Positions 1 to 64,000 of a stretch of DNA of 64,000 nucleotides are shown here, piece after piece. Below the pieces are notes generated by a model. It was given only the letters and a program-made list of their open reading frames with translations, did no database searches and was not told the DNA's origin. Location: NCBI RefSeq assembly GCF_026340655.1, contig NZ_JAPEOZ010000001.1, forward strand, positions 7,006,001-7,070,000. The letters are read 5' to 3'. This stretch comes from Streptomyces sp. NBC_01275 (GTDB taxonomy: Bacteria > Actinomycetota > Actinomycetes > Streptomycetales > Streptomycetaceae). Position 1 is the stretch's first letter. Every line of letters begins with the position of its first letter. The translations under genes were made by a program, and so were the position numbers.

Positions 1-1
1 G

Positions 2-1786
2 GCCCGCACCGACCTGACCGTGAAGCTCGGGGCCAACGAGGACGGCCGGGGCATGGGGGAGCGCCTCCTCGTCGACCCGCGCGACAGCGACACCCTGTGG
101 CTGGGGACGAGGCACGACGGACTCCTCAAGTCCACCGACCGGGGCGCGACGTGGGCAGCGGTGACCGGCTTCCCGGGCGTCCCCAGCGGCTCCGGCCAGG
201 GCGTCACGCTCCTCGTCGCCGTCGGCCGTGCCGTCTACGCCGGCTGGGGCGACTCCGGCGGTACGACCGCCAACCTGTACCGCACCGCCGACGGCGCCGT
301 CTGGGAGGCCGTCCCCGGTCAGCCCGCCGGCCCCGCCGCGAAGGTCCCGGTCCGCGCCGCCCACGACCGCCACAGCCGTGAGCTGTACGTCACGTACGCC
401 GACGCACCCGGCCCCAACGGCCAGTCCGACGGCAGCGTGCACAAGCTGGCCACCGCCACCGGCAGGTGGACCGAGGTCACGCCGGTGCGGCCCGGCGGGA
501 CCACGAGCGACGGGGGCGTCGACGGCTTCGGCTACGGCGGGGTCGCCGTGGACGCCCGTCGCCCCGGCACGGTCGTCGTCTCCACCAACAACCGCTGGGC
601 GGCCGTCGACACGCTCTACCGCACCACCGACGGCGGCCGCACCTGGACCTCCCTCAAGGACTCCGCGGTCTTCGACGTCTCCGAGACCCCGTATCTCAGA
701 TGGGGCGCGGACGCGCCCAAGTTCGGCTGGTGGATCCAGGCCGTCGCCGTAGACCCGTACGACTCCCGGCACGTCGTCTACGGCACCGGCGCCACCCTCT
801 ACGGCACTCGCGACCTCAGACACTGGGCCCCGCGCATCCGCGGGCTGGAGGAGGCGTCCGTGGTCCAGCTGGTGTCGCCCCCGGTCGGGGAGGCGCACCT
901 GCTCAGCGGCTCCCGGGACATCGGCGTGCTGTACCACGACCACCTCACGGCGTCGCCCTCGCGCGGCATGGCGACGAACCCCGTGTCCGGGTCGGCGACG
1001 GGACTCGCCCAGGCCGCGGCCAGGCCGTCGTACGTCGTGCGCACCGGCTGGGGCGACCACGGCAACGGCGCGTCCTCCCACGACGGCGGACGCACCTGGC
1101 AGCCCTTCGCCGCGCAGCCCGCCCTGGCCAAGGACGCCCCGGGGCCGATCGCCGCGGGCGCCGACGGCAGCGTGCTGCTGTGGTCCTTCGTGCACTGGGA
1201 CGGCACCGCATACCCGGCCCACCGCTCGGCGGACGGCGGCGCTTCCTGGACCGAGATCCCCTCCTTCCCGAAGGGCGCCACGCCGGTCGCCGACCCGGCC
1301 GACCCGACGCTCTTCTACGCCTACGACACCGCCACGGGAACGCTGCTGGCCAGCACTGACAGTGGCCGTTCATTCACCGCGCGTGCGACCGGGCTGCCGG
1401 CCGGAGACAGCCAGTTCAAGCTGGTCGCGGCCCCGGGACGGTCCGGCGACCTCTGGCTGAGCACCAAGTGGAACGGGCTCTACCGCTCCACCGACGGCGG
1501 CGCGGGCTTCTCGAAGGTCGACAGCTGCTGGGCCTCGTACACCCTCGGCTTCGGCAGGGCGGCCGACGGCGCGGACTATCCGGCGATCTACCAGGTCGGC
1601 TCGACGGAGGCGATCACCGCCGTCTACCGCTCCGACGACGGCGCGAGGACCTGGACGCGGATCAACGACGACGCCCACCAGTGGGGCTGGACCGGCGAGA
1701 CCATCGTCGGCGACCCGCGCGTGTACGGCCGCGTCTACCTCGCCACCAACGGGCGGGGCGTGCAGTACGGGGAGCCCGTCCGATGA
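2..1786 (+). CDS. GH74 xyloglucanase, 5' end truncated by the window edge
   Basis: This is the C-terminal part of an oligoxyloglucan or xyloglucan hydrolase of family GH74. The reading frame is open from base 2, so the true start and any signal peptide lie upstream. Family marks are the N-terminal RGMGERLLVDP stretch, the GTGATLYGTRDL segment, repeated Asp-box turns of the seven-bladed propellers (SADGGASW, STDGGAGF, SDDGARTW) and the typical GH74 ending NGRGVQYGEP. No carbohydrate-binding module follows the propellers. The protein should cut the beta-1,4-glucan backbone of xyloglucan, probably outside the cell. Its stop overlaps the GH42 start by 4 bp (ATGA), so the two are translationally coupled in one operon. 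Substrate preference is inferred from the family and from the GH12, GH31 and GH95 neighbours. Confidence 0.85.
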   Translation, partial: ARTDLTVKLGANEDGRGMGERLLVDPRDSDTLWLGTRHDGLLKSTDRGATWAAVTGFPGVPSGSGQGVTLLVAVGRAVYAGWGDSGGTTANLYRTADGAVWEAVPGQPAGPAAKVPVRAAHDRHSRELYVTYADAPGPNGQSDGSVHKLATATGRWTEVTPVRPGGTTSDGGVDGFGYGGVAVDARRPGTVVVSTNNRWAAVDTLYRTTDGGRTWTSLKDSAVFDVSETPYLRWGADAPKFGWWIQAVAVDPYDSRHVVYGTGATLYGTRDLRHWAPRIRGLEEASVVQLVSPPVGEAHLLSGSRDIGVLYHDHLTASPSRGMATNPVSGSATGLAQAAARPSYVVRTGWGDHGNGASSHDGGRTWQPFAAQPALAKDAPGPIAAGADGSVLLWSFVHWDGTAYPAHRSADGGASWTEIPSFPKGATPVADPADPTLFYAYDTATGTLLASTDSGRSFTARATGLPAGDSQFKLVAAPGRSGDLWLSTKWNGLYRSTDGGAGFSKVDSCWASYTLGFGRAADGADYPAIYQVGSTEAITAVYRSDDGARTWTRINDDAHQWGWTGETIVGDPRVYGRVYLATNGRGVQYGEPVR

Positions 1787-3774
1787 CGTACCGCAAGGAT
1801 CGGTCCGGCGATCCGGGGCTGGCGGACGCCACCCGCGGCCGCATCCTCTTCGGCGGCGACTACAACCCCGAGCAGTGGCCCGAGGAGACCTGGCACGAGG
1901 ACGTCCGCCTCATGCGGGAGGCCGGCGTCAACTCCGTCACGCTCGGCGTCTTCTCCTGGGCGAAGCTCGAACCCGAGCCGGGCGCACGGGAGTTCGGCTG
2001 GCTGGACCGGCTGATGGACCTGATGCACACGAACGGCGTCGGAGTCGTCCTCGCCACCCCGACCTCCTCCCCGCCCCCGTGGCTCGGCCGTCTCCACCCG
2101 GACACCCTGCCCCGTGACGAGAACGGCCGCGTCGAGTGGTGGGGCGGCCGCCAGCACTTCTCGCACTCCAGCGCGACCTACCGCAGGTACGCAGCCGCCA
2201 TCGCCGAGGACCTCGCCGCCCGCTACGGCGGCCACCCCGCCCTCACGATGTGGCACATCAACAACGAGTACTGCACGGCCGACCACGGCGACGAGGCGGC
2301 CGCCGCCTTCCGCCGCTGGCTGCGCACCAGGTACGGCACGCTCGACGCCCTCAACACCGCCTGGGGCACCGCCTTCTGGAGCCAGGGCTACGACAGCTGG
2401 GACGGCATCCTGCCCCCGCGCACGCCCCACTACATGAAGAACCCCGCCCAGGTGCTGGACTTCCGGCGCTTCACCTCCGACGCGCTCCTGGAGTGCTACG
2501 TCGCCGAGCGGGACATCGTCGCCCGGCACACCCCGCACGTCCCGGTCACCACCAACTTCATGCCGCTGTTCTTCGGCCAGGACGCCTGGCGCTGGGCCGA
2601 GGAGGAGGACGTCGTCTCCGTCGACCTCTACCCCGACCCGCGCGACCCCCTCGGCCCCCAACACGGCGCGCTCATCCAGGACTTGACCCGCTCCCAGGCC
2701 CGCGGCCCCTGGATGCTGATGGAACAGGCGGCCGGCCCGGTCAACTGGCGGGGCGTGAACCACCCCAAGCCCCGGGGCCTCAACCGGCTCTGGTCCCTCC
2801 AGGCGGTGGCCCGCGGCGCGGACGCCGTCTGCTACTTCCAGTGGCGCCAGTCCCGGCAGGGCGCGGAGAAGTTCCACTCCGGGATGGTCCCTCACGCGGG
2901 GGAGCGGGGCCGCACCTTCCAGGAGGTCAAGCAGCTGGGTGCGGAACTCGCCGCCATCGGCGGCGAGGTGACGGGACGTCATATCGGTGCGGACATCGCG
3001 ATCCTGCACGACTGGCACGCCTGGTGGGCCGCCGCCCAGGACGGCCGCCCCTCCGCCCAGGTCGACCATTCGGCCGTCCTGCACGCCTGGCACCGTGCCC
3101 TGTGGGAAGCCCACCTCACCGCCGACTTCGCCCACCCCGAACACGACCTCGCCGGCTACCGGCTGGTCGTCGTCCCGCAGCTGTACACGATGACGGACGC
3201 CGCGATCGACAACCTCCTCGCCTACGTCCGCACCGGCGGCGTCCTGGTCTCCGGCTTCCTCACCGGCGTCGCCGACCAGGACGACCGGGTCCGCCCCGGC
3301 GGCATGGACCCCCGGCTGCGCGAACTGTTCGGCATCCACGTCCTGCACGAGTGGTGGCCGCTGGACGAGGGGGAGACCGTCGACTGCGACGGCTTCCGGG
3401 GCACGCTGTGGTCGGAGGAGATCGAGGCCGAGGAGGGCGTGGCGCAGAGCGCCTACCAGGGCGGCGAACTCGACGGACTGCCCGCCGTCCTGCGCCGCGA
3501 CCGCGCCTGGTACGTCTCCACGCTCCCCGAGCCCGACGCGCTGCGCGGCCTCCTCACCCGGATCGCCGCCGGGGCCGGGGTCCACCCGGTCCTCGACGGG
3601 CTGCCCGACCGGGTTGAGGCGGTCCGGCGCGGTGACCTGCTGTTCCTCCTGAACCACGGGCGCGAACCGGTGACCGTCGACGTGCCGGGCGCCCACACCG
3701 ACCTGCTCACCGGCGACAAGGCCGCCGAGCGGGTCACCCTCGGCCGTTACGGCGTGGCGGTGCTGCGCCCGTGA
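1783..3774 (+). CDS. GH42 beta-galactosidase
   Basis: This 663-aa protein is a beta-galactosidase of family GH42. The TIM barrel begins with FGGDYNPEQWPEETW. The acid/base Glu is in WHINNEY and the nucleophile Glu in WMLMEQAAGPVNWR, both in the usual places, followed by the trimerisation and C-terminal beta domains. No signal peptide is visible, so it should act in the cytoplasm on imported oligosaccharides. In this cluster its likely substrate is the beta-linked galactose of xyloglucan side chains, which is an inference from context. The ATG at 1783 overlaps the GH74 stop, and its own stop overlaps the GH95 start. A longer open frame upstream of 1783 is only a shadow of the GH74 gene. Confidence 0.92.
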   Translation: MTYRKDRSGDPGLADATRGRILFGGDYNPEQWPEETWHEDVRLMREAGVNSVTLGVFSWAKLEPEPGAREFGWLDRLMDLMHTNGVGVVLATPTSSPPPWLGRLHPDTLPRDENGRVEWWGGRQHFSHSSATYRRYAAAIAEDLAARYGGHPALTMWHINNEYCTADHGDEAAAAFRRWLRTRYGTLDALNTAWGTAFWSQGYDSWDGILPPRTPHYMKNPAQVLDFRRFTSDALLECYVAERDIVARHTPHVPVTTNFMPLFFGQDAWRWAEEEDVVSVDLYPDPRDPLGPQHGALIQDLTRSQARGPWMLMEQAAGPVNWRGVNHPKPRGLNRLWSLQAVARGADAVCYFQWRQSRQGAEKFHSGMVPHAGERGRTFQEVKQLGAELAAIGGEVTGRHIGADIAILHDWHAWWAAAQDGRPSAQVDHSAVLHAWHRALWEAHLTADFAHPEHDLAGYRLVVVPQLYTMTDAAIDNLLAYVRTGGVLVSGFLTGVADQDDRVRPGGMDPRLRELFGIHVLHEWWPLDEGETVDCDGFRGTLWSEEIEAEEGVAQSAYQGGELDGLPAVLRRDRAWYVSTLPEPDALRGLLTRIAAGAGVHPVLDGLPDRVEAVRRGDLLFLLNHGREPVTVDVPGAHTDLLTGDKAAERVTLGRYGVAVLRP

Positions 3775-5984
3775 ACCTCGTCCACGGAACCTGGGAGCCC
3801 CGGCCCGCCGACCGCTGGGAGGACGCCTTCCTCAGCGGCAACGGCCGGCACGGCGTCCTCTCGTTCGGCGATCCGTACGACGACCGCGTCATCGTCACCC
3901 ACCACACCCTGGTCCGCCCCAACGGCGCCGAACACGCCCGCCCGCCCCGACTCGCCGCCGAACTCCCGGACCTTCAGGACCAGTTGCTCGCCGGGGAGCT
4001 GACGGCGGCCGAGACCTTCACCGACGGCCGCCCCCTGCAGTGGGTCCAGCCCTTCCACCCGGCCTTCCAGATACGACTGCGCAGAGCACGACCGGACAGT
4101 GCGCCCTCGGACGAGCCGCCCCGCCACCGTCGCTACCGCCGCTCGGTCGACTTCACCAGCGGCGAGACGGCCGTCGCCTGCGCAGGCGTCGCGGGCCGGG
4201 TCTTCGTCTCCCGTGCGGACGACGTGATCGTCCAGCAGGTCACCGGCCTCGACCTGGACATATCCCTGGACCACCGGCTCCCGGGCGCACCCGCCGACCT
4301 CGCCGTGGGCCGGAGCGCCCTCCTCACCCCGGACGGCGCCCTGCTCACCCTGCGCGCCCGCTACCCGGACGGCGACCGCGCGTACACGGGCGTGACCCTC
4401 GTCGTCGTCACCGGCGGCCGCACCGCGCTCACCCGCCCCGGTGTGCGGATCACCGGCGCGGAGTCCGTCCTGCTGCTCACCCGGGTCCGTCGGCACACCG
4501 GAGAACCGGACGTCACCGAGGAGCAGCGCGCCCTGAGCGACCTGCCGCACTCCTACGACGACCTGCTCGACCGCCATCTCGCCCTCCACCGCACCGCCTA
4601 CGCCCGGGTCGCCCTCGACCTCCACGCCGACCCCGACGAGCGCGCCCTGCCCGGCTCCGAGCTGCTGAAGCGCCCTCGCAGCACGGCCCTCCTGGAGCGC
4701 CTGTTCGCCGCCGGGCGCTACCACCTGCTCTCCTCCGCCGGCCTCAACCCGCCCCGGCTGACCGGACTGTGGACCGGCGACTGGGACACCGCCTGGTCCG
4801 GGGCGTTCACGAACAACGCCAACCTCAACCTCCAGACCGCCTCCGCCGCGGCCGCCGCCCTCCCCGAAGTCACCGACGCCCTTGCCGCCCTGATCCACCG
4901 TCAGCTCGGCGACTGGCGGGAGAACGCCCGCACGGTCTTCGGCGCCCGGGGCGCGGTCGCGCCCGCGCACACCGACGGCGAGTCCGGGCTGTCGTACCAC
5001 TTCGGTCGCGAGTACCCCCACCAGCTGTGGACCGCCGGCGCCGACTGGCTGCTCAAGCCGCTGGTCGACCATGACGAGACCCGTGGGGAACGCGACCCGC
5101 GCACCGTCGCCGCGCTCGCCGAAGTCGCCCTGTTCTACGAGGACTTCCTCGGTCGGACCGACGCCGACGGGCAGCTGGTCGTCGTCCCCTCCTACTCGCC
5201 CGAGAACCGGCCGGCGAACGCGAGTTGGGGCGCGCTGAACGCGGCCATGGACCTCTCCGCCGCGCGGCACGCCCTGCTCACGGCCGCCGACCACCACCCG
5301 CACGACCCCGAACGGGCCGACCGCTGGCGCGCCCTCGCCGACCGGCTCCCGCCGCACCGGATCAACGCCGACGGCGCCCTCGCCGAATGGGCCTGGCCCG
5401 GCCTCGACGACGCCTACGACCACCGCCACCTCAGCCACCTCTACGGCGTCTGGCCCCTCGACGAGATCAACCCCTACGACACCCCGCGCCTGGCCGCCGC
5501 CGCCCACCGGGCCCTCGCCCTGCGCGGCGCCGAGAACGACTCCGCGCACGGACGTCTGCACCACGCGCTGATCGCGGCACGGCTGCGCGACGGCCGCCGG
5601 GTCGCCGACGCTCTCGCCGACGTCCTGGACGGCGACTTCTTCCACGCCTCCCTGATGAGCGCCCACTACCCCCACCGCGACGTCTACAACGCCGACGCCG
5701 CGCACACCCTGCCCGCCCTGCTGATCGAGGCGCTCGTCCAGTCGACCCCCGACCGGCTGGTCCTGCTGCCCGCGCTCCCCTCCGCCCTCCCCACGGGCGA
5801 ACTCCGGGGCGTGCGCACCCGGTTCGGCGCCGAGCTCGATCTGACCTGGGGCCCCGACGGCGCACGCGCCGTCCTGAGGCCGCGGCGCACGCACCGCATC
5901 GAAGTCCGGACTTCCTCCGACGGCGCGCAGCCGCTTCAACTCGTCGCCGGAGAAGACCACGTCCTCACCCTGGGGGCGTGGTAA
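3771..5984 (+). CDS. GH95-family glycoside hydrolase (alpha-L-fucosidase type)
   Basis: This 737-aa protein belongs to glycoside hydrolase family 95. Support comes from the N-terminal beta domain (W..AFLSGNGRHGVLSFG), the NNANLNLQTA segment matching the Asn pair of the family active site, the LAEWAW segment near residue 538 carrying the expected catalytic Glu, and HLSHLYGVWPLDEI just after it. The next family block normally has a Gly-Trp-Ser and Lys-rich core, but here reads ENDSAHGRLHHALI, so specificity could differ from classical 1,2-alpha-L-fucosidase (alpha-L-galactosidase is possible). No signal peptide is seen. It starts at a GTG overlapping the GH42 stop by 4 bp. In xyloglucan breakdown it would remove terminal fucose. 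Confidence 0.82.
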   Translation: MNLVHGTWEPRPADRWEDAFLSGNGRHGVLSFGDPYDDRVIVTHHTLVRPNGAEHARPPRLAAELPDLQDQLLAGELTAAETFTDGRPLQWVQPFHPAFQIRLRRARPDSAPSDEPPRHRRYRRSVDFTSGETAVACAGVAGRVFVSRADDVIVQQVTGLDLDISLDHRLPGAPADLAVGRSALLTPDGALLTLRARYPDGDRAYTGVTLVVVTGGRTALTRPGVRITGAESVLLLTRVRRHTGEPDVTEEQRALSDLPHSYDDLLDRHLALHRTAYARVALDLHADPDERALPGSELLKRPRSTALLERLFAAGRYHLLSSAGLNPPRLTGLWTGDWDTAWSGAFTNNANLNLQTASAAAAALPEVTDALAALIHRQLGDWRENARTVFGARGAVAPAHTDGESGLSYHFGREYPHQLWTAGADWLLKPLVDHDETRGERDPRTVAALAEVALFYEDFLGRTDADGQLVVVPSYSPENRPANASWGALNAAMDLSAARHALLTAADHHPHDPERADRWRALADRLPPHRINADGALAEWAWPGLDDAYDHRHLSHLYGVWPLDEINPYDTPRLAAAAHRALALRGAENDSAHGRLHHALIAARLRDGRRVADALADVLDGDFFHASLMSAHYPHRDVYNADAAHTLPALLIEALVQSTPDRLVLLPALPSALPTGELRGVRTRFGAELDLTWGPDGARAVLRPRRTHRIEVRTSSDGAQPLQLVAGEDHVLTLGAW

Positions 5985-6026
5985 CCCGCAGAAACCGCTC
6001 CTCCCCCCACCCATGGAAGGGACACC

Positions 6027-6740
6027 ATGGCAACACGCACGCTCGGCAGGGTCGCCAAAGCCCTGCTCGCCCCCGCGCTGGCCCTCGGGGCCACCGTCGG
6101 CCTCGCCTCCGCGCCCGCCTCGGCCGCCGTCTGGAACTCCTGCGACCAGTGGGGCAACACCAGCCTCAACGGCTACACCCTCTACAACAACATCTGGGGC
6201 TCCGGCGCCGGCAGCCAGTGCATCTGGGCCAACTCCGGCACCAACTGGGGTGTCTGGGCCAACCACCCCAACACCGGCGGCATCAAGTCGTACCCCAACT
6301 CCAAGAAGGTGGTCAACAAGACGATCACCTCGCTCGGTTCGCTCTCCAGCAGCTACAACGTCACGGTCCCGTCGTCCGGCGCGTACAACACCTCGTACGA
6401 CATCTGGGACACGGACTACGACTACGAGATCATGCTCTGGGTCAACTACAACGGCGCCGTCGGGCCGCTCGGCACCTCCCAGGGCAATGTCACCCTCGGC
6501 GGTCACACCTGGACCGTCTACAAGGGCAACAACGGCGCGAACGAGGTGTTCTCGTTCCTGCGCACGTCCGACTCGTCGTCCGGCACCGTCAACATCCTTC
6601 CGATCCTGAAGTGGATCAAGGACACGAAGGGCTGGTTCGGGAACGAGACCATCGGTGACGTGCAGTTCGGGTTCGAGATCACCTCGTCCTCCGGCGGGCT
6701 GGACTTCCAGGCCAACAGCCTGACCGTCAGCAGCAGCTGA
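6027..6740 (+). CDS. Secreted GH12 endoglucanase / xyloglucanase (copy 1)
   Basis: This 237-aa protein is a family GH12 beta-jelly-roll endoglucanase. An N-terminal signal peptide (basic start, Ala/Leu core, ASA cleavage site near residue 32) sends it out of the cell. The mature part starts WNSCDQWGN and contains the NNIWGSGAGSQC block. The nucleophile Glu is about residue 134 in YEIMLWVNY and the acid/base Glu about residue 217 in FGFEI. It follows GH95 by 42 bp with an AAGGGA ribosome site before the ATG, so it may share the upstream operon. It shares the family but little detailed sequence with the second GH12 gene at 11518, suggesting different subsite specificity rather than recent duplication. 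Confidence 0.92.
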   Translation: MATRTLGRVAKALLAPALALGATVGLASAPASAAVWNSCDQWGNTSLNGYTLYNNIWGSGAGSQCIWANSGTNWGVWANHPNTGGIKSYPNSKKVVNKTITSLGSLSSSYNVTVPSSGAYNTSYDIWDTDYDYEIMLWVNYNGAVGPLGTSQGNVTLGGHTWTVYKGNNGANEVFSFLRTSDSSSGTVNILPILKWIKDTKGWFGNETIGDVQFGFEITSSSGGLDFQANSLTVSSS

Positions 6741-6766
6741 CACCGGCGCCGAGGTCGGCCTGCGCC

Positions 6767-7954
6767 CTACGCCCGGTCGACCTCGGCGCGCAGCGCGTTG
6801 TAGCCGGCGAACGCCGTGTCGACGTCGGCGCGGGTCAGGCCGTAACGGGCCAGGTCGTAGCGGTGCGGCCGGGAACCCTTGGGGCGGGCGACGACCTCCG
6901 GGAGCCGGGCGGCGTCGGCGTCGGTCCAGCGGGCGCCGACGGCGGCGTAGAGCTTCGGGGCGCCGGTGGCCGGATCGGCGCCGAGCCAGGAGTACGGGAC
7001 GTCCACGAGCGCCTCGCGGGGGACCGCGGCCCGGGCCGCGAGGCCGCGGCTCATGGAGCGGCTCAGCAGACCGAGCCAGGTCGCGCCGAGGCCGTGCAGG
7101 TCGAGGGGGCGCAGGGTGATGGCCATCCCGTGCTCGATCAGGCTGCAGAACGACGCCACGACGGCGGCCGGGTCACGGTGGGTCCACACGAGCGTGGCGT
7201 CGGGGAAGACGGCGAGCAGCGCGTCGAGGTTGTCGGTGTGCAGCGGGGACTTCAGCACCCACCGGCGGCGGGGCCGGCCGTGCTGGAGCACCTGGTAGAT
7301 CTGCTTGAGGTACGCGTAGTCGGGAACGAAGTCCCGCTCGTCGAGGGCGACCCGGTACTGCGCGACACGGGCCTGGGACAGCGGCATGACGGTGTGCGGG
7401 AGGGCGAAGGTGCACTCCTCGGGGCCCTCGGCGGTCATGGGGTGGATGTCGCGGTAACGCGGCGCGAACAGGTTGATGCCGCCGACCATCCTGCGCGCCA
7501 CGGTGACGGCCTTGCGGCGCCGCTCGGGCGACCCCTCCAGATCCGGTGTCAGTAACTCCCACAACAGCGGACATCGGTGCTGCTCCGAGAGGGACAGCAC
7601 ACTGTGGGTGAGGGTGGTGGCGGTGCGCGGCAGACCCACCACGAACACCGGCCGCTCGATGGGCTCCTGCGCGATCTCGGGTCGCTCGGCGATCAGTCGC
7701 CGCACCCGCGCGCGGTTGGCGAGATGCCTGCGGACATGGCCCTGCGCGGACCACCAGCCGACCGGGGTGAGCTTCTCGTCCCGGGACCAGTCGCGTAGCA
7801 GGAACCGGAAGTCGTCGACGAACTCCCGGTCCCCGTCCGGCTGTTCGACGTCGGCGAGCAGCCGGTCGAAGACCCGGTCGGGGGTGTGCCGGGAGCCATG
7901 GGCCGGCCGGAGCAGCAGGTTGGCCAGGGAGAGGGCGAGCGGAGGTGCGGACAT
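6767..7954 (-). CDS. Sulfotransferase family protein
   Basis: This 395-aa protein resembles PAPS-dependent sulfotransferases. The 5'-phosphosulfate-binding loop is VFVVGLPRTATT (residues 103-114) and the 3'-phosphate-binding segment is WTHRDPAAVVASF (about 257-269); the LLWELLTPD and WVLKSPLH segments are typical of the actinobacterial Sulfotransferase_3-like group. It would move sulfate from PAPS to a hydroxyl on an unknown acceptor. It lies inside the xyloglucan cluster, 110 bp downstream of the GH31 stop on the same strand, and converges on the first GH12 gene with only 26 bp between stops. Nothing in the sequence ties it chemically to xyloglucan; cotranscription with GH31 is possible. Confidence 0.8.
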   Translation of the reverse strand: MSAPPLALSLANLLLRPAHGSRHTPDRVFDRLLADVEQPDGDREFVDDFRFLLRDWSRDEKLTPVGWWSAQGHVRRHLANRARVRRLIAERPEIAQEPIERPVFVVGLPRTATTLTHSVLSLSEQHRCPLLWELLTPDLEGSPERRRKAVTVARRMVGGINLFAPRYRDIHPMTAEGPEECTFALPHTVMPLSQARVAQYRVALDERDFVPDYAYLKQIYQVLQHGRPRRRWVLKSPLHTDNLDALLAVFPDATLVWTHRDPAAVVASFCSLIEHGMAITLRPLDLHGLGATWLGLLSRSMSRGLAARAAVPREALVDVPYSWLGADPATGAPKLYAAVGARWTDADAARLPEVVARPKGSRPHRYDLARYGLTRADVDTAFAGYNALRAEVDRA

Positions 7955-8064
7955 GAGGGGAACACCCTTCGAAGGGGCGGGCAGTTGGACGGGTGCTTCC
8001 TACCCGGCCGACTGCCGTCCCCCGCAACCGGATCGACAAGTAACCCAGCCTTTACTCCGCGCCG

Positions 8065-10128
8065 TTAACCCGCCACCGGCAGCCGCGCCCCGTCCCGCAG
8101 GAACAGCGGGATCCGGTCCAGCGGCGCGTCGACCGTCACGGCCGCCCCGCCCTCGTACGTCTCACCCGTCCACGCGTCCGTCCAGGTCGCCCCCGCCGGG
8201 AGATAGGCGGTGCGGGCGGTCGCGCCCGCCGTCAGCACCGGGGCGACCAGCAGATCCCGGCCGAAGAGGTAGGAGTCGTCCACCGACCAGGCCGCCCGGT
8301 CGTCCGGGAACTCCAGGAACAGCGGCCGCATGGGCGGCAGCCCCTCCTCGTGAGCCTCCCGCATGACCTGAAGGACGTACGGCTTCAGCCGCTCCCGCAG
8401 CCGCAGGTACTTCTCCAGGACCGCGCCGGCCTCCTCGCCGTACGACCACACCTCGTTGGGGCCGCCGGTCATGTCCGGGCCCAGCGGCATGCCCGGGTCG
8501 CGGAAGCCGTGCAGGCGCATCAGCGGGGACAGCGCGCCGAACTGGAACCAGCGGACCATGACCTCCTGGTACGCCGGGTCGGTCGGATCGCCGCCGTGGA
8601 AGCCGCCGATGTCGGTGTTCCACCAGGGGATGCCCGACAGCGCGGTGTTGAGACCGGCCGCGATCTGGCGGCGCAGGGTCGGGAAGTCGGTGCCGATGTC
8701 ACCCGACCACAGGGCCGCCCCGTAGCGCTGACTGCCCGCCCACGCCGAGCGGTTGAGGCTGACGATCTCCTCCTCGCCCGCCGCGCGCAGCCCCTCGTAG
8801 AAGGTGCGGGCGTTGTCGGCCGGATAGAGGTTGCCGACCTCCAGCCCCGGGCCCGCCCAGTAGCGCAGGTTCTCCTGGAAGCCCGGCTTCAGCTCAGGCT
8901 CGCAGGCGTCCAGCCAGAAGGCCGTGATGCCGTACGGCTCCAGGTAGTTCTCCCGCACCTTCGACCACACGAAGTCACGGGCCTCGGGGTTCGTCGCGTC
9001 GTAGAAGGCCACCTGGACCGTGGAGGCGACCCCCTTGTCCGGCCAGTCGGCGTGCGCCATCGGGCCGTACTGGGTGCCGATGAAGTAGCCGCGCTGCTCC
9101 ATCACCGGGTGGTTCTCGCTCAGCGGGGACACCGACGGCCAGACGCTCACGACCAACTTCACGCCCAGCTCGTCCAGTTCACGGACCATCGCCGCCGGGT
9201 CAGGCCACTCCGCCAGGTCGAACTTCCACTCGCCCAGATGCGTCCAGTGGAAGAAGTCGCACACGATGACGTCGAGGGGCAGGTTCCGGCGCTTGTACTC
9301 CCGGGCCACGGCGAGGAGTTCGTCCTGGGTGCGATAGCGCAGCTTGCACTGCCAGAAGCCCGCCGCCCACTCCGGGAGCATCGGGGTACGGCCGGTGGCC
9401 GCGCTGTAACGGCGCTGGGCGTCGGCCGGGGCGCCGGCGGTGATCCAGTAGTCGATCTGCCGCGCCGAGTCCGCCACCCAGCGGGTGCCGTTGCCGGCCA
9501 GCTCCACCCGCCCGATCGCCGGGTTGTTCCACAGCAGGGTGTAGCCGCGGCTGGAGGTGAGCACCGGGATGCCGACCTCGGCGTTGCGCTGCACCAGGTC
9601 GACGACCAGGCCCTTCTGGTCGAGGCGGCCGTGCTGGTGCTGGCCCAGGCCGTACAGCTTCTCGTCGTCGTAGGCGGCGAAGCGCTGCTCCAGCCGGTGG
9701 TGGCCGTTGCCGACCGGCGTGTAGAGACGCGGGCCCGGCCACCAGAAGTGGGCGCGCTCCTCGGCGAGCAGCTCACCGCCGTCGTCCGTGCGCAGAAAGC
9801 GGACCAGACCCTCGGCGCTCACCTCGACGGTCAGCGCGCCGACCGTCAACTGCCCCTCGCCGTCACCGATCTCGACGCTGCTCTCGGTGACCGGCGGCTC
9901 GTCGAGCAGCGCGCCCGGCAGCCCTTCGAGAACCGGCCCGCCGAGCCGGGCGCGCACCCGGACGGCGTCCGGACCCCACGGCTCGATGCGCAGGGTCTCC
10001 TGGCGGCCGCTCCACTCCAGCGCGCCGCCCCGCTCACGGAAGGTGCCGACCGTGGGCGAGGACTGCGCGAGGCTGACCTGGGGCGGGTTGACGGCAGACG
10101 GGCTTTCGGCAGGGGCGGGCTGGTTCAT
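8065..10128 (-). CDS. xylS: GH31 alpha-xylosidase
   Basis: This 687-aa cytoplasmic enzyme is a GH31 alpha-xylosidase, expected to release xylose from the non-reducing end of isoprimeverose-type xyloglucan oligosaccharides. Visible marks are the N-terminal beta sandwich, GYTLLWNNPAIGRVE, the barrel stretch GFWQCKLRYRTQDEL with VIVCDFFHW, and the nucleophile Asp in FWLDACEPE. The ATG at 10128 is chosen over the longer frame because AAGGAG lies 8 bases before it. It is downstream of the LacI gene on the same strand with 129 bp between them. Alpha-glucosidase activity cannot be excluded from sequence alone, but the xyloglucan neighbours favour xylosidase. Confidence 0.88.
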   Translation of the reverse strand: MNQPAPAESPSAVNPPQVSLAQSSPTVGTFRERGGALEWSGRQETLRIEPWGPDAVRVRARLGGPVLEGLPGALLDEPPVTESSVEIGDGEGQLTVGALTVEVSAEGLVRFLRTDDGGELLAEERAHFWWPGPRLYTPVGNGHHRLEQRFAAYDDEKLYGLGQHQHGRLDQKGLVVDLVQRNAEVGIPVLTSSRGYTLLWNNPAIGRVELAGNGTRWVADSARQIDYWITAGAPADAQRRYSAATGRTPMLPEWAAGFWQCKLRYRTQDELLAVAREYKRRNLPLDVIVCDFFHWTHLGEWKFDLAEWPDPAAMVRELDELGVKLVVSVWPSVSPLSENHPVMEQRGYFIGTQYGPMAHADWPDKGVASTVQVAFYDATNPEARDFVWSKVRENYLEPYGITAFWLDACEPELKPGFQENLRYWAGPGLEVGNLYPADNARTFYEGLRAAGEEEIVSLNRSAWAGSQRYGAALWSGDIGTDFPTLRRQIAAGLNTALSGIPWWNTDIGGFHGGDPTDPAYQEVMVRWFQFGALSPLMRLHGFRDPGMPLGPDMTGGPNEVWSYGEEAGAVLEKYLRLRERLKPYVLQVMREAHEEGLPPMRPLFLEFPDDRAAWSVDDSYLFGRDLLVAPVLTAGATARTAYLPAGATWTDAWTGETYEGGAAVTVDAPLDRIPLFLRDGARLPVAG

Positions 10129-10209
10129 GTGGAGTGCTCCTTGAAGGAGTAAGGAGTGCAGACATGGCGGTGCCCCGGCGAAGGGCACGACAGCGAGAAA
10201 GCAGAGCGA

Positions 10210-10242
10210 GAGGCAGAGCAGAGGCAGAGCAGAGGCGGAGCG
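10210..10242. repeat. Three-copy 11-bp purine-rich tandem repeat
   Basis: The gap between the lacI stop and the GH31 start holds three tandem copies of GAGGCAGAGCA, the last with two changes. It is embedded in an almost pure A/G tract of about 60 bases. No function is evident; it lies in the untranslated leader of the GH31 message if lacI and GH31 are cotranscribed. Confidence 0.8.
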
Positions 10243-10257
10243 AGCAAGCAGGGTGGG

Positions 10258-11271
10258 TCAGGAGGCGGTGGGCGCCGGTCCCGTGCTCGACCGGACCGTC
10301 AACTCGGGTGCGATCAGCACGACTTCGTCCCGGCCGCGCCCCTCCAGCTTGGCGACCAGGTGTTCCACGGCGTACCGGCCCATCTCCTGCGCGGGGATGG
10401 CGACCGACGTCAGCCGCACCGAGGCCTGGGCGGCGACCTGGTCCGGGCAGATCGCGACCACCGACACGTCCTCGGGCACGGCTCGGCCCTGTTGGCGCAG
10501 CAGCGCGAGCAACGGCTCGACCGCCGACTCGTTCTGCACCACGAACCCCGTGGTCCCCGGGCGTTCGTCCAGGATCCGGGCCAAGGTCAGGGCCATCGCG
10601 TCGTATCCGCCCTCGCACGGCCGGTGCAGCAGTCTGAGGCCCAACTCCCTCGCCCGGGACCGGAGTCCGTCGAGGGTGCGCTCGGCGAAACCGGTGTGCC
10701 GTTCGTAGACCGCCGGCGCCTCGCCTATGACAGCGATGTCGCGGTGCCCCAGCATCGCCAGGTGCTCCACGCACAGCGCGCCGGTCGCCGTGAAGTCGAG
10801 GTCCACACAGGTGAGCCCCTCGGTGTCCGCGGGCAGCCCGATCAGCACGGACGGCTGGTCGGTGGCCCGCAGCAACGGCAGCCGCTCGTCGTCGAGTTGG
10901 ACGTCCATCAGGATCATCGCGTCGGCGAGCCCGCTGCCGGTGACGCGGCGGACGGCGTCGGGACCCTCCTCGCCGGTGAGCAGCAGGACGTCGTAGCCGT
11001 GGAGGCGGGCCGTGGTGGCCACGGCGATGGCGATCTCCATCATCACCGGCACGTACATGTCGGTGCGCAGCGGGATCATCAGCGCGACGATGTTCGACTT
11101 GCTGCTCGCGAGCGCGCGGGCCCCGGCGTTCGGGTGGTAGCCGAGCTCCCGGATGCTCTGCTCGACCCGCTGTCGGGTGGACGTGGAGATGGACCGCTTG
11201 CCACTGAGGACATAGCTCACCGTGCTCGCCGAGACTCCGGCGTGCTGGGCGACCTCGGCGAGGGTGACCAT
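10258..11271 (-). CDS. LacI-family transcriptional regulator of the xyloglucan cluster
   Basis: This 337-aa protein is a LacI/GalR repressor. The helix-turn-helix is at the very N-terminus (VTLAEVAQHAGVSASTVSYVLSG), followed by the hinge helix around NAGARALASSKS and a periplasmic-binding-protein-like sugar domain. The ATG at 11271 is chosen because the HTH normally begins within a few residues of the start; the longer frame upstream runs through an operator. It is transcribed away from the second GH12 gene and towards GH31. Two palindromes with the GAAGCGCTTC core, typical of LacI-family boxes in Streptomyces glycan clusters, lie in the divergent gap. Derepression by a xyloglucan-derived oligosaccharide is inferred. 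Confidence 0.92.
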   Translation of the reverse strand: MVTLAEVAQHAGVSASTVSYVLSGKRSISTSTRQRVEQSIRELGYHPNAGARALASSKSNIVALMIPLRTDMYVPVMMEIAIAVATTARLHGYDVLLLTGEEGPDAVRRVTGSGLADAMILMDVQLDDERLPLLRATDQPSVLIGLPADTEGLTCVDLDFTATGALCVEHLAMLGHRDIAVIGEAPAVYERHTGFAERTLDGLRSRARELGLRLLHRPCEGGYDAMALTLARILDERPGTTGFVVQNESAVEPLLALLRQQGRAVPEDVSVVAICPDQVAAQASVRLTSVAIPAQEMGRYAVEHLVAKLEGRGRDEVVLIAPELTVRSSTGPAPTAS

Positions 11272-11287
11272 CCAGCTCTCCAAGTTT

Positions 11288-11303
11288 TGTGAAGCGCTTC
11301 GAC
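11288..11303. promoter_or_regulatory. LacI-type operator, proximal to lacI
   Basis: The 10-bp palindrome GAAGCGCTTC at 11291-11300 is extended to TGTGAAGCGCTTCGAC, matching 13 of 16 positions of the perfect site at 11389. It starts 17 bp upstream of the lacI start codon, so it would serve autoregulation and control of the minus-strand transcript. Confidence 0.75.
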
Positions 11304-11304
11304 A

Positions 11305-11327
11305 GTGCGCATTTCCGTGCGCATTTC
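11305..11327. repeat. 11-bp direct repeat beside the lacI-proximal operator
   Basis: GTGCGCATTTC occurs at 11305-11315 and again at 11317-11327, a 12-bp period. It directly follows the first operator. It may be a second protein-binding site or part of a promoter; no assignment is made. Confidence 0.6.
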
Positions 11328-11388
11328 GAACAGGGGCGGGTGAGGGTGGTTCGACAGTAGCTCCAGCGGGGGTGGGTGTCCATAGGTC

Positions 11389-11404
11389 GTCGAAGCGCTT
11401 CGAC
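11389..11404. promoter_or_regulatory. Perfect 16-bp LacI-type operator
   Basis: GTCGAAGCGCTTCGAC is a perfect 16-bp palindrome. Its centre is 101 bp from the centre of the first site, close to a whole number of helical turns, a spacing that would allow a looped tetramer or paired dimers. It is 114 bp upstream of the second GH12 start. Confidence 0.82.
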
Positions 11405-11517
11405 AACGAGTTGGAGGCAAAGAGGTGTGGGGAATGGTGGAGAACGCTACGGCAACCTTTTCCGGCCCGGCGGCCACTGGAGTCACGTCAGCACGATCAG
11501 CCCCCGGAAGGACCTCC

Positions 11518-12327
11518 ATGCAGCACCGCCGTCCCCGTCTGTCGAAGAAGGCGAAGGCCTTCACCGCCGCCGTCGTGGCCCTCGCGGCAGCCGCCGGCGT
11601 CACCCTCGCCCAGGCGGGCGAGTCGAGCAAGAAGTGCACGGCCTTCGACACGGTCACGCTCGGCAAGTACTACGTGAACAACAACCTCTGGGGTCAGGAC
11701 AAGGGCGTCGGCAGCCAGTGCGTCTGGGACAACGCCCAGTCCGGCTCGACGATCTCCTGGGGCACCAGCTACACCTGGGCCAACAGCGCCAAGGGCGCCG
11801 ACTCGGACGTGAAGTCGTACGCGAGCACGGTCCTCGGCTGGCACTGGGGCTGGAAGGTCGACAAGGCGTCCACCGGACTGCCGATCAAGGTCGGCGACCG
11901 CAAGAAGGTGACCGCGAGCTGGGAGTTCTCCCTGCCGGCGAACCCGGGCACCATGAACGTCGCCTACGACCTGTGGCTGCACACCAAGAACACCGCGGAC
12001 TGGCAGGACCAGCCCACCGACGAGATCATGATCTGGCTCAACCGCCAGGGCGGCGCGGGCCCGCTGGGCGCCAAGTACGGCAGCGTCAGCCTGGGCGGTT
12101 CGATGTGGGACGTCTACCAGGGTGACATCGGCTGGAAGGTGTACTCCTTCGTCCGCCGCACCAACACCACCAAGGCCACGCTCAACCTCGACGACTTCAC
12201 CCAGGCCCTCGTTCGGCGCAAGCTGCTGAGCAACGACAAGTACGTCTCCGGCATCGAGTCCGGCACCGAGGTCTTCAAGGGAACAGGGCGTCTGGACACG
12301 AAGTCCTACTCGGTCACCGTGGGCTGA
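11518..12327 (+). CDS. Secreted GH12 endoglucanase / xyloglucanase (copy 2)
   Basis: This 269-aa protein is a second secreted GH12 enzyme. Its signal peptide runs from RLSKKAKAFTAAVVALAAAAG to an AQA site near residue 32. The VNNNLWGQDKGVGSQC block opens the jelly roll, the nucleophile Glu is about residue 169 in TDEIMIWLN, and the acid/base Glu is about residue 251 in SGTEVFKG. It ends soon after the catalytic domain, with no binding module. GGAAGGA is 5 bases before the ATG at 11518; the longer frame from 11425 lacks such a site. It is divergent from lacI and carries a perfect LacI operator upstream, so it is the best supported regulated target. Confidence 0.92.
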   Translation: MQHRRPRLSKKAKAFTAAVVALAAAAGVTLAQAGESSKKCTAFDTVTLGKYYVNNNLWGQDKGVGSQCVWDNAQSGSTISWGTSYTWANSAKGADSDVKSYASTVLGWHWGWKVDKASTGLPIKVGDRKKVTASWEFSLPANPGTMNVAYDLWLHTKNTADWQDQPTDEIMIWLNRQGGAGPLGAKYGSVSLGGSMWDVYQGDIGWKVYSFVRRTNTTKATLNLDDFTQALVRRKLLSNDKYVSGIESGTEVFKGTGRLDTKSYSVTVG

Positions 12328-12388
12328 CCGGACGCGCGAGGGGTGGTGGGTTCGTCCCGGATCGGGTACCAACGATCGAGTAGCACCA

Positions 12389-12431
12389 GTCGGTAACCGA
12401 CATCGAAACGATCAGGCATCGGTCGGTAACC
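12389..12431. promoter_or_regulatory. Paired GTCGGTAACC boxes upstream of the acyl-CoA dehydrogenase
   Basis: GTCGGTAACC occurs at 12389-12398 and 12422-12431, 33 bp apart (three helical turns). The first copy extends to the 13-bp palindrome GTCGGTAACCGAC at 12389-12401. This arrangement suits a TetR-type dimer pair; the regulator is not in the window. Confidence 0.6.
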
Positions 12432-12471
12432 CATCAGGTCCATGATCCCGATTCGCGGCGAGGTGAGCCTC

Positions 12472-14409
12472 ATGTCCGCACCACCCCTCAAGAAACCCAC
12501 CGTCACCGAGCGTGAGGCCCGCCAGGTGGCGGAGGCCGCCCGGGAGCAGGCTTGGCGCAAGCCCAGCTTCGCCAAGGAACTGTTCCTGGGCCGTTTCCGG
12601 CTCGACCTCATCCACCCCCACCCGCTCCCCACCGACGAGGCCGTACGGCGCGGTGAGCAGTTCCTGGCCAAGCTCCGCGACTTCTGCGAGACGAAGGTGG
12701 ACGCGGCCCGCATCGAGCGCGAGGCGCGGATCCCCGACGAGGTGATCAACGGGCTCAAGGAGCTCGGCGCCCTCGGCATGAAGATCGACCCCAAGTACGG
12801 CGGCCTCGGCCTCACCCAGGTGTACTACAACAAGGCGCTGGCCCTGGCGGGCTCGGCCAGCCCCGCGATCGGCGTGCTGCTCTCGGCGCACCAGTCGATC
12901 GGCGTACCGCAGCCGCTGAAGCTGTTCGGCACCCCCGAGCAGAAACAGGAGTTCCTGCCGCGCTGCGCCACCACCGCCATCAGCGCCTTCCTCCTCACCG
13001 AGCCGGACGTCGGCTCCGACCCGGCGCGCCTCGCCACCAGCGCCGTGCCGGACGGGGACGACTACGTCCTCGACGGGGTGAAGCTGTGGACCACCAACGG
13101 CGTGGTCGCCGACCTGCTGGTCGTGATGGCCCGGGTGCCCAGGAGCGAAGGACACAAGGGCGGCATCACCGCCTTCGTCGTGGAGGCGGACTCGCCCGGC
13201 ATCACCGTCGAGCACCGCAACGCCTTCATGGGCCTGCGCGGCATCGAGAACGGTGTCACCCGTTTCCATCAGGTCCGGGTGCCGGCCGCAAACCGCATCG
13301 GCCCCGAGGGCACGGGTCTGAAGATCGCCCTCACCACCCTCAACACCGGCCGGCTCTCCCTCCCCGCATCCTGCGTGGCCGCCGGCAAGTGGAGCCTGAA
13401 GATCGCCCGCGAGTGGTCGGCGGCCCGCGAGCAGTGGGGCAAGCCGATCGCCCACCACGAGGCGGTCGGCGCGAAGATCTCCTTCATCGCGGCGACGACG
13501 TTCGCCCTGGAGGCCGTGCTCGACCTGTCCTCGCAGATGGCCGACGAGGACCGCAACGACATCCGCATCGAGGGTGCGCTGGCCAAGCTCATCGCCTCCG
13601 AGCTGGGCTGGCGCATGGCCGACGAACTCGTCCAGATCCGCGGCGGCCGCGGCTTCGAGACCGCCGAGTCGCTCGCCGCCCGCGGCGAACGGGCGGTCCC
13701 CGCCGAACAGGTCCTGCGCGACCTGCGCATCAACCGCATCTTCGAGGGCTCGACGGAGATCATGCATCTCCTCATCGCCCGCGAGGCCGTCGACGCCCAC
13801 CTCACCGTCGCCGGCGACCTCATCGACCCCGACAAGTCTCTCCAGGACAAGGCGAAGGCCGGCGCGAACGCGGGCGTCTTCTACGCCAAGTGGCTCCCGA
13901 AGCTGGTCGCCGGACCGGGCCAGCTGCCGTCGTCGTACGGGGAGTTCAAGCAGGGCGGGGTCGACCTCTCCCCGCACCTGCGCTTCGTGGAACGCCACTC
14001 CCGCAAACTCGCCCGCTCCACCTTCTACGCCATGTCCCGCTGGCAGGGCCGGATGGAGACCAAGCAGGGCTTCCTCGGCCGGATCGTCGACATCGGCGCC
14101 GAACTGTTCGCGATGAGCGCGGCCTGTGTGCGCGCCGAGCTGCTGCGCTCCCGGGGCGAGCACGGCCGCGAGGCCTACCAGCTGGCCGACGCCTTCTGCC
14201 GCCAGTCCCGCATCCGTGTCGACGAGCTCTTCACCCGCCTGTGGAACAACACCGACGACCTGGACCGCAAGGTCGTCAAGGGCGTCATGGCGGGCGCCTA
14301 CGAGTGGCTGGAGGAAGGCGTCGTCGACCCGTCGGGCGAGGGCCCGTGGATCGCCGACACGACCCCCGGCCCGAGCGAACGGGAGAACGTCCGCCGTCCG
14401 ATCGGGTGA
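12472..14409 (+). CDS. Acyl-CoA dehydrogenase, long-chain type with C-terminal extension
   Basis: This 645-aa flavoprotein catalyses alpha,beta-dehydrogenation of acyl-CoA. The three-domain ACAD fold is shown by AFLLTEPDVGSDPA (FAD/substrate signature), the beta domain with LWTTNG and AFVVEADSPG, the helical RGGRGFETAE segment and RIFEGSTEIM, whose Glu (about residue 425) occupies the catalytic position. At about 645 aa it is some 250 aa longer than the short/medium-chain enzymes, resembling the VLCAD/ACAD9 group with an extra C-terminal helical domain. The ATG at 12472 has a purine-rich GAGGTGAG upstream. It stands alone in a 145-bp gap containing a paired palindromic box. The electron acceptor would be ETF; no etf genes are nearby. 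Confidence 0.88.
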   Translation: MSAPPLKKPTVTEREARQVAEAAREQAWRKPSFAKELFLGRFRLDLIHPHPLPTDEAVRRGEQFLAKLRDFCETKVDAARIEREARIPDEVINGLKELGALGMKIDPKYGGLGLTQVYYNKALALAGSASPAIGVLLSAHQSIGVPQPLKLFGTPEQKQEFLPRCATTAISAFLLTEPDVGSDPARLATSAVPDGDDYVLDGVKLWTTNGVVADLLVVMARVPRSEGHKGGITAFVVEADSPGITVEHRNAFMGLRGIENGVTRFHQVRVPAANRIGPEGTGLKIALTTLNTGRLSLPASCVAAGKWSLKIAREWSAAREQWGKPIAHHEAVGAKISFIAATTFALEAVLDLSSQMADEDRNDIRIEGALAKLIASELGWRMADELVQIRGGRGFETAESLAARGERAVPAEQVLRDLRINRIFEGSTEIMHLLIAREAVDAHLTVAGDLIDPDKSLQDKAKAGANAGVFYAKWLPKLVAGPGQLPSSYGEFKQGGVDLSPHLRFVERHSRKLARSTFYAMSRWQGRMETKQGFLGRIVDIGAELFAMSAACVRAELLRSRGEHGREAYQLADAFCRQSRIRVDELFTRLWNNTDDLDRKVVKGVMAGAYEWLEEGVVDPSGEGPWIADTTPGPSERENVRRPIG

Positions 14410-14432
14410 GACGTAGCCCACCGGATCGCCCC

Positions 14433-14480
14433 GGAGACCGAGCCGGAGACCGACGCGGAGACCGAGCCGGAGACCGACGC
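14433..14480. repeat. Two exact 24-bp tandem copies
   Basis: A 24-bp unit, itself two diverged 12-mers (GGAGACCGAGCC and GGAGACCGACGC), occurs twice without mismatch just after the acyl-CoA dehydrogenase stop and before dxr. No coding role is visible. Confidence 0.8.
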
Positions 14481-14596
14481 GGTTCTGCTCGGATCGACCC
14501 GGATCGGCAGGGCGTCCGCGTCGGTCGACAGGGTGTCCCCATGTTCGGAGGGGACACCCTGTCCGCCCGCGCATCCGTTGCGGCAACAATGGGGGG

Positions 14597-15880
14597 ATGA
14601 GCGACAGCCCAGCCCCCCTCGCCGACCCGCACCTCGTCTACGATCCCGTCGCGGGCGACGGCCCGAAGGACGTGGTGGTCCTCGGCTGCACGGGATCGAT
14701 CGGCACCCAGGCCATCGACCTCGTGCTGCGCAACCCGGACCGCTTCCGCGTCACCGGCCTCTCCGCCAACGGCGGCCGGGTCGCCCTCCTGGCCGAGCAG
14801 GCGCACCGGCTGCGGGTGCGGACCGTCGCGGTCGCCCGCGAGGACGTCGTACCGGCCCTGCGCGAGGCGCTGGCCGCCGAGTACGGCGCGGGGGAGCCGC
14901 TTCCCGAGATCCTCGCGGGCCCGGAGGCCGCCACCCACCTCGCCGCCTCCGACTGCCACACCGTCCTCAACGGCATCACGGGCTCCATCGGCCTCGCGCC
15001 CACCCTCGCCGCCCTGGAGGCGGGCCGCACCCTCGCGCTCGCCAACAAGGAGTCGCTCATCGTCGGCGGCCCGCTGGTCAAGGCGCTCGCCGAACCCGGG
15101 CAGATCATCCCGGTGGACTCCGAGCACGCGGCGCTCTTCCAGTCCCTGGCCGCCGGCACCCGCGCCGACGTCCGCAAGCTGGTCGTCACCGCCTCCGGCG
15201 GCCCCTTCCGCGGCCGTACGAAGGAGCAGCTGGCGAACGTCACGGTGGAGGAGGCCCTCGCCCACCCCACCTGGTCCATGGGCCCGGTGATCACGATCAA
15301 CTCCGCGACCCTGGTCAACAAGGGTCTGGAGGTCATCGAGGCGCACCTGCTGTACGACATTCCCTTCGACCGCATTGAGGTCGTCGTACACCCTCAGTCG
15401 TATGTCCACTCGATGGTTGAGTTCACGGACGGATCGACACTGGCCCAGGCGACGCCCCCCGACATGCGCGGGCCCATCGCCATCGGCCTCGGCTGGCCCC
15501 AGCGCGTCCCCGACGCGGCGCCCGCCTTCGACTGGAGCACGGCGTCGACGTGGGAGTTCTTCCCGCTCGACGAGGAGGCGTTCCCCTCGGTCGGCCTCGC
15601 CCGGCACGTGGGCGAGCTCGCGGGGACGGCCCCGGCGGTGTTCAATGCCGCCAACGAGGAGTGCGTGGAGGCGTTCCGCACGGGCGCGCTGCCGTTCAAC
15701 GGGATCATGGAGACCGTCACACGGGTGGTCGAGGAGCACGGCGCCCCGCGTACGGGAACTTCACTGACCGTGTCGGACGTCCTCGAAGCGGAGACCTGGG
15801 CCCGGACCCGGACCCGCGAACTGACAGCACACCTGGCACAACAGACGGCAGAGACGGCTACCGCGGAGGCGCGTGCATGA
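14597..15880 (+). CDS. dxr: 1-deoxy-D-xylulose-5-phosphate reductoisomerase
   Basis: This 427-aa enzyme converts DXP to MEP with NADPH, the first committed step of the non-mevalonate isoprenoid pathway. The NADPH-binding loop is [21 protein letters not shown] and DSEHAALFQ carry the metal and substrate residues, SGGPFRG and the [13 protein letters not shown] lid region follow, and [11 protein letters not shown] closes the active site. GGGGGG directly precedes the ATG. Its stop overlaps the downstream M50 protease start by 4 bp, the usual actinobacterial dxr-rseP-ispG arrangement. Confidence 0.96.
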
Positions 15881-17181
15881 CAGCCCTGATGATGATCCTC
15901 GGCATAGTCGTCTTCGCGGTAGGCCTCCTGGTCTCGATCGCCTGGCACGAACTGGGGCACCTGTCCACGGCCAAGCTCTTCGGCATCCGCGTGCCGCAGT
16001 ACATGGTCGGCTTCGGCCCGACGATCTTCTCGCGCAAGAAGGGCGACACGGAGTACGGCGTCAAGGCCATCCCCTTCGGCGGCTACATCCGCATGATCGG
16101 CATGTTCCCGCCCGGCGAGGACGGCCGGGTCACGGCCCGCTCCACCTCACCGTGGCGCGGGATGATCGAGGACGCCCGCTCGGCCGCGTACGAGGAGCTC
16201 CAGCCGGGCGACGAGACCCGCATGTTCTACACGCGCAAGCCGTGGAAGCGCGTCATCGTCATGTTCGCGGGCCCCTTCATGAACCTGATCCTGGCGGTGG
16301 CCCTGTTCCTCACCGTCCTGATGGGCTTCGGCATCCAGCAGCAGACCAACGTCGTCAGCTCCGTCTCGCCGTGCGTCATCGCCCAGAGCGAGAACCGCGA
16401 CGCCTGCAAGAAGACCGACGCCGCCTCCCCGGCGGCGGCCGCGGGCATGCAGAAGGGCGACGAGATCGTCTCCTTCGACGGACAGCGGACCGACGACTGG
16501 AGCACGCTCTCCGACCTCATCCGCGTCAGCGCCGGCAAGGACGTCGCGATCATCGTCGACCGCAAGGGCCAGGAAGTGACCCTGCACGCGAAGATCGCCA
16601 CCAACCAGGTCGCGAAGAAGGACTCCAGCGGGGCCTACGTCCAGGGCGAGTACGTCAAGGCCGGCTTCCTCGGCTTCAGCGCGGCCACCGGCGTCGTCAA
16701 GCAGGACTTCGGCGACTCCGTGACCTGGATGACCGACCGGGTGGGCGACGCCGTCGACTCCCTCGCCGCCCTGCCCGGCAAGATCCCGGCCCTGTGGAAC
16801 GCGGCCTTCGACGGCGCCCCCCGCGAGCCCGACTCCCCGATGGGCGTCGTCGGCGCGGCCCGCGTCGGCGGTGAGATCTTCACCCTCGACATCCCGGCGA
16901 CCCAGCAGTTGGCGATGGCGTTGATGCTGGTCGCGGGCTTCAACCTGTCCCTGTTCCTCTTCAACATGCTCCCGCTGCTCCCGCTCGACGGCGGGCACAT
17001 CGCGGGCGCCCTGTGGGAGGCGCTGCGCCGCAACACGGCCAAGGTCCTGCGCCGTCCGGACCCGGGCCCGTTCGACGTGGCGAAGCTGATGCCGGTGGCC
17101 TACGTGGTGGCGGGGATCTTCGTCTGCTTCACGATCCTCGTCCTGATCGCGGACGTCGTTAACCCCGTGAGAATCTCGTAG
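15877..17181 (+). CDS. RseP-like M50 site-2 membrane protease
   Basis: This 434-aa intramembrane zinc metalloprotease has HELGH at residues 24-28 inside the first membrane helix and the third zinc ligand in [12 protein letters not shown] near the C-terminus. A PDZ domain lies between, around the [17 protein letters not shown] segment. Hydrophobic helices at the N-terminus, about residues 130-150 and at the C-terminus fit the RseP/Rip1 topology. Such enzymes cut membrane-anchored anti-sigma factors and signal-peptide remnants; the target here is unknown. The ATG at 15877 overlaps dxr, and the open frame from 15550 is only a shadow of dxr. Confidence 0.92.
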
Positions 17182-17195
17182 CCGCACCGCGTTCG

Positions 17196-17230
17196 AAGAC
17201 GGCCTGGAACGACACGTTCCAGGCCGTCTT
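17196..17230 (+). terminator. 16-bp perfect hairpin after the M50 protease
   Basis: AAGACGGCCTGGAACG pairs perfectly with 17215-17230 across a 3-base ACA loop, starting 15 bp after the protease stop. There is little U tract, as is common in Streptomyces. It suggests dxr and the protease end here and ispG has its own promoter. Confidence 0.8.
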
Positions 17231-17385
17231 GCCTTGAGTGGGTTTACGGCGGGCGAGGGTCCCCCCGCCGAGTGGTTCGAGACGGGGGGAGTGCTCGCGC
17301 CCCGGCCGGTGCCGTAATCTCGAAGCCTGGAGCCCGCCGACTACGGGACCTGGACCTTGATCCACGACTTGGGGTTGCACAGCAG

Positions 17386-18543
<1,158 letters not shown>

Positions 18544-18600
18544 GAAGACGTCCCCTCAGCGACAGGCCGGCATCATCCGACAGGCCGCCATCATCCGGCC

Positions 18601-18940
18601 TGTCGGCGTCATCGAGTCTGTCGGGCGTTCGAGGACGAGGGCGCCGATTTTTCCAGCGCCGGTCGGCATCATCCAGCCCGTCGGGCGTTCGAGGACGAGG
18701 GCGCCGAGCTTTCCAGTGCTGGTAGGCGTCATCGAGTCTGTCGGGCGTTCGAGGACGAGGGCGCCGAGCTTTTCAGCGCCGGTCGGCATCATCCAGCCCG
18801 TCGGGCGTTCGAGGACGAGGGCGCCGAGCTTTCCAGTGCTGGTAGGCGTCATCGAGTCTGTCGGGCGTTCGAGGACGAGGGCGCCGAGCTTTTCAGCGCC
18901 GGTCGGCATCATCCAGCCCGTCCGGCGTTTGAGGACGAGG
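18601..18940. repeat. Exact 60-bp tandem array with 120-bp alternation
   Basis: Nearly six 60-bp units begin at 18601, 18661, 18721, 18781, 18841 and 18901, all sharing TCGGGCGTTCGAGGACGAGG. Two unit types alternate: one begins GGTAGGCGTCATCGAGTCTG, the other GGTCGGCATCATCCAGCCCG. Units 18721-18780 and 18841-18900 are identical, giving a 120-bp higher-order period. The last unit changes after 40 bp into CCGTTCAGGGCCGAAGCGG and a hairpin. Because 60 is a multiple of 3, open frames cross it on both strands, but none has a ribosome site or a recognisable product. It fills most of the 560-bp gap between ispG and the first acetyltransferase. Confidence 0.92.
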
Positions 18941-18964
18941 CCCGTTCAGGGCCGAAGCGGGGGT

Positions 18965-18984
18965 CTGGGGGCGGCAGCCCCCAG
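18965..18984 (+). terminator. Hairpin at the end of the 60-bp array
   Basis: CTGGGGGC pairs with GCCCCCAG across GGCA. It joins the end of the 60-bp array and resembles the GC hairpin that closes a dispersed intergenic element common in Streptomyces genomes. It may terminate ispG transcripts. Confidence 0.6.
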
Positions 18985-19103
18985 AGGACGGCGACACCAG
19001 CAGACGCCCACCTGTGAACAGGGGCCCACACACAGGGCGGCGCACCCAAGCTTCCGCAGGTACAGTGCGGAGATCAAGCAGACCTGAGTGTGAGGCCCCG
19101 CAC

Positions 19104-19952
19104 GTGTTGACCCAGACCACCTCCCGGGTCCTCGAACCGAGCGACCTGGACGCCGCGCTAGTCGTCCTCGACCGTGAGCCGGTCGCCAACGCCTTCGTGA
19201 CCTCCCGCGTCCAGGTCGCGGGCCTGGACCCCTGGCGGCTCGGCGGCGAGATGTGGGGCTGGTACGAGGACGGCATGCTGACGTCCCTCTGCTATGCGGG
19301 CGCGAACCTCGTCCCGATCTGCGCCACCCCGCGCGCCGTACGCGCCTTCGCCGACCGCGCCCGCCGGGCGGGCCGCCGCTGCTCCTCCATCGTCGGCCCC
19401 GCCGAGCCGACCGCCCTGCTCTGGCGCCTCCTCGAACCTCACTGGGGCTCCGCCCGCGAGGTCCGCGCGCACCAGCCGCTGATGGTCACCGACCGGATGC
19501 CGACCGACGTCGCCCCGGATCCCTACGTCCGCCGCATCCGCAAGGACGAGATGGAAACGATCATGCCGGCGTGCGTGGCGATGTTCACCGAGGAGGTCGG
19601 CGTCTCCCCGATGGTCGGCGACGGCGGACTCCTGTACCAGGCCCGGGTCGCCGAACTGGTCGGCTCCGGCCGCTCCTTCGCCCGCCTCGACGACCACGGC
19701 AGGGTCGTCTTCAAGGCCGAGATCGGCGCGGCGACGACCCAGGCCTGCCAGATCCAGGGCGTGTGGGTGGCCCCCGAGTACCGGGGGAGGGGCCTGGCCG
19801 CCCCAGGAATGGCGGCCGTACTCCGCTACGCGCTCGCGGACGTGGCCCCGCTGGTGAGTCTGTACGTGAACGACTTCAACACGTCGGCGAGGCGCACGTA
19901 CAGAAGGGTGGGCTTCCAAGAGGTGGGCGAGTTCATGAGCATCCTGTTCTGA
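19104..19952 (+). CDS. GNAT-family N-acetyltransferase with N-terminal DUF4081-like domain
   Basis: This 282-aa protein has two parts. The first 150 residues (VLDREPVANAFV, WRLGGEMWGWYEDG) match the domain that precedes the catalytic fold in many actinobacterial acetyltransferases. The second is a GNAT fold with the acetyl-CoA loop in VWVAPEYRGRGLAAPGMAAV and the C-terminal NTSARRTYRRVGF motif. Substrate is unknown. The GTG at 19104 (protein MLTQTT) is preferred; the longer frame from 19014 adds residues of no recognisable kind. It sits between the 60-bp array and a second GNAT gene, in the ispG-proS interval where such genes are usual in Streptomyces. Confidence 0.82.
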   Translation: MLTQTTSRVLEPSDLDAALVVLDREPVANAFVTSRVQVAGLDPWRLGGEMWGWYEDGMLTSLCYAGANLVPICATPRAVRAFADRARRAGRRCSSIVGPAEPTALLWRLLEPHWGSAREVRAHQPLMVTDRMPTDVAPDPYVRRIRKDEMETIMPACVAMFTEEVGVSPMVGDGGLLYQARVAELVGSGRSFARLDDHGRVVFKAEIGAATTQACQIQGVWVAPEYRGRGLAAPGMAAVLRYALADVAPLVSLYVNDFNTSARRTYRRVGFQEVGEFMSILF

Positions 19953-20021
19953 AGACTGCACGACCGGCCACGACGGGCCGCACTCGGCAGACCGGAGCAA
20001 CCCCCCTGTAGGCTCCCCGCC

Positions 20022-20552
20022 ATGGACCTCGTCATCGGCGCCTTGGACCTTCCTGCCCGCGTGGACGAGGCCCTGGCCGTCCAAGCGGTCGCCTTCGGCC
20101 TCGGCCCCGACGAGGTGGCCGTACGCCGACAGATCGTCCTGCGCCATATGACGAACCCGGGCGCGAGATCCTTCGGAGCAACCGTCGGAGACGCCCTCGT
20201 GGGCTTCGTCTACGGCATGCCCAACGACCGCGTCCACTGGTGGTCCACCGTCGTCCAGCCCTACCTCCGCGCCCAGGGCAACGAGGAGTGGCTCGACGAC
20301 TCCTTCGTCATCACGGAACTCCACGTCCACCCCGCCCACCAGAACCGCGGCGTGGGCCGGGCCCTGATCACCACGATCACCGACACGGCGAGCGAACCCC
20401 GCTCGATCCTCTCGGCGATCGACACCGAGAGCCCCGCCCGGGCCCTCTACCGCTCCCTCGGGTACCAGGACCTCGCCCGCCGCGTCCTCTTCCCGAGCGC
20501 CCCCCGCCCCTACGCGGTGATGGGCGCCCCGCTGCCCCTGCGCCGTCCCTGA
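20022..20552 (+). CDS. GNAT-family N-acetyltransferase
   Basis: This 176-aa protein is a single-domain GNAT enzyme. The acetyl-CoA-binding segment is LHVHPAHQNRGVGRALI, followed by the ARALYRSLGYQ motif of beta-6/alpha-4. Substrate is not evident. It is 69 bp downstream of the other acetyltransferase on the same strand and 107 bp upstream of proS, and could be read together with either. Confidence 0.82.
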   Translation: MDLVIGALDLPARVDEALAVQAVAFGLGPDEVAVRRQIVLRHMTNPGARSFGATVGDALVGFVYGMPNDRVHWWSTVVQPYLRAQGNEEWLDDSFVITELHVHPAHQNRGVGRALITTITDTASEPRSILSAIDTESPARALYRSLGYQDLARRVLFPSAPRPYAVMGAPLPLRRP

Positions 20553-20601
20553 CGGATTACCGGCCACGCCGCGCTCCCGGTTAACCTCCTGCCAACACCC
20601 T

Positions 20602-20631
20602 CCCCCGCTCTCGGCTTCGCCCGAGCGGGGG
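20602..20631 (+). terminator. GC-rich hairpin in front of proS
   Basis: CCCCCGCTC-T-CGG pairs with CCGAGCGGGGG with one bulged T and a CTTCGC loop. It is about 50 bp after the acetyltransferase stop and ends 28 bp before the proS start. It can act as terminator for the acetyltransferase or as a leader hairpin of proS; similar CTTCG-loop hairpins are frequent between Streptomyces genes. Confidence 0.65.
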
Positions 20632-20659
20632 GACCCCCATCGGCAGGAGTACGAGAACC

Positions 20660-22366
20660 ATGGCGAACGCACCGGTCCAGCGCATGTCCCAGTTGATGGC
20701 GAAGACGCTGCGCGACGACCCCGCGGACGCCGAGGTGCTCAGCCACAAGCTCCTCGTCCGCGCCGGCTACGTCCGCCGCACCGCCGCCGGCATCTGGTCC
20801 TGGCTGCCCCTGGGCAAGAAGGTCCTGGCCAACGTGGAGCGAATCGTCCGCGAGGAGATGGACGCGATCGGCGCCCAGGAGGTCAGCCTCCCCGCCCTGC
20901 TGCCGCGTGAGCCGTACGAGGCGACCGGCCGCTGGGACGAGTACGGCCCGGAGCTGTTCCGTCTGAAGGACCGCAAGGGCGGCGACTACCTCCTCGGCCC
21001 CACCCACGAGGAGATCTTCACGCTGATCGTGAAGGACCAGGCGTCCTCCTACAAGGACCTCCCGGTCATCCTCTACCAGATCCAGACCAAGTTCCGCGAC
21101 GAGGCCCGCCCCCGCGCGGGCATCCTGCGCGGCCGTGAGTTCCTCATGAAGGACTCCTACTCCTTCGACACCGAGGACGAGGGCCTCGCCCACTCCTACG
21201 CCCTGCACCGCCAGGCGTACCAGAAGGTGTTCGAGCGTCTGGGCCTGGACTACCGCATCTGCGCGGCGACCGCGGGCGCGATGGGCGGCTCGAAGTCGGA
21301 GGAGTTCCTCGCCCCGGCCGAGGCCGGCGAGGACACCTTCGCCGACTGCCCGAACTGCGACTTCGCGGCCAACACCGAGGCGATCACGTACGAGTTGAAG
21401 CCGGTGGACGCCGACGGCGTGGCCGCTCTCGAGGAGATCCCGACCCCCGACACCCCCACCATCGAGACCCTCGCCGCCTCCCTCGGCGTCCCGGCCTCCG
21501 CGACCCTGAAGAACCTGCTGGTGAAGGTCGACGGCGAGATCGTGGCCGTGGGCGTCCCCGGCGACCGCGAGGTCGACCTGGGCAAGGTCGAGGCGCACTT
21601 CGCGCCCGCCGCCGTCGAGCTGGTCACCGCCGAGGACTTCGTGGGCCGCCCGGACCTGGTCCGCGGCTACGTCGGCCCGCAGGGCCTGGGCGAGAAGGTC
21701 AGGTACATCGCCGACCCGCGGGTGGCCCCCGGCACCTCCTGGATCACCGGCGCCAACAAGGAGAACACGCACGCGAAGAACGTCGTCGCGGGCCGTGACT
21801 TCGAGGTCGGCGAGTACGTCGACGCCGTGGTCGTCCAGGAGGGTGACCCCTGCCCCCACTGCGGCACCGGCCTCAAGCTGGACCGCGCCATCGAGATCGG
21901 CCACATCTTCCAGCTGGGCCGCAAGTACGCCGACGCCCTCAAGCTCGACGTCCTCGGCCAGCACGGCAAGCCGGTCCGCGTCACCATGGGCTCCTACGGC
22001 ATCGGCGTCTCCCGCGCGGTCGCGGCCCTCGCCGAGCAGAGCGCCGACGACAAGGGCCTGTGCTGGCCCGCCGAGGTCGCCCCGGCCGACGTCCACGTCG
22101 TCGCCGCAGGCAAGGCCCTGCAGACCGAGCTGGCGCTGGAGGTCTCCGAGAAGCTGCGCGCCGCCGGCCTGCGCGTCCTGGTCGACGACCGGGCCGGGGT
22201 CTCCCCGGGCGTGAAGTTCACCGACTCCGAGCTGATCGGCGTGCCGAAGATCCTGGTCGCGGGCCGACGCAGCGCCGAGGGCGTCCTGGAGCTGAAGGAC
22301 CGTCGCACCGGCGAGCGCGAGGAGCTCACGGTCGACGAGGCGATCGCCCGCCTCACGACCGCCTGA
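20660..22366 (+). CDS. proS: Prolyl-tRNA synthetase
   Basis: This 568-aa class II synthetase charges tRNA-Pro. Motif 1 lies in [17 protein letters not shown], motif 2 in [19 protein letters not shown], and motif 3 in [15 protein letters not shown]. Between motifs 2 and 3, roughly residues 230-380, is the YbaK-like editing insertion that marks the bacterial type and clears Ala-tRNA-Pro. The C-terminal anticodon-binding domain ends with a VDEAIARL helix. The ATG has GGAG about 12 bases upstream (GGCAGGAGTACGAGAACC). Confidence 0.97.
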
Positions 22367-22403
22367 GGAAACCTCACCGCGGCCGCACCGCTTAAAGAAA
22401 CCT

Positions 22404-22447
22404 CTCAGAGACTTCTGTCGAGGCGTATGGCCGCCTCACAGACTTCT
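22404..22447 (+). promoter_or_regulatory. Direct-repeat operator candidate upstream of the redox operon
   Basis: CTCAGAGACTTCT (22404-22416) and CTCACAGACTTCT (22435-22447) differ at one base and are 31 bp apart, three helical turns. A short inverted repeat GTGAC-N5-GTCAC follows at 22474-22488. The arrangement suits a response regulator or similar activator of the operon starting at 22506. The regulator is not in the window. Confidence 0.6.
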
Positions 22448-22505
22448 CTCAGGCTGTTCCCCGACCTTAGGACGTGACAGAACGTCACTAGGGAGGGGAA
22501 CGGCC

Positions 22506-22919
22506 ATGACCACCAGGGAACGAGGTGCCGCGGCAGCGGTCAGAAGAGGAGCCCGTCGGACGGCGTCCCTCGCGGCGGCCGTCACGCTCGCCGCCGCGGC
22601 CGGGGTGTTCGCCCTGGTCGGCACGATGCAGGCGGACGCCGACGCGGCAGCCTCGTCGACGACCAACAGCACCACGAGCACCAGCAGCGGCACGGACTCC
22701 GGTAGCGCCGACTCCAGCACCACGGACGACAGCAGCAGCACGGACTCCTCGTCGAGCAGCTCGTCCACGGACAGCTCGAGCGGCTCGGACGGCTCGACCA
22801 GCTCAGACAGCTCGGACAGCTCGGGCAGCTCGACCGGCTCCACTGACTCCACCAGCTCCGGCAGCGGTCTGACCTCCTCCTCCGGCGGCTCCGCCGACTC
22901 CACCTCGGGGGCGTCGTGA
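22506..22919 (+). CDS. Exported Ser/Thr/Asp-rich low-complexity protein
   Basis: This 137-aa protein has a basic N-terminus (MTTRERGAAAAVRRGARR), one hydrophobic helix or signal peptide at about residues 20-40, and then almost only Ser, Thr, Asp and Gly to the end. No domain is recognised. It is the first gene of a five-gene operon with apbE, a ferric-reductase-like protein, a NuoF-like protein and a ferredoxin, and its stop touches apbE. In comparable Streptomyces operons this slot often holds a secreted FMN-binding-domain protein; that domain and its flavinylation motif are not visible here. GGGAGGGG precedes the ATG. A role as a flexible surface or cell-wall linker is a guess. Confidence 0.78.
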   Translation: MTTRERGAAAAVRRGARRTASLAAAVTLAAAAGVFALVGTMQADADAAASSTTNSTTSTSSGTDSGSADSSTTDDSSSTDSSSSSSSTDSSSGSDGSTSSDSSDSSGSSTGSTDSTSSGSGLTSSSGGSADSTSGAS

Positions 22920-23884
22920 TGAGCACGCCTCTCGCCGCCCGCACCACGGCCGCCGTCGAGTGGCGTGCCCTCGGCACCACCGTCCGCCTGGTCGTCACCG
23001 ACCCGGCCCTGCTGGAGTCCTGCAACCTGCTCCTCGCCCGGCACCTCGCCGAGGTCGACGCGGCCTGCAGCCGCTTCCGCGCCGACTCCGAACTGGCCGC
23101 CCTGGACGCCACCGCCGGCCGCCCGGTCCGGGTCAGCCCCCTGCTCGCCGAGGCCCTCACGGTCGCGCTGCGCGCCGCCGAGACGACCGACGGGACCGTG
23201 GACCCGACCGTGGGCTCCGCGATGGCCGCGATCGGCTACGACCGCGACTTCACGCTGGTGAGCGAGGACGACCGCCCGGTCCGGCTCACCGTGCGCCGCA
23301 CCCCGGGCTGGCGCGCCGTGCACCTCGACCGCGCCACCGGCACGGTCACCGTCCCCGAGGGCGTCCGGCTCGACCTGGGCGCCACCGCCAAGGCCTGGGC
23401 CGCCGACCGGGCCGCGACGATGCTGGCCGAGGCGGCCGGCTGCGGGGTCCTGGTCAGCCTGGGCGGCGACACGGCCGTCGCCGGGGAGCCCCCGGCGGGC
23501 GGCTGGCAGATCCGCGTCCAGGACGTCACCGGCGCGGTCGACGAGACGCCCGCGCAGGGCCCGTACGCCACCGTCGGGCTGCGCAGCGGCGGCCTGGCCA
23601 CCTCCGGCACCACCGCCCGGCGCTGGCGGCGCGGCGGCCACGACCTGCACCACATCGTCGACCCGCGCACCGGCCTGCCCGTCCGTTCCCCCTGGCGAAC
23701 CGTCTCCGTCGCCGCCGCGACCTGCGCCGACGCCAACGCGGCGAGCACGGCGGCCCTGGTCAAGGGGGCGGGCGCGGAACGCTGGCTGACCCGCCGCGGC
23801 CTCCCGGCCCGCCTGGTGGCGCAGAACGGCACGGTCGTCACCACACCGGGCTGGCCCACCACCACCCTGGAGGCCGCGGCATGA
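22919..23884 (+). CDS. apbE: FAD:protein FMN transferase (ApbE family)
   Basis: This 321-aa enzyme transfers FMN from FAD to a Ser/Thr of target proteins. Family motifs in order are the N-terminal ALGTTVRL, LDLGATAKAWAAD, LGGDTAV, GLATSGTTARRW, HHIVDPRTGLP and the metal-binding CADANAASTAALVKG. No clear signal peptide is present, so it may work in the cytoplasm or on the membrane face, unlike secreted ApbE types. The ATG at 22919 overlaps the preceding stop by one base; a GTG one codon earlier is also possible. The next gene starts inside its stop (ATGA). The likely flavinylation target is not obvious, as no canonical acceptor motif is seen in its neighbours. Confidence 0.9.
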   Translation: MSTPLAARTTAAVEWRALGTTVRLVVTDPALLESCNLLLARHLAEVDAACSRFRADSELAALDATAGRPVRVSPLLAEALTVALRAAETTDGTVDPTVGSAMAAIGYDRDFTLVSEDDRPVRLTVRRTPGWRAVHLDRATGTVTVPEGVRLDLGATAKAWAADRAATMLAEAAGCGVLVSLGGDTAVAGEPPAGGWQIRVQDVTGAVDETPAQGPYATVGLRSGGLATSGTTARRWRRGGHDLHHIVDPRTGLPVRSPWRTVSVAAATCADANAASTAALVKGAGAERWLTRRGLPARLVAQNGTVVTTPGWPTTTLEAAA

Positions 23885-24462
23885 CCTCCGAGACCCTCTG
23901 GTACGCCAACCGCGCCACCGGCGCCGTGTGCCTCGTCCTCTTCACGATCGTCGTCCTGCTGGGCATAGCGGTCCGACTGAGAACCCGGCTCCCGGGGCTC
24001 CCCCGGTTCGGCACGATGAGCCTGCACCGCACCCTCTCCCTCTCCGCGACCGCGTTCCTGGCCCTGCACATCACCACGGCGATCGTGGACAGCTATGTGA
24101 ACATCACGGTCGTCGACGTCCTGATCCCCTTCGTCTCCGACTACCAGCCCCTCTGGCTGGGCCTCGGCACGGTCGCCCTCGACCTGATGCTCGCCGTCCT
24201 GGTCACCAGCCTGCTGCGCGAACGCCTCGGCCACCGCGCCTGGCGGGCCGTCCACTGGCTGGCGTACGCCTCCTGGCCGGTCGCCCTCGTGCACGGCATC
24301 GGCATCGGCACGGACACCGAAGCCGACTGGATGACCTGGCTGACCGTCGCCTGCGTGGCGACCGCCGTCGCCGCCGTCGCCGCCCGCCTCGCCCAAGCCG
24401 CCCGCGCCGCCCGCCGCACCCCCGCGGCCCTCCTGCGCACCGCCGAAGGAGCCCGACCGTGA
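23881..24462 (+). CDS. Ferric-reductase-like transmembrane protein
   Basis: This 193-aa integral membrane protein has about five hydrophobic helices and His residues spaced like haem ligands of the ferric-reductase/MsrQ superfamily: SLHRTLS, LALHITTAI, AVHWLAY and LVHGIGIG. It has no cytoplasmic flavin or NAD domain, so electrons must come from a partner, most simply the NuoF-like protein and ferredoxin encoded next. Expected role: moving electrons across the membrane to an outer acceptor. Both ends overlap neighbouring genes by 4 bp. Confidence 0.85.
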   Translation: MTSETLWYANRATGAVCLVLFTIVVLLGIAVRLRTRLPGLPRFGTMSLHRTLSLSATAFLALHITTAIVDSYVNITVVDVLIPFVSDYQPLWLGLGTVALDLMLAVLVTSLLRERLGHRAWRAVHWLAYASWPVALVHGIGIGTDTEADWMTWLTVACVATAVAAVAARLAQAARAARRTPAALLRTAEGARP

Positions 24463-25676
24463 CCGCGACCTTCCCCGACCTGTACATGTCCCCCCGGCTC
24501 CTCGCCCCCGGCGCGGCCCCGGCCGACCTCCCCACCCACCAGCAGCGCTACGGCCCGCTGGCGTACGGCGATCCCGACGCTGTTCTGCGCACGGTCGCCG
24601 AGTCCGGGCTCACCGGGCACGGCGGAGCCGCCTTCCCGACGTACCGCAAGCTCGTCGCCGTGGCCGAGGCGGGCCGCCGCACCGGACGGACCCCGGTGGT
24701 CGTGGCCAACGGCGCGGAGGGGGAGCCGGCCAGCCGCAAGGACAAGACGCTGCTGCGGCTCTCGCCCCACCTCGTGCTCGACGGGTTGCAGGTCGCGGCC
24801 CACGCGGTCGGCGCGGGGGAGGCGCACCTCGCCGTGGAGGACGGCGCGACCTGGCTGGAATCCGTCCTCGCCCAGCGCACCGCCGACCCGCTGCCCGTCA
24901 AGGTCGTCCGGCTGCCCAAGTCGTTCCTCTCGGGCCAGGCCTCCGCCCTCGCGCAGTACGTCTCCGGCGGCGCGGCCCTGCCCACGCACCAGCGCCCGCC
25001 CGTCCGCGAACGCGGGGTGCACCGGGCCCCGACCCTGGTGCAGAACGTCGAGACCCTCGCCCACCTCGCCCTCGTCGCCCGCTACGGCGCCGACTGGTAC
25101 CGCACTGCAGGCACCCCGACCCAGCCGGGCAGCGCCCTGTGCACGGTCCATGCGGCCGGCCGCGAACCCCGGGTCATCGAGGCTCCGTACGGTCTGCCGA
25201 TCGGGCGGCTGCTGCCGCTGGAGGGCGCCCAGGCGGTCCTCGTCGGCGGCTACCACGGCACCTGGATCCCCGCCCCGGAGGCGGCCCAACTCACCGTCGA
25301 CTCAAGCTACCTGGGCGCCGGTGTCCTCGCCGCGCTGCCCGTCGGCCGGTGCGGCCTCGCCGAGACCGCCCGCGTCCTGCGCTACCTCGCCCTGCAGTCG
25401 GCCGGCCAGTGCGGCCCCTGCCTCAACGGCCTGCCCCGCATCGCCACCGCCTTCCGCACCCTCGCCGCCCCGGGCCCCCAGGGCACCGTCCGCGCCGACC
25501 TCGCCCGCTGGTCGGGCCTCGTCGAGGGCCGCGGCGCCTGCCACCACCCCGACGGCACGGTCCGCCTGGTCCGCAGCGCCCTGACCACCTTCGCCGCCGA
25601 GGCGGACGCCCACGCCCACGGCCGTTGCACGGCCACCGACCGCACGCCTCTGCTGCCGATCCCTCAGGAGGCCTGA
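24459..25676 (+). CDS. NuoF-like NADH-dehydrogenase flavoprotein subunit
   Basis: This 405-aa protein has the FMN and NADH sites of the complex I 51-kDa family: GLTGHGGAAFPTYRKL (about 50-65) and NGAEGEPASRKDKTLL (84-99). A SLBB-like domain follows, then the C-terminal Fe-S domain. The canonical N3 cluster signature Cys-Gly-X-Cys-X-Pro-Cys is here A315-G-Q-C318-G-P-C321, with a later C361, so only three of four Cys ligands are present. It should oxidise NAD(P)H or a ferredoxin and feed the ferric-reductase-like protein. Start is GTG 24459, overlapping the previous stop; GAAGGAG lies just upstream. The next gene begins at the base after its stop. Confidence 0.87.
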   Translation: MTATFPDLYMSPRLLAPGAAPADLPTHQQRYGPLAYGDPDAVLRTVAESGLTGHGGAAFPTYRKLVAVAEAGRRTGRTPVVVANGAEGEPASRKDKTLLRLSPHLVLDGLQVAAHAVGAGEAHLAVEDGATWLESVLAQRTADPLPVKVVRLPKSFLSGQASALAQYVSGGAALPTHQRPPVRERGVHRAPTLVQNVETLAHLALVARYGADWYRTAGTPTQPGSALCTVHAAGREPRVIEAPYGLPIGRLLPLEGAQAVLVGGYHGTWIPAPEAAQLTVDSSYLGAGVLAALPVGRCGLAETARVLRYLALQSAGQCGPCLNGLPRIATAFRTLAAPGPQGTVRADLARWSGLVEGRGACHHPDGTVRLVRSALTTFAAEADAHAHGRCTATDRTPLLPIPQEA

Positions 25677-25883
25677 ATGGACCAGCCCATGACCATCGAC
25701 GTCGACTGGACGTCCTGCCAGGCCCACGGCCTGTGCGCGGAACTCCTCCCCGACCACATCACCCTGGACGAGTGGGGCTACCCCATCGTCAACGGCACTC
25801 CCGTCCCGCCCCGCACGACAAAACGGGCCCGCAGAGCAGCAGCGGACTGCCCGGTCCTGGCTTTGAAGTTGGCGGCGCGCTAG
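25677..25883 (+). CDS. Small three-Cys ferredoxin
   Basis: This 68-aa protein resembles the small actinobacterial ferredoxins that partner P450s and reductases. Cys are in SCQAHGLCAE and DCPVLAL, giving a three-Cys pattern typical of a [3Fe-4S] cluster (His in the usual missing-Cys position). It follows the NuoF-like gene without gap, with AGGAGG just before the shared stop/start. It probably carries electrons between the NuoF-like subunit and the membrane haem protein. An internal ATG four codons in is an alternative start. Its stop TAG overlaps the stop of the opposite gene in the palindrome CTAG. Confidence 0.87.
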   Translation: MDQPMTIDVDWTSCQAHGLCAELLPDHITLDEWGYPIVNGTPVPPRTTKRARRAAADCPVLALKLAAR

Positions 25884-26776
25884 AGCCACCCGGCAAACTC
25901 CAGCAACAACTCGGCATCCCTGACCCGCCCCACGCGCAGTGCCCGCACACCAGACTCCACAGCCCGAAACAGCGTCCACCCCCGCACCCTCTCCTGATCG
26001 AGCTCCAACGACTCGGCCAGCCGCTTGACCCGCCGGCGGCAATGCGCCGCGCCCGACGGCGAAGCGATCAGATCCTCCACCCGATCCCGCACCAACCGAG
26101 CCAGATCGAACGCACACTCGCCGACCACCGGATCCGGCCCCACGGCCAGCCATGGCGCCCGCTCACCGGCGAGAACCTTGCTCTGCCGAAACGTCCCATG
26201 CAGCAACCGCACCTCAGTCGCCGCCCCCACCAACTCCTCCCGGGCGGAGAGAGCCGCGTCCACCAGCACACCCACCTCGGAGCCGACGGCAGTCGCCCGC
26301 ATGGCCTCGGCCTGCCGCCCGGTCCGCTCGGCCACTGTCTCGAAACCGCCGCCGGCCGGGGGCTCCACCCACAGCCGCCGCAGCGTCCCCGCAGCCTCCA
26401 GCAACGCCTTCGCCTCGGCCAGCGACCGCACCGACACATCCGGATGCAGCCGTTCCAACAACATCCCCCCGTCACCCCCCGGCCCCTCCACCAGCTGTAC
26501 GGCGCCCAGCCCGGCCCAGTGGGCGAGCGCGGCCCGCTCCGCCGCCGGCCGGAACCGCGGAGGGGCCAGCTTCAGCACGGCAGGCGTCCCGTCCGCGCGC
26601 CGGACCAGCACGACCAGGCTCGTCCGGCCGCCCGGCACCTGCACCCGCTCGACGGTCAACTCGCGTAGAGCGACGGCCTGTCGAGCCGCCTCCGGCAGCT
26701 TCTCCAACCAGCCGTCACCGTCCGGTGCCGATTCGCCGAGCGCCCTGACCAGACGGTGCGGCGGTTCGAAAGCCAT
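25880..26776 (-). CDS. Aminoglycoside/hydroxyurea phosphotransferase-like protein, probable pseudokinase
   Basis: This 298-aa protein has the overall plan of the APH/hydroxyurea-kinase family, including an ATP-site Lys in TPAVLKLAPP (about residue 69) and the WL..GPDPVVGE.AFDLARLV block. The catalytic loop, normally His-Gly-Asp-X4-Asn, is H193-G-T195-F-R-Q-S-K200, so the catalytic Asp and metal-binding Asn are both replaced. The second metal Asp (usual Ile-Asp-Pro) is Gly213. A phosphotransfer role is therefore unlikely; a binding or regulatory role is inferred. The ATG at 26776 is chosen because the longer frame to 27148 runs through the antisense of the next gene. It shares its stop palindrome with the ferredoxin gene. 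Confidence 0.8.
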   Translation of the reverse strand: MAFEPPHRLVRALGESAPDGDGWLEKLPEAARQAVALRELTVERVQVPGGRTSLVVLVRRADGTPAVLKLAPPRFRPAAERAALAHWAGLGAVQLVEGPGGDGGMLLERLHPDVSVRSLAEAKALLEAAGTLRRLWVEPPAGGGFETVAERTGRQAEAMRATAVGSEVGVLVDAALSAREELVGAATEVRLLHGTFRQSKVLAGERAPWLAVGPDPVVGECAFDLARLVRDRVEDLIASPSGAAHCRRRVKRLAESLELDQERVRGWTLFRAVESGVRALRVGRVRDAELLLEFAGWL

Positions 26777-26828
26777 GCGCGAGTCGTTCCCTTCCTGCTC
26801 CCGGTCCAGTTCCCGGTCCTGCTCCCGG

Positions 26829-27350
26829 TTACGCGGTCGGTGTCGCCGAAGCCGCCCCCGGGGAGGCCGGGATCCCGGACGTGGCCGAATTCTTACCGTT
26901 CCGTTCGGCGAGACCTGGGAAGGGTACGCTCCCCCCGCGCCAGCGCACCGCCCGGACCGCCGCCTCCCGCAACGCCCCGGCGGCCTCCGCGCGCCGCTTC
27001 TCCCCGGCCGCCCGCACCAGGTCGGAGTAGACCCCGGCCACCCGGTCCTCCAGCTCGGCGGCGAGCCGTACGGCCGCGGCGGAGTCCGCCACCGCGAACG
27101 GCAGCGCGTACGCGGCGCTCGCGGCGACCGGCTCGGCGCCCAGGTCACGCACTTCGCGCACCAGCGCGTCCCGGCGCGCCCGGTGCGCGTCGTAGGCGGC
27201 CCGCGCCTCGGTGCGCCGCTCTTCGCCGATCCGGCCGCCGACGACCCCGTACCCGTACACCGCGGCGTGCTCTGCGGCCAGCGCCGCTTGCAGCGCGGTC
27301 GACTGGGCGCTCGTCTCCGCGCTGGTCGGCGTGCTCGTCGCTTTGCTCAT
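26829..27350 (-). CDS. DUF4439 ferritin-like-domain protein
   Basis: This 173-aa protein is Ala- and Glu-rich and helical, matching the DUF4439 ferritin-like family: LQAALAAEHAAVYGYGVVGGRI at the start, with regularly placed Glu, Tyr and Arg through a four-helix bundle, and a Pro/Ala-rich tail. No signal peptide is present. Whether it binds iron is unknown; Glu-His in AAEHAA could be a metal ligand. It overlaps the upstream lipoprotein gene by 4 bp (ATGA), so both are made from one transcript ahead of the kinase-like gene. Confidence 0.82.
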   Translation of the reverse strand: MSKATSTPTSAETSAQSTALQAALAAEHAAVYGYGVVGGRIGEERRTEARAAYDAHRARRDALVREVRDLGAEPVAASAAYALPFAVADSAAAVRLAAELEDRVAGVYSDLVRAAGEKRRAEAAGALREAAVRAVRWRGGSVPFPGLAERNGKNSATSGIPASPGAASATPTA

Positions 27351-27988
27351 CGGGTCCCCTCCGTCAACAGATACGCGTGCGCCGCCCCGGCGGCCGCCAC
27401 CGACGCCAGCAGCCGGGCCAGCTCGCCGGGCACCTCCAGCAGGGTCGTGGCCCGGCGGTCGGCGAGCGTCCGCTCGGCGGCGGCGAGACCCACGAGGGCC
27501 TCCTTCTCGGTCCCGGGGGCCGTCGTGGCAGCAGGCGTGCCCACAGGACTCGTAGAAGGAGCACTAGAAGGAGAAGCGGAAGGAGCACCAGAAGGGGCGC
27601 CAGAAGGAGAAGCGGAAAGAGAAGCAGAAGCGGACGGGGAGTTCGAGGCCGACGGGGGCGCGGACGTCTTCCCGCTTCCGTTCCCGACGCCGCCGAACGC
27701 CTCCACGTGCGCCGCGACCTCCGCCCGCAGCGGTCCCAGCCGCCGCGCCAGCGCCGGATGGACGGCGAGGACGGCGTCGTAGCGCCGCAACAGAGCGTCG
27801 CTGTCCTGGGCCGCACGCGTGCGTGCCCGCTCGGTGACCGACGGGCTGCCGCTCGCGGCGCCCGCTGTGTCCGCGCCGTTCTCGCCGGCGGACGAGCAGC
27901 CCACCAGCAGCGCGGCCCCGGCGGCCGACGCGAGCAGGGATCTTCTGCGCGGCCCCGACGGGGTGCGCGAGGGCAGGGGGAACGGCAC
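27347..27988 (-). CDS. Tat-type lipoprotein with helical C-terminus
   Basis: This 213-aa protein begins with PSGPRRRSLLASAAGAALLVGC, a twin-Arg-like motif followed by a lipobox (LVGC), so it should be exported folded and lipid-anchored. A helical region (residues about 45-95), a Ser/Pro/Ala linker and a second helical region (EALVGLAAAERTLADRRATTLLEV) follow; the pattern suggests a split ferritin-like bundle related to its neighbour. The GTG at 27988 with GAGGA upstream is preferred; longer frames add an improbable Arg-rich stretch. The linker is coded by a purine-rich repetitive tract (27540-27640). It is divergent from rimP. Confidence 0.75.
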   Translation of the reverse strand: MPFPLPSRTPSGPRRRSLLASAAGAALLVGCSSAGENGADTAGAASGSPSVTERARTRAAQDSDALLRRYDAVLAVHPALARRLGPLRAEVAAHVEAFGGVGNGSGKTSAPPSASNSPSASASLSASPSGAPSGAPSASPSSAPSTSPVGTPAATTAPGTEKEALVGLAAAERTLADRRATTLLEVPGELARLLASVAAAGAAHAYLLTEGTR

Positions 27989-28230
27989 GGCAGACGTCCT
28001 CGGAGAACTCGTACGGAACCAGGGGGCGGACCAGTGGGCGGCGGGCCCGCGATCACCGTACCCGCGCACCCGTCCCGCGGCGCTCAGCGGCACCGTCGGG
28101 CGCCACCCGAGGGCACCCCTTCGCCACCCTCCGTGCACAGGTGGACGGCAACACTCCTCGCGACCGGATACCCTTTGACCAGACACGCGATCCAACCCAC
28201 AACAGCACACGCGGCCGAGGAGTCACCCGG

Positions 28231-28752
28231 ATGAGCACCACCCAGAGCGAGAGGCTGCGAGAGCTCCTGGAACCGCTCGTCACCTCCCAGGGCCTGGATC
28301 TCGAAGAGATCGCCGTGGACTCCGTCGGGCGCAAGCGTGTACTGCGTGTCGTCGTCGACTCCGACACCGGAGCAGACCTGGACCAGATCGCCGATGTGAG
28401 CCGTGCGCTCTCGGCGAAGCTCGACGAGACCGAAGCGATGGGCGAGGGCGAGTACACCCTCGAGGTCGGCACCCCGGGCGCGGAGCGCGCCCTCACCGAA
28501 CACCGGCACTACACGCGCGCCGTCGACCGGCTGGTCAGGTTCCAGCTCACCGAGGGCGGCGACGACCTGGTCGCGCGGATCCTCGAGGTCGACGACGAGG
28601 GCGTCGACGTGGAGGTGCCCGGCGTGAAGGGCCGCAAGGCCACCGCCCGCCGACTCGCCTTCGGCGACATCGACAAGGCGCGCGTGCAGGTCGAGTTCAA
28701 CCGCAAGGACAAGAAGGACGAGAAGGACATGAAGGAAGAGGAGGAGGCGTAG
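28231..28752 (+). CDS. rimP: Ribosome maturation factor RimP
   Basis: This 173-aa protein assists 30S subunit assembly. It has the N-terminal alpha/beta domain ([32 protein letters not shown]), the conserved [18 protein letters not shown] and [10 protein letters not shown] motifs, and an Sm-like C-terminal domain. The tail is strongly acidic and basic ([15 protein letters not shown]). The ATG at 28231 follows GAGGAG at 8 bases. It is the first gene of the rimP-nusA-ylxR-infB operon, with nusA starting 3 bp after its stop. Confidence 0.95.
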
Positions 28753-28754
28753 CC

Positions 28755-29741
28755 GTGGACATCGACATGAGTGCCCTGCGGGGCTTGGTACGGGAGAAGG
28801 AGATCTCCTTCCCCCTGCTGGTCGAGGCGATCGAGTCGGCCCTCCTCATCGCCTACCGCCGTACCGAGGGAAGCCGCCACCACGCGCGCGTGGAGCTCAA
28901 CCGGGAGACCGGCCATGTGACGGTGTGGGCGAAGGAGGACCCCGAGGACCTGGAGGAGGGGCAGGAGGCGCGCGACTTCGACGACACCCCGTCGGACTTC
29001 GGCCGCATCGCCGCCACCACCGCCAAGCAGGTCATCCTGCAGCGCCTGCGCGACGCCGAGGACGACGCCACGCTCGGCGAGTACGCGGGCCGCGAGGGCG
29101 ACATCGTCACCGGCGTGGTCCAGCAGGGCCGCGACCCGAAGAACGTGCTCGTGGACATCGGCAAGCTGGAGGCCATCCTGCCGGTGCAGGAGCAGGTCCC
29201 CGGCGAGAGCTACCAGCACGGCATGCGTCTTCGGTCGTACGTCGTTCGGGTGGCGAAGGGCGTCCGCGGTCCCTCGGTCACGCTTTCGCGTACCCACCCC
29301 AATCTGGTGAAGAAGCTCTTCGCCCTGGAGGTGCCGGAGATCGCCGACGGGTCGGTGGAGATCTCCGCCATCGCCCGCGAGGCCGGCCACCGCACGAAGA
29401 TCGCGGTACGGTCCACCCGTTCGGGTCTGAACGCCAAGGGCGCCTGCATCGGCCCCATGGGCGGCCGGGTCCGCAACGTGATGGGCGAGCTGAACGGCGA
29501 GAAGATCGACATCGTCGACTGGTCGGACGACCCGGCCGAGATGGTGGCGAACGCGCTGTCCCCGGCCCGCGTCTCCAAGGTCGAGGTCGTGGACCTCCAG
29601 GCCCGCTCCGCGCGTGTGACGGTGCCGGACTACCAGCTGTCGCTGGCGATCGGCAAGGAAGGGCAGAACGCCCGCCTCGCCGCCCGTCTGACCGGCTGGC
29701 GGATCGACATCCGCCCCGACACCGAGCAGCCCGAGGACTAG
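28755..29741 (+). CDS. nusA: Transcription elongation/antitermination factor NusA
   Basis: This 328-aa protein binds RNA polymerase and nascent RNA. Domains in order are the N-terminal polymerase-binding domain ([18 protein letters not shown]), S1 ([23 protein letters not shown]), KH1 ([21 protein letters not shown]) and KH2 ([19 protein letters not shown]). It lacks the C-terminal acidic repeats of E. coli NusA, as usual for actinobacteria. It starts with GTG three bases after rimP, with GAGGAGG in the rimP tail as ribosome site. It probably also acts on the rRNA leader at the other end of the window. Confidence 0.96.
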
Positions 29742-29934
29742 CCGCCTAGGGCGGCCGGAGCCACCGGGCGGTGCGGCCGGGACCGCCGGGCGAGAGCCGC
29801 CGGGCTCACCAGTCGAGAGCGGCCGGGGAATAGATCCAAGCCGCCCTCCGCTTAGATCACGTCAGATGTAACGCGGCAAGTGTTCGAGTTCTGCCCCAAA
29901 GGGGTGAGACCGCCGCGGGGAGGTAGACTTAACT

Positions 29935-30231
29935 GTGTCTGGCCGGACGCACGCCGGAGCATGCCCTGAACGCACCTGTGTGGGGTGCCGGGAGCGGGCG
30001 GCCAAGACGGAGCTGCTGCGCATCGTGGCGATCAAGGGCGCATGCGTCCCCGATCCACGCGGTACGCTGCCCGGCCGGGGTGCCTATGTACACCCCACCC
30101 TGGTCTGTCTCGATCAGGCGGTACGCCGCCGGGCGTTCACGAGGGCGTTGCGAGCCCCGGGAGCGCTCGACACAAAGGCGTTGCGCCAGTACGTCGAGCA
30201 GACGACCGTTGCCGAGCAGGCAACACCGTAA
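29935..30231 (+). CDS. ylxR: YlxR-family RNA-binding protein (DUF448)
   Basis: This 98-aa basic protein has the YlxR signature CVGCRERAAKTELLRIV and the GRGAYVHP motif. The family is found between nusA and infB in many Gram-positive bacteria and is thought to bind RNA or act as a regulator. The start is a GTG at 29935. The 193-bp gap after nusA has GC-rich repeats of GCCGGGC type but no clear terminator, so the operon may continue. Confidence 0.92.
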   Translation: MSGRTHAGACPERTCVGCRERAAKTELLRIVAIKGACVPDPRGTLPGRGAYVHPTLVCLDQAVRRRAFTRALRAPGALDTKALRQYVEQTTVAEQATP

Positions 30232-30379
30232 GAACGGCGTCGCACGGAACCTCCGTGCGGCTCTGGTACCCCGCGAGTTGGAAGTAGGTCGAGATTGCGA
30301 TGAGCACTCGATGAGCACGCGATGAGTACGCCCATGAAGTAGCGACGGTCCGGACACACCCGGACCTAAAAGGAGCGAA

Positions 30380-33526
<3,147 letters not shown>

Positions 33527-33538
33527 TGCCCACGGTGC

Positions 33539-33576
33539 GGACCGGCCGGCGGGGAGCAGTCCCCGCCGGCCGGTCC
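33539..33576 (+). terminator. 17-bp perfect hairpin after infB
   Basis: The arms 33539-33555 and 33560-33576 pair perfectly (core GGACCGGCCGGCGGGGA) across a GCAG loop, 13 bp after the infB stop. No U tract follows. It may terminate or protect the 3' end of the nusA-infB message. Confidence 0.8.
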
Positions 33577-33709
33577 GCCGTCCGGCGACGGGGAGACGGG
33601 GAAAACCCCGTCGAGCCGTCGCCGGGATCGTTGTACCGTTCTTGATGCCCCTGTCCCACACGGACGACAGGGCCATCGATCCCGTACCGGCGGGTGAACC
33701 GGCACATAC

Positions 33710-34003
33710 ATGTACGTGGGGACTCTGTCCTTCGATCTCCTTCTCGGCGACGTACGGTCGCTGAAGGAGAAGCGTTCCGTCGTCCGGCCCATCGTCGCCG
33801 AGCTCCAGCGCAGGTTCGCGGTGAGCGCGGCCGAGGTGGACGATCAGGACCTCCACCGCAGGGCCGTCATCGGCCTCGCCGTGGTCTCCGGGGACGCGGA
33901 ACACCTGACCGACGTACTGGACCGGTGCGAACGGCTGGTCGCCGGCCGCCCCGAAGTGGAGCTGCTGTCGGTCAGACGCCGCTTCCACGGCGAAGACGAC
34001 TGA
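33710..34003 (+). CDS. DUF503 family protein
   Basis: This 97-aa protein matches the DUF503/YlxP family: MYVGTLSFDLLLGDVRSLKEKRSVVRPIVAEL and AVSAAEVDDQDLHRRAVIGLAVVS. The family lies between infB and rbfA in many bacteria and is linked to ribosome biogenesis by position only. The ATG at 33710 has no strong ribosome site. It starts 134 bp after the infB hairpin and ends 43 bp before rbfA. Confidence 0.9.
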   Translation: MYVGTLSFDLLLGDVRSLKEKRSVVRPIVAELQRRFAVSAAEVDDQDLHRRAVIGLAVVSGDAEHLTDVLDRCERLVAGRPEVELLSVRRRFHGEDD

Positions 34004-34046
34004 CCGACCAGAGAACGTAAGAGAAGAAAGAACGGGAGACGGACCA

Positions 34047-34493
34047 GTGGCCGACAACGCGCGCGCCAAGAGGCTTGCGGACCTCATCCGAGAGGTGGTG
34101 GCCCAGAAGCTGCAGCGCGGGATCAAGGACCCGCGGCTCGGCTCCCACGTCACCATCACGGACACCCGGGTCACGGGTGACCTCAGGGAAGCGACCATCT
34201 TCTACACCGTGTACGGGGACGACGAGGAGCGGGCCGCCGCGGCCGCCGGCCTGGAGAGTGCCAAGGGCATCCTGCGCTCCGAGGTGGGCCGCGCGGCGGG
34301 CGTGAAGTTCACGCCGACCCTGGCCTTCGTCGCCGACGCCCTGCCGGACAACGCCCGCACCATCGAGGACCTCCTCGACAAGGCGCGCATGTCCGACGAG
34401 AAGGTGCGCGAGGCGTCCGCGGGCGCCGGGTACGCGGGCGAGGCCGACCCGTACCGCAAGCCCGGCGACGACGAGGACGACGCCGCCGAATGA
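34047..34493 (+). CDS. rbfA: Ribosome-binding factor A
   Basis: This 148-aa protein is needed for late 30S maturation and 16S 5' end processing. The KH-like domain covers ADLIREVVAQKLQRGIKDPRLG to VKFTPTLAFVADALPDN, with the conserved Ala kink (RAAAAAGLESAKG). The C-terminal acidic tail (DDEDDAAE) overlaps truB by 4 bp. The start is a GTG after a GGGAGACGG ribosome site. Confidence 0.95.
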   Translation: MADNARAKRLADLIREVVAQKLQRGIKDPRLGSHVTITDTRVTGDLREATIFYTVYGDDEERAAAAAGLESAKGILRSEVGRAAGVKFTPTLAFVADALPDNARTIEDLLDKARMSDEKVREASAGAGYAGEADPYRKPGDDEDDAAE

Positions 34494-35392
34494 GCAAGCA
34501 GACCCCGCCCGACGGCCTCGTCATCGTCGACAAGCCGTCGGGCTTCACCTCGCACGACGTCGTGGCCAAGATGCGCGGCATCGCCAGGACCCGCCGCGTC
34601 GGCCACGCCGGCACGCTCGACCCGATGGCCACCGGCGTCCTCGTCCTCGGCATCGAGAAGGCGACCAAGCTCCTCGGGCACCTCGCCCTCACCGAGAAGG
34701 AGTACCTGGGCACCATCCGCCTGGGCCAGAACACCCTCACGGACGACGCGGAGGGGGACCTCACCTCCTCGGCCGACGCCTCCAAGGTCGCCCGGGACGC
34801 CATCGACGCCGGCATCGCCAAACTGAGCGGCGACATCATGCAGGTGCCGTCCAAGGTCAGCGCCATCAAGATCAACGGCGTGCGCTCGTACAAGCGGGCC
34901 CGCGACGGCGAGGACTTCGAGATCCCGGCCCGCCCGGTGACCATCTCCTCCTTCTCGGTGTACGACGTCCGTGACGCCGTCGCCGAGGACGGCACCCCCG
35001 TCCTCGACCTGGTCGTCTCGGTGGTCTGCTCCTCCGGCACCTACATCCGCGCCCTCGCCCGCGACCTGGGCGCCGACCTCGGCGTCGGCGGCCATCTCAC
35101 CGCCCTGCGCCGCACCCGCGTCGGCCCCTACAAGCTGGACTCGGCGAAGACGCTCGACCAGCTCCAGCAGGAGCTGACCGTGATGCCGATCGCGGAGGCG
35201 GCCGCCGCCGCGTTCCCCCGCTGGGACGTCGACGCCAAGCGCGCCCGGCTGCTCCTCAACGGCGTCCGCCTGGAGCTGCCCGACGAGTACGCCGAGGCCG
35301 GTCCCGTCGCCGTCTTCGACCCCGAGGGCGGCTTCCTGGCCCTGGTCGAGGCGCAGAAGGGGAAGGCGAAGAGCCTGGCCGTGTTCGGCTGA
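34490..35392 (+). CDS. truB: tRNA pseudouridine-55 synthase TruB
   Basis: This 300-aa enzyme makes pseudouridine 55 in the T loop of tRNAs. The catalytic Asp is in GHAGTLDPMATGVL, the KVSAIKINGVRSYKRAR loop and SSGTYIRALARDLG motif follow, and a short PUA-like C-terminal domain ends the protein. The ATG overlaps the rbfA stop. A terminator hairpin follows, [12 protein letters not shown] from the STAND-type gene. Confidence 0.96.
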   Translation: MSKQTPPDGLVIVDKPSGFTSHDVVAKMRGIARTRRVGHAGTLDPMATGVLVLGIEKATKLLGHLALTEKEYLGTIRLGQNTLTDDAEGDLTSSADASKVARDAIDAGIAKLSGDIMQVPSKVSAIKINGVRSYKRARDGEDFEIPARPVTISSFSVYDVRDAVAEDGTPVLDLVVSVVCSSGTYIRALARDLGADLGVGGHLTALRRTRVGPYKLDSAKTLDQLQQELTVMPIAEAAAAAFPRWDVDAKRARLLLNGVRLELPDEYAEAGPVAVFDPEGGFLALVEAQKGKAKSLAVFG

Positions 35393-35410
35393 GGCGCTTC
35401 TCTTCTTGCC

Positions 35411-35454
35411 CGTGGAGCGGCGAACACGGGGTTGTGCTGCGCCGCCGCTCCACG
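35411..35454 (+). terminator. 12-bp hairpin after truB
   Basis: CGTGGAGCGGCG (35411-35422) pairs with CGCCGCTCCACG (35443-35454) across a 20-base loop, 18 bp after the truB stop. In the rest of the gap, GTTCATTC occurs at 35501 and 35559, with an inverted GAGTGAAC at 35530, possible regulator sites for the next gene. Confidence 0.75.
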
Positions 35455-35641
35455 GTCCCCCCTCGGTTCCCCCACCCCTAGGGTGTATCCAACCGCCCCC
35501 GTTCATTCACCCGTCCGGGCAGGCGCTCGGAGTGAACCGAGGGAGCGCAGGGGGGCGCGTTCATTCCGCGATCTGTCCCGCTGATCATCCGGCCCCTACC
35601 GTCGAACGGAGGGCACGCGGGCGCGGCGGGGAGGTACCACG

Positions 35642-38600
35642 ATGGCGGGACGGGACCCGCGGACCGGCGGCGGCCACCGCGCACCCACCGAACCCACGGG
35701 CGTCTTCCCCGCCCATCCGGACCATCCGGACGCCTTCCACGCACAGCTGGACGCCTCCCTCGTCCGCATCCGCGACCTCGCCGGCCGCCCCCGCGGCACC
35801 GGCTTCGCCGCCGACCACCACGGCACGGTCCTCACCAGCCACGAGGCCGTCGACGGCCTGCCCCGACTCGTCCTGTACGGCGCAGGCGACCGCAGCTGCG
35901 TCGTGACCGCCGACGCCGTCACACCCCTCCCGGAGCTCGACCTGGCCCTCGTCCGCACCGAGGGACTCGGCGCGGACCCGCTCCCGGTGACCGTGCGCGA
36001 CCACGTCGAGACCGGCACGTACGTCAGACTGCTCGCGGGCTGCTGGCGCGAGGCGCGGGTGCTGGCCGAGGCGACGGTCACGTACACGGCCACGGACCGC
36101 TTCCACCTGCTCGACGGCGCGCTGGAGCTGGCGATCGGCACGGCGGGCCGGGACGCGCTGCGGCTGGGCGGGGGCGCGGCCGGCGGACCGGTGCTGGACG
36201 CCGCGACCGGCACGGTCGTCGCCGTCCTGGGCACCGCCCTGCAGTCCGACCACCGGGACGTCGGCTTCGCCGTCCCGCTGCGCCCCGCCGCGGGCCCACT
36301 GGCCGAGCTCCTCGCCCGTAACGCGGCGACCGTCCCCGCCTACGGCGCCGACCTCAACCTGGCGGGCGTCCTGGAGCTCACGGCCACCTCGGTGGGCTCG
36401 GACGGCCTGCCGGGAGCGCTGTCGGGCTGCCTCGGCCGGACCGACGGCGGATCTTTCGGCTCCGTCGGCTCCGTCGGTTCCGTCGGTTCCGTCGGTTCCG
36501 TCGGTTCCTTCGGTTCCTTCGGCGCGACGGTCGCACCCGTCGAACGCGCCGTCCCGGCCCGGGAGTTCGCCGCGTTCGCGACGAGCCCGGCGGCCGTCCT
36601 CGCCCTCGTCGGCGCCCCCGGCAGCGGTCGTACGACGGAACTCGCGGCCCTCGCCGCCCGCCGCAACCGGGGCCCCCGACCGCAGCCCACGCTGTGGCTG
36701 CGCGGCGCCGACCTGAGGGACGAGGACGCCTCGGTCGCGGACGCGGCCCGCAGGGCGTTGGTCCGGGCGGGACGCATCGTGGCCGCCGGCGCCCCTGGTT
36801 CCACCGGCGCCTCCGGCGGCTCCGGCGTCCTCGGGGACATCGGCGTCGAGCGGCTCGCCCGGCTCGCCCGTGCCGAAGGGCGGCCGTTGCTGCTGCTGCT
36901 CGACGGGCCCGAGGAGATGCCTCCCGTGCTCGCGCACCGGCTTTCCGAGTGGACCGACGGGACGGTCGAGTGGCTGCGGGAGAGCGGGGCGCGGCTGGTG
37001 GTGGCGTGTCGGGCGGAGTACTGGGAACGGGCGGGCGCGGAGTTCCCGCCCGGGACGCTGTACGGGACGGCGCAGGGAGGCGAAGAGGCGCGGGACGCGC
37101 TGCCGCCCTGCGTCCCGCTCGGCGACCTCACCCCCGACGAGGCCCGGGAGGTCCGCGCCCGTCACGCCGTGCCCGACACCGCGCTCGCCGCCGCCGACGC
37201 CCGACACCCCCTCACCCTCCGTCTGCTCTCCGAGATCCGCGCCGCCCTCCCCGACGCCCCGCCCGCCGCCGCCCCCGTGGACCGCGACGACGTCCTCTCC
37301 GCCTACCTCGACCTGATGTGCCTGCGTGTGGCCGTGCGCCTCGCCGCCGAGAACGGTCTGCGCGGCGCCGCCGTACGACGGCTCGCGGCGAAGGTCTCCG
37401 GGCAGGTGCACGAGGCCGCCCGCCGCAGTCTCGGGCCGGGGCAGGGAGAGCTGGACCGGGAGTCGTTCGAGGCGGTGTTCCCCTGGGGTCCGGCGCCCGC
37501 CCGGCTCGGCGGCGGCACCGGCTGGGCGTCCGCCGTCCTCACCGAGGGGCTGCTGGTGCCCGCGGGCGACGGCTACCGGTTCGCCCACGAGGAACTCGCC
37601 GACTGGATCCAGGGCGTCCACCTCGACCTGGACGAGGCTTTGCGTGCCCTGGTCCACCGCCGACGCACCCCCGACGACCGCCCTTCCCTCCCCGTCCCGC
37701 ACCACCGCATCGGCCCCGTCGTCCAGGCCCTGCTGCTCCTCGCCCGCCAGCACGGCACACCGCAACTGGCCGAGCGTCTGCGCGAGTTGGCCCACGCCCT
37801 GGACGCCGACCCGGGCTCGTGGTGGGCCGCCCGGCTGCTCGCCGAGACCCTGCTGCGCGTCCCGGACGCCACCCCGTACACCGACGTCCTGCGGATCCTC
37901 GCCGACCGGATCGTCGGGGGAGGGGCGGGGGCGGAGGAGACCGGCGGCCGTGCGGAAGCCGGTGGGCGGGCTGAGTTCGGCCATGCCTTCTGGACGCGGC
38001 TCGTCCTCGCGCCCGCCGCCCGTCTCGACCTCCTGCGCCGCCTGGTCCTCGCCGACGCGGCCCCGGGCGATGCGGGCGATGCAGGCCATGCGGGCGATGC
38101 GGGCCATGCGGGCGCCGCGCCGCCCCGCTATCTCGACGCCGTCGCCCGGCTTCTCGCCGCCGACCCCACCGCCGTACAGCCGCAGCTCGTCCGGTGGTTC
38201 GACGACGAGCGGGCGTTGCCCGCGACCCCGCACGCCACCGTGGCGACGGCCGCGCAGGCGTTGCTGCACACGCATCGGCACCGCGCCCTGGACGATCTCG
38301 CGGAGGTGCTCGTCGACCGAACGCACCGGCGGGCCGACGAGCTGCTGGCCGTGCTGGCGGAGGAGGAGCCGTCCGCGCTGTGCCGGGCCGTGGACCGATG
38401 GGCGCGCGACGAGCGGCCGTACCGGCGGGTCGCGGCGATGGACTACGGGCTGCGCGCCGCCCCGCACGTGACGACGGACGCCGACCGCCGGCTGCTGCGG
38501 TACGCGGCCCTCGCCCTGCTCGCCCGCCCCGCCGACGACGCCCTGCACGGCGGCGCGCTCGCCCTGCTCGTACGGGATCCGCGAAGCCGGGACCGGCATC

Positions 38601-39325
38601 TCCCGCGGGCGTTGGAGCGGTTCGGGGACGGCGATCCCCAGCTGCCGCCGAGCGCGCTGTTCGCCGCCCTGACCACGCACCCCGAGCCGGTCCTGGAGGC
38701 CTTCCGGACCCGGCTGCGCCGCCCCGACGCGGACGCCGGCCGCATCCTGCGCACGCTCGCCGACGTCACCACGTCCCCGCTCGCCCGCCGGGTCGCCGCC
38801 CTCGTCGGGGAGGTGTCGGCGGACCGTCCGGAGACCGCAGGCGCCGTGGCCGGGTACGTCGACCGGCGCCTCGACCACGGCCCCGCCGCCCGCGCCGTCC
38901 TCCTTCCGCTGGTCACGGGCCTGCTGGACGGCGGCGGCCCGGAGCCCGTACGGGCCGCCCTGGCCGTCGTGCTGGCCGCGCCCGGCACGCCCGACTCCCG
39001 GCCGCTGCGCCGTGAACTGCTGGAGTTCCTGCTGGCGCACGAGCACGCCCCGGAGGTCCTGGACGCCGTCCTGCACGCGGCCGGGGAACGGACAGGGGAG
39101 GACCTGCGGGCCCTCGTCCACCGCACCGGCCTGCTCCTCGTCCGCACGCCGGACGGCGCGGCCCGCTTCGACCGCGGACTGGTCGACCTGGCCCGGCACG
39201 TCCCCGGGTTCGCCGCGCAGGTGGTGGACTGGCTCACGGACGCGCCGGGGGAGTGGGCGGCCGTGGTCGGCCCCAGCGCGCGCCGCATGATCGAGAACCT
39301 GGCGGGGGTGCGGGTGCCCGCCTGA
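35642..39325 (+). CDS. Trypsin-fold (inactive) plus NACHT/STAND-like NTPase protein with long helical C-terminus
   Basis: This 1227-aa protein has three visible parts. Residues 35-215 look like a trypsin-fold domain: GTGFAADHHGTVLTSHEAVDG with His67, ELDLALV with Asp100 and GGPVLDAATG at the active-site loop. The catalytic Ser position is Ala180 (GGGAAGGPV instead of GDSGGPV). Residues 270-294 form a Gly-Ser-Val/Phe repeat linker. Residues 320-560 look like a NACHT/STAND NTPase: Walker A GAPGSGRTT (324-332, Arg replacing the usual Lys), Walker B LLLLLDGPEE (416-425) and a sensor-type Arg in VVACRAEYW. The remaining 650 residues are Ala/Leu-rich helices resembling HEAT-type repeats. GGGGAGG precedes the ATG. 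It stands alone between truB and ribF. A sensor or scaffold role is inferred. Confidence 0.78.
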   Translation: MAGRDPRTGGGHRAPTEPTGVFPAHPDHPDAFHAQLDASLVRIRDLAGRPRGTGFAADHHGTVLTSHEAVDGLPRLVLYGAGDRSCVVTADAVTPLPELDLALVRTEGLGADPLPVTVRDHVETGTYVRLLAGCWREARVLAEATVTYTATDRFHLLDGALELAIGTAGRDALRLGGGAAGGPVLDAATGTVVAVLGTALQSDHRDVGFAVPLRPAAGPLAELLARNAATVPAYGADLNLAGVLELTATSVGSDGLPGALSGCLGRTDGGSFGSVGSVGSVGSVGSVGSFGSFGATVAPVERAVPAREFAAFATSPAAVLALVGAPGSGRTTELAALAARRNRGPRPQPTLWLRGADLRDEDASVADAARRALVRAGRIVAAGAPGSTGASGGSGVLGDIGVERLARLARAEGRPLLLLLDGPEEMPPVLAHRLSEWTDGTVEWLRESGARLVVACRAEYWERAGAEFPPGTLYGTAQGGEEARDALPPCVPLGDLTPDEAREVRARHAVPDTALAAADARHPLTLRLLSEIRAALPDAPPAAAPVDRDDVLSAYLDLMCLRVAVRLAAENGLRGAAVRRLAAKVSGQVHEAARRSLGPGQGELDRESFEAVFPWGPAPARLGGGTGWASAVLTEGLLVPAGDGYRFAHEELADWIQGVHLDLDEALRALVHRRRTPDDRPSLPVPHHRIGPVVQALLLLARQHGTPQLAERLRELAHALDADPGSWWAARLLAETLLRVPDATPYTDVLRILADRIVGGGAGAEETGGRAEAGGRAEFGHAFWTRLVLAPAARLDLLRRLVLADAAPGDAGDAGHAGDAGHAGAAPPRYLDAVARLLAADPTAVQPQLVRWFDDERALPATPHATVATAAQALLHTHRHRALDDLAEVLVDRTHRRADELLAVLAEEEPSALCRAVDRWARDERPYRRVAAMDYGLRAAPHVTTDADRRLLRYAALALLARPADDALHGGALALLVRDPRSRDRHLPRALERFGDGDPQLPPSALFAALTTHPEPVLEAFRTRLRRPDADAGRILRTLADVTTSPLARRVAALVGEVSADRPETAGAVAGYVDRRLDHGPAARAVLLPLVTGLLDGGGPEPVRAALAVVLAAPGTPDSRPLRRELLEFLLAHEHAPEVLDAVLHAAGERTGEDLRALVHRTGLLLVRTPDGAARFDRGLVDLARHVPGFAAQVVDWLTDAPGEWAAVVGPSARRMIENLAGVRVPA
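36458..36523. repeat. In-frame 9-bp minisatellite in the STAND-type gene
   Basis: About seven units of the GGTTCCGTC type code for repeated Gly-Ser-Val, the last two Gly-Ser-Phe. The unit is a multiple of three, so length changes keep the frame. It forms the linker between the protease-like and NTPase domains. A second in-frame repeat (GCGGGCGATGCGGGCCAT type, Gly-Asp-Ala-Gly-His-Ala) lies at about 38068-38115. Confidence 0.85.
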
Positions 39326-39443
39326 CCGTGCATCGGGTCACACCCCCATGCCGATGCGGGCCGGGAGCACCCGGCATGGCACTCTTAGAGCTGCGTAAGA
39401 GGCAAGGAAACATACGGACACGGGTTCGAGGAGAGCGGTCACA

Positions 39444-40388
39444 GTGCAGCGCTGGCGTGGCTTGGAGGACATCCCCGAGGACTGGGGACGCAGCGTCGTC
39501 ACCATCGGCTCCTACGACGGGGTCCACCGCGGGCACCAGCTGATCATCCGGCACGCCGTGGACCGCGCCCGCGAGCTGGGCGTCCCCGCCGTCGTCGTCA
39601 CCTTCGACCCCCACCCCAGCGAGGTCGTCCGCCCCGGCAGCCACCCGCCGCTGCTCGCCCCGCACCACCGCCGCGCCGAACTGATGGCGGAGCTCGGCGT
39701 CGACGCGCAGCTGATCCTCCCCTTCACGCAGGAGTTCTCCAAGCTGTCCCCGGCGGACTTCGTGGTCAAGGTCCTGGTCGACAAGCTGCACGCCAAGGCG
39801 GTCGTCGAGGGCCCCAACTTCCGCTTCGGCCACAAGGCCGCGGGCAACGTCGACTTCCTCACCGAGCAGGGCAAGGTCTACGACTTCGAGGTCGAGGTCG
39901 TCGACCTGGTGCTGTGCGGCGAGGCGGGCGGCGGCCAGCCGTTCTCCTCGACCCTGACCCGACGCCTCGTCGGCGAGGGCGACGTGGCGGGCGCCGCGGA
40001 GATCCTCGGCCGGCCGCACCGTGTCGAGGGCGTCGTGGTGCGCGGGGCGCAGCGGGGGCGGGAACTCGGCTTCCCCACGGCGAACGTGGAGACGCTGCCG
40101 CACACCGCGATCCCGGCCGACGGCGTCTACGCCGGCTGGCTGCACGCGGACGGCGAGGCCATGCCGGCCGCGATCTCCGTCGGCACGAACCCGCAGTTCG
40201 ACGGCACCGAGCGCACGGTGGAGGCGTACGCCATCGACCGCGTCGGCCTCGACCTGTACGGCCTGCACGTCGCCGTCGACTTCCTCGCCTTCGTGCGCGG
40301 CCAGGCGAAGTTCGACTCGCTGGAGGGTCTGCTGGAGCAGATGGCGGTGGACGTGCAGCGCTGCCGGGAGCTGGTGGCGGCGGAGTAG
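39444..40388 (+). CDS. ribF: Bifunctional riboflavin kinase / FAD synthetase
   Basis: This 314-aa enzyme makes FMN and FAD. The N-terminal adenylyltransferase domain has GSYDGVHRGHQLII and VVTFDPHPSEVV with NFRFGHKA. The C-terminal kinase domain has the VVVRGAQRGRELGFPTANV motif and the conserved TNPQFDG block. The GTG at 39444 has GAGGAG upstream (TTCGAGGAGAGCGG). It converges on the EspI-like gene across a very strong hairpin. Confidence 0.96.
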   Translation: MQRWRGLEDIPEDWGRSVVTIGSYDGVHRGHQLIIRHAVDRARELGVPAVVVTFDPHPSEVVRPGSHPPLLAPHHRRAELMAELGVDAQLILPFTQEFSKLSPADFVVKVLVDKLHAKAVVEGPNFRFGHKAAGNVDFLTEQGKVYDFEVEVVDLVLCGEAGGGQPFSSTLTRRLVGEGDVAGAAEILGRPHRVEGVVVRGAQRGRELGFPTANVETLPHTAIPADGVYAGWLHADGEAMPAAISVGTNPQFDGTERTVEAYAIDRVGLDLYGLHVAVDFLAFVRGQAKFDSLEGLLEQMAVDVQRCRELVAAE

Positions 40389-40426
40389 CCGACCTGTTCC
40401 ACGGCTGTTTCTGCGTCTGTTCCCAC

Positions 40427-40478
40427 GACGAACGAAGGGCGGCCGGTGTCCTCGGACACCGGCCGCCCTTCGTTCGTC
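40427..40478. terminator. 24-bp perfect bidirectional hairpin between ribF and the EspI-like gene
   Basis: The arms 40427-40450 and 40455-40478 are perfect complements across a CTCG loop. It is 38 bp after the ribF stop and 16 bp after the opposite stop, so it can serve both convergent genes. Confidence 0.9.
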
Positions 40479-40494
40479 TACTGCCGCTACTGCC

Positions 40495-43400
40495 TCACTG
40501 CTGCGGGGGCTGCGGCTGGTGGGGGTAGCCGTAGCCCGCGGGGGGCTGCGGGGGGTACGGCTGGCCGGGCTGCGGAGGCTGGGGATGCTGTTGCGGGTAC
40601 GGCTGGCCCGGTTGGGGCTGCGGCGGGTACGGCTGGCCCGGGATCTGCTGACCGGGGTAGGGCTGTCCCGGCGTGGGCTGTCCGGGCATGGAGTGGCCCG
40701 GCATGGGCGGGGAGGCCACCGGCGGCGGGTTGCCGTCGTTGGTCCACAGGCCGTGCATCTGCTGGTGCCGGACGAAGTCCTCCGCGACCATCGCCGCGAG
40801 GTTGAAGTAGGACTCCCGCACCTTCGGCCGCATCATGTCGAGGTCGACCTCGGCGCCGGCCGCCAGATGCTCGTCGAACGGTACGACGACGACGCCCCTG
40901 CAGCGGGTCTCGAAGTGCGACACGATGTCCTCGACCTTGATCATCTTGCCGGTCTCGCGGACCCCGGAGATGACGGTGATGGACCGAGAGACGAGTTCGG
41001 CGTACCCGTGCGCCGACAGCCAGTCCAACGTCGTGCTGGCACTGCTCGCACCGTCCACCGACGGCGTGGAGATGATGATGAGCTGGTCGGCGAGGTCGAG
41101 CACCCCGCGCATCGCGCTGTACAGCAGGCCGGTGCCCGAGTCGGTGAGGATGATCGGGTACTGCTTGCCGAGGACGTCGATCGCGCGCCGGTAGTCCTCG
41201 TCGTTGAAGGTCGTGGACACGGCCGGGTCGACGTCGTTGGCGATGATCTCCAGACCCGAGGGCGCCTGCGAGGTGAACCGCCGGATGTCCATGTACGAGT
41301 TGAGGTACGGGATCGCCCCGACGAGGTCGCGGATGGTGGCCCCGGTCTCGCGCCGCACCCGGCGGCCGAGCGTGCCGGCGTCCGGGTTGGCGTCGATCGC
41401 GAGGATCTTGTCCTGCCGCTCGCTGGCGAGGGTGGAGCCGAGCGCGGTGGTGGTCGTGGTCTTGCCCACACCGCCCTTGAGGCTGATGACGGCGATGCGG
41501 TAGCAGGACAGCACCGGCGTCCGGATCAGCTCGAGCTTGCGCTGCCGCTCGGCCTCCTCCTTCTTTCCGCCGATCTTGAAGCGGGAGGAGCCTGCGCCCG
41601 GTCGGCCGCTCTTCGCCTTCTGCTTCTTGTTGTTCAGCAGCCGGTCGGAGGACAGCTCCACGGCAGCGGTGTAACCCAGCGGCGCGGCACCGGGGTTGAC
41701 CGGCTGCCGATGGTCGTGCTGGATCGGCTGCGGCCAAGCGGCTCCGGCCCGGGGGTCGAGGGGCTGCTGGGGAGGCTGCGGGGCCTGAGGGAGCTGGTAA
41801 GCGTCAGGGGCGGGGGGTTGGGGGGCTTGCGGAGCGGCCGGAGCGGTTCCCTGCGGGGGTTGGAGGGGGAAGCCCTGGGGCGCGTTCAGGGGTGCGTTCT
41901 GCGGGGGGCCCTGGGGGAATCCCTGAGGGGCGCCCTGGGGACCGCCCTGCGGGCCGGCCGTCGGGGGCTGCGCGTCCGCTTGCGGCGGGATGCCGGGGTG
42001 GGCGGGGTACGGCTGGGGGGCGTGCGGTGCGTGGGGCACTTGCGGCGCCGGGGGCTGGGGGAAGCCGTAGCCGCCGGGGGCGGCCGGAGGCGTGGGCGCG
42101 GACGGCTGCGGGAAACCGTAGCCGGGCTGGCCGTGGGGGGCAGGGGGCTGGGACTGCGGCGGCTGGGGCTGGGGTTGGGGCTGCGGGAAGCCGTAGCCCG
42201 GCTGCTGGGCGGGGGGTTGCTGCGCTGCCGCCGGTTCCGGGGCGGGTGGCTGGGGGAAGCCGTAGCCGGGCTGCGGCGCCGGCGGGGCGGGCTCCGGGGC
42301 CTGCTGGTTCTGCTGGTTCCAGGCCGGTGGCGCAGGCGGGGCCGCCTGCGGCTGGGCCGGCCACTGGGCGGCAGGAGCGGGCGCGGCGGGCTGATACGAC
42401 GGCGGCAGCGGGGGCAGTTCGCCCGGCGAGGCGGGCGGGGGAGTCCAGGCGGGCGGCGCGGCGGGGACGACGTCCTGGGGCGCGCTGTCCTGAGGCTCGG
42501 GGGCCTCCGCGTCCGCGGGGACGGCGTCCTGAGGCTCGGGGACGGCGACGGGGACGGCGTCGGAGGGAACGGCATCCGAGGGAGCGGCGTCCGAGGGGCT
42601 GGATGTGTCTGTGGGGACGGCGTCCGACGGTTCGTCGGTGACGGAGTCGTCCTGCGGCACGGCGTCCTCGACGGCGACGGCGTCCTGGACGACGGCAGCA
42701 CCCCCGGGCTCCGCGTCCGTCACGGCCTCGGCGTCCTGAGGCGCGGCGGCCTCGGACACGACCTCGGCGGGCCCAGCGGCGTCGACCTCGTCGGCCGTAC
42801 CGTCGATCGCGGGCTCGGCCTCCACATCGACATCCGCCGCCGAGTCCGCGGCGGCCTCGCTCGCACCCGAGTCCGCCTCAGGCACGGCCTGCGAACCGTC
42901 CGCTGCGACCTCCGAGGCCTCAGCGGGCCCGTCGGCAGAGCCGTCGCCGTCCTCGGCCTCCACCGAAGCGGCGTGCTCCGCGATCTCCCGCTTGAGGGCG
43001 ACCGCCGAGAAACGCATCGTGGCGCCGCTCTCCAGGTCCCCGTTGCCCGAACCGTCCTCCTCGGCGGCCTGCGGCCCCTGGGGCTCGAACCCGCCGTCCG
43101 TCGGAAGTCCGGGCACGGCGACCGGCTCCCCGACGGGGGGAGCGGCAGGCGCGGAGGGCGGTACGGAGGGCGGTACGGGGGGCGCGAACGGCAGCCCGAG
43201 CCCCTGGCCCGGCGGCGTGAACGGCACACCCGGAGCCGGAGCCGGACCCGGGGCAGGAGGCACAGGCGGTGCGAACGGCGCCCCAGGCCCGGCGGCGGGC
43301 ACGGGCGGCGCGAACGGCAGTCCCTGGACCCCCGGGACCGGTGGAGCCGGCGGCGCGGGCGGGGCGAACGGAGCCTCCGGCGTGCCCGGCGCGCCAGGCA

Positions 43401-43590
43401 CCGCAGGGTTCGCGTCCGCAGCCCCCGTCGGGCCTCCCGCCGTACCCCCGCCCGCGTTCTGCGTGTACCAGGCGGGCGGTGCGTAGTCGATGGTGAACTC
43501 GCCCGTCGTCTCGATGGCGGACTCCGCGTCGGGCTGGTCATCGCCGGGTGTGGCCCAGCCCCCGCGGTTCCCGTCCCGATCGCTGCTCAC
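40495..43590 (-). CDS. EspI-like ParA-type ATPase with long disordered N-terminus (type VII secretion associated)
   Basis: This 1031-aa protein has about 690 residues of Pro/Ala/Glu/Gln-rich low complexity, then a ParA/MinD-type ATPase domain. The deviant Walker A is [18 protein letters not shown] (Lys about residue 710), followed by [50 protein letters not shown] and [15 protein letters not shown]. The tail is a Pro/Gln/Tyr-rich repeat. Plan and sequence blocks match EspI of the mycobacterial ESX-1 locus. It starts with GTG after AGGAGGAACT, an ideal ribosome site, and is fully open, so it seems functional. Its ESX neighbours in this window are broken or absent, so it may be an orphan or have a separate role. 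Confidence 0.82.
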
Positions 43591-44008
43591 AGTTCCTCCT
43601 GATGTGGTCGAGCACCCTCATGCCGTGCCGGGGCGACCGTTTTCTTGTCGTCCGAAGTGGTTCGAGGCGGTCTGAGGTCGTCCGATGCGTCGGCCCTCCC
43701 CCGGAGACGTCGACGCCCACCCCAAGGCTTTTTTCGGCGTCGCGTCCCGCACCAGCCTAATCATCGGACGCCCCGCCTCGGCAGGCCCGCCCACCCCTCA
43801 GAACCAGTCCACCACGTCACCAACTCCCCGATGGGGGAGCCCGAGTTCATCACGTCACCCAACAAACCGGCCAAAACGTCCGAAGTGCCGCGCAGGGACG
43901 GCGAAGAAGCTGTCACCAAGCCGTCACCAAACCGCCTGACAGCTGTTCGGCGTCCGCCTCAGTCCGCCTCAGTCCGCCTCAGTCCGCCTCAGTCCGCCTC
44001 AGTCCGCC
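43591..44008. other. Non-coding gap with a 10-bp tandem array
   Basis: This 418-bp gap between the EspI-like start and the end of a broken gene has no credible gene. At 43951-44018 it holds seven to eight copies of AGTCCGCCTC. The array runs into the stop region of the pseudogene, so TGA is repeated. The rest is less GC-skewed and carries the EspI-like upstream region. Confidence 0.8.
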
Positions 44009-44744
44009 TCAGTCCGCCCAGTCCACTCGGTCCATCCGCCGAGGCGTGCCCAGCAACCCGATCTCCGCATCCGTGGGCTGCGTCCTCACATGCTGCCGGT
44101 CGCGGTCGGCGCACCACAGGGTGAGGCCGTCGACGAGCGTGGGCAGTGCCTCCACATCCCCCTGGGGGAGCGTCAACATCCGGCTCAATTCCCCGGCTTC
44201 GTCCGGCGTGATCCGCTGCACGCCGACGAGCCGGGCCTGTCGCAGCAACCGCGGGGCGGTCGGACTGCGACACGGCAGCAGCGCCGGCACGGACTGCCAG
44301 GACCCGGAGGCGACGTCGAGGCGGGCGAGTGCCGCGCTGACGTGCCGCGCTGACGTGCCGCGCTGACGTGCCGCGCCGACGTGCCGCGCTGACGTGCCGC
44401 GCCGACGTGCCGCGCCGATGTGCCGGGCCGCGCCCAGGACGTCGTGTGCCGGGCGGGCAGCGGCGCCAACTGCCGGCGACCACCTCGGCCGACTCGTAGG
44501 ACAGCACGTCGGCCGTCTCCTCGTATTCCGCCCGATGTTCCGATTCCAGCCGCAACGCACCAGGCTGTACGACGGGGGAGAGGTCGCCGTCGGTCCCGGT
44601 GGGCTCGCCGGGGGCATCTCGAGGAGGAGTCCGGGGGAGCGAGACGCCGCTGATCGTGAGGAAGCCGGCGTTGGAGCGCGCCCGCCGTCAGCGGTTCCCG
44701 CTGTTCCACGGGACCGGCACGAGAGGGTAAGTACCGTCCGCCAC
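44009..44744 (-). pseudogene. Broken gene of the ESX region, interrupted by a stop and a 13-bp frame-shifting array
   Basis: Coding-like sequence runs from a GTG at 44744 (MADGTYPLVPVPWNSGNR), meets an in-frame TGA at 44688-44690, continues in the same frame through ALRLESEHRAEYEETADVL and SYESAEVVAGSW, then enters a tandem array at 44331-44421. After it, the good codon pattern is in another frame (LDVASGSWQSVPALLP, ITPDEAGELSRMLTLPQGDVEALPTL, to MDRVDWAD and TGA at 44009). The frame difference is one base, exactly what loss of one 13-bp unit would correct. The product is not recognised. Its place next to the EspI-like and eccD remnants suggests a former ESX-locus gene. Confidence 0.65.
44331..44421. 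repeat. Seven-copy 13-bp tandem array inside the broken gene
   Basis: Seven units of GCCGCGCTGACGT (variants with CCGACGT and CCGATGT) lie head to tail. Thirteen is not a multiple of three, so each gain or loss shifts the reading frame of the minus-strand gene by one base. Confidence 0.92.
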
Positions 44745-44910
44745 CCCGTGTCACGGGGCCGCGGGCCGCCGCGCGATCCTACTGACTGCTCGTGCGACGA
44801 ACGGGCGGTAGGGTGCCGGATGTTCGCGTGAGCACACGCTAACAGGGCAGAAGCAGCCGGGATGTTCCGGGCGATTCCGGAGCGGACACGGGACCTTCAC
44901 ACCGCCGACG

Positions 44911-44958
44911 CGGAAGCATCGCGAGCGGAAGCATCGCGAGCGGAAGCATCGCGAGCGG
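44911..44958. repeat. Three-copy 15-bp tandem repeat upstream of the eccD remnant
   Basis: Three exact copies of CGGAAGCATCGCGAG are followed by a decayed fourth (CGGATGCGTGATGGG). They lie in the 265-bp gap between the broken gene and the eccD remnant, which otherwise shows no gene. Confidence 0.9.
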
Positions 44959-45009
44959 ATGCGTGATGGGCGGAAGCAGCACTGAAGCATCACTGAGGGG
45001 GAGCAGCAG

Positions 45010-45494
45010 GTGAGCATCACGGCCTCCGCGGCAGCCACCGGAGGAGGGCGCGCGACGGGCGTCGCCGCAGCGGGGACGGGCCTCGGCTTCTGCCGGGTCA
45101 CGATCGTCGCGCCCGACAGCCGGATCGACGTGGCTCTGTCCGACGACATCCCGGTCGTCGACCTCTCCCCGGAGATCCTCCGGCCCGCCCGGCAGACCCC
45201 TGCCGAGGGCGACCCGGTCGGCTACCACCTCGTACACCGGGACGGAGCCGTCCTCGACGGCGACCTCCGCACCCTGCGCCCCTCCCCGAGTCGCCGCCGC
45301 CCGCCGTCCAGGACGACGTGTCCGAGGCGGTCGCCGCGGCCGTGACCCGCGGGCACACCCTGTGGTGCGGCGACCTCCTGGGACGGTTCACGGAGATCGC
45401 CGAGAGCTTCGTCCCGGTGACCCTGCCGACCCTGGTGCCGTCGGCCCTGGCCGTCTTCGACGTGTACACGGCCGCCCGGTCGATGACCGGCTGA
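45010..45494 (+). pseudogene. eccD: eccD pseudogene (type VII secretion membrane protein), frameshifted and internally deleted
   Basis: The first 90 codons from the GTG at 45010 encode the EccD ubiquitin-like domain: CRVTIVAPDSRIDVALSDDI, DLSPEILRPARQTPAEGDPV and GYHLVHRDGAVLDG. Near 45285-45310 the frame is lost. The adjacent frame then reads VQDDVSEAVAAAVTRGHTLW, the next conserved EccD block, and jumps to IAESFVPVTLPTLVPSALAV and a TGA at 45492, probably the last membrane helix. About eleven membrane helices are therefore missing, and the remains span 485 bp where a full gene needs about 1.4 kb. A GAGGGGGAG ribosome site is still present. It cannot make a secretion channel. Confidence 0.82.
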
Positions 45495-45543
45495 CCCGCC
45501 CGCCCACTGCGACGCCGACAGCCAACGGAAAGGAACGTCGAGC

Positions 45544-47190
45544 GTGAGCTTCGGCCCACCCCCCTCCCTCTACACCCAGTCGACCGTGACCGCGGAGGCC
45601 CTCCAGCGCACGCGCCGCCGCAAGTGGGCGGTCGGCCTGCTCGCGCTCGTCCTCGTCGCGGCGCTCGGCGTCGGCGGCTGGCTGCTCCGTTCCGGCGCCG
45701 ACGACGGCACGAAGACCTCGGACCAGCCGGTCGCCGCCGGCCAGGGACGCCTCGACGTCCGGGAGTCGGTCGAGGAGCCGCCCGCGAGCACCGTGGGCAA
45801 GATGGCCTTCCGTTTCTCCGTGGACGACATGGGCCCCGGCGAGCACTTCGAGCTGCCGGGCATGTGGGCCACGGACAAGATCCTCGCCAAGGGCATCAAC
45901 AAGACCGTCGTCGGCCTCACCGTCGGCACCGACGCCTCCCCCGGCGACGAGAAGTGGAAGCTCCCCCTCGACGGCCCGATCTGCGGCTACACCCGCCATG
46001 TCACCGGCGACAACCGCACGGCCGTCCTCTTCCGGGCGAACGACCGCGGCGGCGCCTACTGCAACCACGTGGCCTTCTTCGACCTCGACGACGGCCGCGA
46101 GGTCTGGGAGGGCGACTTCCCCTACTCCCAGTACGGCGACGACCCGGGCATGGCCACCGGCGGCGACGACCAGGACGCCCCGAGCGTGACCCTGACCCAC
46201 GGCACGGTCGTCGTGACCTGGGGCGGCGGCACCGACGCGTACAGCATGGACACGGGCAAGCGCCGCTGGCGTACGACGTCGACCGGCGCCTGCCAGGACA
46301 TGGGCGCGGCCGGCGGAGGCGCGCTCATCGTCCGCCAGCAGTGCTGGAACGACGACGAGAGCCTCCCCGTCGACTCGCTGGAGCGCGTCGCCTACAAGGC
46401 CCGCAAGATCGACCCGAACACCGGCGACGTCCTGTGGACCTACTCCGCCGCGAAGGGCATCCGGGACCTCGACATCCCCTCCGCCGAACCGGCCGTCCTC
46501 GCCGTCCAGGCCGGCGAGATCGGCATCTCCGAACTGCTCTCCCTCGACGCCGAGGGCGCCGACCGGGCGACGATCCGCCTCCAGAACGGCACCTACGTGG
46601 GGGAGTGCTCGACGTACGACGACTACCTCGTCGTAGACGACTGCCCGACCATCGCCGTCGGCGCCGACCAGGTCTTCCTTCGCAGCAAGGAGACGGGTGA
46701 CAAGGCCGACGCCAACTGGATCGTCGGCTTCGAGCTGGCCACCGGCAACACCACCAAGAAGTTCGACTCCGGCCCGGGCTCGCTGCTGTACCCGGTGCGG
46801 ATGAGCGGCGGCCGGCTCCTCGCCCTGCGCGAGAGCGACGACCACATCGCGCCCACGGCGCTCGTCGGCCTGGACCCGAAGACGGGGAAGGAGACCCCGT
46901 ACTTCTACTTCAACCTGCCGGCCGAGGCCGAGACGATGACCATGACGGAGTACAACGACATCCTCGTCCAGGACGGGCGCGTCTTCTTCGGCAGGAAGAA
47001 GGTCGACGGCCCCACCGCCGACGAGCCGAAGTGGATCTACCTGGTCCTCGGCATCGAGAGCACCGGGAGCACGGGGAGCGCCGGGAGCACGGAGAACGCG
47101 CGGAACGGCGAGAACACGGAGAGCACGGGGAACGGCAAGAGCACGGAGAACGCGGGGAACGGCGAGAGCGGCGCGTCGCGCACGCCGTGA
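45544..47190 (+). CDS. Membrane-anchored PQQ-like beta-propeller protein
   Basis: This 548-aa protein has a short cytoplasmic N-terminus, one membrane helix at about residues 28-48 (WAVGLLALVLVAALGVGGWLL) and an outer domain with repeated blade motifs (YSMDTGKRRWRTT, KIDPNTGDVLWTYS, LDPKTGKETPYF) of the PQQ-binding-like propeller type. The C-terminal 40 residues are a Gly/Ser/Asn/Glu repeat (GSTGSAGSTENARNGENTES) with decayed 15-bp repeats in the DNA. Such proteins occur beside Streptomyces ESX genes, and it follows the eccD remnant by 49 bp. The frame is intact and GGAAAGGAA precedes the GTG start. Ligand is unknown. Confidence 0.78.
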   Translation: MSFGPPPSLYTQSTVTAEALQRTRRRKWAVGLLALVLVAALGVGGWLLRSGADDGTKTSDQPVAAGQGRLDVRESVEEPPASTVGKMAFRFSVDDMGPGEHFELPGMWATDKILAKGINKTVVGLTVGTDASPGDEKWKLPLDGPICGYTRHVTGDNRTAVLFRANDRGGAYCNHVAFFDLDDGREVWEGDFPYSQYGDDPGMATGGDDQDAPSVTLTHGTVVVTWGGGTDAYSMDTGKRRWRTTSTGACQDMGAAGGGALIVRQQCWNDDESLPVDSLERVAYKARKIDPNTGDVLWTYSAAKGIRDLDIPSAEPAVLAVQAGEIGISELLSLDAEGADRATIRLQNGTYVGECSTYDDYLVVDDCPTIAVGADQVFLRSKETGDKADANWIVGFELATGNTTKKFDSGPGSLLYPVRMSGGRLLALRESDDHIAPTALVGLDPKTGKETPYFYFNLPAEAETMTMTEYNDILVQDGRVFFGRKKVDGPTADEPKWIYLVLGIESTGSTGSAGSTENARNGENTESTGNGKSTENAGNGESGASRTP

Positions 47191-47199
47191 CCGCTGCAC

Positions 47200-47242
47200 G
47201 GCGGCGGCCGGCCCCGGGGTGTCCCGAGAGCCGGCCGCCGCC
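47200..47242. terminator. 13-bp hairpin between convergent genes
   Basis: GGCGGCGGCCGGC (47200-47212) pairs with GCCGGCCGCCGCC (47230-47242) with a 17-base loop, between the propeller gene and the DUF397 gene that face each other. Confidence 0.8.
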
Positions 47243-47268
47243 GCGGCCAGGGTGCGACTACCGCGCGG

Positions 47269-47574
47269 CTACGGGGCCTCCGCCGCCTGCCCGCCGTTGT
47301 GCGGCGCGGGCTCCAGATCGAACTCGCCGTCCCGGGCGCCCAGCACGAAGGCCCGCCACTCCGCCTCCGTGTAGCGCAGCACGGTGTCCGGGTCGAGCGA
47401 CGACCGCATCGCCACCGCCCCGTCGGGCAGCTCGGCGATCTCGACGCGCTCCTCGTGCTCCTCCGCGCCGGGCGCGCACGTCCACACGACGCCGGAGATG
47501 TCGAGCGCGTACAGCTCGTCCCGCTCCCGCTCCTTGCGTGCCTTGATCTCCGCTTGCGTCTCCGTCTCCGCCAT
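47269..47574 (-). CDS. DUF397 domain protein
   Basis: This 101-aa acidic protein carries the DUF397 pattern near its C-terminus: VVWTCAPG, IAELPDGAVAMRSSLDPDTVLRYTEAEWRAFVLGARDGEFD. Family members in Streptomyces usually sit beside a helix-turn-helix regulator and are short; this one has an extra charged N-terminal helix (MAETETQAEIKARKERERDELYAL) and no such partner nearby. The ATG at 47574 with GGAAGGGG upstream is preferred over a longer frame. It is divergent from rpsO across 320 bp. Confidence 0.82.
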   Translation of the reverse strand: MAETETQAEIKARKERERDELYALDISGVVWTCAPGAEEHEERVEIAELPDGAVAMRSSLDPDTVLRYTEAEWRAFVLGARDGEFDLEPAPHNGGQAAEAP

Positions 47575-47894
47575 CCCGCAGCGACCCCTTCCCCATGTAC
47601 GGTCCACGGTGCGGTCCACTTTCGACCGCGATCGACCCACGATCGATCCGGGCAGTCACCCTAGTCGCCCCCTCCGCTCCACCGGGCGGATCCGATACCG
47701 GGGCGAAGTTGCCCGCCACCTCCTGGTACCCTGGCTGACGGCCGTTTGTGTACGCACCCCCGGAACCCCTCAGGAAACCCTGACCGGTCCCGGAGGCCGC
47801 GCCCAGCGGATCCCCGCCTCCCGAGTTACCGAAGCTCCCCCGAGACAAAGACCGGGGGCACTCGGCGGCCACCCACAGACTACGAGGAGTACGC
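47575..47894. other. Divergent gap before rpsO
   Basis: No gene is seen in these 320 bp. The sequence holds CGATCG/GATCGATC palindromes at about 47628-47650 and a TACCCT -10-like box at 47727 without a good -35. The rpsO promoter must lie here, but its position is uncertain. Confidence 0.5.
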
Positions 47895-48182
47895 GTGTCG
47901 CTCGACGCCGCTACGAAGAAGCAGATCATCGGCGAGTTCGGCCAGAAGGAGGGCGACACCGGCTCCCCCGAGGTCCAGGTCGCCATGCTCTCCCGTCGGA
48001 TCTCCGACCTGACCGAGCACCTCAAGACCCACAAGCACGACCACCACTCCCGTCGTGGTCTGCTCATCCTGGTCGGTCAGCGCCGTCGGCTGCTGCAGTA
48101 CCTGGCCAAGAAGGACATCCAGCGCTTCCGTGCGCTGGTCGACCGCCTCGGCATCCGCCGCGGTGCGGCCGGCGCCAAGTAA
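47895..48182 (+). CDS. rpsO: 30S ribosomal protein S15
   Basis: This 95-aa protein binds helix 22 of 16S rRNA early in 30S assembly. It matches S15 throughout: [24 protein letters not shown] and [23 protein letters not shown]. The start is a GTG after GAGGAG. As in other bacteria it is followed by pnp, with a hairpin between them. Confidence 0.97.
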
Positions 48183-48191
48183 GACGCCATG

Positions 48192-48230
48192 AAGGGAGCG
48201 GTTCCCCTGATCATCGGGGACCGCTCCCTT
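48192..48230 (+). terminator. rpsO-pnp intergenic hairpin
   Basis: AAGGGAGCGGT-T-CCCC pairs with GGGGACCGCTCCCTT with one bulged T and an 8-base loop, 10 bp after rpsO. In Streptomyces coelicolor the rpsO-pnp spacer is known to be processed by RNase III, and this hairpin is the natural candidate here for attenuation or cleavage. The remaining 280 bp to pnp holds a 12-bp palindrome CTTCGATCGAAG (48404-48415) and a GC hairpin region, with no gene. Confidence 0.8.
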
Positions 48231-48511
48231 TGCCGTATGTGGGGAAACATGCGGAGTGTCACTCACTCTTTGTAGTGTGGTAGCACAACGCAGTACGAAC
48301 GACGCAGAACAAAGCACGCAGAACAGAGCACGAGGAGAGGCGCGAAGCGCACCAAGCCGCCGCCGGTCCTCGGTAGTGGCCCCCGGGGGAAGAGCCCCGG
48401 GTGCTTCGATCGAAGACCGGCCCGCACCGCACGGAGCGCTTCTCCGCCACCGTCCCCCTGCCACACGGGCAGCCACGGGACGAAAGACGACAAGTAACGG
48501 AGAAAACGCTA

Positions 48512-50734
48512 GTGGAGAACGAGACCCACTACGCCGAGGCCGTCATCGACAACGGCGCCTTCGGCACCCGCACCATCCGCTTCGAGACGGGCCGCCTGGC
48601 CAAGCAGGCCGCCGGCTCCGCCGTGGCGTACCTGGACGACGACACCATGGTGCTGTCGGCCACCACCGCCTCCAAGAACCCCAAGGACCAGCTCGACTTC
48701 TTCCCCCTCACGGTGGACGTCGAGGAGCGGATGTACGCCGCCGGCAAGATCCCCGGCAGCTTCTTCCGCCGTGAGGGCCGCCCCTCCGAGGACGCGATCC
48801 TCACCTGCCGCCTGATCGACCGCCCGCTGCGCCCGTCCTTCAAGAAGGGCCTGCGCAACGAGATCCAGGTCGTCGCCACGATCATGGCGCTCAACCCCGA
48901 CCACCTGTACGACGTCGTCGCGATCAACGCGGCCTCCGCGTCCACGCAGCTGGCCGGTCTGCCCTTCTCCGGCCCGATCGGCGGCGTCCGCGTCGCGCTG
49001 ATCAACGGCCAGTGGGTCGCCTTCCCGACGCACACCGAGCTCGAGGACGCCGTCTTCGACATGGTCGTCGCCGGTCGCGTCCTGGAGGACGGCGACGTCG
49101 CGATCATGATGGTCGAGGCCGAGGCCACCGAGAAGACCATCCAGCTGGTCGCGGGCGGCGCCGAGGCGCCGACCGAAGAGGTCGTCGCCTCCGGTCTGGA
49201 CGCCGCGAAGCCCTTCATCAAGGTGCTCTGCAAGGCCCAGGCCGACCTCGCCGCCAAGGCCGCCAAGCCCACCGGCGAGTTCCCGGTCTTCCTCGACTAC
49301 CAGGACGACGTCCTGGAGGCGCTGTCCGCCGCCGTCCGCCCGGAGCTCGCCTCCGCGCTGACGATCGCGGGCAAGCAGGACCGCGAGGCCGAGCTGGACC
49401 GCGTCAAGGCGCTCGCCGCCGAGAAGCTCCTGCCGGAGTTCGAAGGCCGCGAGAAGGAGGTCTCCGCCGCGTACCGCTCGCTCACCAAGCAGCTGGTCCG
49501 CGAGCGCGTGATCAAGGAGAAGAAGCGCATCGACGGCCGTGGCGTCACGGACATCCGTACGCTCGCCGCCGAGGTCGAGGCCATCCCGCGCGTGCACGGC
49601 TCGGCGCTGTTCGAGCGTGGCGAGACCCAGATCCTGGGCGTCACCACCCTCAACATGCTCCGGATGGAGCAGCAGCTGGACACCCTCTCCCCGGTGACCC
49701 GCAAGCGCTACATGCACAACTACAACTTCCCGCCGTACTCCGTCGGCGAGACCGGTCGCGTCGGCTCCCCCAAGCGCCGCGAGATCGGCCACGGCGCGCT
49801 CGCCGAGCGCGCCATCGTGCCGGTCCTGCCGACGCGCGAGGAGTTCCCCTACGCGATCCGTCAGGTGTCCGAGGCCCTCGGCTCCAACGGCTCGACGTCC
49901 ATGGGCTCGGTCTGCGCCTCCACCATGTCCCTGCTGAACGCCGGTGTGCCCCTCAAGGCCCCCGTCGCCGGCATCGCCATGGGCCTGATCTCCCAGGAGA
50001 TCAACGGCGAGACGCACTACGTCGCCCTCACCGACATCCTCGGTGCCGAGGACGCCTTCGGCGACATGGACTTCAAGGTCGCCGGCACCAAGGAGTTCGT
50101 CACCGCCCTCCAGCTGGACACCAAGCTGGACGGCATCCCGGCCTCCGTCCTGGCCGCCGCTCTCAAGCAGGCCCGTGACGCCCGCCTCCACATCCTCGAC
50201 GTGATGATGGAAGCGATCGACACGCCGGACGAGATGTCCCCCAACGCCCCGCGGATCATCACCGTCAAGATCCCCGTGGACAAGATCGGCGAGGTCATCG
50301 GCCCGAAGGGCAAGATGATCAACCAGATCCAGGAGGACACCGGCGCCGAGATCACGATCGAGGACGACGGCACCATCTACATCGGTGCCCAGGTCGGCTC
50401 GCAGGCCGAGGCCGCCCGCGCCACGATCAACGGCATCGCCAACCCGACCATGCCGGAGGTCGGCGAGCGCTACCTGGGCACGGTCGTGAAGACGACCACC
50501 TTCGGTGCGTTCGTGTCGCTGCTCCCGGGCAAGGACGGTCTGCTGCACATCTCGCAGATCCGCAAGCTCGCCGGCGGCAAGCGCGTGGAGAACGTCGAGG
50601 ACGTGCTCGGCGTGGGCGCCAAGGTCCAGGTCGAGATCGCCGAGATCGACTCCCGCGGCAAGCTCTCCCTGATCCCCGTGATCGAGGGCGAGGAAGGCTC
50701 TGAGGACGACAAGAAGGACGACGGCGACAAGTGA
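48512..50734 (+). CDS. pnp: Polynucleotide phosphorylase / guanosine pentaphosphate synthetase
   Basis: This 740-aa enzyme degrades RNA by phosphorolysis and in Streptomyces also adds RNA tails. Two RNase PH-like domains are separated by a helical domain: [14 protein letters not shown] and [22 protein letters not shown] in the first, and [29 protein letters not shown] and [19 protein letters not shown] in the second. A KH domain ([20 protein letters not shown]) and an S1 domain ([26 protein letters not shown]) end it. The GTG at 48512 has CGGAG 9 bases upstream; the longer frame from 48401 covers the leader. It overlaps the M16 protease gene by 4 bp. Confidence 0.97.
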
Positions 50735-52110
50735 CGTCCCGTAGCTCCACGACGACGGCCCGCACCTCTTCGGAGGCGCGGGCCGTCGCCCGTACGCAAA
50801 CCCTGATCAAGGGGGCCGCCGGCATCGGAACGGTCCGCAAGACCACCCTCCCGGGCGGCCTGCGCATCGTCACCGAGACCCTGCCGTCCGTCCGCTCCGC
50901 GACCTTCGGCATCTGGGCGCACGTCGGCTCCCGCGACGAGACCCCGTCCCTGAACGGCGCCACGCACTACCTGGAACACCTTCTCTTCAAGGGCACCGGG
51001 CGCAGGTCCGCGCTGGACATCTCCTCCGCGATCGACGCGGTCGGCGGCGAGATGAACGCGTTCACCGCCAAGGAGTACACGTGCTACTACGCACGCGTGC
51101 TCGACGCCGACCTGCCGCTCGCCATCGACGTGGTCTGCGACATGCTCACGGGCTCCCTCATCCTCGAAGACGACGTCAACGTCGAGCGCGGCGCGATCCT
51201 CGAAGAGATCGCGATGACCGAGGACGACCCCGGCGACTGCGTGCACGACCTGTTCGCGCAGACGATGTTCGGCGACAACCCCCTCGGCCGCCCGGTCCTC
51301 GGCACCGTCGACACGGTCAACGCCCTCACCGCCGACCGCATCCGCCGCTTCTACAAGAAGCACTACGACCCGACCCACCTCGTGGTCGCGGCCGCCGGCA
51401 ACATCGACCACAACACGGTCGTACGCCAGGTCCGCGCGGCCTTCGAGAAGGCGGGCGCCCTCAAGAACCCGGACGCCGCGCCGATCGCCCCGCGCGACGG
51501 ACGGCGCACCCTGCGCACCGCCGGGCGCGTCGAGCTGATCGGCCGCAAGACCGAGCAGGCGCACATCGTCCTGGGCATGCCGGGCCTGGCCCGCACGGAC
51601 GAGCGCCGCTGGGCGCTGGGAGTCCTCAACACGGCCCTCGGCGGAGGCATGTCCTCCCGCCTCTTCCAGGAGGTCCGGGAGAAGCGCGGCCTGGCCTACA
51701 GCGTGTACTCGTACACCTCGGGCTTCGCCGACTGCGGTCTCTTCGGCGTGTACGCGGGCTGCCGCCCCAGCCAGGTCCACGACGTGCTGAAGATCTGCCG
51801 CGACGAACTCGACCAGGTCGCCGCCGACGGTCTCACCGACGACGAGATCGGCCGCGCCATCGGCCAGCTCAGAGGCTCCACGGTCCTCGGCCTGGAGGAC
51901 ACGGGCGCGCTCATGAACCGCATCGGCAAGAGCGAGCTGTGCTGGGGCGAGCAGATGTCCGTCGACGACATGCTCACCCGGATAGCCGCGGTGACCCCGG
52001 ACGAGGTCCGCTCCGTGGCCCGCGACATCCTGGGACAGCGCCCGTCGCTGTCGGTCATCGGCCCGCTCAAGGACAAGCAGGCCGCCCGGCTGCACGACGC
52101 GGTCGCCTAA
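50731..52110 (+). CDS. M16 family zinc peptidase
   Basis: This 459-aa protein resembles mitochondrial processing peptidase beta and bacterial PqqL/YmxG-type insulinases. The inverted zinc motif HxxEH is HYLEH at residues 79-83, with the third ligand Glu in [11 protein letters not shown]. The second half repeats the fold without the motif ([25 protein letters not shown]). Substrate is unknown, perhaps small peptides or signal fragments. It starts with GTG inside the pnp stop and is followed 23 bp later by dapB, a linkage kept in many Gram-positive bacteria. Confidence 0.93.
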
Positions 52111-52121
52111 CTCACCCGTAA

Positions 52122-52886
<765 letters not shown>

Positions 52887-52905
52887 CCGGGAAACCGCAC
52901 ACGAC

Positions 52906-53349
52906 ATGCGAGCCAAGCTCTCCTACGCCGTCACGGCCGTCGCCCTGGTCTTCTACTTCGTCCTGGTCGGCAGCCGCGGCGTCATGCTCATACAGACCGG
53001 CACCCTCCTGACCGTCACCTTCGGTGTGGCGGTGCTGATCCTGCCGGTCATCGGTGTGTGGTTCCTGTGGAAGAACACCCAGTTCGTCCACCGGGCCAAC
53101 GCCCTCGCCGCCCAACTCGACGCCGAGGGCGGTCTGCCCGTCGACGAGCTGAAGCGCACCGCCGGCGGCCGTATCGACCGCGACTCGGCCGACGAGGTCT
53201 TCGCCAAGCGCAAGGCCGAGACCGAAGCGGCCCCCGACGACTGGCGCACCTGGTTCCGCCTCGCCGTCGCCTACCACGACGCCCGCGACACCCCCCGGGC
53301 CCGCAAGGCGATGCAACAGGCGATCGCACTGCACCGGTCCGCTGCCTGA
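52906..53349 (+). CDS. Two-helix membrane protein with TPR-like tail
   Basis: This 147-aa protein has two hydrophobic helices at about residues 5-23 and 32-53, then a soluble part with a DDWRTWFRLAVAYHDARDTPRARKAM-type segment resembling one tetratricopeptide repeat. It follows dapB by 19 bp and may be cotranscribed. Function is not known; the gene order dapB plus this protein is seen widely in Streptomyces. Confidence 0.8.
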   Translation: MRAKLSYAVTAVALVFYFVLVGSRGVMLIQTGTLLTVTFGVAVLILPVIGVWFLWKNTQFVHRANALAAQLDAEGGLPVDELKRTAGGRIDRDSADEVFAKRKAETEAAPDDWRTWFRLAVAYHDARDTPRARKAMQQAIALHRSAA

Positions 53350-53407
53350 ATCCGCTCACCACGTCGCGCTCACCACGCCCGCTCACCACGTTCCGCTCAC
53401 AAAGCAG

Positions 53408-53441
53408 TGGGGCCCGGTCCGCACCCACGGACCGGGCCCCA
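53408..53441. terminator. Bidirectional 13-bp hairpin
   Basis: TGGGGCCCGGTCC (53408-53420) pairs with GGACCGGGCCCCA (53429-53441) across GCACCCAC, between the convergent TPR-like and PH-domain genes. Confidence 0.85.
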
Positions 53442-53457
53442 TCACTTCGTTTTCGCC

Positions 53458-54012
53458 TCAGCCGCGCCGGTTCTCCGCGGCCCACGCCTCGATCGAGTCC
53501 GCGGCCCGGTCGAACGCCTCGGCCCGCCCCAGGAAGTCGGCCCCGTGCGTCGTCAGCAGCGCCGCACCGCCCTGCGCGGCCCGATCCTGCCGTACGAGCG
53601 TCAGGGCCTGTCCCTGCACGGTCCGCGGCAGGCCCAGCCAGCGCACCGGCTGCTGCACCGTACGGACCGCGGTGACCCGATCCCACGGCGTCGTCCGCGT
53701 CCTGAGGAAGCCGACGTGCCGCAGCCCGCGCGTGCTCACCCACACGCCCATCCGCAGCAGCCGCAGGGCGGCGACGATCACCAGCACCGAGACGCCGAAG
53801 ACCACCCCGCCCTCCGACAGCGAGCCGGTCAACGCGATGATGACCGCCGCGAACAGCACGTACGAGGCGAGCAGCAGCGCCAGCGCGGCCACCGCGACCC
53901 GCCAGGGCCCGGGCCGGTAGGGGCGCCGCCAGCGCTCACGGTCGTCGAAGGGCAGGGCGACGTCGTCGGCTGCCTCGAACGCGCGGTCGGCCGTCAGGAA
54001 GGGCAGGGGCAC
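53458..54012 (-). CDS. PH-like domain membrane protein
   Basis: This 184-aa protein has two hydrophobic helices (VAVAALALLLASYVLFAAVI and GGVVFGVSVLVIVAALRLL) followed by a domain of the bacterial pleckstrin-homology type (GVWVSTRGLRHVGFLRTRTTPWDRVTAVRTV). The C-terminal AEAFDRAADSIEAWAAENRRG helix is acidic. Function is unknown. It faces the dapB operon across a bidirectional terminator. Confidence 0.75.
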   Translation of the reverse strand: MPLPFLTADRAFEAADDVALPFDDRERWRRPYRPGPWRVAVAALALLLASYVLFAAVIIALTGSLSEGGVVFGVSVLVIVAALRLLRMGVWVSTRGLRHVGFLRTRTTPWDRVTAVRTVQQPVRWLGLPRTVQGQALTLVRQDRAAQGGAALLTTHGADFLGRAEAFDRAADSIEAWAAENRRG

Positions 54013-54102
54013 GGCTGGTCCTCACTCAATCCATGCATGGGCTGTGCCCGGTGAGGCTATCCGGCAGGGTCCGCGCCCACCACCTTCGGGGGTCCGGAAG
54101 AG

Positions 54103-54348
54103 TCAGCGCCCCTCGGACGTCCGGGACGCCTGCGACTGCTGCGTCTGCGAGGAGTGGTCCAGGCTCAGCGCCGGCATGCCGATGACCAGCGAGCCCACCA
54201 GCGCGGCCACGATGGTGAGCCCCAGCAGCCAGCGCCCGGCCATCTGGCCGACGGAGGACCGCTCACGGGGTGGGGGAGTGACGTTGCTCCGGAACCTGTC
54301 GGCTTCCGCGAGGAAGGCGAACGGGACGGGTTCACGCCGACGGAACAT
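54103..54348 (-). CDS. Small single-helix membrane protein
   Basis: This 81-aa protein has a basic start (MFRRREPVPFAFLAEADRF), one membrane helix (WLLGLTIVAALVGSLVIGMPAL) and a short polar tail rich in Ser and Gln. No family is recognised. The start at 54348 gives the most natural protein; no strong ribosome site is present, though AAAGGTG lies about 13 bases before it. The larger frame to 54567 overlaps the start of thyX and is unlikely. Confidence 0.55.
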   Translation of the reverse strand: MFRRREPVPFAFLAEADRFRSNVTPPPRERSSVGQMAGRWLLGLTIVAALVGSLVIGMPALSLDHSSQTQQSQASRTSEGR

Positions 54349-54520
54349 CAGGGGGACCGCACCTTTCGGGGGAGAACAAAACGGCTTCACCGACACAGAC
54401 GAGCGGCCGTCGCAAAAGGTGCCCATCGCGCAGAAATCGCTGGGGCCGGGCACCGCCCGAGCCGTGCCGGGTCCCCCGTAGAGTGGGCGCGAACCGCAGA
54501 TGTGATGGGAAGGACCCCTC

Positions 54521-55255
54521 GTGACGCCCGCCGACGATGCCAAGCCGTCTCTCCGCAGTGATGTCACTGTTCAGCTGGTGAAATCCAGCGCATCGGACTC
54601 CGATGTCCTCTTCGCTGCTCGTGTCTCGACGGTCGGCGAGCAGTCCCTGGACGAGCTGGGCAAGGACCCGGAGCGCTCCAAGGGCTTGATCAACTACCTG
54701 ATGCGGGACCGCCACGGAAGCCCCTTCGAGCACAACTCGATGACCTTCTTCATCAGCGCCCCGATCTTCGTGTTCCGCGAGTTCATGCGCCACCGCGTGG
54801 GGTGGTCCTACAACGAGGAGTCGGGCCGCTACCGGGAGCTGGATCCGGTGTTCTACGTGCCCGGCGAGTCGCGCAAGCTCGTCCAGGAGGGACGTCCCGG
54901 AAAGTACGTCTTCGTCGAGGGGACCCCGTCCCAGCACGAGACGGTCCGCAACGTCCTCGACGAGTCGTACCAGCAGGCGTACGCCGCCTATCAGAAGCTG
55001 CTCGCCGAGGGCGTCGCCCGCGAGGTCGCCCGCGCGGTCCTCCCGGTCGGCCTCTTCTCCTCGATGTACGCCACCTGCAACGCCCGCTCGCTGATGCACT
55101 TCCTCGGCCTGCGCACCCAGCACGAGCTGGCCAAGGTCCCGTCCTTCCCGCAGCGCGAGATCGAGATGGTCGGCGAGCTGATGGAGGCGGAGTGGGCCAA
55201 GCTCATGCCGCTCACCTACGCGGCCTTCAACGGCAACGGTCGCGTCGCCCCGTGA
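54521..55255 (+). CDS. thyX: Flavin-dependent thymidylate synthase
   Basis: This 244-aa enzyme methylates dUMP using methylene-tetrahydrofolate, NADPH and FAD. The ThyX signature is RHRVGWSYNEESGRY at residues 90-104, and the C-terminal block VLPVGLFSSMYATCNARSLMHFLGLR is fully conserved. The GTG at 54521 has GGGAAGGA about 7 bases upstream. It lies between dapB and dapA, as is common in actinobacteria. Confidence 0.96.
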   Translation: MTPADDAKPSLRSDVTVQLVKSSASDSDVLFAARVSTVGEQSLDELGKDPERSKGLINYLMRDRHGSPFEHNSMTFFISAPIFVFREFMRHRVGWSYNEESGRYRELDPVFYVPGESRKLVQEGRPGKYVFVEGTPSQHETVRNVLDESYQQAYAAYQKLLAEGVAREVARAVLPVGLFSSMYATCNARSLMHFLGLRTQHELAKVPSFPQREIEMVGELMEAEWAKLMPLTYAAFNGNGRVAP

Positions 55256-55354
55256 CGAAGGCCTGTTCTCCCTCGCGGCACACATGTGCGGTTCATCCGT
55301 GTGAAGTGTCCGTATTGCGGCATTTGGAGAAGTTCATCTAGCCTGATCAAACGG

Positions 55355-55394
55355 ACCCGGCACTGCTTGAACCCCCGAGCAGGCAGTGCCGGGT
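55355..55394 (+). terminator. 12-bp hairpin between thyX and dapA
   Basis: ACCCGGCACTGC (55355-55366) pairs with GCAGTGCCGGGT (55383-55394), about 100 bp after thyX. It would end the thyX transcript. Confidence 0.75.
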
Positions 55395-55467
55395 TCCATC
55401 TTTGTCCTGACTTTTCGCAACCCCCCGAGGGCAGACCCCGGGGTGAGCAACGAGTAGCGTGTCACCC

Positions 55468-56367
55468 ATGGCTCCGACCTCCACTCCGCAGACCCCCTTC
55501 GGGCGGGTCCTCACCGCCATGGTCACGCCGTTCACGGCGGACGGCGCACTCGACCTCGACGGCGCACAGCGGCTCGCCACCCACCTGGTGGACGCAGGCA
55601 ACGACGGCCTGATCGTCAACGGCACCACCGGTGAGTCCCCGACCACCAGCGACGCGGAGAAATCGGACCTGGTACGAGCCGTCCTGGAGGCCGTCGGCGA
55701 CCGGGCCCATGTCGTGGCCGGCGTCGGCACCAACGACACCCACCACAGCATCGAGCTCGCCCGCGCCGCGGAGCAGGCGGGCGCGCACGGCCTCCTGGTC
55801 GTCACCCCGTACTACAACAAGCCCCCGCAGGAGGGCCTGTACCGCCACTTCACGGCCATCGCCGACGCCACCGAGCTGCCGGTCATGCTCTACGACATCC
55901 CCGGCCGCAGCGGCGTCCCGATCAGCACCGAAACACTCGTCCGGCTGGCCGAGCACCCGAGGATCGTCGCCAACAAGGACGCCAAGGGCGACCTCGGCCG
56001 AGCCAGCTGGGCCATCGCGCGCACCGGCCTGGCCTGGTACTCCGGCGACGACATGCTGAACCTGCCGCTGCTCTCCGTGGGCGCGGTCGGCTTCGTCTCG
56101 GTCGTCGGCCATGTGGTCACCCCCGACCTGCGCGCCCTCGTCGAGGCATTCGTCGCGGGCGAGGTCCAGAAGGCCACGGAGATCCACCAGAAGCTGCTCC
56201 CGGTCTACACGGGCATGTTCCGCACCCAGGGCGTCATGACGACGAAGGCCGCACTCGCCCTCCAGGGCCTGCCCGCCGGCCCGCTGCGCGCCCCCATGGT
56301 CGAGTGCTCGCCCGAAGAGGTCGCACAGCTCAAGATCGATCTTGCCGCAGGCGGGGTACAGCTCTGA
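55468..56367 (+). CDS. dapA: 4-hydroxy-tetrahydrodipicolinate synthase
   Basis: This 299-aa lyase condenses pyruvate with aspartate semialdehyde in the lysine and diaminopimelate pathway. The Schiff-base Lys is in VANKDAKGDL, the catalytic Tyr in VVTPYYNKPPQEGLY, and the Thr pair in VNGTTGES; DIPGRSGVP is also typical. The ATG at 55468 is preferred over a GTG three codons earlier. No ribosome site precedes it, while a TAGCGT -10-like box ends 7 bases before the ATG, so the message may be leaderless. Confidence 0.95.
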   Translation: MAPTSTPQTPFGRVLTAMVTPFTADGALDLDGAQRLATHLVDAGNDGLIVNGTTGESPTTSDAEKSDLVRAVLEAVGDRAHVVAGVGTNDTHHSIELARAAEQAGAHGLLVVTPYYNKPPQEGLYRHFTAIADATELPVMLYDIPGRSGVPISTETLVRLAEHPRIVANKDAKGDLGRASWAIARTGLAWYSGDDMLNLPLLSVGAVGFVSVVGHVVTPDLRALVEAFVAGEVQKATEIHQKLLPVYTGMFRTQGVMTTKAALALQGLPAGPLRAPMVECSPEEVAQLKIDLAAGGVQL

Positions 56368-56451
56368 CAACAGACTTCACAACTGAATAGCACCGAATGA
56401 GCAGGCCACCGGTGCCTGCGATCCACACGACAACTGCATTCGCACGAACGT

Positions 56452-56490
56452 CACGCGCGCCACGTGCCCTACCGGTACGTGGCGTGCGTG
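56452..56490 (+). promoter_or_regulatory. Hairpin in the rnj leader
   Basis: CACGCGCGCCACGT (56452-56465) pairs with ACGTGGCGTGCGTG (56477-56490) with one mismatch and an 11-base loop. It ends 15 bases before the rnj start and just before its GAGGAGAG ribosome site. It may terminate dapA or control rnj translation or decay. Confidence 0.65.
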
Positions 56491-56505
56491 TTTGAGGAGA
56501 GTCTT

Positions 56506-58191
56506 TTGAGTCATCCGCATCCCGAACTGGCCCCGCCCCCGCCGCTCCCCAAGGGCGGCCTCCGGGTCACCCCGCTCGGCGGGCTCGGCGAGATCGGCCG
56601 CAACATGACGGTCTTCGAGTACGGCGGCCGTCTGCTGATCGTCGACTGCGGAGTGCTCTTCCCCGAGGAGGAGCAGCCCGGAATCGACCTGATCCTGCCG
56701 GACTTCACGTCCATCCGAGACCGCCTCGACGACATCGAGGGCATCGTCCTCACGCACGGTCACGAGGACCACATCGGCGGCGTCCCCTACCTCCTCCGCG
56801 AGAAGCCGGACATTCCGCTGATCGGCTCCAAGCTGACCCTCGCACTGATCGAGGCGAAGCTCCAGGAGCACCGGATCCGCCCGTACACCCTCGAGGTGTC
56901 CGAGGGGAACCGTGAGCGCATCGGCCCCTTCGACTGCGAGTTCGTCGCGGTCAACCACTCGATCCCCGACGCCCTCGCCGTGGCGATCCGCACCCCCGCC
57001 GGCATGGTGGTCCACACGGGTGACTTCAAGATGGACCAGCTCCCGCTGGACAACCGTCTGACGGATCTCCACGCGTTCGCACGGCTGAGCGAGGAAGGCA
57101 TCGACCTCCTTCTCTCCGACTCGACGAACGCCGAAGTCCCCGGTTTCGTGCCGCCCGAGCGGGACATCTCCAACGTCCTGCGCACGGTCTTCGGCAACGC
57201 CCGCAAGCGGATCATCGTGGCCAGCTTCGCCAGCCACGTCCACCGCATCCAGCAGATCCTGGACACCGCGCACGAGTACGGCCGCCGGGTCGCCTTCGTG
57301 GGCCGCTCGATGGTCCGCAACATGGGCATCGCACGCGACCTCGGCTATCTGAAGGTCCCGCCGGGCCTGGTCGTGGACGTCAAGACCCTCGACGACCTCC
57401 CGGACCACGAGGTGGTCCTGGTCTGTACGGGCTCCCAGGGCGAGCCGATGGCGGCCCTGTCCCGCATGGCCAACCGCGACCACCAGATCCGCATCGTCCC
57501 CGGCGACACGGTGATCCTGGCGTCGTCGCTCATCCCCGGCAACGAGAACGCGGTCTACCGCGTGATCAACGGCCTGACCCGCTGGGGCGCGAACGTCGTC
57601 CACAAGGGCAACGCCAAGGTCCACGTCTCGGGCCACGCCTCCGCGGGCGAGCTGCTGTACTTCTACAACATCTGCCGCCCGAGGAACCTGATGCCGGTCC
57701 ACGGCGAGTGGCGTCACCTGCGCGCCAACGCCGAGCTGGGAGCCCTGACGGGCGTCCCGCACGACCGCATCGTCATCGCCGAGGACGGCGTCGTCGTCGA
57801 CCTCGTCGAGGGCAAGGCGAAGATCTCCGGCAAGGTCCAGGCGGGCTATGTCTACGTCGACGGCCTCTCGGTCGGCGACGTCGGCGAGCCGGCGCTGAAG
57901 GACCGGAAGATCCTCGGCGACGAGGGCATCATCTCGGTCTTCGTCGTCGTGGACTCCTCCACAGGCAAGATCACCGGCGGGCCGCATATCCAGGCCCGTG
58001 GCTCCGGCATCGACGACTCGGTCTTCTCGGACGTCATCCCGAGGATCGCCGAGGTCCTGGAGCGCTCGGCCCAGGACGGCGTGGTCGAGCCCCACCAGCT
58101 GCAGCAACTTATCCGCCGCACCCTGGGCAAGTGGGTCTCCGACAACTACCGCCGCAGGCCGATGATCCTCCCGGTCGTGGTGGAGGTCTGA
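56506..58191 (+). CDS. rnj: Ribonuclease J
   Basis: This 561-aa metallo-beta-lactamase/beta-CASP nuclease acts as 5' exonuclease and endonuclease on RNA. The zinc motif is LTHGHEDHIGG, with VNHSIPDALAV, VHTGDFKMDQ and the beta-CASP blocks SDSTNAE, FASHVHRIQQ, TGSQGEPMAAL and HVSGHASAGE, then HGEWRHL. The TTG at 56506 (protein MSHPHPEL) is chosen because GAGGAGAG sits 4 bases upstream. It follows dapA, as in most actinobacteria, and ends at a 20-bp terminator before the rRNA operon, whose products it probably helps to process. Confidence 0.95.
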   Translation: MSHPHPELAPPPPLPKGGLRVTPLGGLGEIGRNMTVFEYGGRLLIVDCGVLFPEEEQPGIDLILPDFTSIRDRLDDIEGIVLTHGHEDHIGGVPYLLREKPDIPLIGSKLTLALIEAKLQEHRIRPYTLEVSEGNRERIGPFDCEFVAVNHSIPDALAVAIRTPAGMVVHTGDFKMDQLPLDNRLTDLHAFARLSEEGIDLLLSDSTNAEVPGFVPPERDISNVLRTVFGNARKRIIVASFASHVHRIQQILDTAHEYGRRVAFVGRSMVRNMGIARDLGYLKVPPGLVVDVKTLDDLPDHEVVLVCTGSQGEPMAALSRMANRDHQIRIVPGDTVILASSLIPGNENAVYRVINGLTRWGANVVHKGNAKVHVSGHASAGELLYFYNICRPRNLMPVHGEWRHLRANAELGALTGVPHDRIVIAEDGVVVDLVEGKAKISGKVQAGYVYVDGLSVGDVGEPALKDRKILGDEGIISVFVVVDSSTGKITGGPHIQARGSGIDDSVFSDVIPRIAEVLERSAQDGVVEPHQLQQLIRRTLGKWVSDNYRRRPMILPVVVEV

Positions 58192-58222
58192 CGGACGGTA
58201 CGACCCAGTCGTACGCGTGAAC

Positions 58223-58266
58223 CTGGAGCGGGGCTCCTCGATTTGCATCGAGGAGCCCCGCTCCAG
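58223..58266 (+). terminator. 20-bp perfect hairpin after rnj
   Basis: The arms 58223-58242 and 58247-58266 pair without mismatch across TTGC. It starts 31 bp after the rnj stop and separates it from the rRNA operon. Confidence 0.9.
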
Positions 58267-58716
58267 TACGTTTACGGCTCCGCCTGAACGGGAACCCGGT
58301 TGCTTCGTGCACCGGAACCAGTCCCCGGGAGGGGCCGGGAAAACCGACTCAGAACTTCTGATAAAGTCGGAACCGCCGGAAAGGGAAACCGCGAAACAAA
58401 AGCGGGAACCTGGAAAGCACCGAGGAAATCGGATCGGAAAAGGATCTGATAGAGTCGGAAACGCAAGACCGAAGGGAAGCGCCCGGAGGAAAGCCTGAGA
58501 GAGTCTCTCGGGTGAGTACAAAGGAAGCGTCCGTTCCTTGAGAACTCAACAGCGTGCCAAAAATCAACGCCAGATATGTTGATACCCCGTCCCCGGCAGT
58601 GATAGCCGAGGATGAGGTTCCTTTGAAAAAAACACAGCGAGGACGCTGTGAACGGCCGGGCTTATTCCGCCTGACCGTTCCGCTCTCGTGTGTGTAGTCC
58701 CGATTACGGGAAAACA
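58267..58716 (+). promoter_or_regulatory. rRNA operon promoter and leader region
   Basis: This 450-bp region has no gene and is richer in A and G than its surroundings. CTGATAAAGTCGGAA (58358-58372) and CTGATAGAGTCGGAA (58446-58460), 88 bp apart, carry -10-like TAAAGT and TAGAGT boxes and are candidate tandem rrn promoters, though no TTGACA -35 is clear. Downstream, TTGAGAACTCAA (58538-58549) resembles the conserved element seen again before 23S rRNA (TTTGAGAACT near 60531), probably part of the antitermination and processing signals. Confidence 0.65.
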
Positions 58717-63688
<4,972 letters not shown>

Positions 63689-63776
63689 AGTTGCTCGCGT
63701 CCACTGTGTTGGTTCTGAAACCACGAACAGCCCCACGTCCGGTCACGGCGTGGTGCGGCTGAAACAGTTTCATAGT

Positions 63777-63895
63777 GTTTCGGTGGTCATAGCGTGAGGG
63801 AAACGCCCGGTTACATTCCGAACCCGGAAGCTAAGCCTCACAGCGCCGATGGTACTGCAGGGGGGACCCTGTGGGAGAGTAGGACACCGCCGAAC
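63777..63895 (+). rRNA. 5S ribosomal RNA
   Basis: About 119 nt starting GTTTCGGTGGTCATAGCG and ending near CACCGCCGAACA, whose ends pair to form helix I. It contains the conserved CCCGGTTACATTCCGAACCC block. It follows 23S by about 90 bp and is the last gene of the operon. Confidence 0.95.
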
Positions 63896-63903
63896 AATCT
63901 TTC

Positions 63904-63954
63904 AAAAAGGGTTGGGCCCTGAACTTCGGTTCAGAGTCCAACCCTTTTTTGTTT
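63904..63954 (+). terminator. Intrinsic terminator of the rRNA operon
   Basis: AAAAAGGGTTGG...CTGAAC pairs with GTTCAG...TCCAACCCTTTTTT around a TTCG-type loop, followed by TTTTTTGTTT. It is the only hairpin in the window with a clear U tract. The last 45 bp of the window show nothing recognisable. Confidence 0.92.
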
Positions 63955-64000
63955 CCTGTCACTTGTCGTTCACGTTCCGCCTCCAGCATCCACGGCATGG

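Follow-up and report, generated by a model that had tools for sequence, protein, structure and literature searches.

A candidate core-genome NACHT-like switch protein of Streptomycetaceae with an arginine P-loop and a triad-poor trypsin fold

Introduction

What is a protein of immune-receptor type doing at a fixed place next to truB and ribF, with a protease fold that lacks its catalytic serine and an NTPase that lacks its Walker A lysine? Bacterial NACHT/STAND proteins are known mostly as patchy immune sensors. The gene considered here lies in a window of 64,000 nucleotides from Streptomyces sp. NBC_01275 (the whole stretch of DNA that was analysed; all coordinates count from its first letter). 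A preliminary description had read its product as a trypsin fold without nucleophile fused to a NACHT/STAND-like NTPase, a scaffold rather than a protease, and had deduced a stable chromosomal role from its place.

In Streptomyces coelicolor, SCO5709 appears as tRNA pseudouridine synthase B in a passage of one paper (PMC6344877), and SCO5711 as riboflavin kinase/FMN adenylyltransferase in a passage of another (PMC9282665) and as a hypothetical entry in part of a third (PMC3224560). From position alone, the counterpart of our gene should be SCO5710; despite the size and conservation of the gene, this tag was not found in the main texts of the literature searched. Queries on a Walker A motif with Arg and on a core-genome NACHT protein in Streptomyces likewise brought up nothing on this protein among the literature matches listed.

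Results

Architecture of the protein

The plus-strand reading frame and the residue numbering of the preliminary description both check out exactly (Table 1). In order, the protein comprises a trypsin/HtrA fold, a variable linker, an NTPase plus winged helix forming a NACHT-like STAND module, and a long alpha-solenoid, for most of which the model has a pLDDT of about 90, loops of low confidence lying near residues 762–775 and 812–824. The fusion originally noticed from the sequence was confirmed by Pfam, the predicted model and structure matches. Pfam Trypsin_2 scored above its cutoff in the 1227-aa protein, NCBIfam yielded weak matches only, all below cutoff, and PADLOC had no match at E <= 1. 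Of 7985 candidates scored in a protein search, 2608 reached E <= 0.001; the 120 matches listed were 1113–1379 aa long, and every source among them that names an organism was Streptomyces. An opposite-strand reading frame of 1204 aa was rejected, as homologues and domain matches belong to the plus frame. A secreted or membrane protease likewise found no support, judging from the start MAGRDPRTGGG and from the N-termini examined, which share no common leader.

Table 1. Features of the locus in window coordinates, with strand and basis of assignment
Feature	Position	Strand	Basis or remark
truB, upstream neighbour	34490..35392	+	matches in relatives
GC-rich hairpin after truB	35411..35453	+	pattern search and fold energies
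Conserved block, about 57 bases, inverted repeat TTCAC...GTGAA, core GGCGCTCGGAGTGAA at 35522-35536, then GGGGGCGC	35506..35562	+	alignment
Possible -10-like TACCGT within CCTACCGTC	35597..35602	+	alignment
Pseudo-trypsin / NACHT-like / solenoid protein gene	35642..39325	+	1227 aa; domain matches and homologues
Trypsin-fold domain, residues about 39-225	35756..36316	+	Pfam Trypsin_2; model and structure matches
Codon of Ala180, catalytic Ser position	36179..36181	+	A 117, S 3, G 1 (n=121); A 73, S 4, C 1 (n=78)
9-base tandem repeat, 7.4 copies, in low-complexity linker	36456..36522	+	repeat found in sequence; linker of low pLDDT in model
NACHT-like NTPase, residues about 299-560	36536..37321	+	predicted model, structure matches, alignment
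Codon of Arg330 replacing Walker A Lys	36629..36631	+	Arg 121/121, 48/48, 80/80
Winged-helix region, YRFAHEE..DW.Q motif, residues about 561-680	37322..37681	+	model and alignment
Alpha-solenoid, residues about 690-1220	37709..39301	+	predicted model
ribF, downstream neighbour	39444..40388	+	matches in relatives

In six relatives (G013, G042, G066, G076, G081, G084) the match changes frame, the breaks lying inside or outside the linker; faulty sequencing, decay or splitting of the gene could each account for this. At five further loci of the even family draw the match is marked as containing one stop.

Locus, distribution and inheritance

The gene sits between two genes that we take to be truB and ribF in 75 of 80 loci from named genomes, the remaining five being on contigs that end in or near it. 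These 80 loci (78 titled Streptomyces, two 'Actinobacteria bacterium') are the best 80 of at least 479 relatives and for that reason lean to close relatives. At E <= 1e-10, matches were obtained in 23 of 25 genomes of the genus (one split across two contigs, G002, and one a C-terminal fragment at a contig end, G017), and in none of 16 genomes of other groups, with the best 16 or 12 candidates scored per genome. An even draw from the family yielded 29 matched genomes out of 46, 28 of them carrying the gene and one, G059, matching weakly through a different protein. The order truB, gene, ribF is complete at 20/23 genus loci and 18/29 family-draw loci; where this was not seen, contigs ended or flanks were short, and one family-draw locus (L088) is not a member. 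The protein encoded there (L088 1036–3447, genus g10, genome G059) is a separate trypsin-STAND protein whose Walker A reads GAGKT and whose protease loop looks intact; it is a possible comparator for the ancestor.

A second profile search matched 5 of 56 genomes outside the genus, in every case inside the trypsin part of the profile; the three matches inspected have a GNSGGP loop and are presumably HtrA- or MarP-like proteins. Full-length members were thus not encountered outside Streptomycetaceae in the sampled genomes (best 16 or 12 candidates each), trypsin-part matches being all that appeared. None of 72,556 plasmid or 50,697 phage records gave a match.

Distances between the proteins track those of truB plus ribF (Mantel r 0.75; 37 of 52 loci usable), which fits vertical descent. 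Since 18 of the 46 family genomes and two of the 25 genus genomes had no match, the gene is not essential everywhere. The two genus genomes without it leave a truB–ribF gap of 180 and 276 bases, and four outside genomes with both neighbours on one stretch have gaps of 68, 229, 862 and 955 bases, the two longer ones containing open frames. The stable position asserted at the outset is borne out by the named loci, and a place so fixed suggests a stable chromosomal role. Elsewhere in the window lie an Actino-pnp leader RNA (48362–48421, 66.4 bits) and a plus-strand 16S-23S-5S rRNA operon (58717–63895).

These observations bear on the idea of a domesticated anti-phage STAND sensor, whose solenoid would recognise a phage product and whose clustered trypsin-fold domains would activate a separately encoded effector. 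The fixed locus, the descent together with neighbouring genes and the lack of matches in PADLOC and in the phage and plasmid records make this unlikely in our judgement; moreover, an AVAST-type proteolytic route cannot work as such because the window protein has no nucleophile.

The region upstream of the gene

A search pattern for the GC-rich hairpin behind truB retrieved 22 of 43 truB-ended loci, namely 22/25 in the genus (window included) and 0/18 in other genera, with fold energies of -24 to -41 kcal/mol; at the three genus loci missed by the pattern an inverted repeat is visible by eye. The terminator scan found no T-tailed terminator, and the hairpin is possibly a terminator without a T tail. 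Further downstream, the core GGCGCTCGGAGTGAA of the conserved block is exact in 17 of 18 aligned upstream regions, with one mismatch in the remaining one (L025), and among 76 named loci with truB it is exact in 70, carries one mismatch in four and was not found in two. A search allowing up to 2 mismatches did not find it at either of the two Streptomyces loci that lack the gene. In other genera the block is exact (e.g., L064, L065), has 1–3 mismatches, or was not found even where the gene is present, and members in which it is weak or was not found (e.g., L071, L073, L074, L081) mean that block and gene are not strictly coupled: it goes with the gene in Streptomyces and decays in other genera.

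A regulon of the block was rejected, its own genome giving 58 matches at up to 2 mismatches versus 20 for the reversed control, and a single exact copy. No Rfam family matches the block, and no RNA family near the gene reached its gathering score, one chance-level match lying over the hairpin (E 4.2, search to E 5). A resemblance to BldD- or PhoP-like operators is likewise not claimed; a literature search for BldD together with its consensus drew no match. About 40 bases 5' of the start codon, CCTACCGTC is conserved with small variants; as a consensus scan yielded no sigma-70-type promoter, the -10-like hexamer in it is only suggestive.

The block invites a reading in which the protein is a developmental, stress or translation-linked regulator controlled mainly at the level of expression through this element, with the NACHT-like module as a nucleotide-locked scaffold. 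Its conservation in Streptomyces and the failure to find it at the two Streptomyces loci without the gene would agree with this, as would the position between truB and ribF and the invariant Arg in the P-loop. Several members from other genera, however, have the gene with a weak or undetected block, and the truB–ribF gap, given its variable width in outside genomes, may just be a tolerated slot; we consider such a regulator improbable.

The trypsin fold and its catalytic positions

By fold and by its Pfam score, the N-terminal domain qualifies as a Trypsin_2/HtrA-like domain, and its triad positions read His-Asp-Ala in place of His-Asp-Ser. The trypsin fold without nucleophile proposed initially was thereby upheld by the Trypsin_2 match, the model and Ala180. 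Three samples were read at these positions. In the first, 121 sequences made up of the window and the 120 protein-search matches listed, all close relatives, His67 is invariant (121/121) and the Asp100 position is D in 96, N in 21, G in 3 and A in 1. The second, 78 readable sequences among the best 80 named loci, has His in 78, the Asp position as D 43, G 22, N 11 and A 2, the Ser position as A 73, S 4 and C 1, and the complete His-Asp-Ser in two. In the third, a diverse set of 50 locus rows after omission of the duplicate L072, 46 rows are readable per position: His 42, L 2, R 1 and Y 1; D 12, G 30 and N 4; and, at the Ser position, A 23, S 16, I 2, T 2, V 1, R 1 and P 1, the full triad occurring in 4 of 45 rows readable at all three. 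A one-off mutation to Ala is thereby ruled out (117/121, 73/78 and 23/46), which settles the check by homologue alignment proposed earlier; conservation of Ala180 as such holds in close relatives and not for the whole family, with Ser in 16 of the 46 diverse rows.

On a tree of 55 rows, at least 4 changes fall on the Ser position and at least 11 on the Asp position, counted without direction as the tree (short search, SH-aLRT only) has a midpoint root only; the Ser count is raised by three Ser-bearing close homologues that were included deliberately. In comparisons of the window with the 12 best-scoring relatives among the 80 named loci, dN/dS was 0.14–0.45 in the trypsin region, lower than in the NACHT part (0.34–0.46) in 11 of 12 cases; the winged helix (0.06–0.21) ranked below the other three regions in 11 of 12, and the solenoid ranged from 0.28 to 0.42. 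Selection on the trypsin region remains purifying, and the triad as a whole is under relaxed constraint. The likeliest reading of this pattern is that the domain has been retained for binding rather than cutting.

It might be proposed that His67 still supports residual or variant catalysis together with some other residue, the more so as this His and the GGP loop are kept in close relatives and some relatives have His-Asp-Ser; with Ala at the Ser position in most close relatives, Thr, Ile, Val or Arg there in some Streptomyces, and Gly or Asn at the Asp position in many, we deem it very improbable that the protein is still a protease.

Two further features of this region deserve mention. Glu68 (35843–35845), next after His67, is kept in 42/47 diverse rows and 78/78 named loci, and L082 and L083 have lost the His and retained Glu68; HtrA proteases carry Val at the position right after the catalytic His. 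The barrel is followed by a conserved motif, RNAATVPAYGADLNLAGVLELTA, at window residues of about 226–250 (36317–36391).

The NACHT-like NTPase and winged helix

The predicted model shows the NTPase plus winged-helix fold of a NACHT-type STAND protein, in agreement with the original assignment. The diverse set for the nucleotide site comprises the window and diverse loci from the genus and family draws, with 45–48 rows readable. Here, Arg330 is present in 48/48 rows, as is each of the glycines 324, 327 and 329 of the P-loop; Asp421 and Glu424 are present in 46/46, Pro523 in 46/47, His649 in 41/46 and Arg457 in 42/45 (window not counted). A tiny residue after the Walker B Asp marks NACHT-type STAND proteins, and G, A or S directly follows this Asp in 45 of 46 rows. 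In the named loci (best 80 of at least 479 relatives), Arg330, Asp421 and Glu424 are each found in 80/80. Whether Arg330 is conserved, as had been asked, can thus be answered in the affirmative; with Arg in all rows of every set, sets that may overlap, the departure from the canonical Walker A Lys is a fixed trait.

As for family membership, the window NTPase scores 13.3 bits against a Pfam NACHT cutoff of 26.7 and 14.7 bits against 34 for nSTAND_NTPase5. Pfam NACHT matches 12 of 29 members at E <= 0.1 (best 0.0031) and one of 19 longer members (best E 1.8e-4).

As the other nucleotide-contact positions (Asp421, Glu424, the small residue, Pro523, His649, Arg457) are kept, a switch that responds to nucleotide is a better fit than an inert scaffold. 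Of the initial view of a scaffold rather than a protease, the second half stands, the nucleophile being absent, while 'scaffold' proves too passive for a protein whose nucleotide pocket is otherwise preserved.

Discussion

We put the chances at about even that the protein is an NLR-like STAND switch belonging to the core genome of Streptomycetaceae, its trypsin-fold arm being non-catalytic. Sequence and model together show a trypsin/HtrA fold with a triad that is not conserved, a NACHT-like module with an Arg P-loop, a solenoid, a truB–ribF slot and a conserved upstream block in Streptomyces, and descent of the gene follows that of its neighbours. Support is good for the architecture, for the invariance of the Arg, for the lack of conservation in the triad, for the fixed locus and for the upstream block in Streptomyces; how the switch works, and that the trypsin fold serves in binding, is what we infer. 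The solenoid would keep the switch off or sense a partner, and the NACHT-like module would bind nucleotide via its Arg P-loop, with slow or no turnover. Activation might then lead to oligomerisation and thereby to clustering of the trypsin-fold domains, which could use their former substrate cleft to bind, and not cut, a peptide or a partner protein.

Some observations weigh against parts of such a switch. His67 is still kept (78/78; 42/46), which complete non-catalysis would not require, and proteolysis could persist in the minority with Ser (4/78, 3/121 and 16/46; His-Asp-Ser in 2/78 and 4/45). The Arg in the P-loop could still support hydrolysis, and the sub-cutoff scores for Pfam NACHT and nSTAND_NTPase5 speak against the NACHT assignment. 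A more far-reaching version, possible though rather doubtful, would be a clade-wide core-genome NLR-like receptor in which the obligate Arg P-loop makes for a slow or non-hydrolysing, nucleotide-locked switch, the retired protease serves as a peptide-recognition or partner-docking arm, and an upstream element of its own provides control; a NACHT-like receptor would here have been recruited from conflict systems for the ordinary physiology of a multicellular bacterium.

If the switch reading is true, a core-locus NACHT/STAND protein of Streptomyces allows a direct test of Lys-less switches, and it provides a case for how immune-type receptors turn into housekeeping parts: the P-loop Arg never varied in the sets examined, and a protease fold seems to have turned non-catalytic.

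Among known systems, the pseudo-protease MamO differs in binding metal and carrying a transporter domain, and the excerpt on it describes no NTPase, which our protein has. The SAMD9 family is alike in having a STAND-like NTPase with a deviant Walker A followed by helical repeats, and Foldseek aligned it to the whole model with E 6.6e-6 over 1033 columns, at a TM-score of only 0.15 and an rmsd of 26.8. SAMD9, however, is defined by the order AlbA-Sir2-NTPase-TPR-OB, with AlbA and Sir2-like domains where our protein has its N-terminal trypsin fold, and replaces the Walker A Lys by Gly, according to part of one source (PMC5445408), where ours has Arg. From the animal NACHT receptors NLRP3, NLRC4 and NOD2 our protein differs by Arg for the Walker A Lys, by the N-terminal trypsin fold, by the helical solenoid and by a sub-cutoff Pfam NACHT score. 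Trypsin-fold domains attached to signalling proteins are shared with the VMAP and iSTAND ternary conflict systems of multicellular bacteria, in which, as stated in a section of the source, many such domains are inactive (PMC7159879); in contrast to these systems, the immediate neighbours of our gene are truB and ribF. The likeness to the Avs/AVAST STAND proteins lies in the N-terminal trypsin-like domain on a STAND protein, a trypsin-like protease being fused in some bacterial members according to the passage concerned (PMC12799240).
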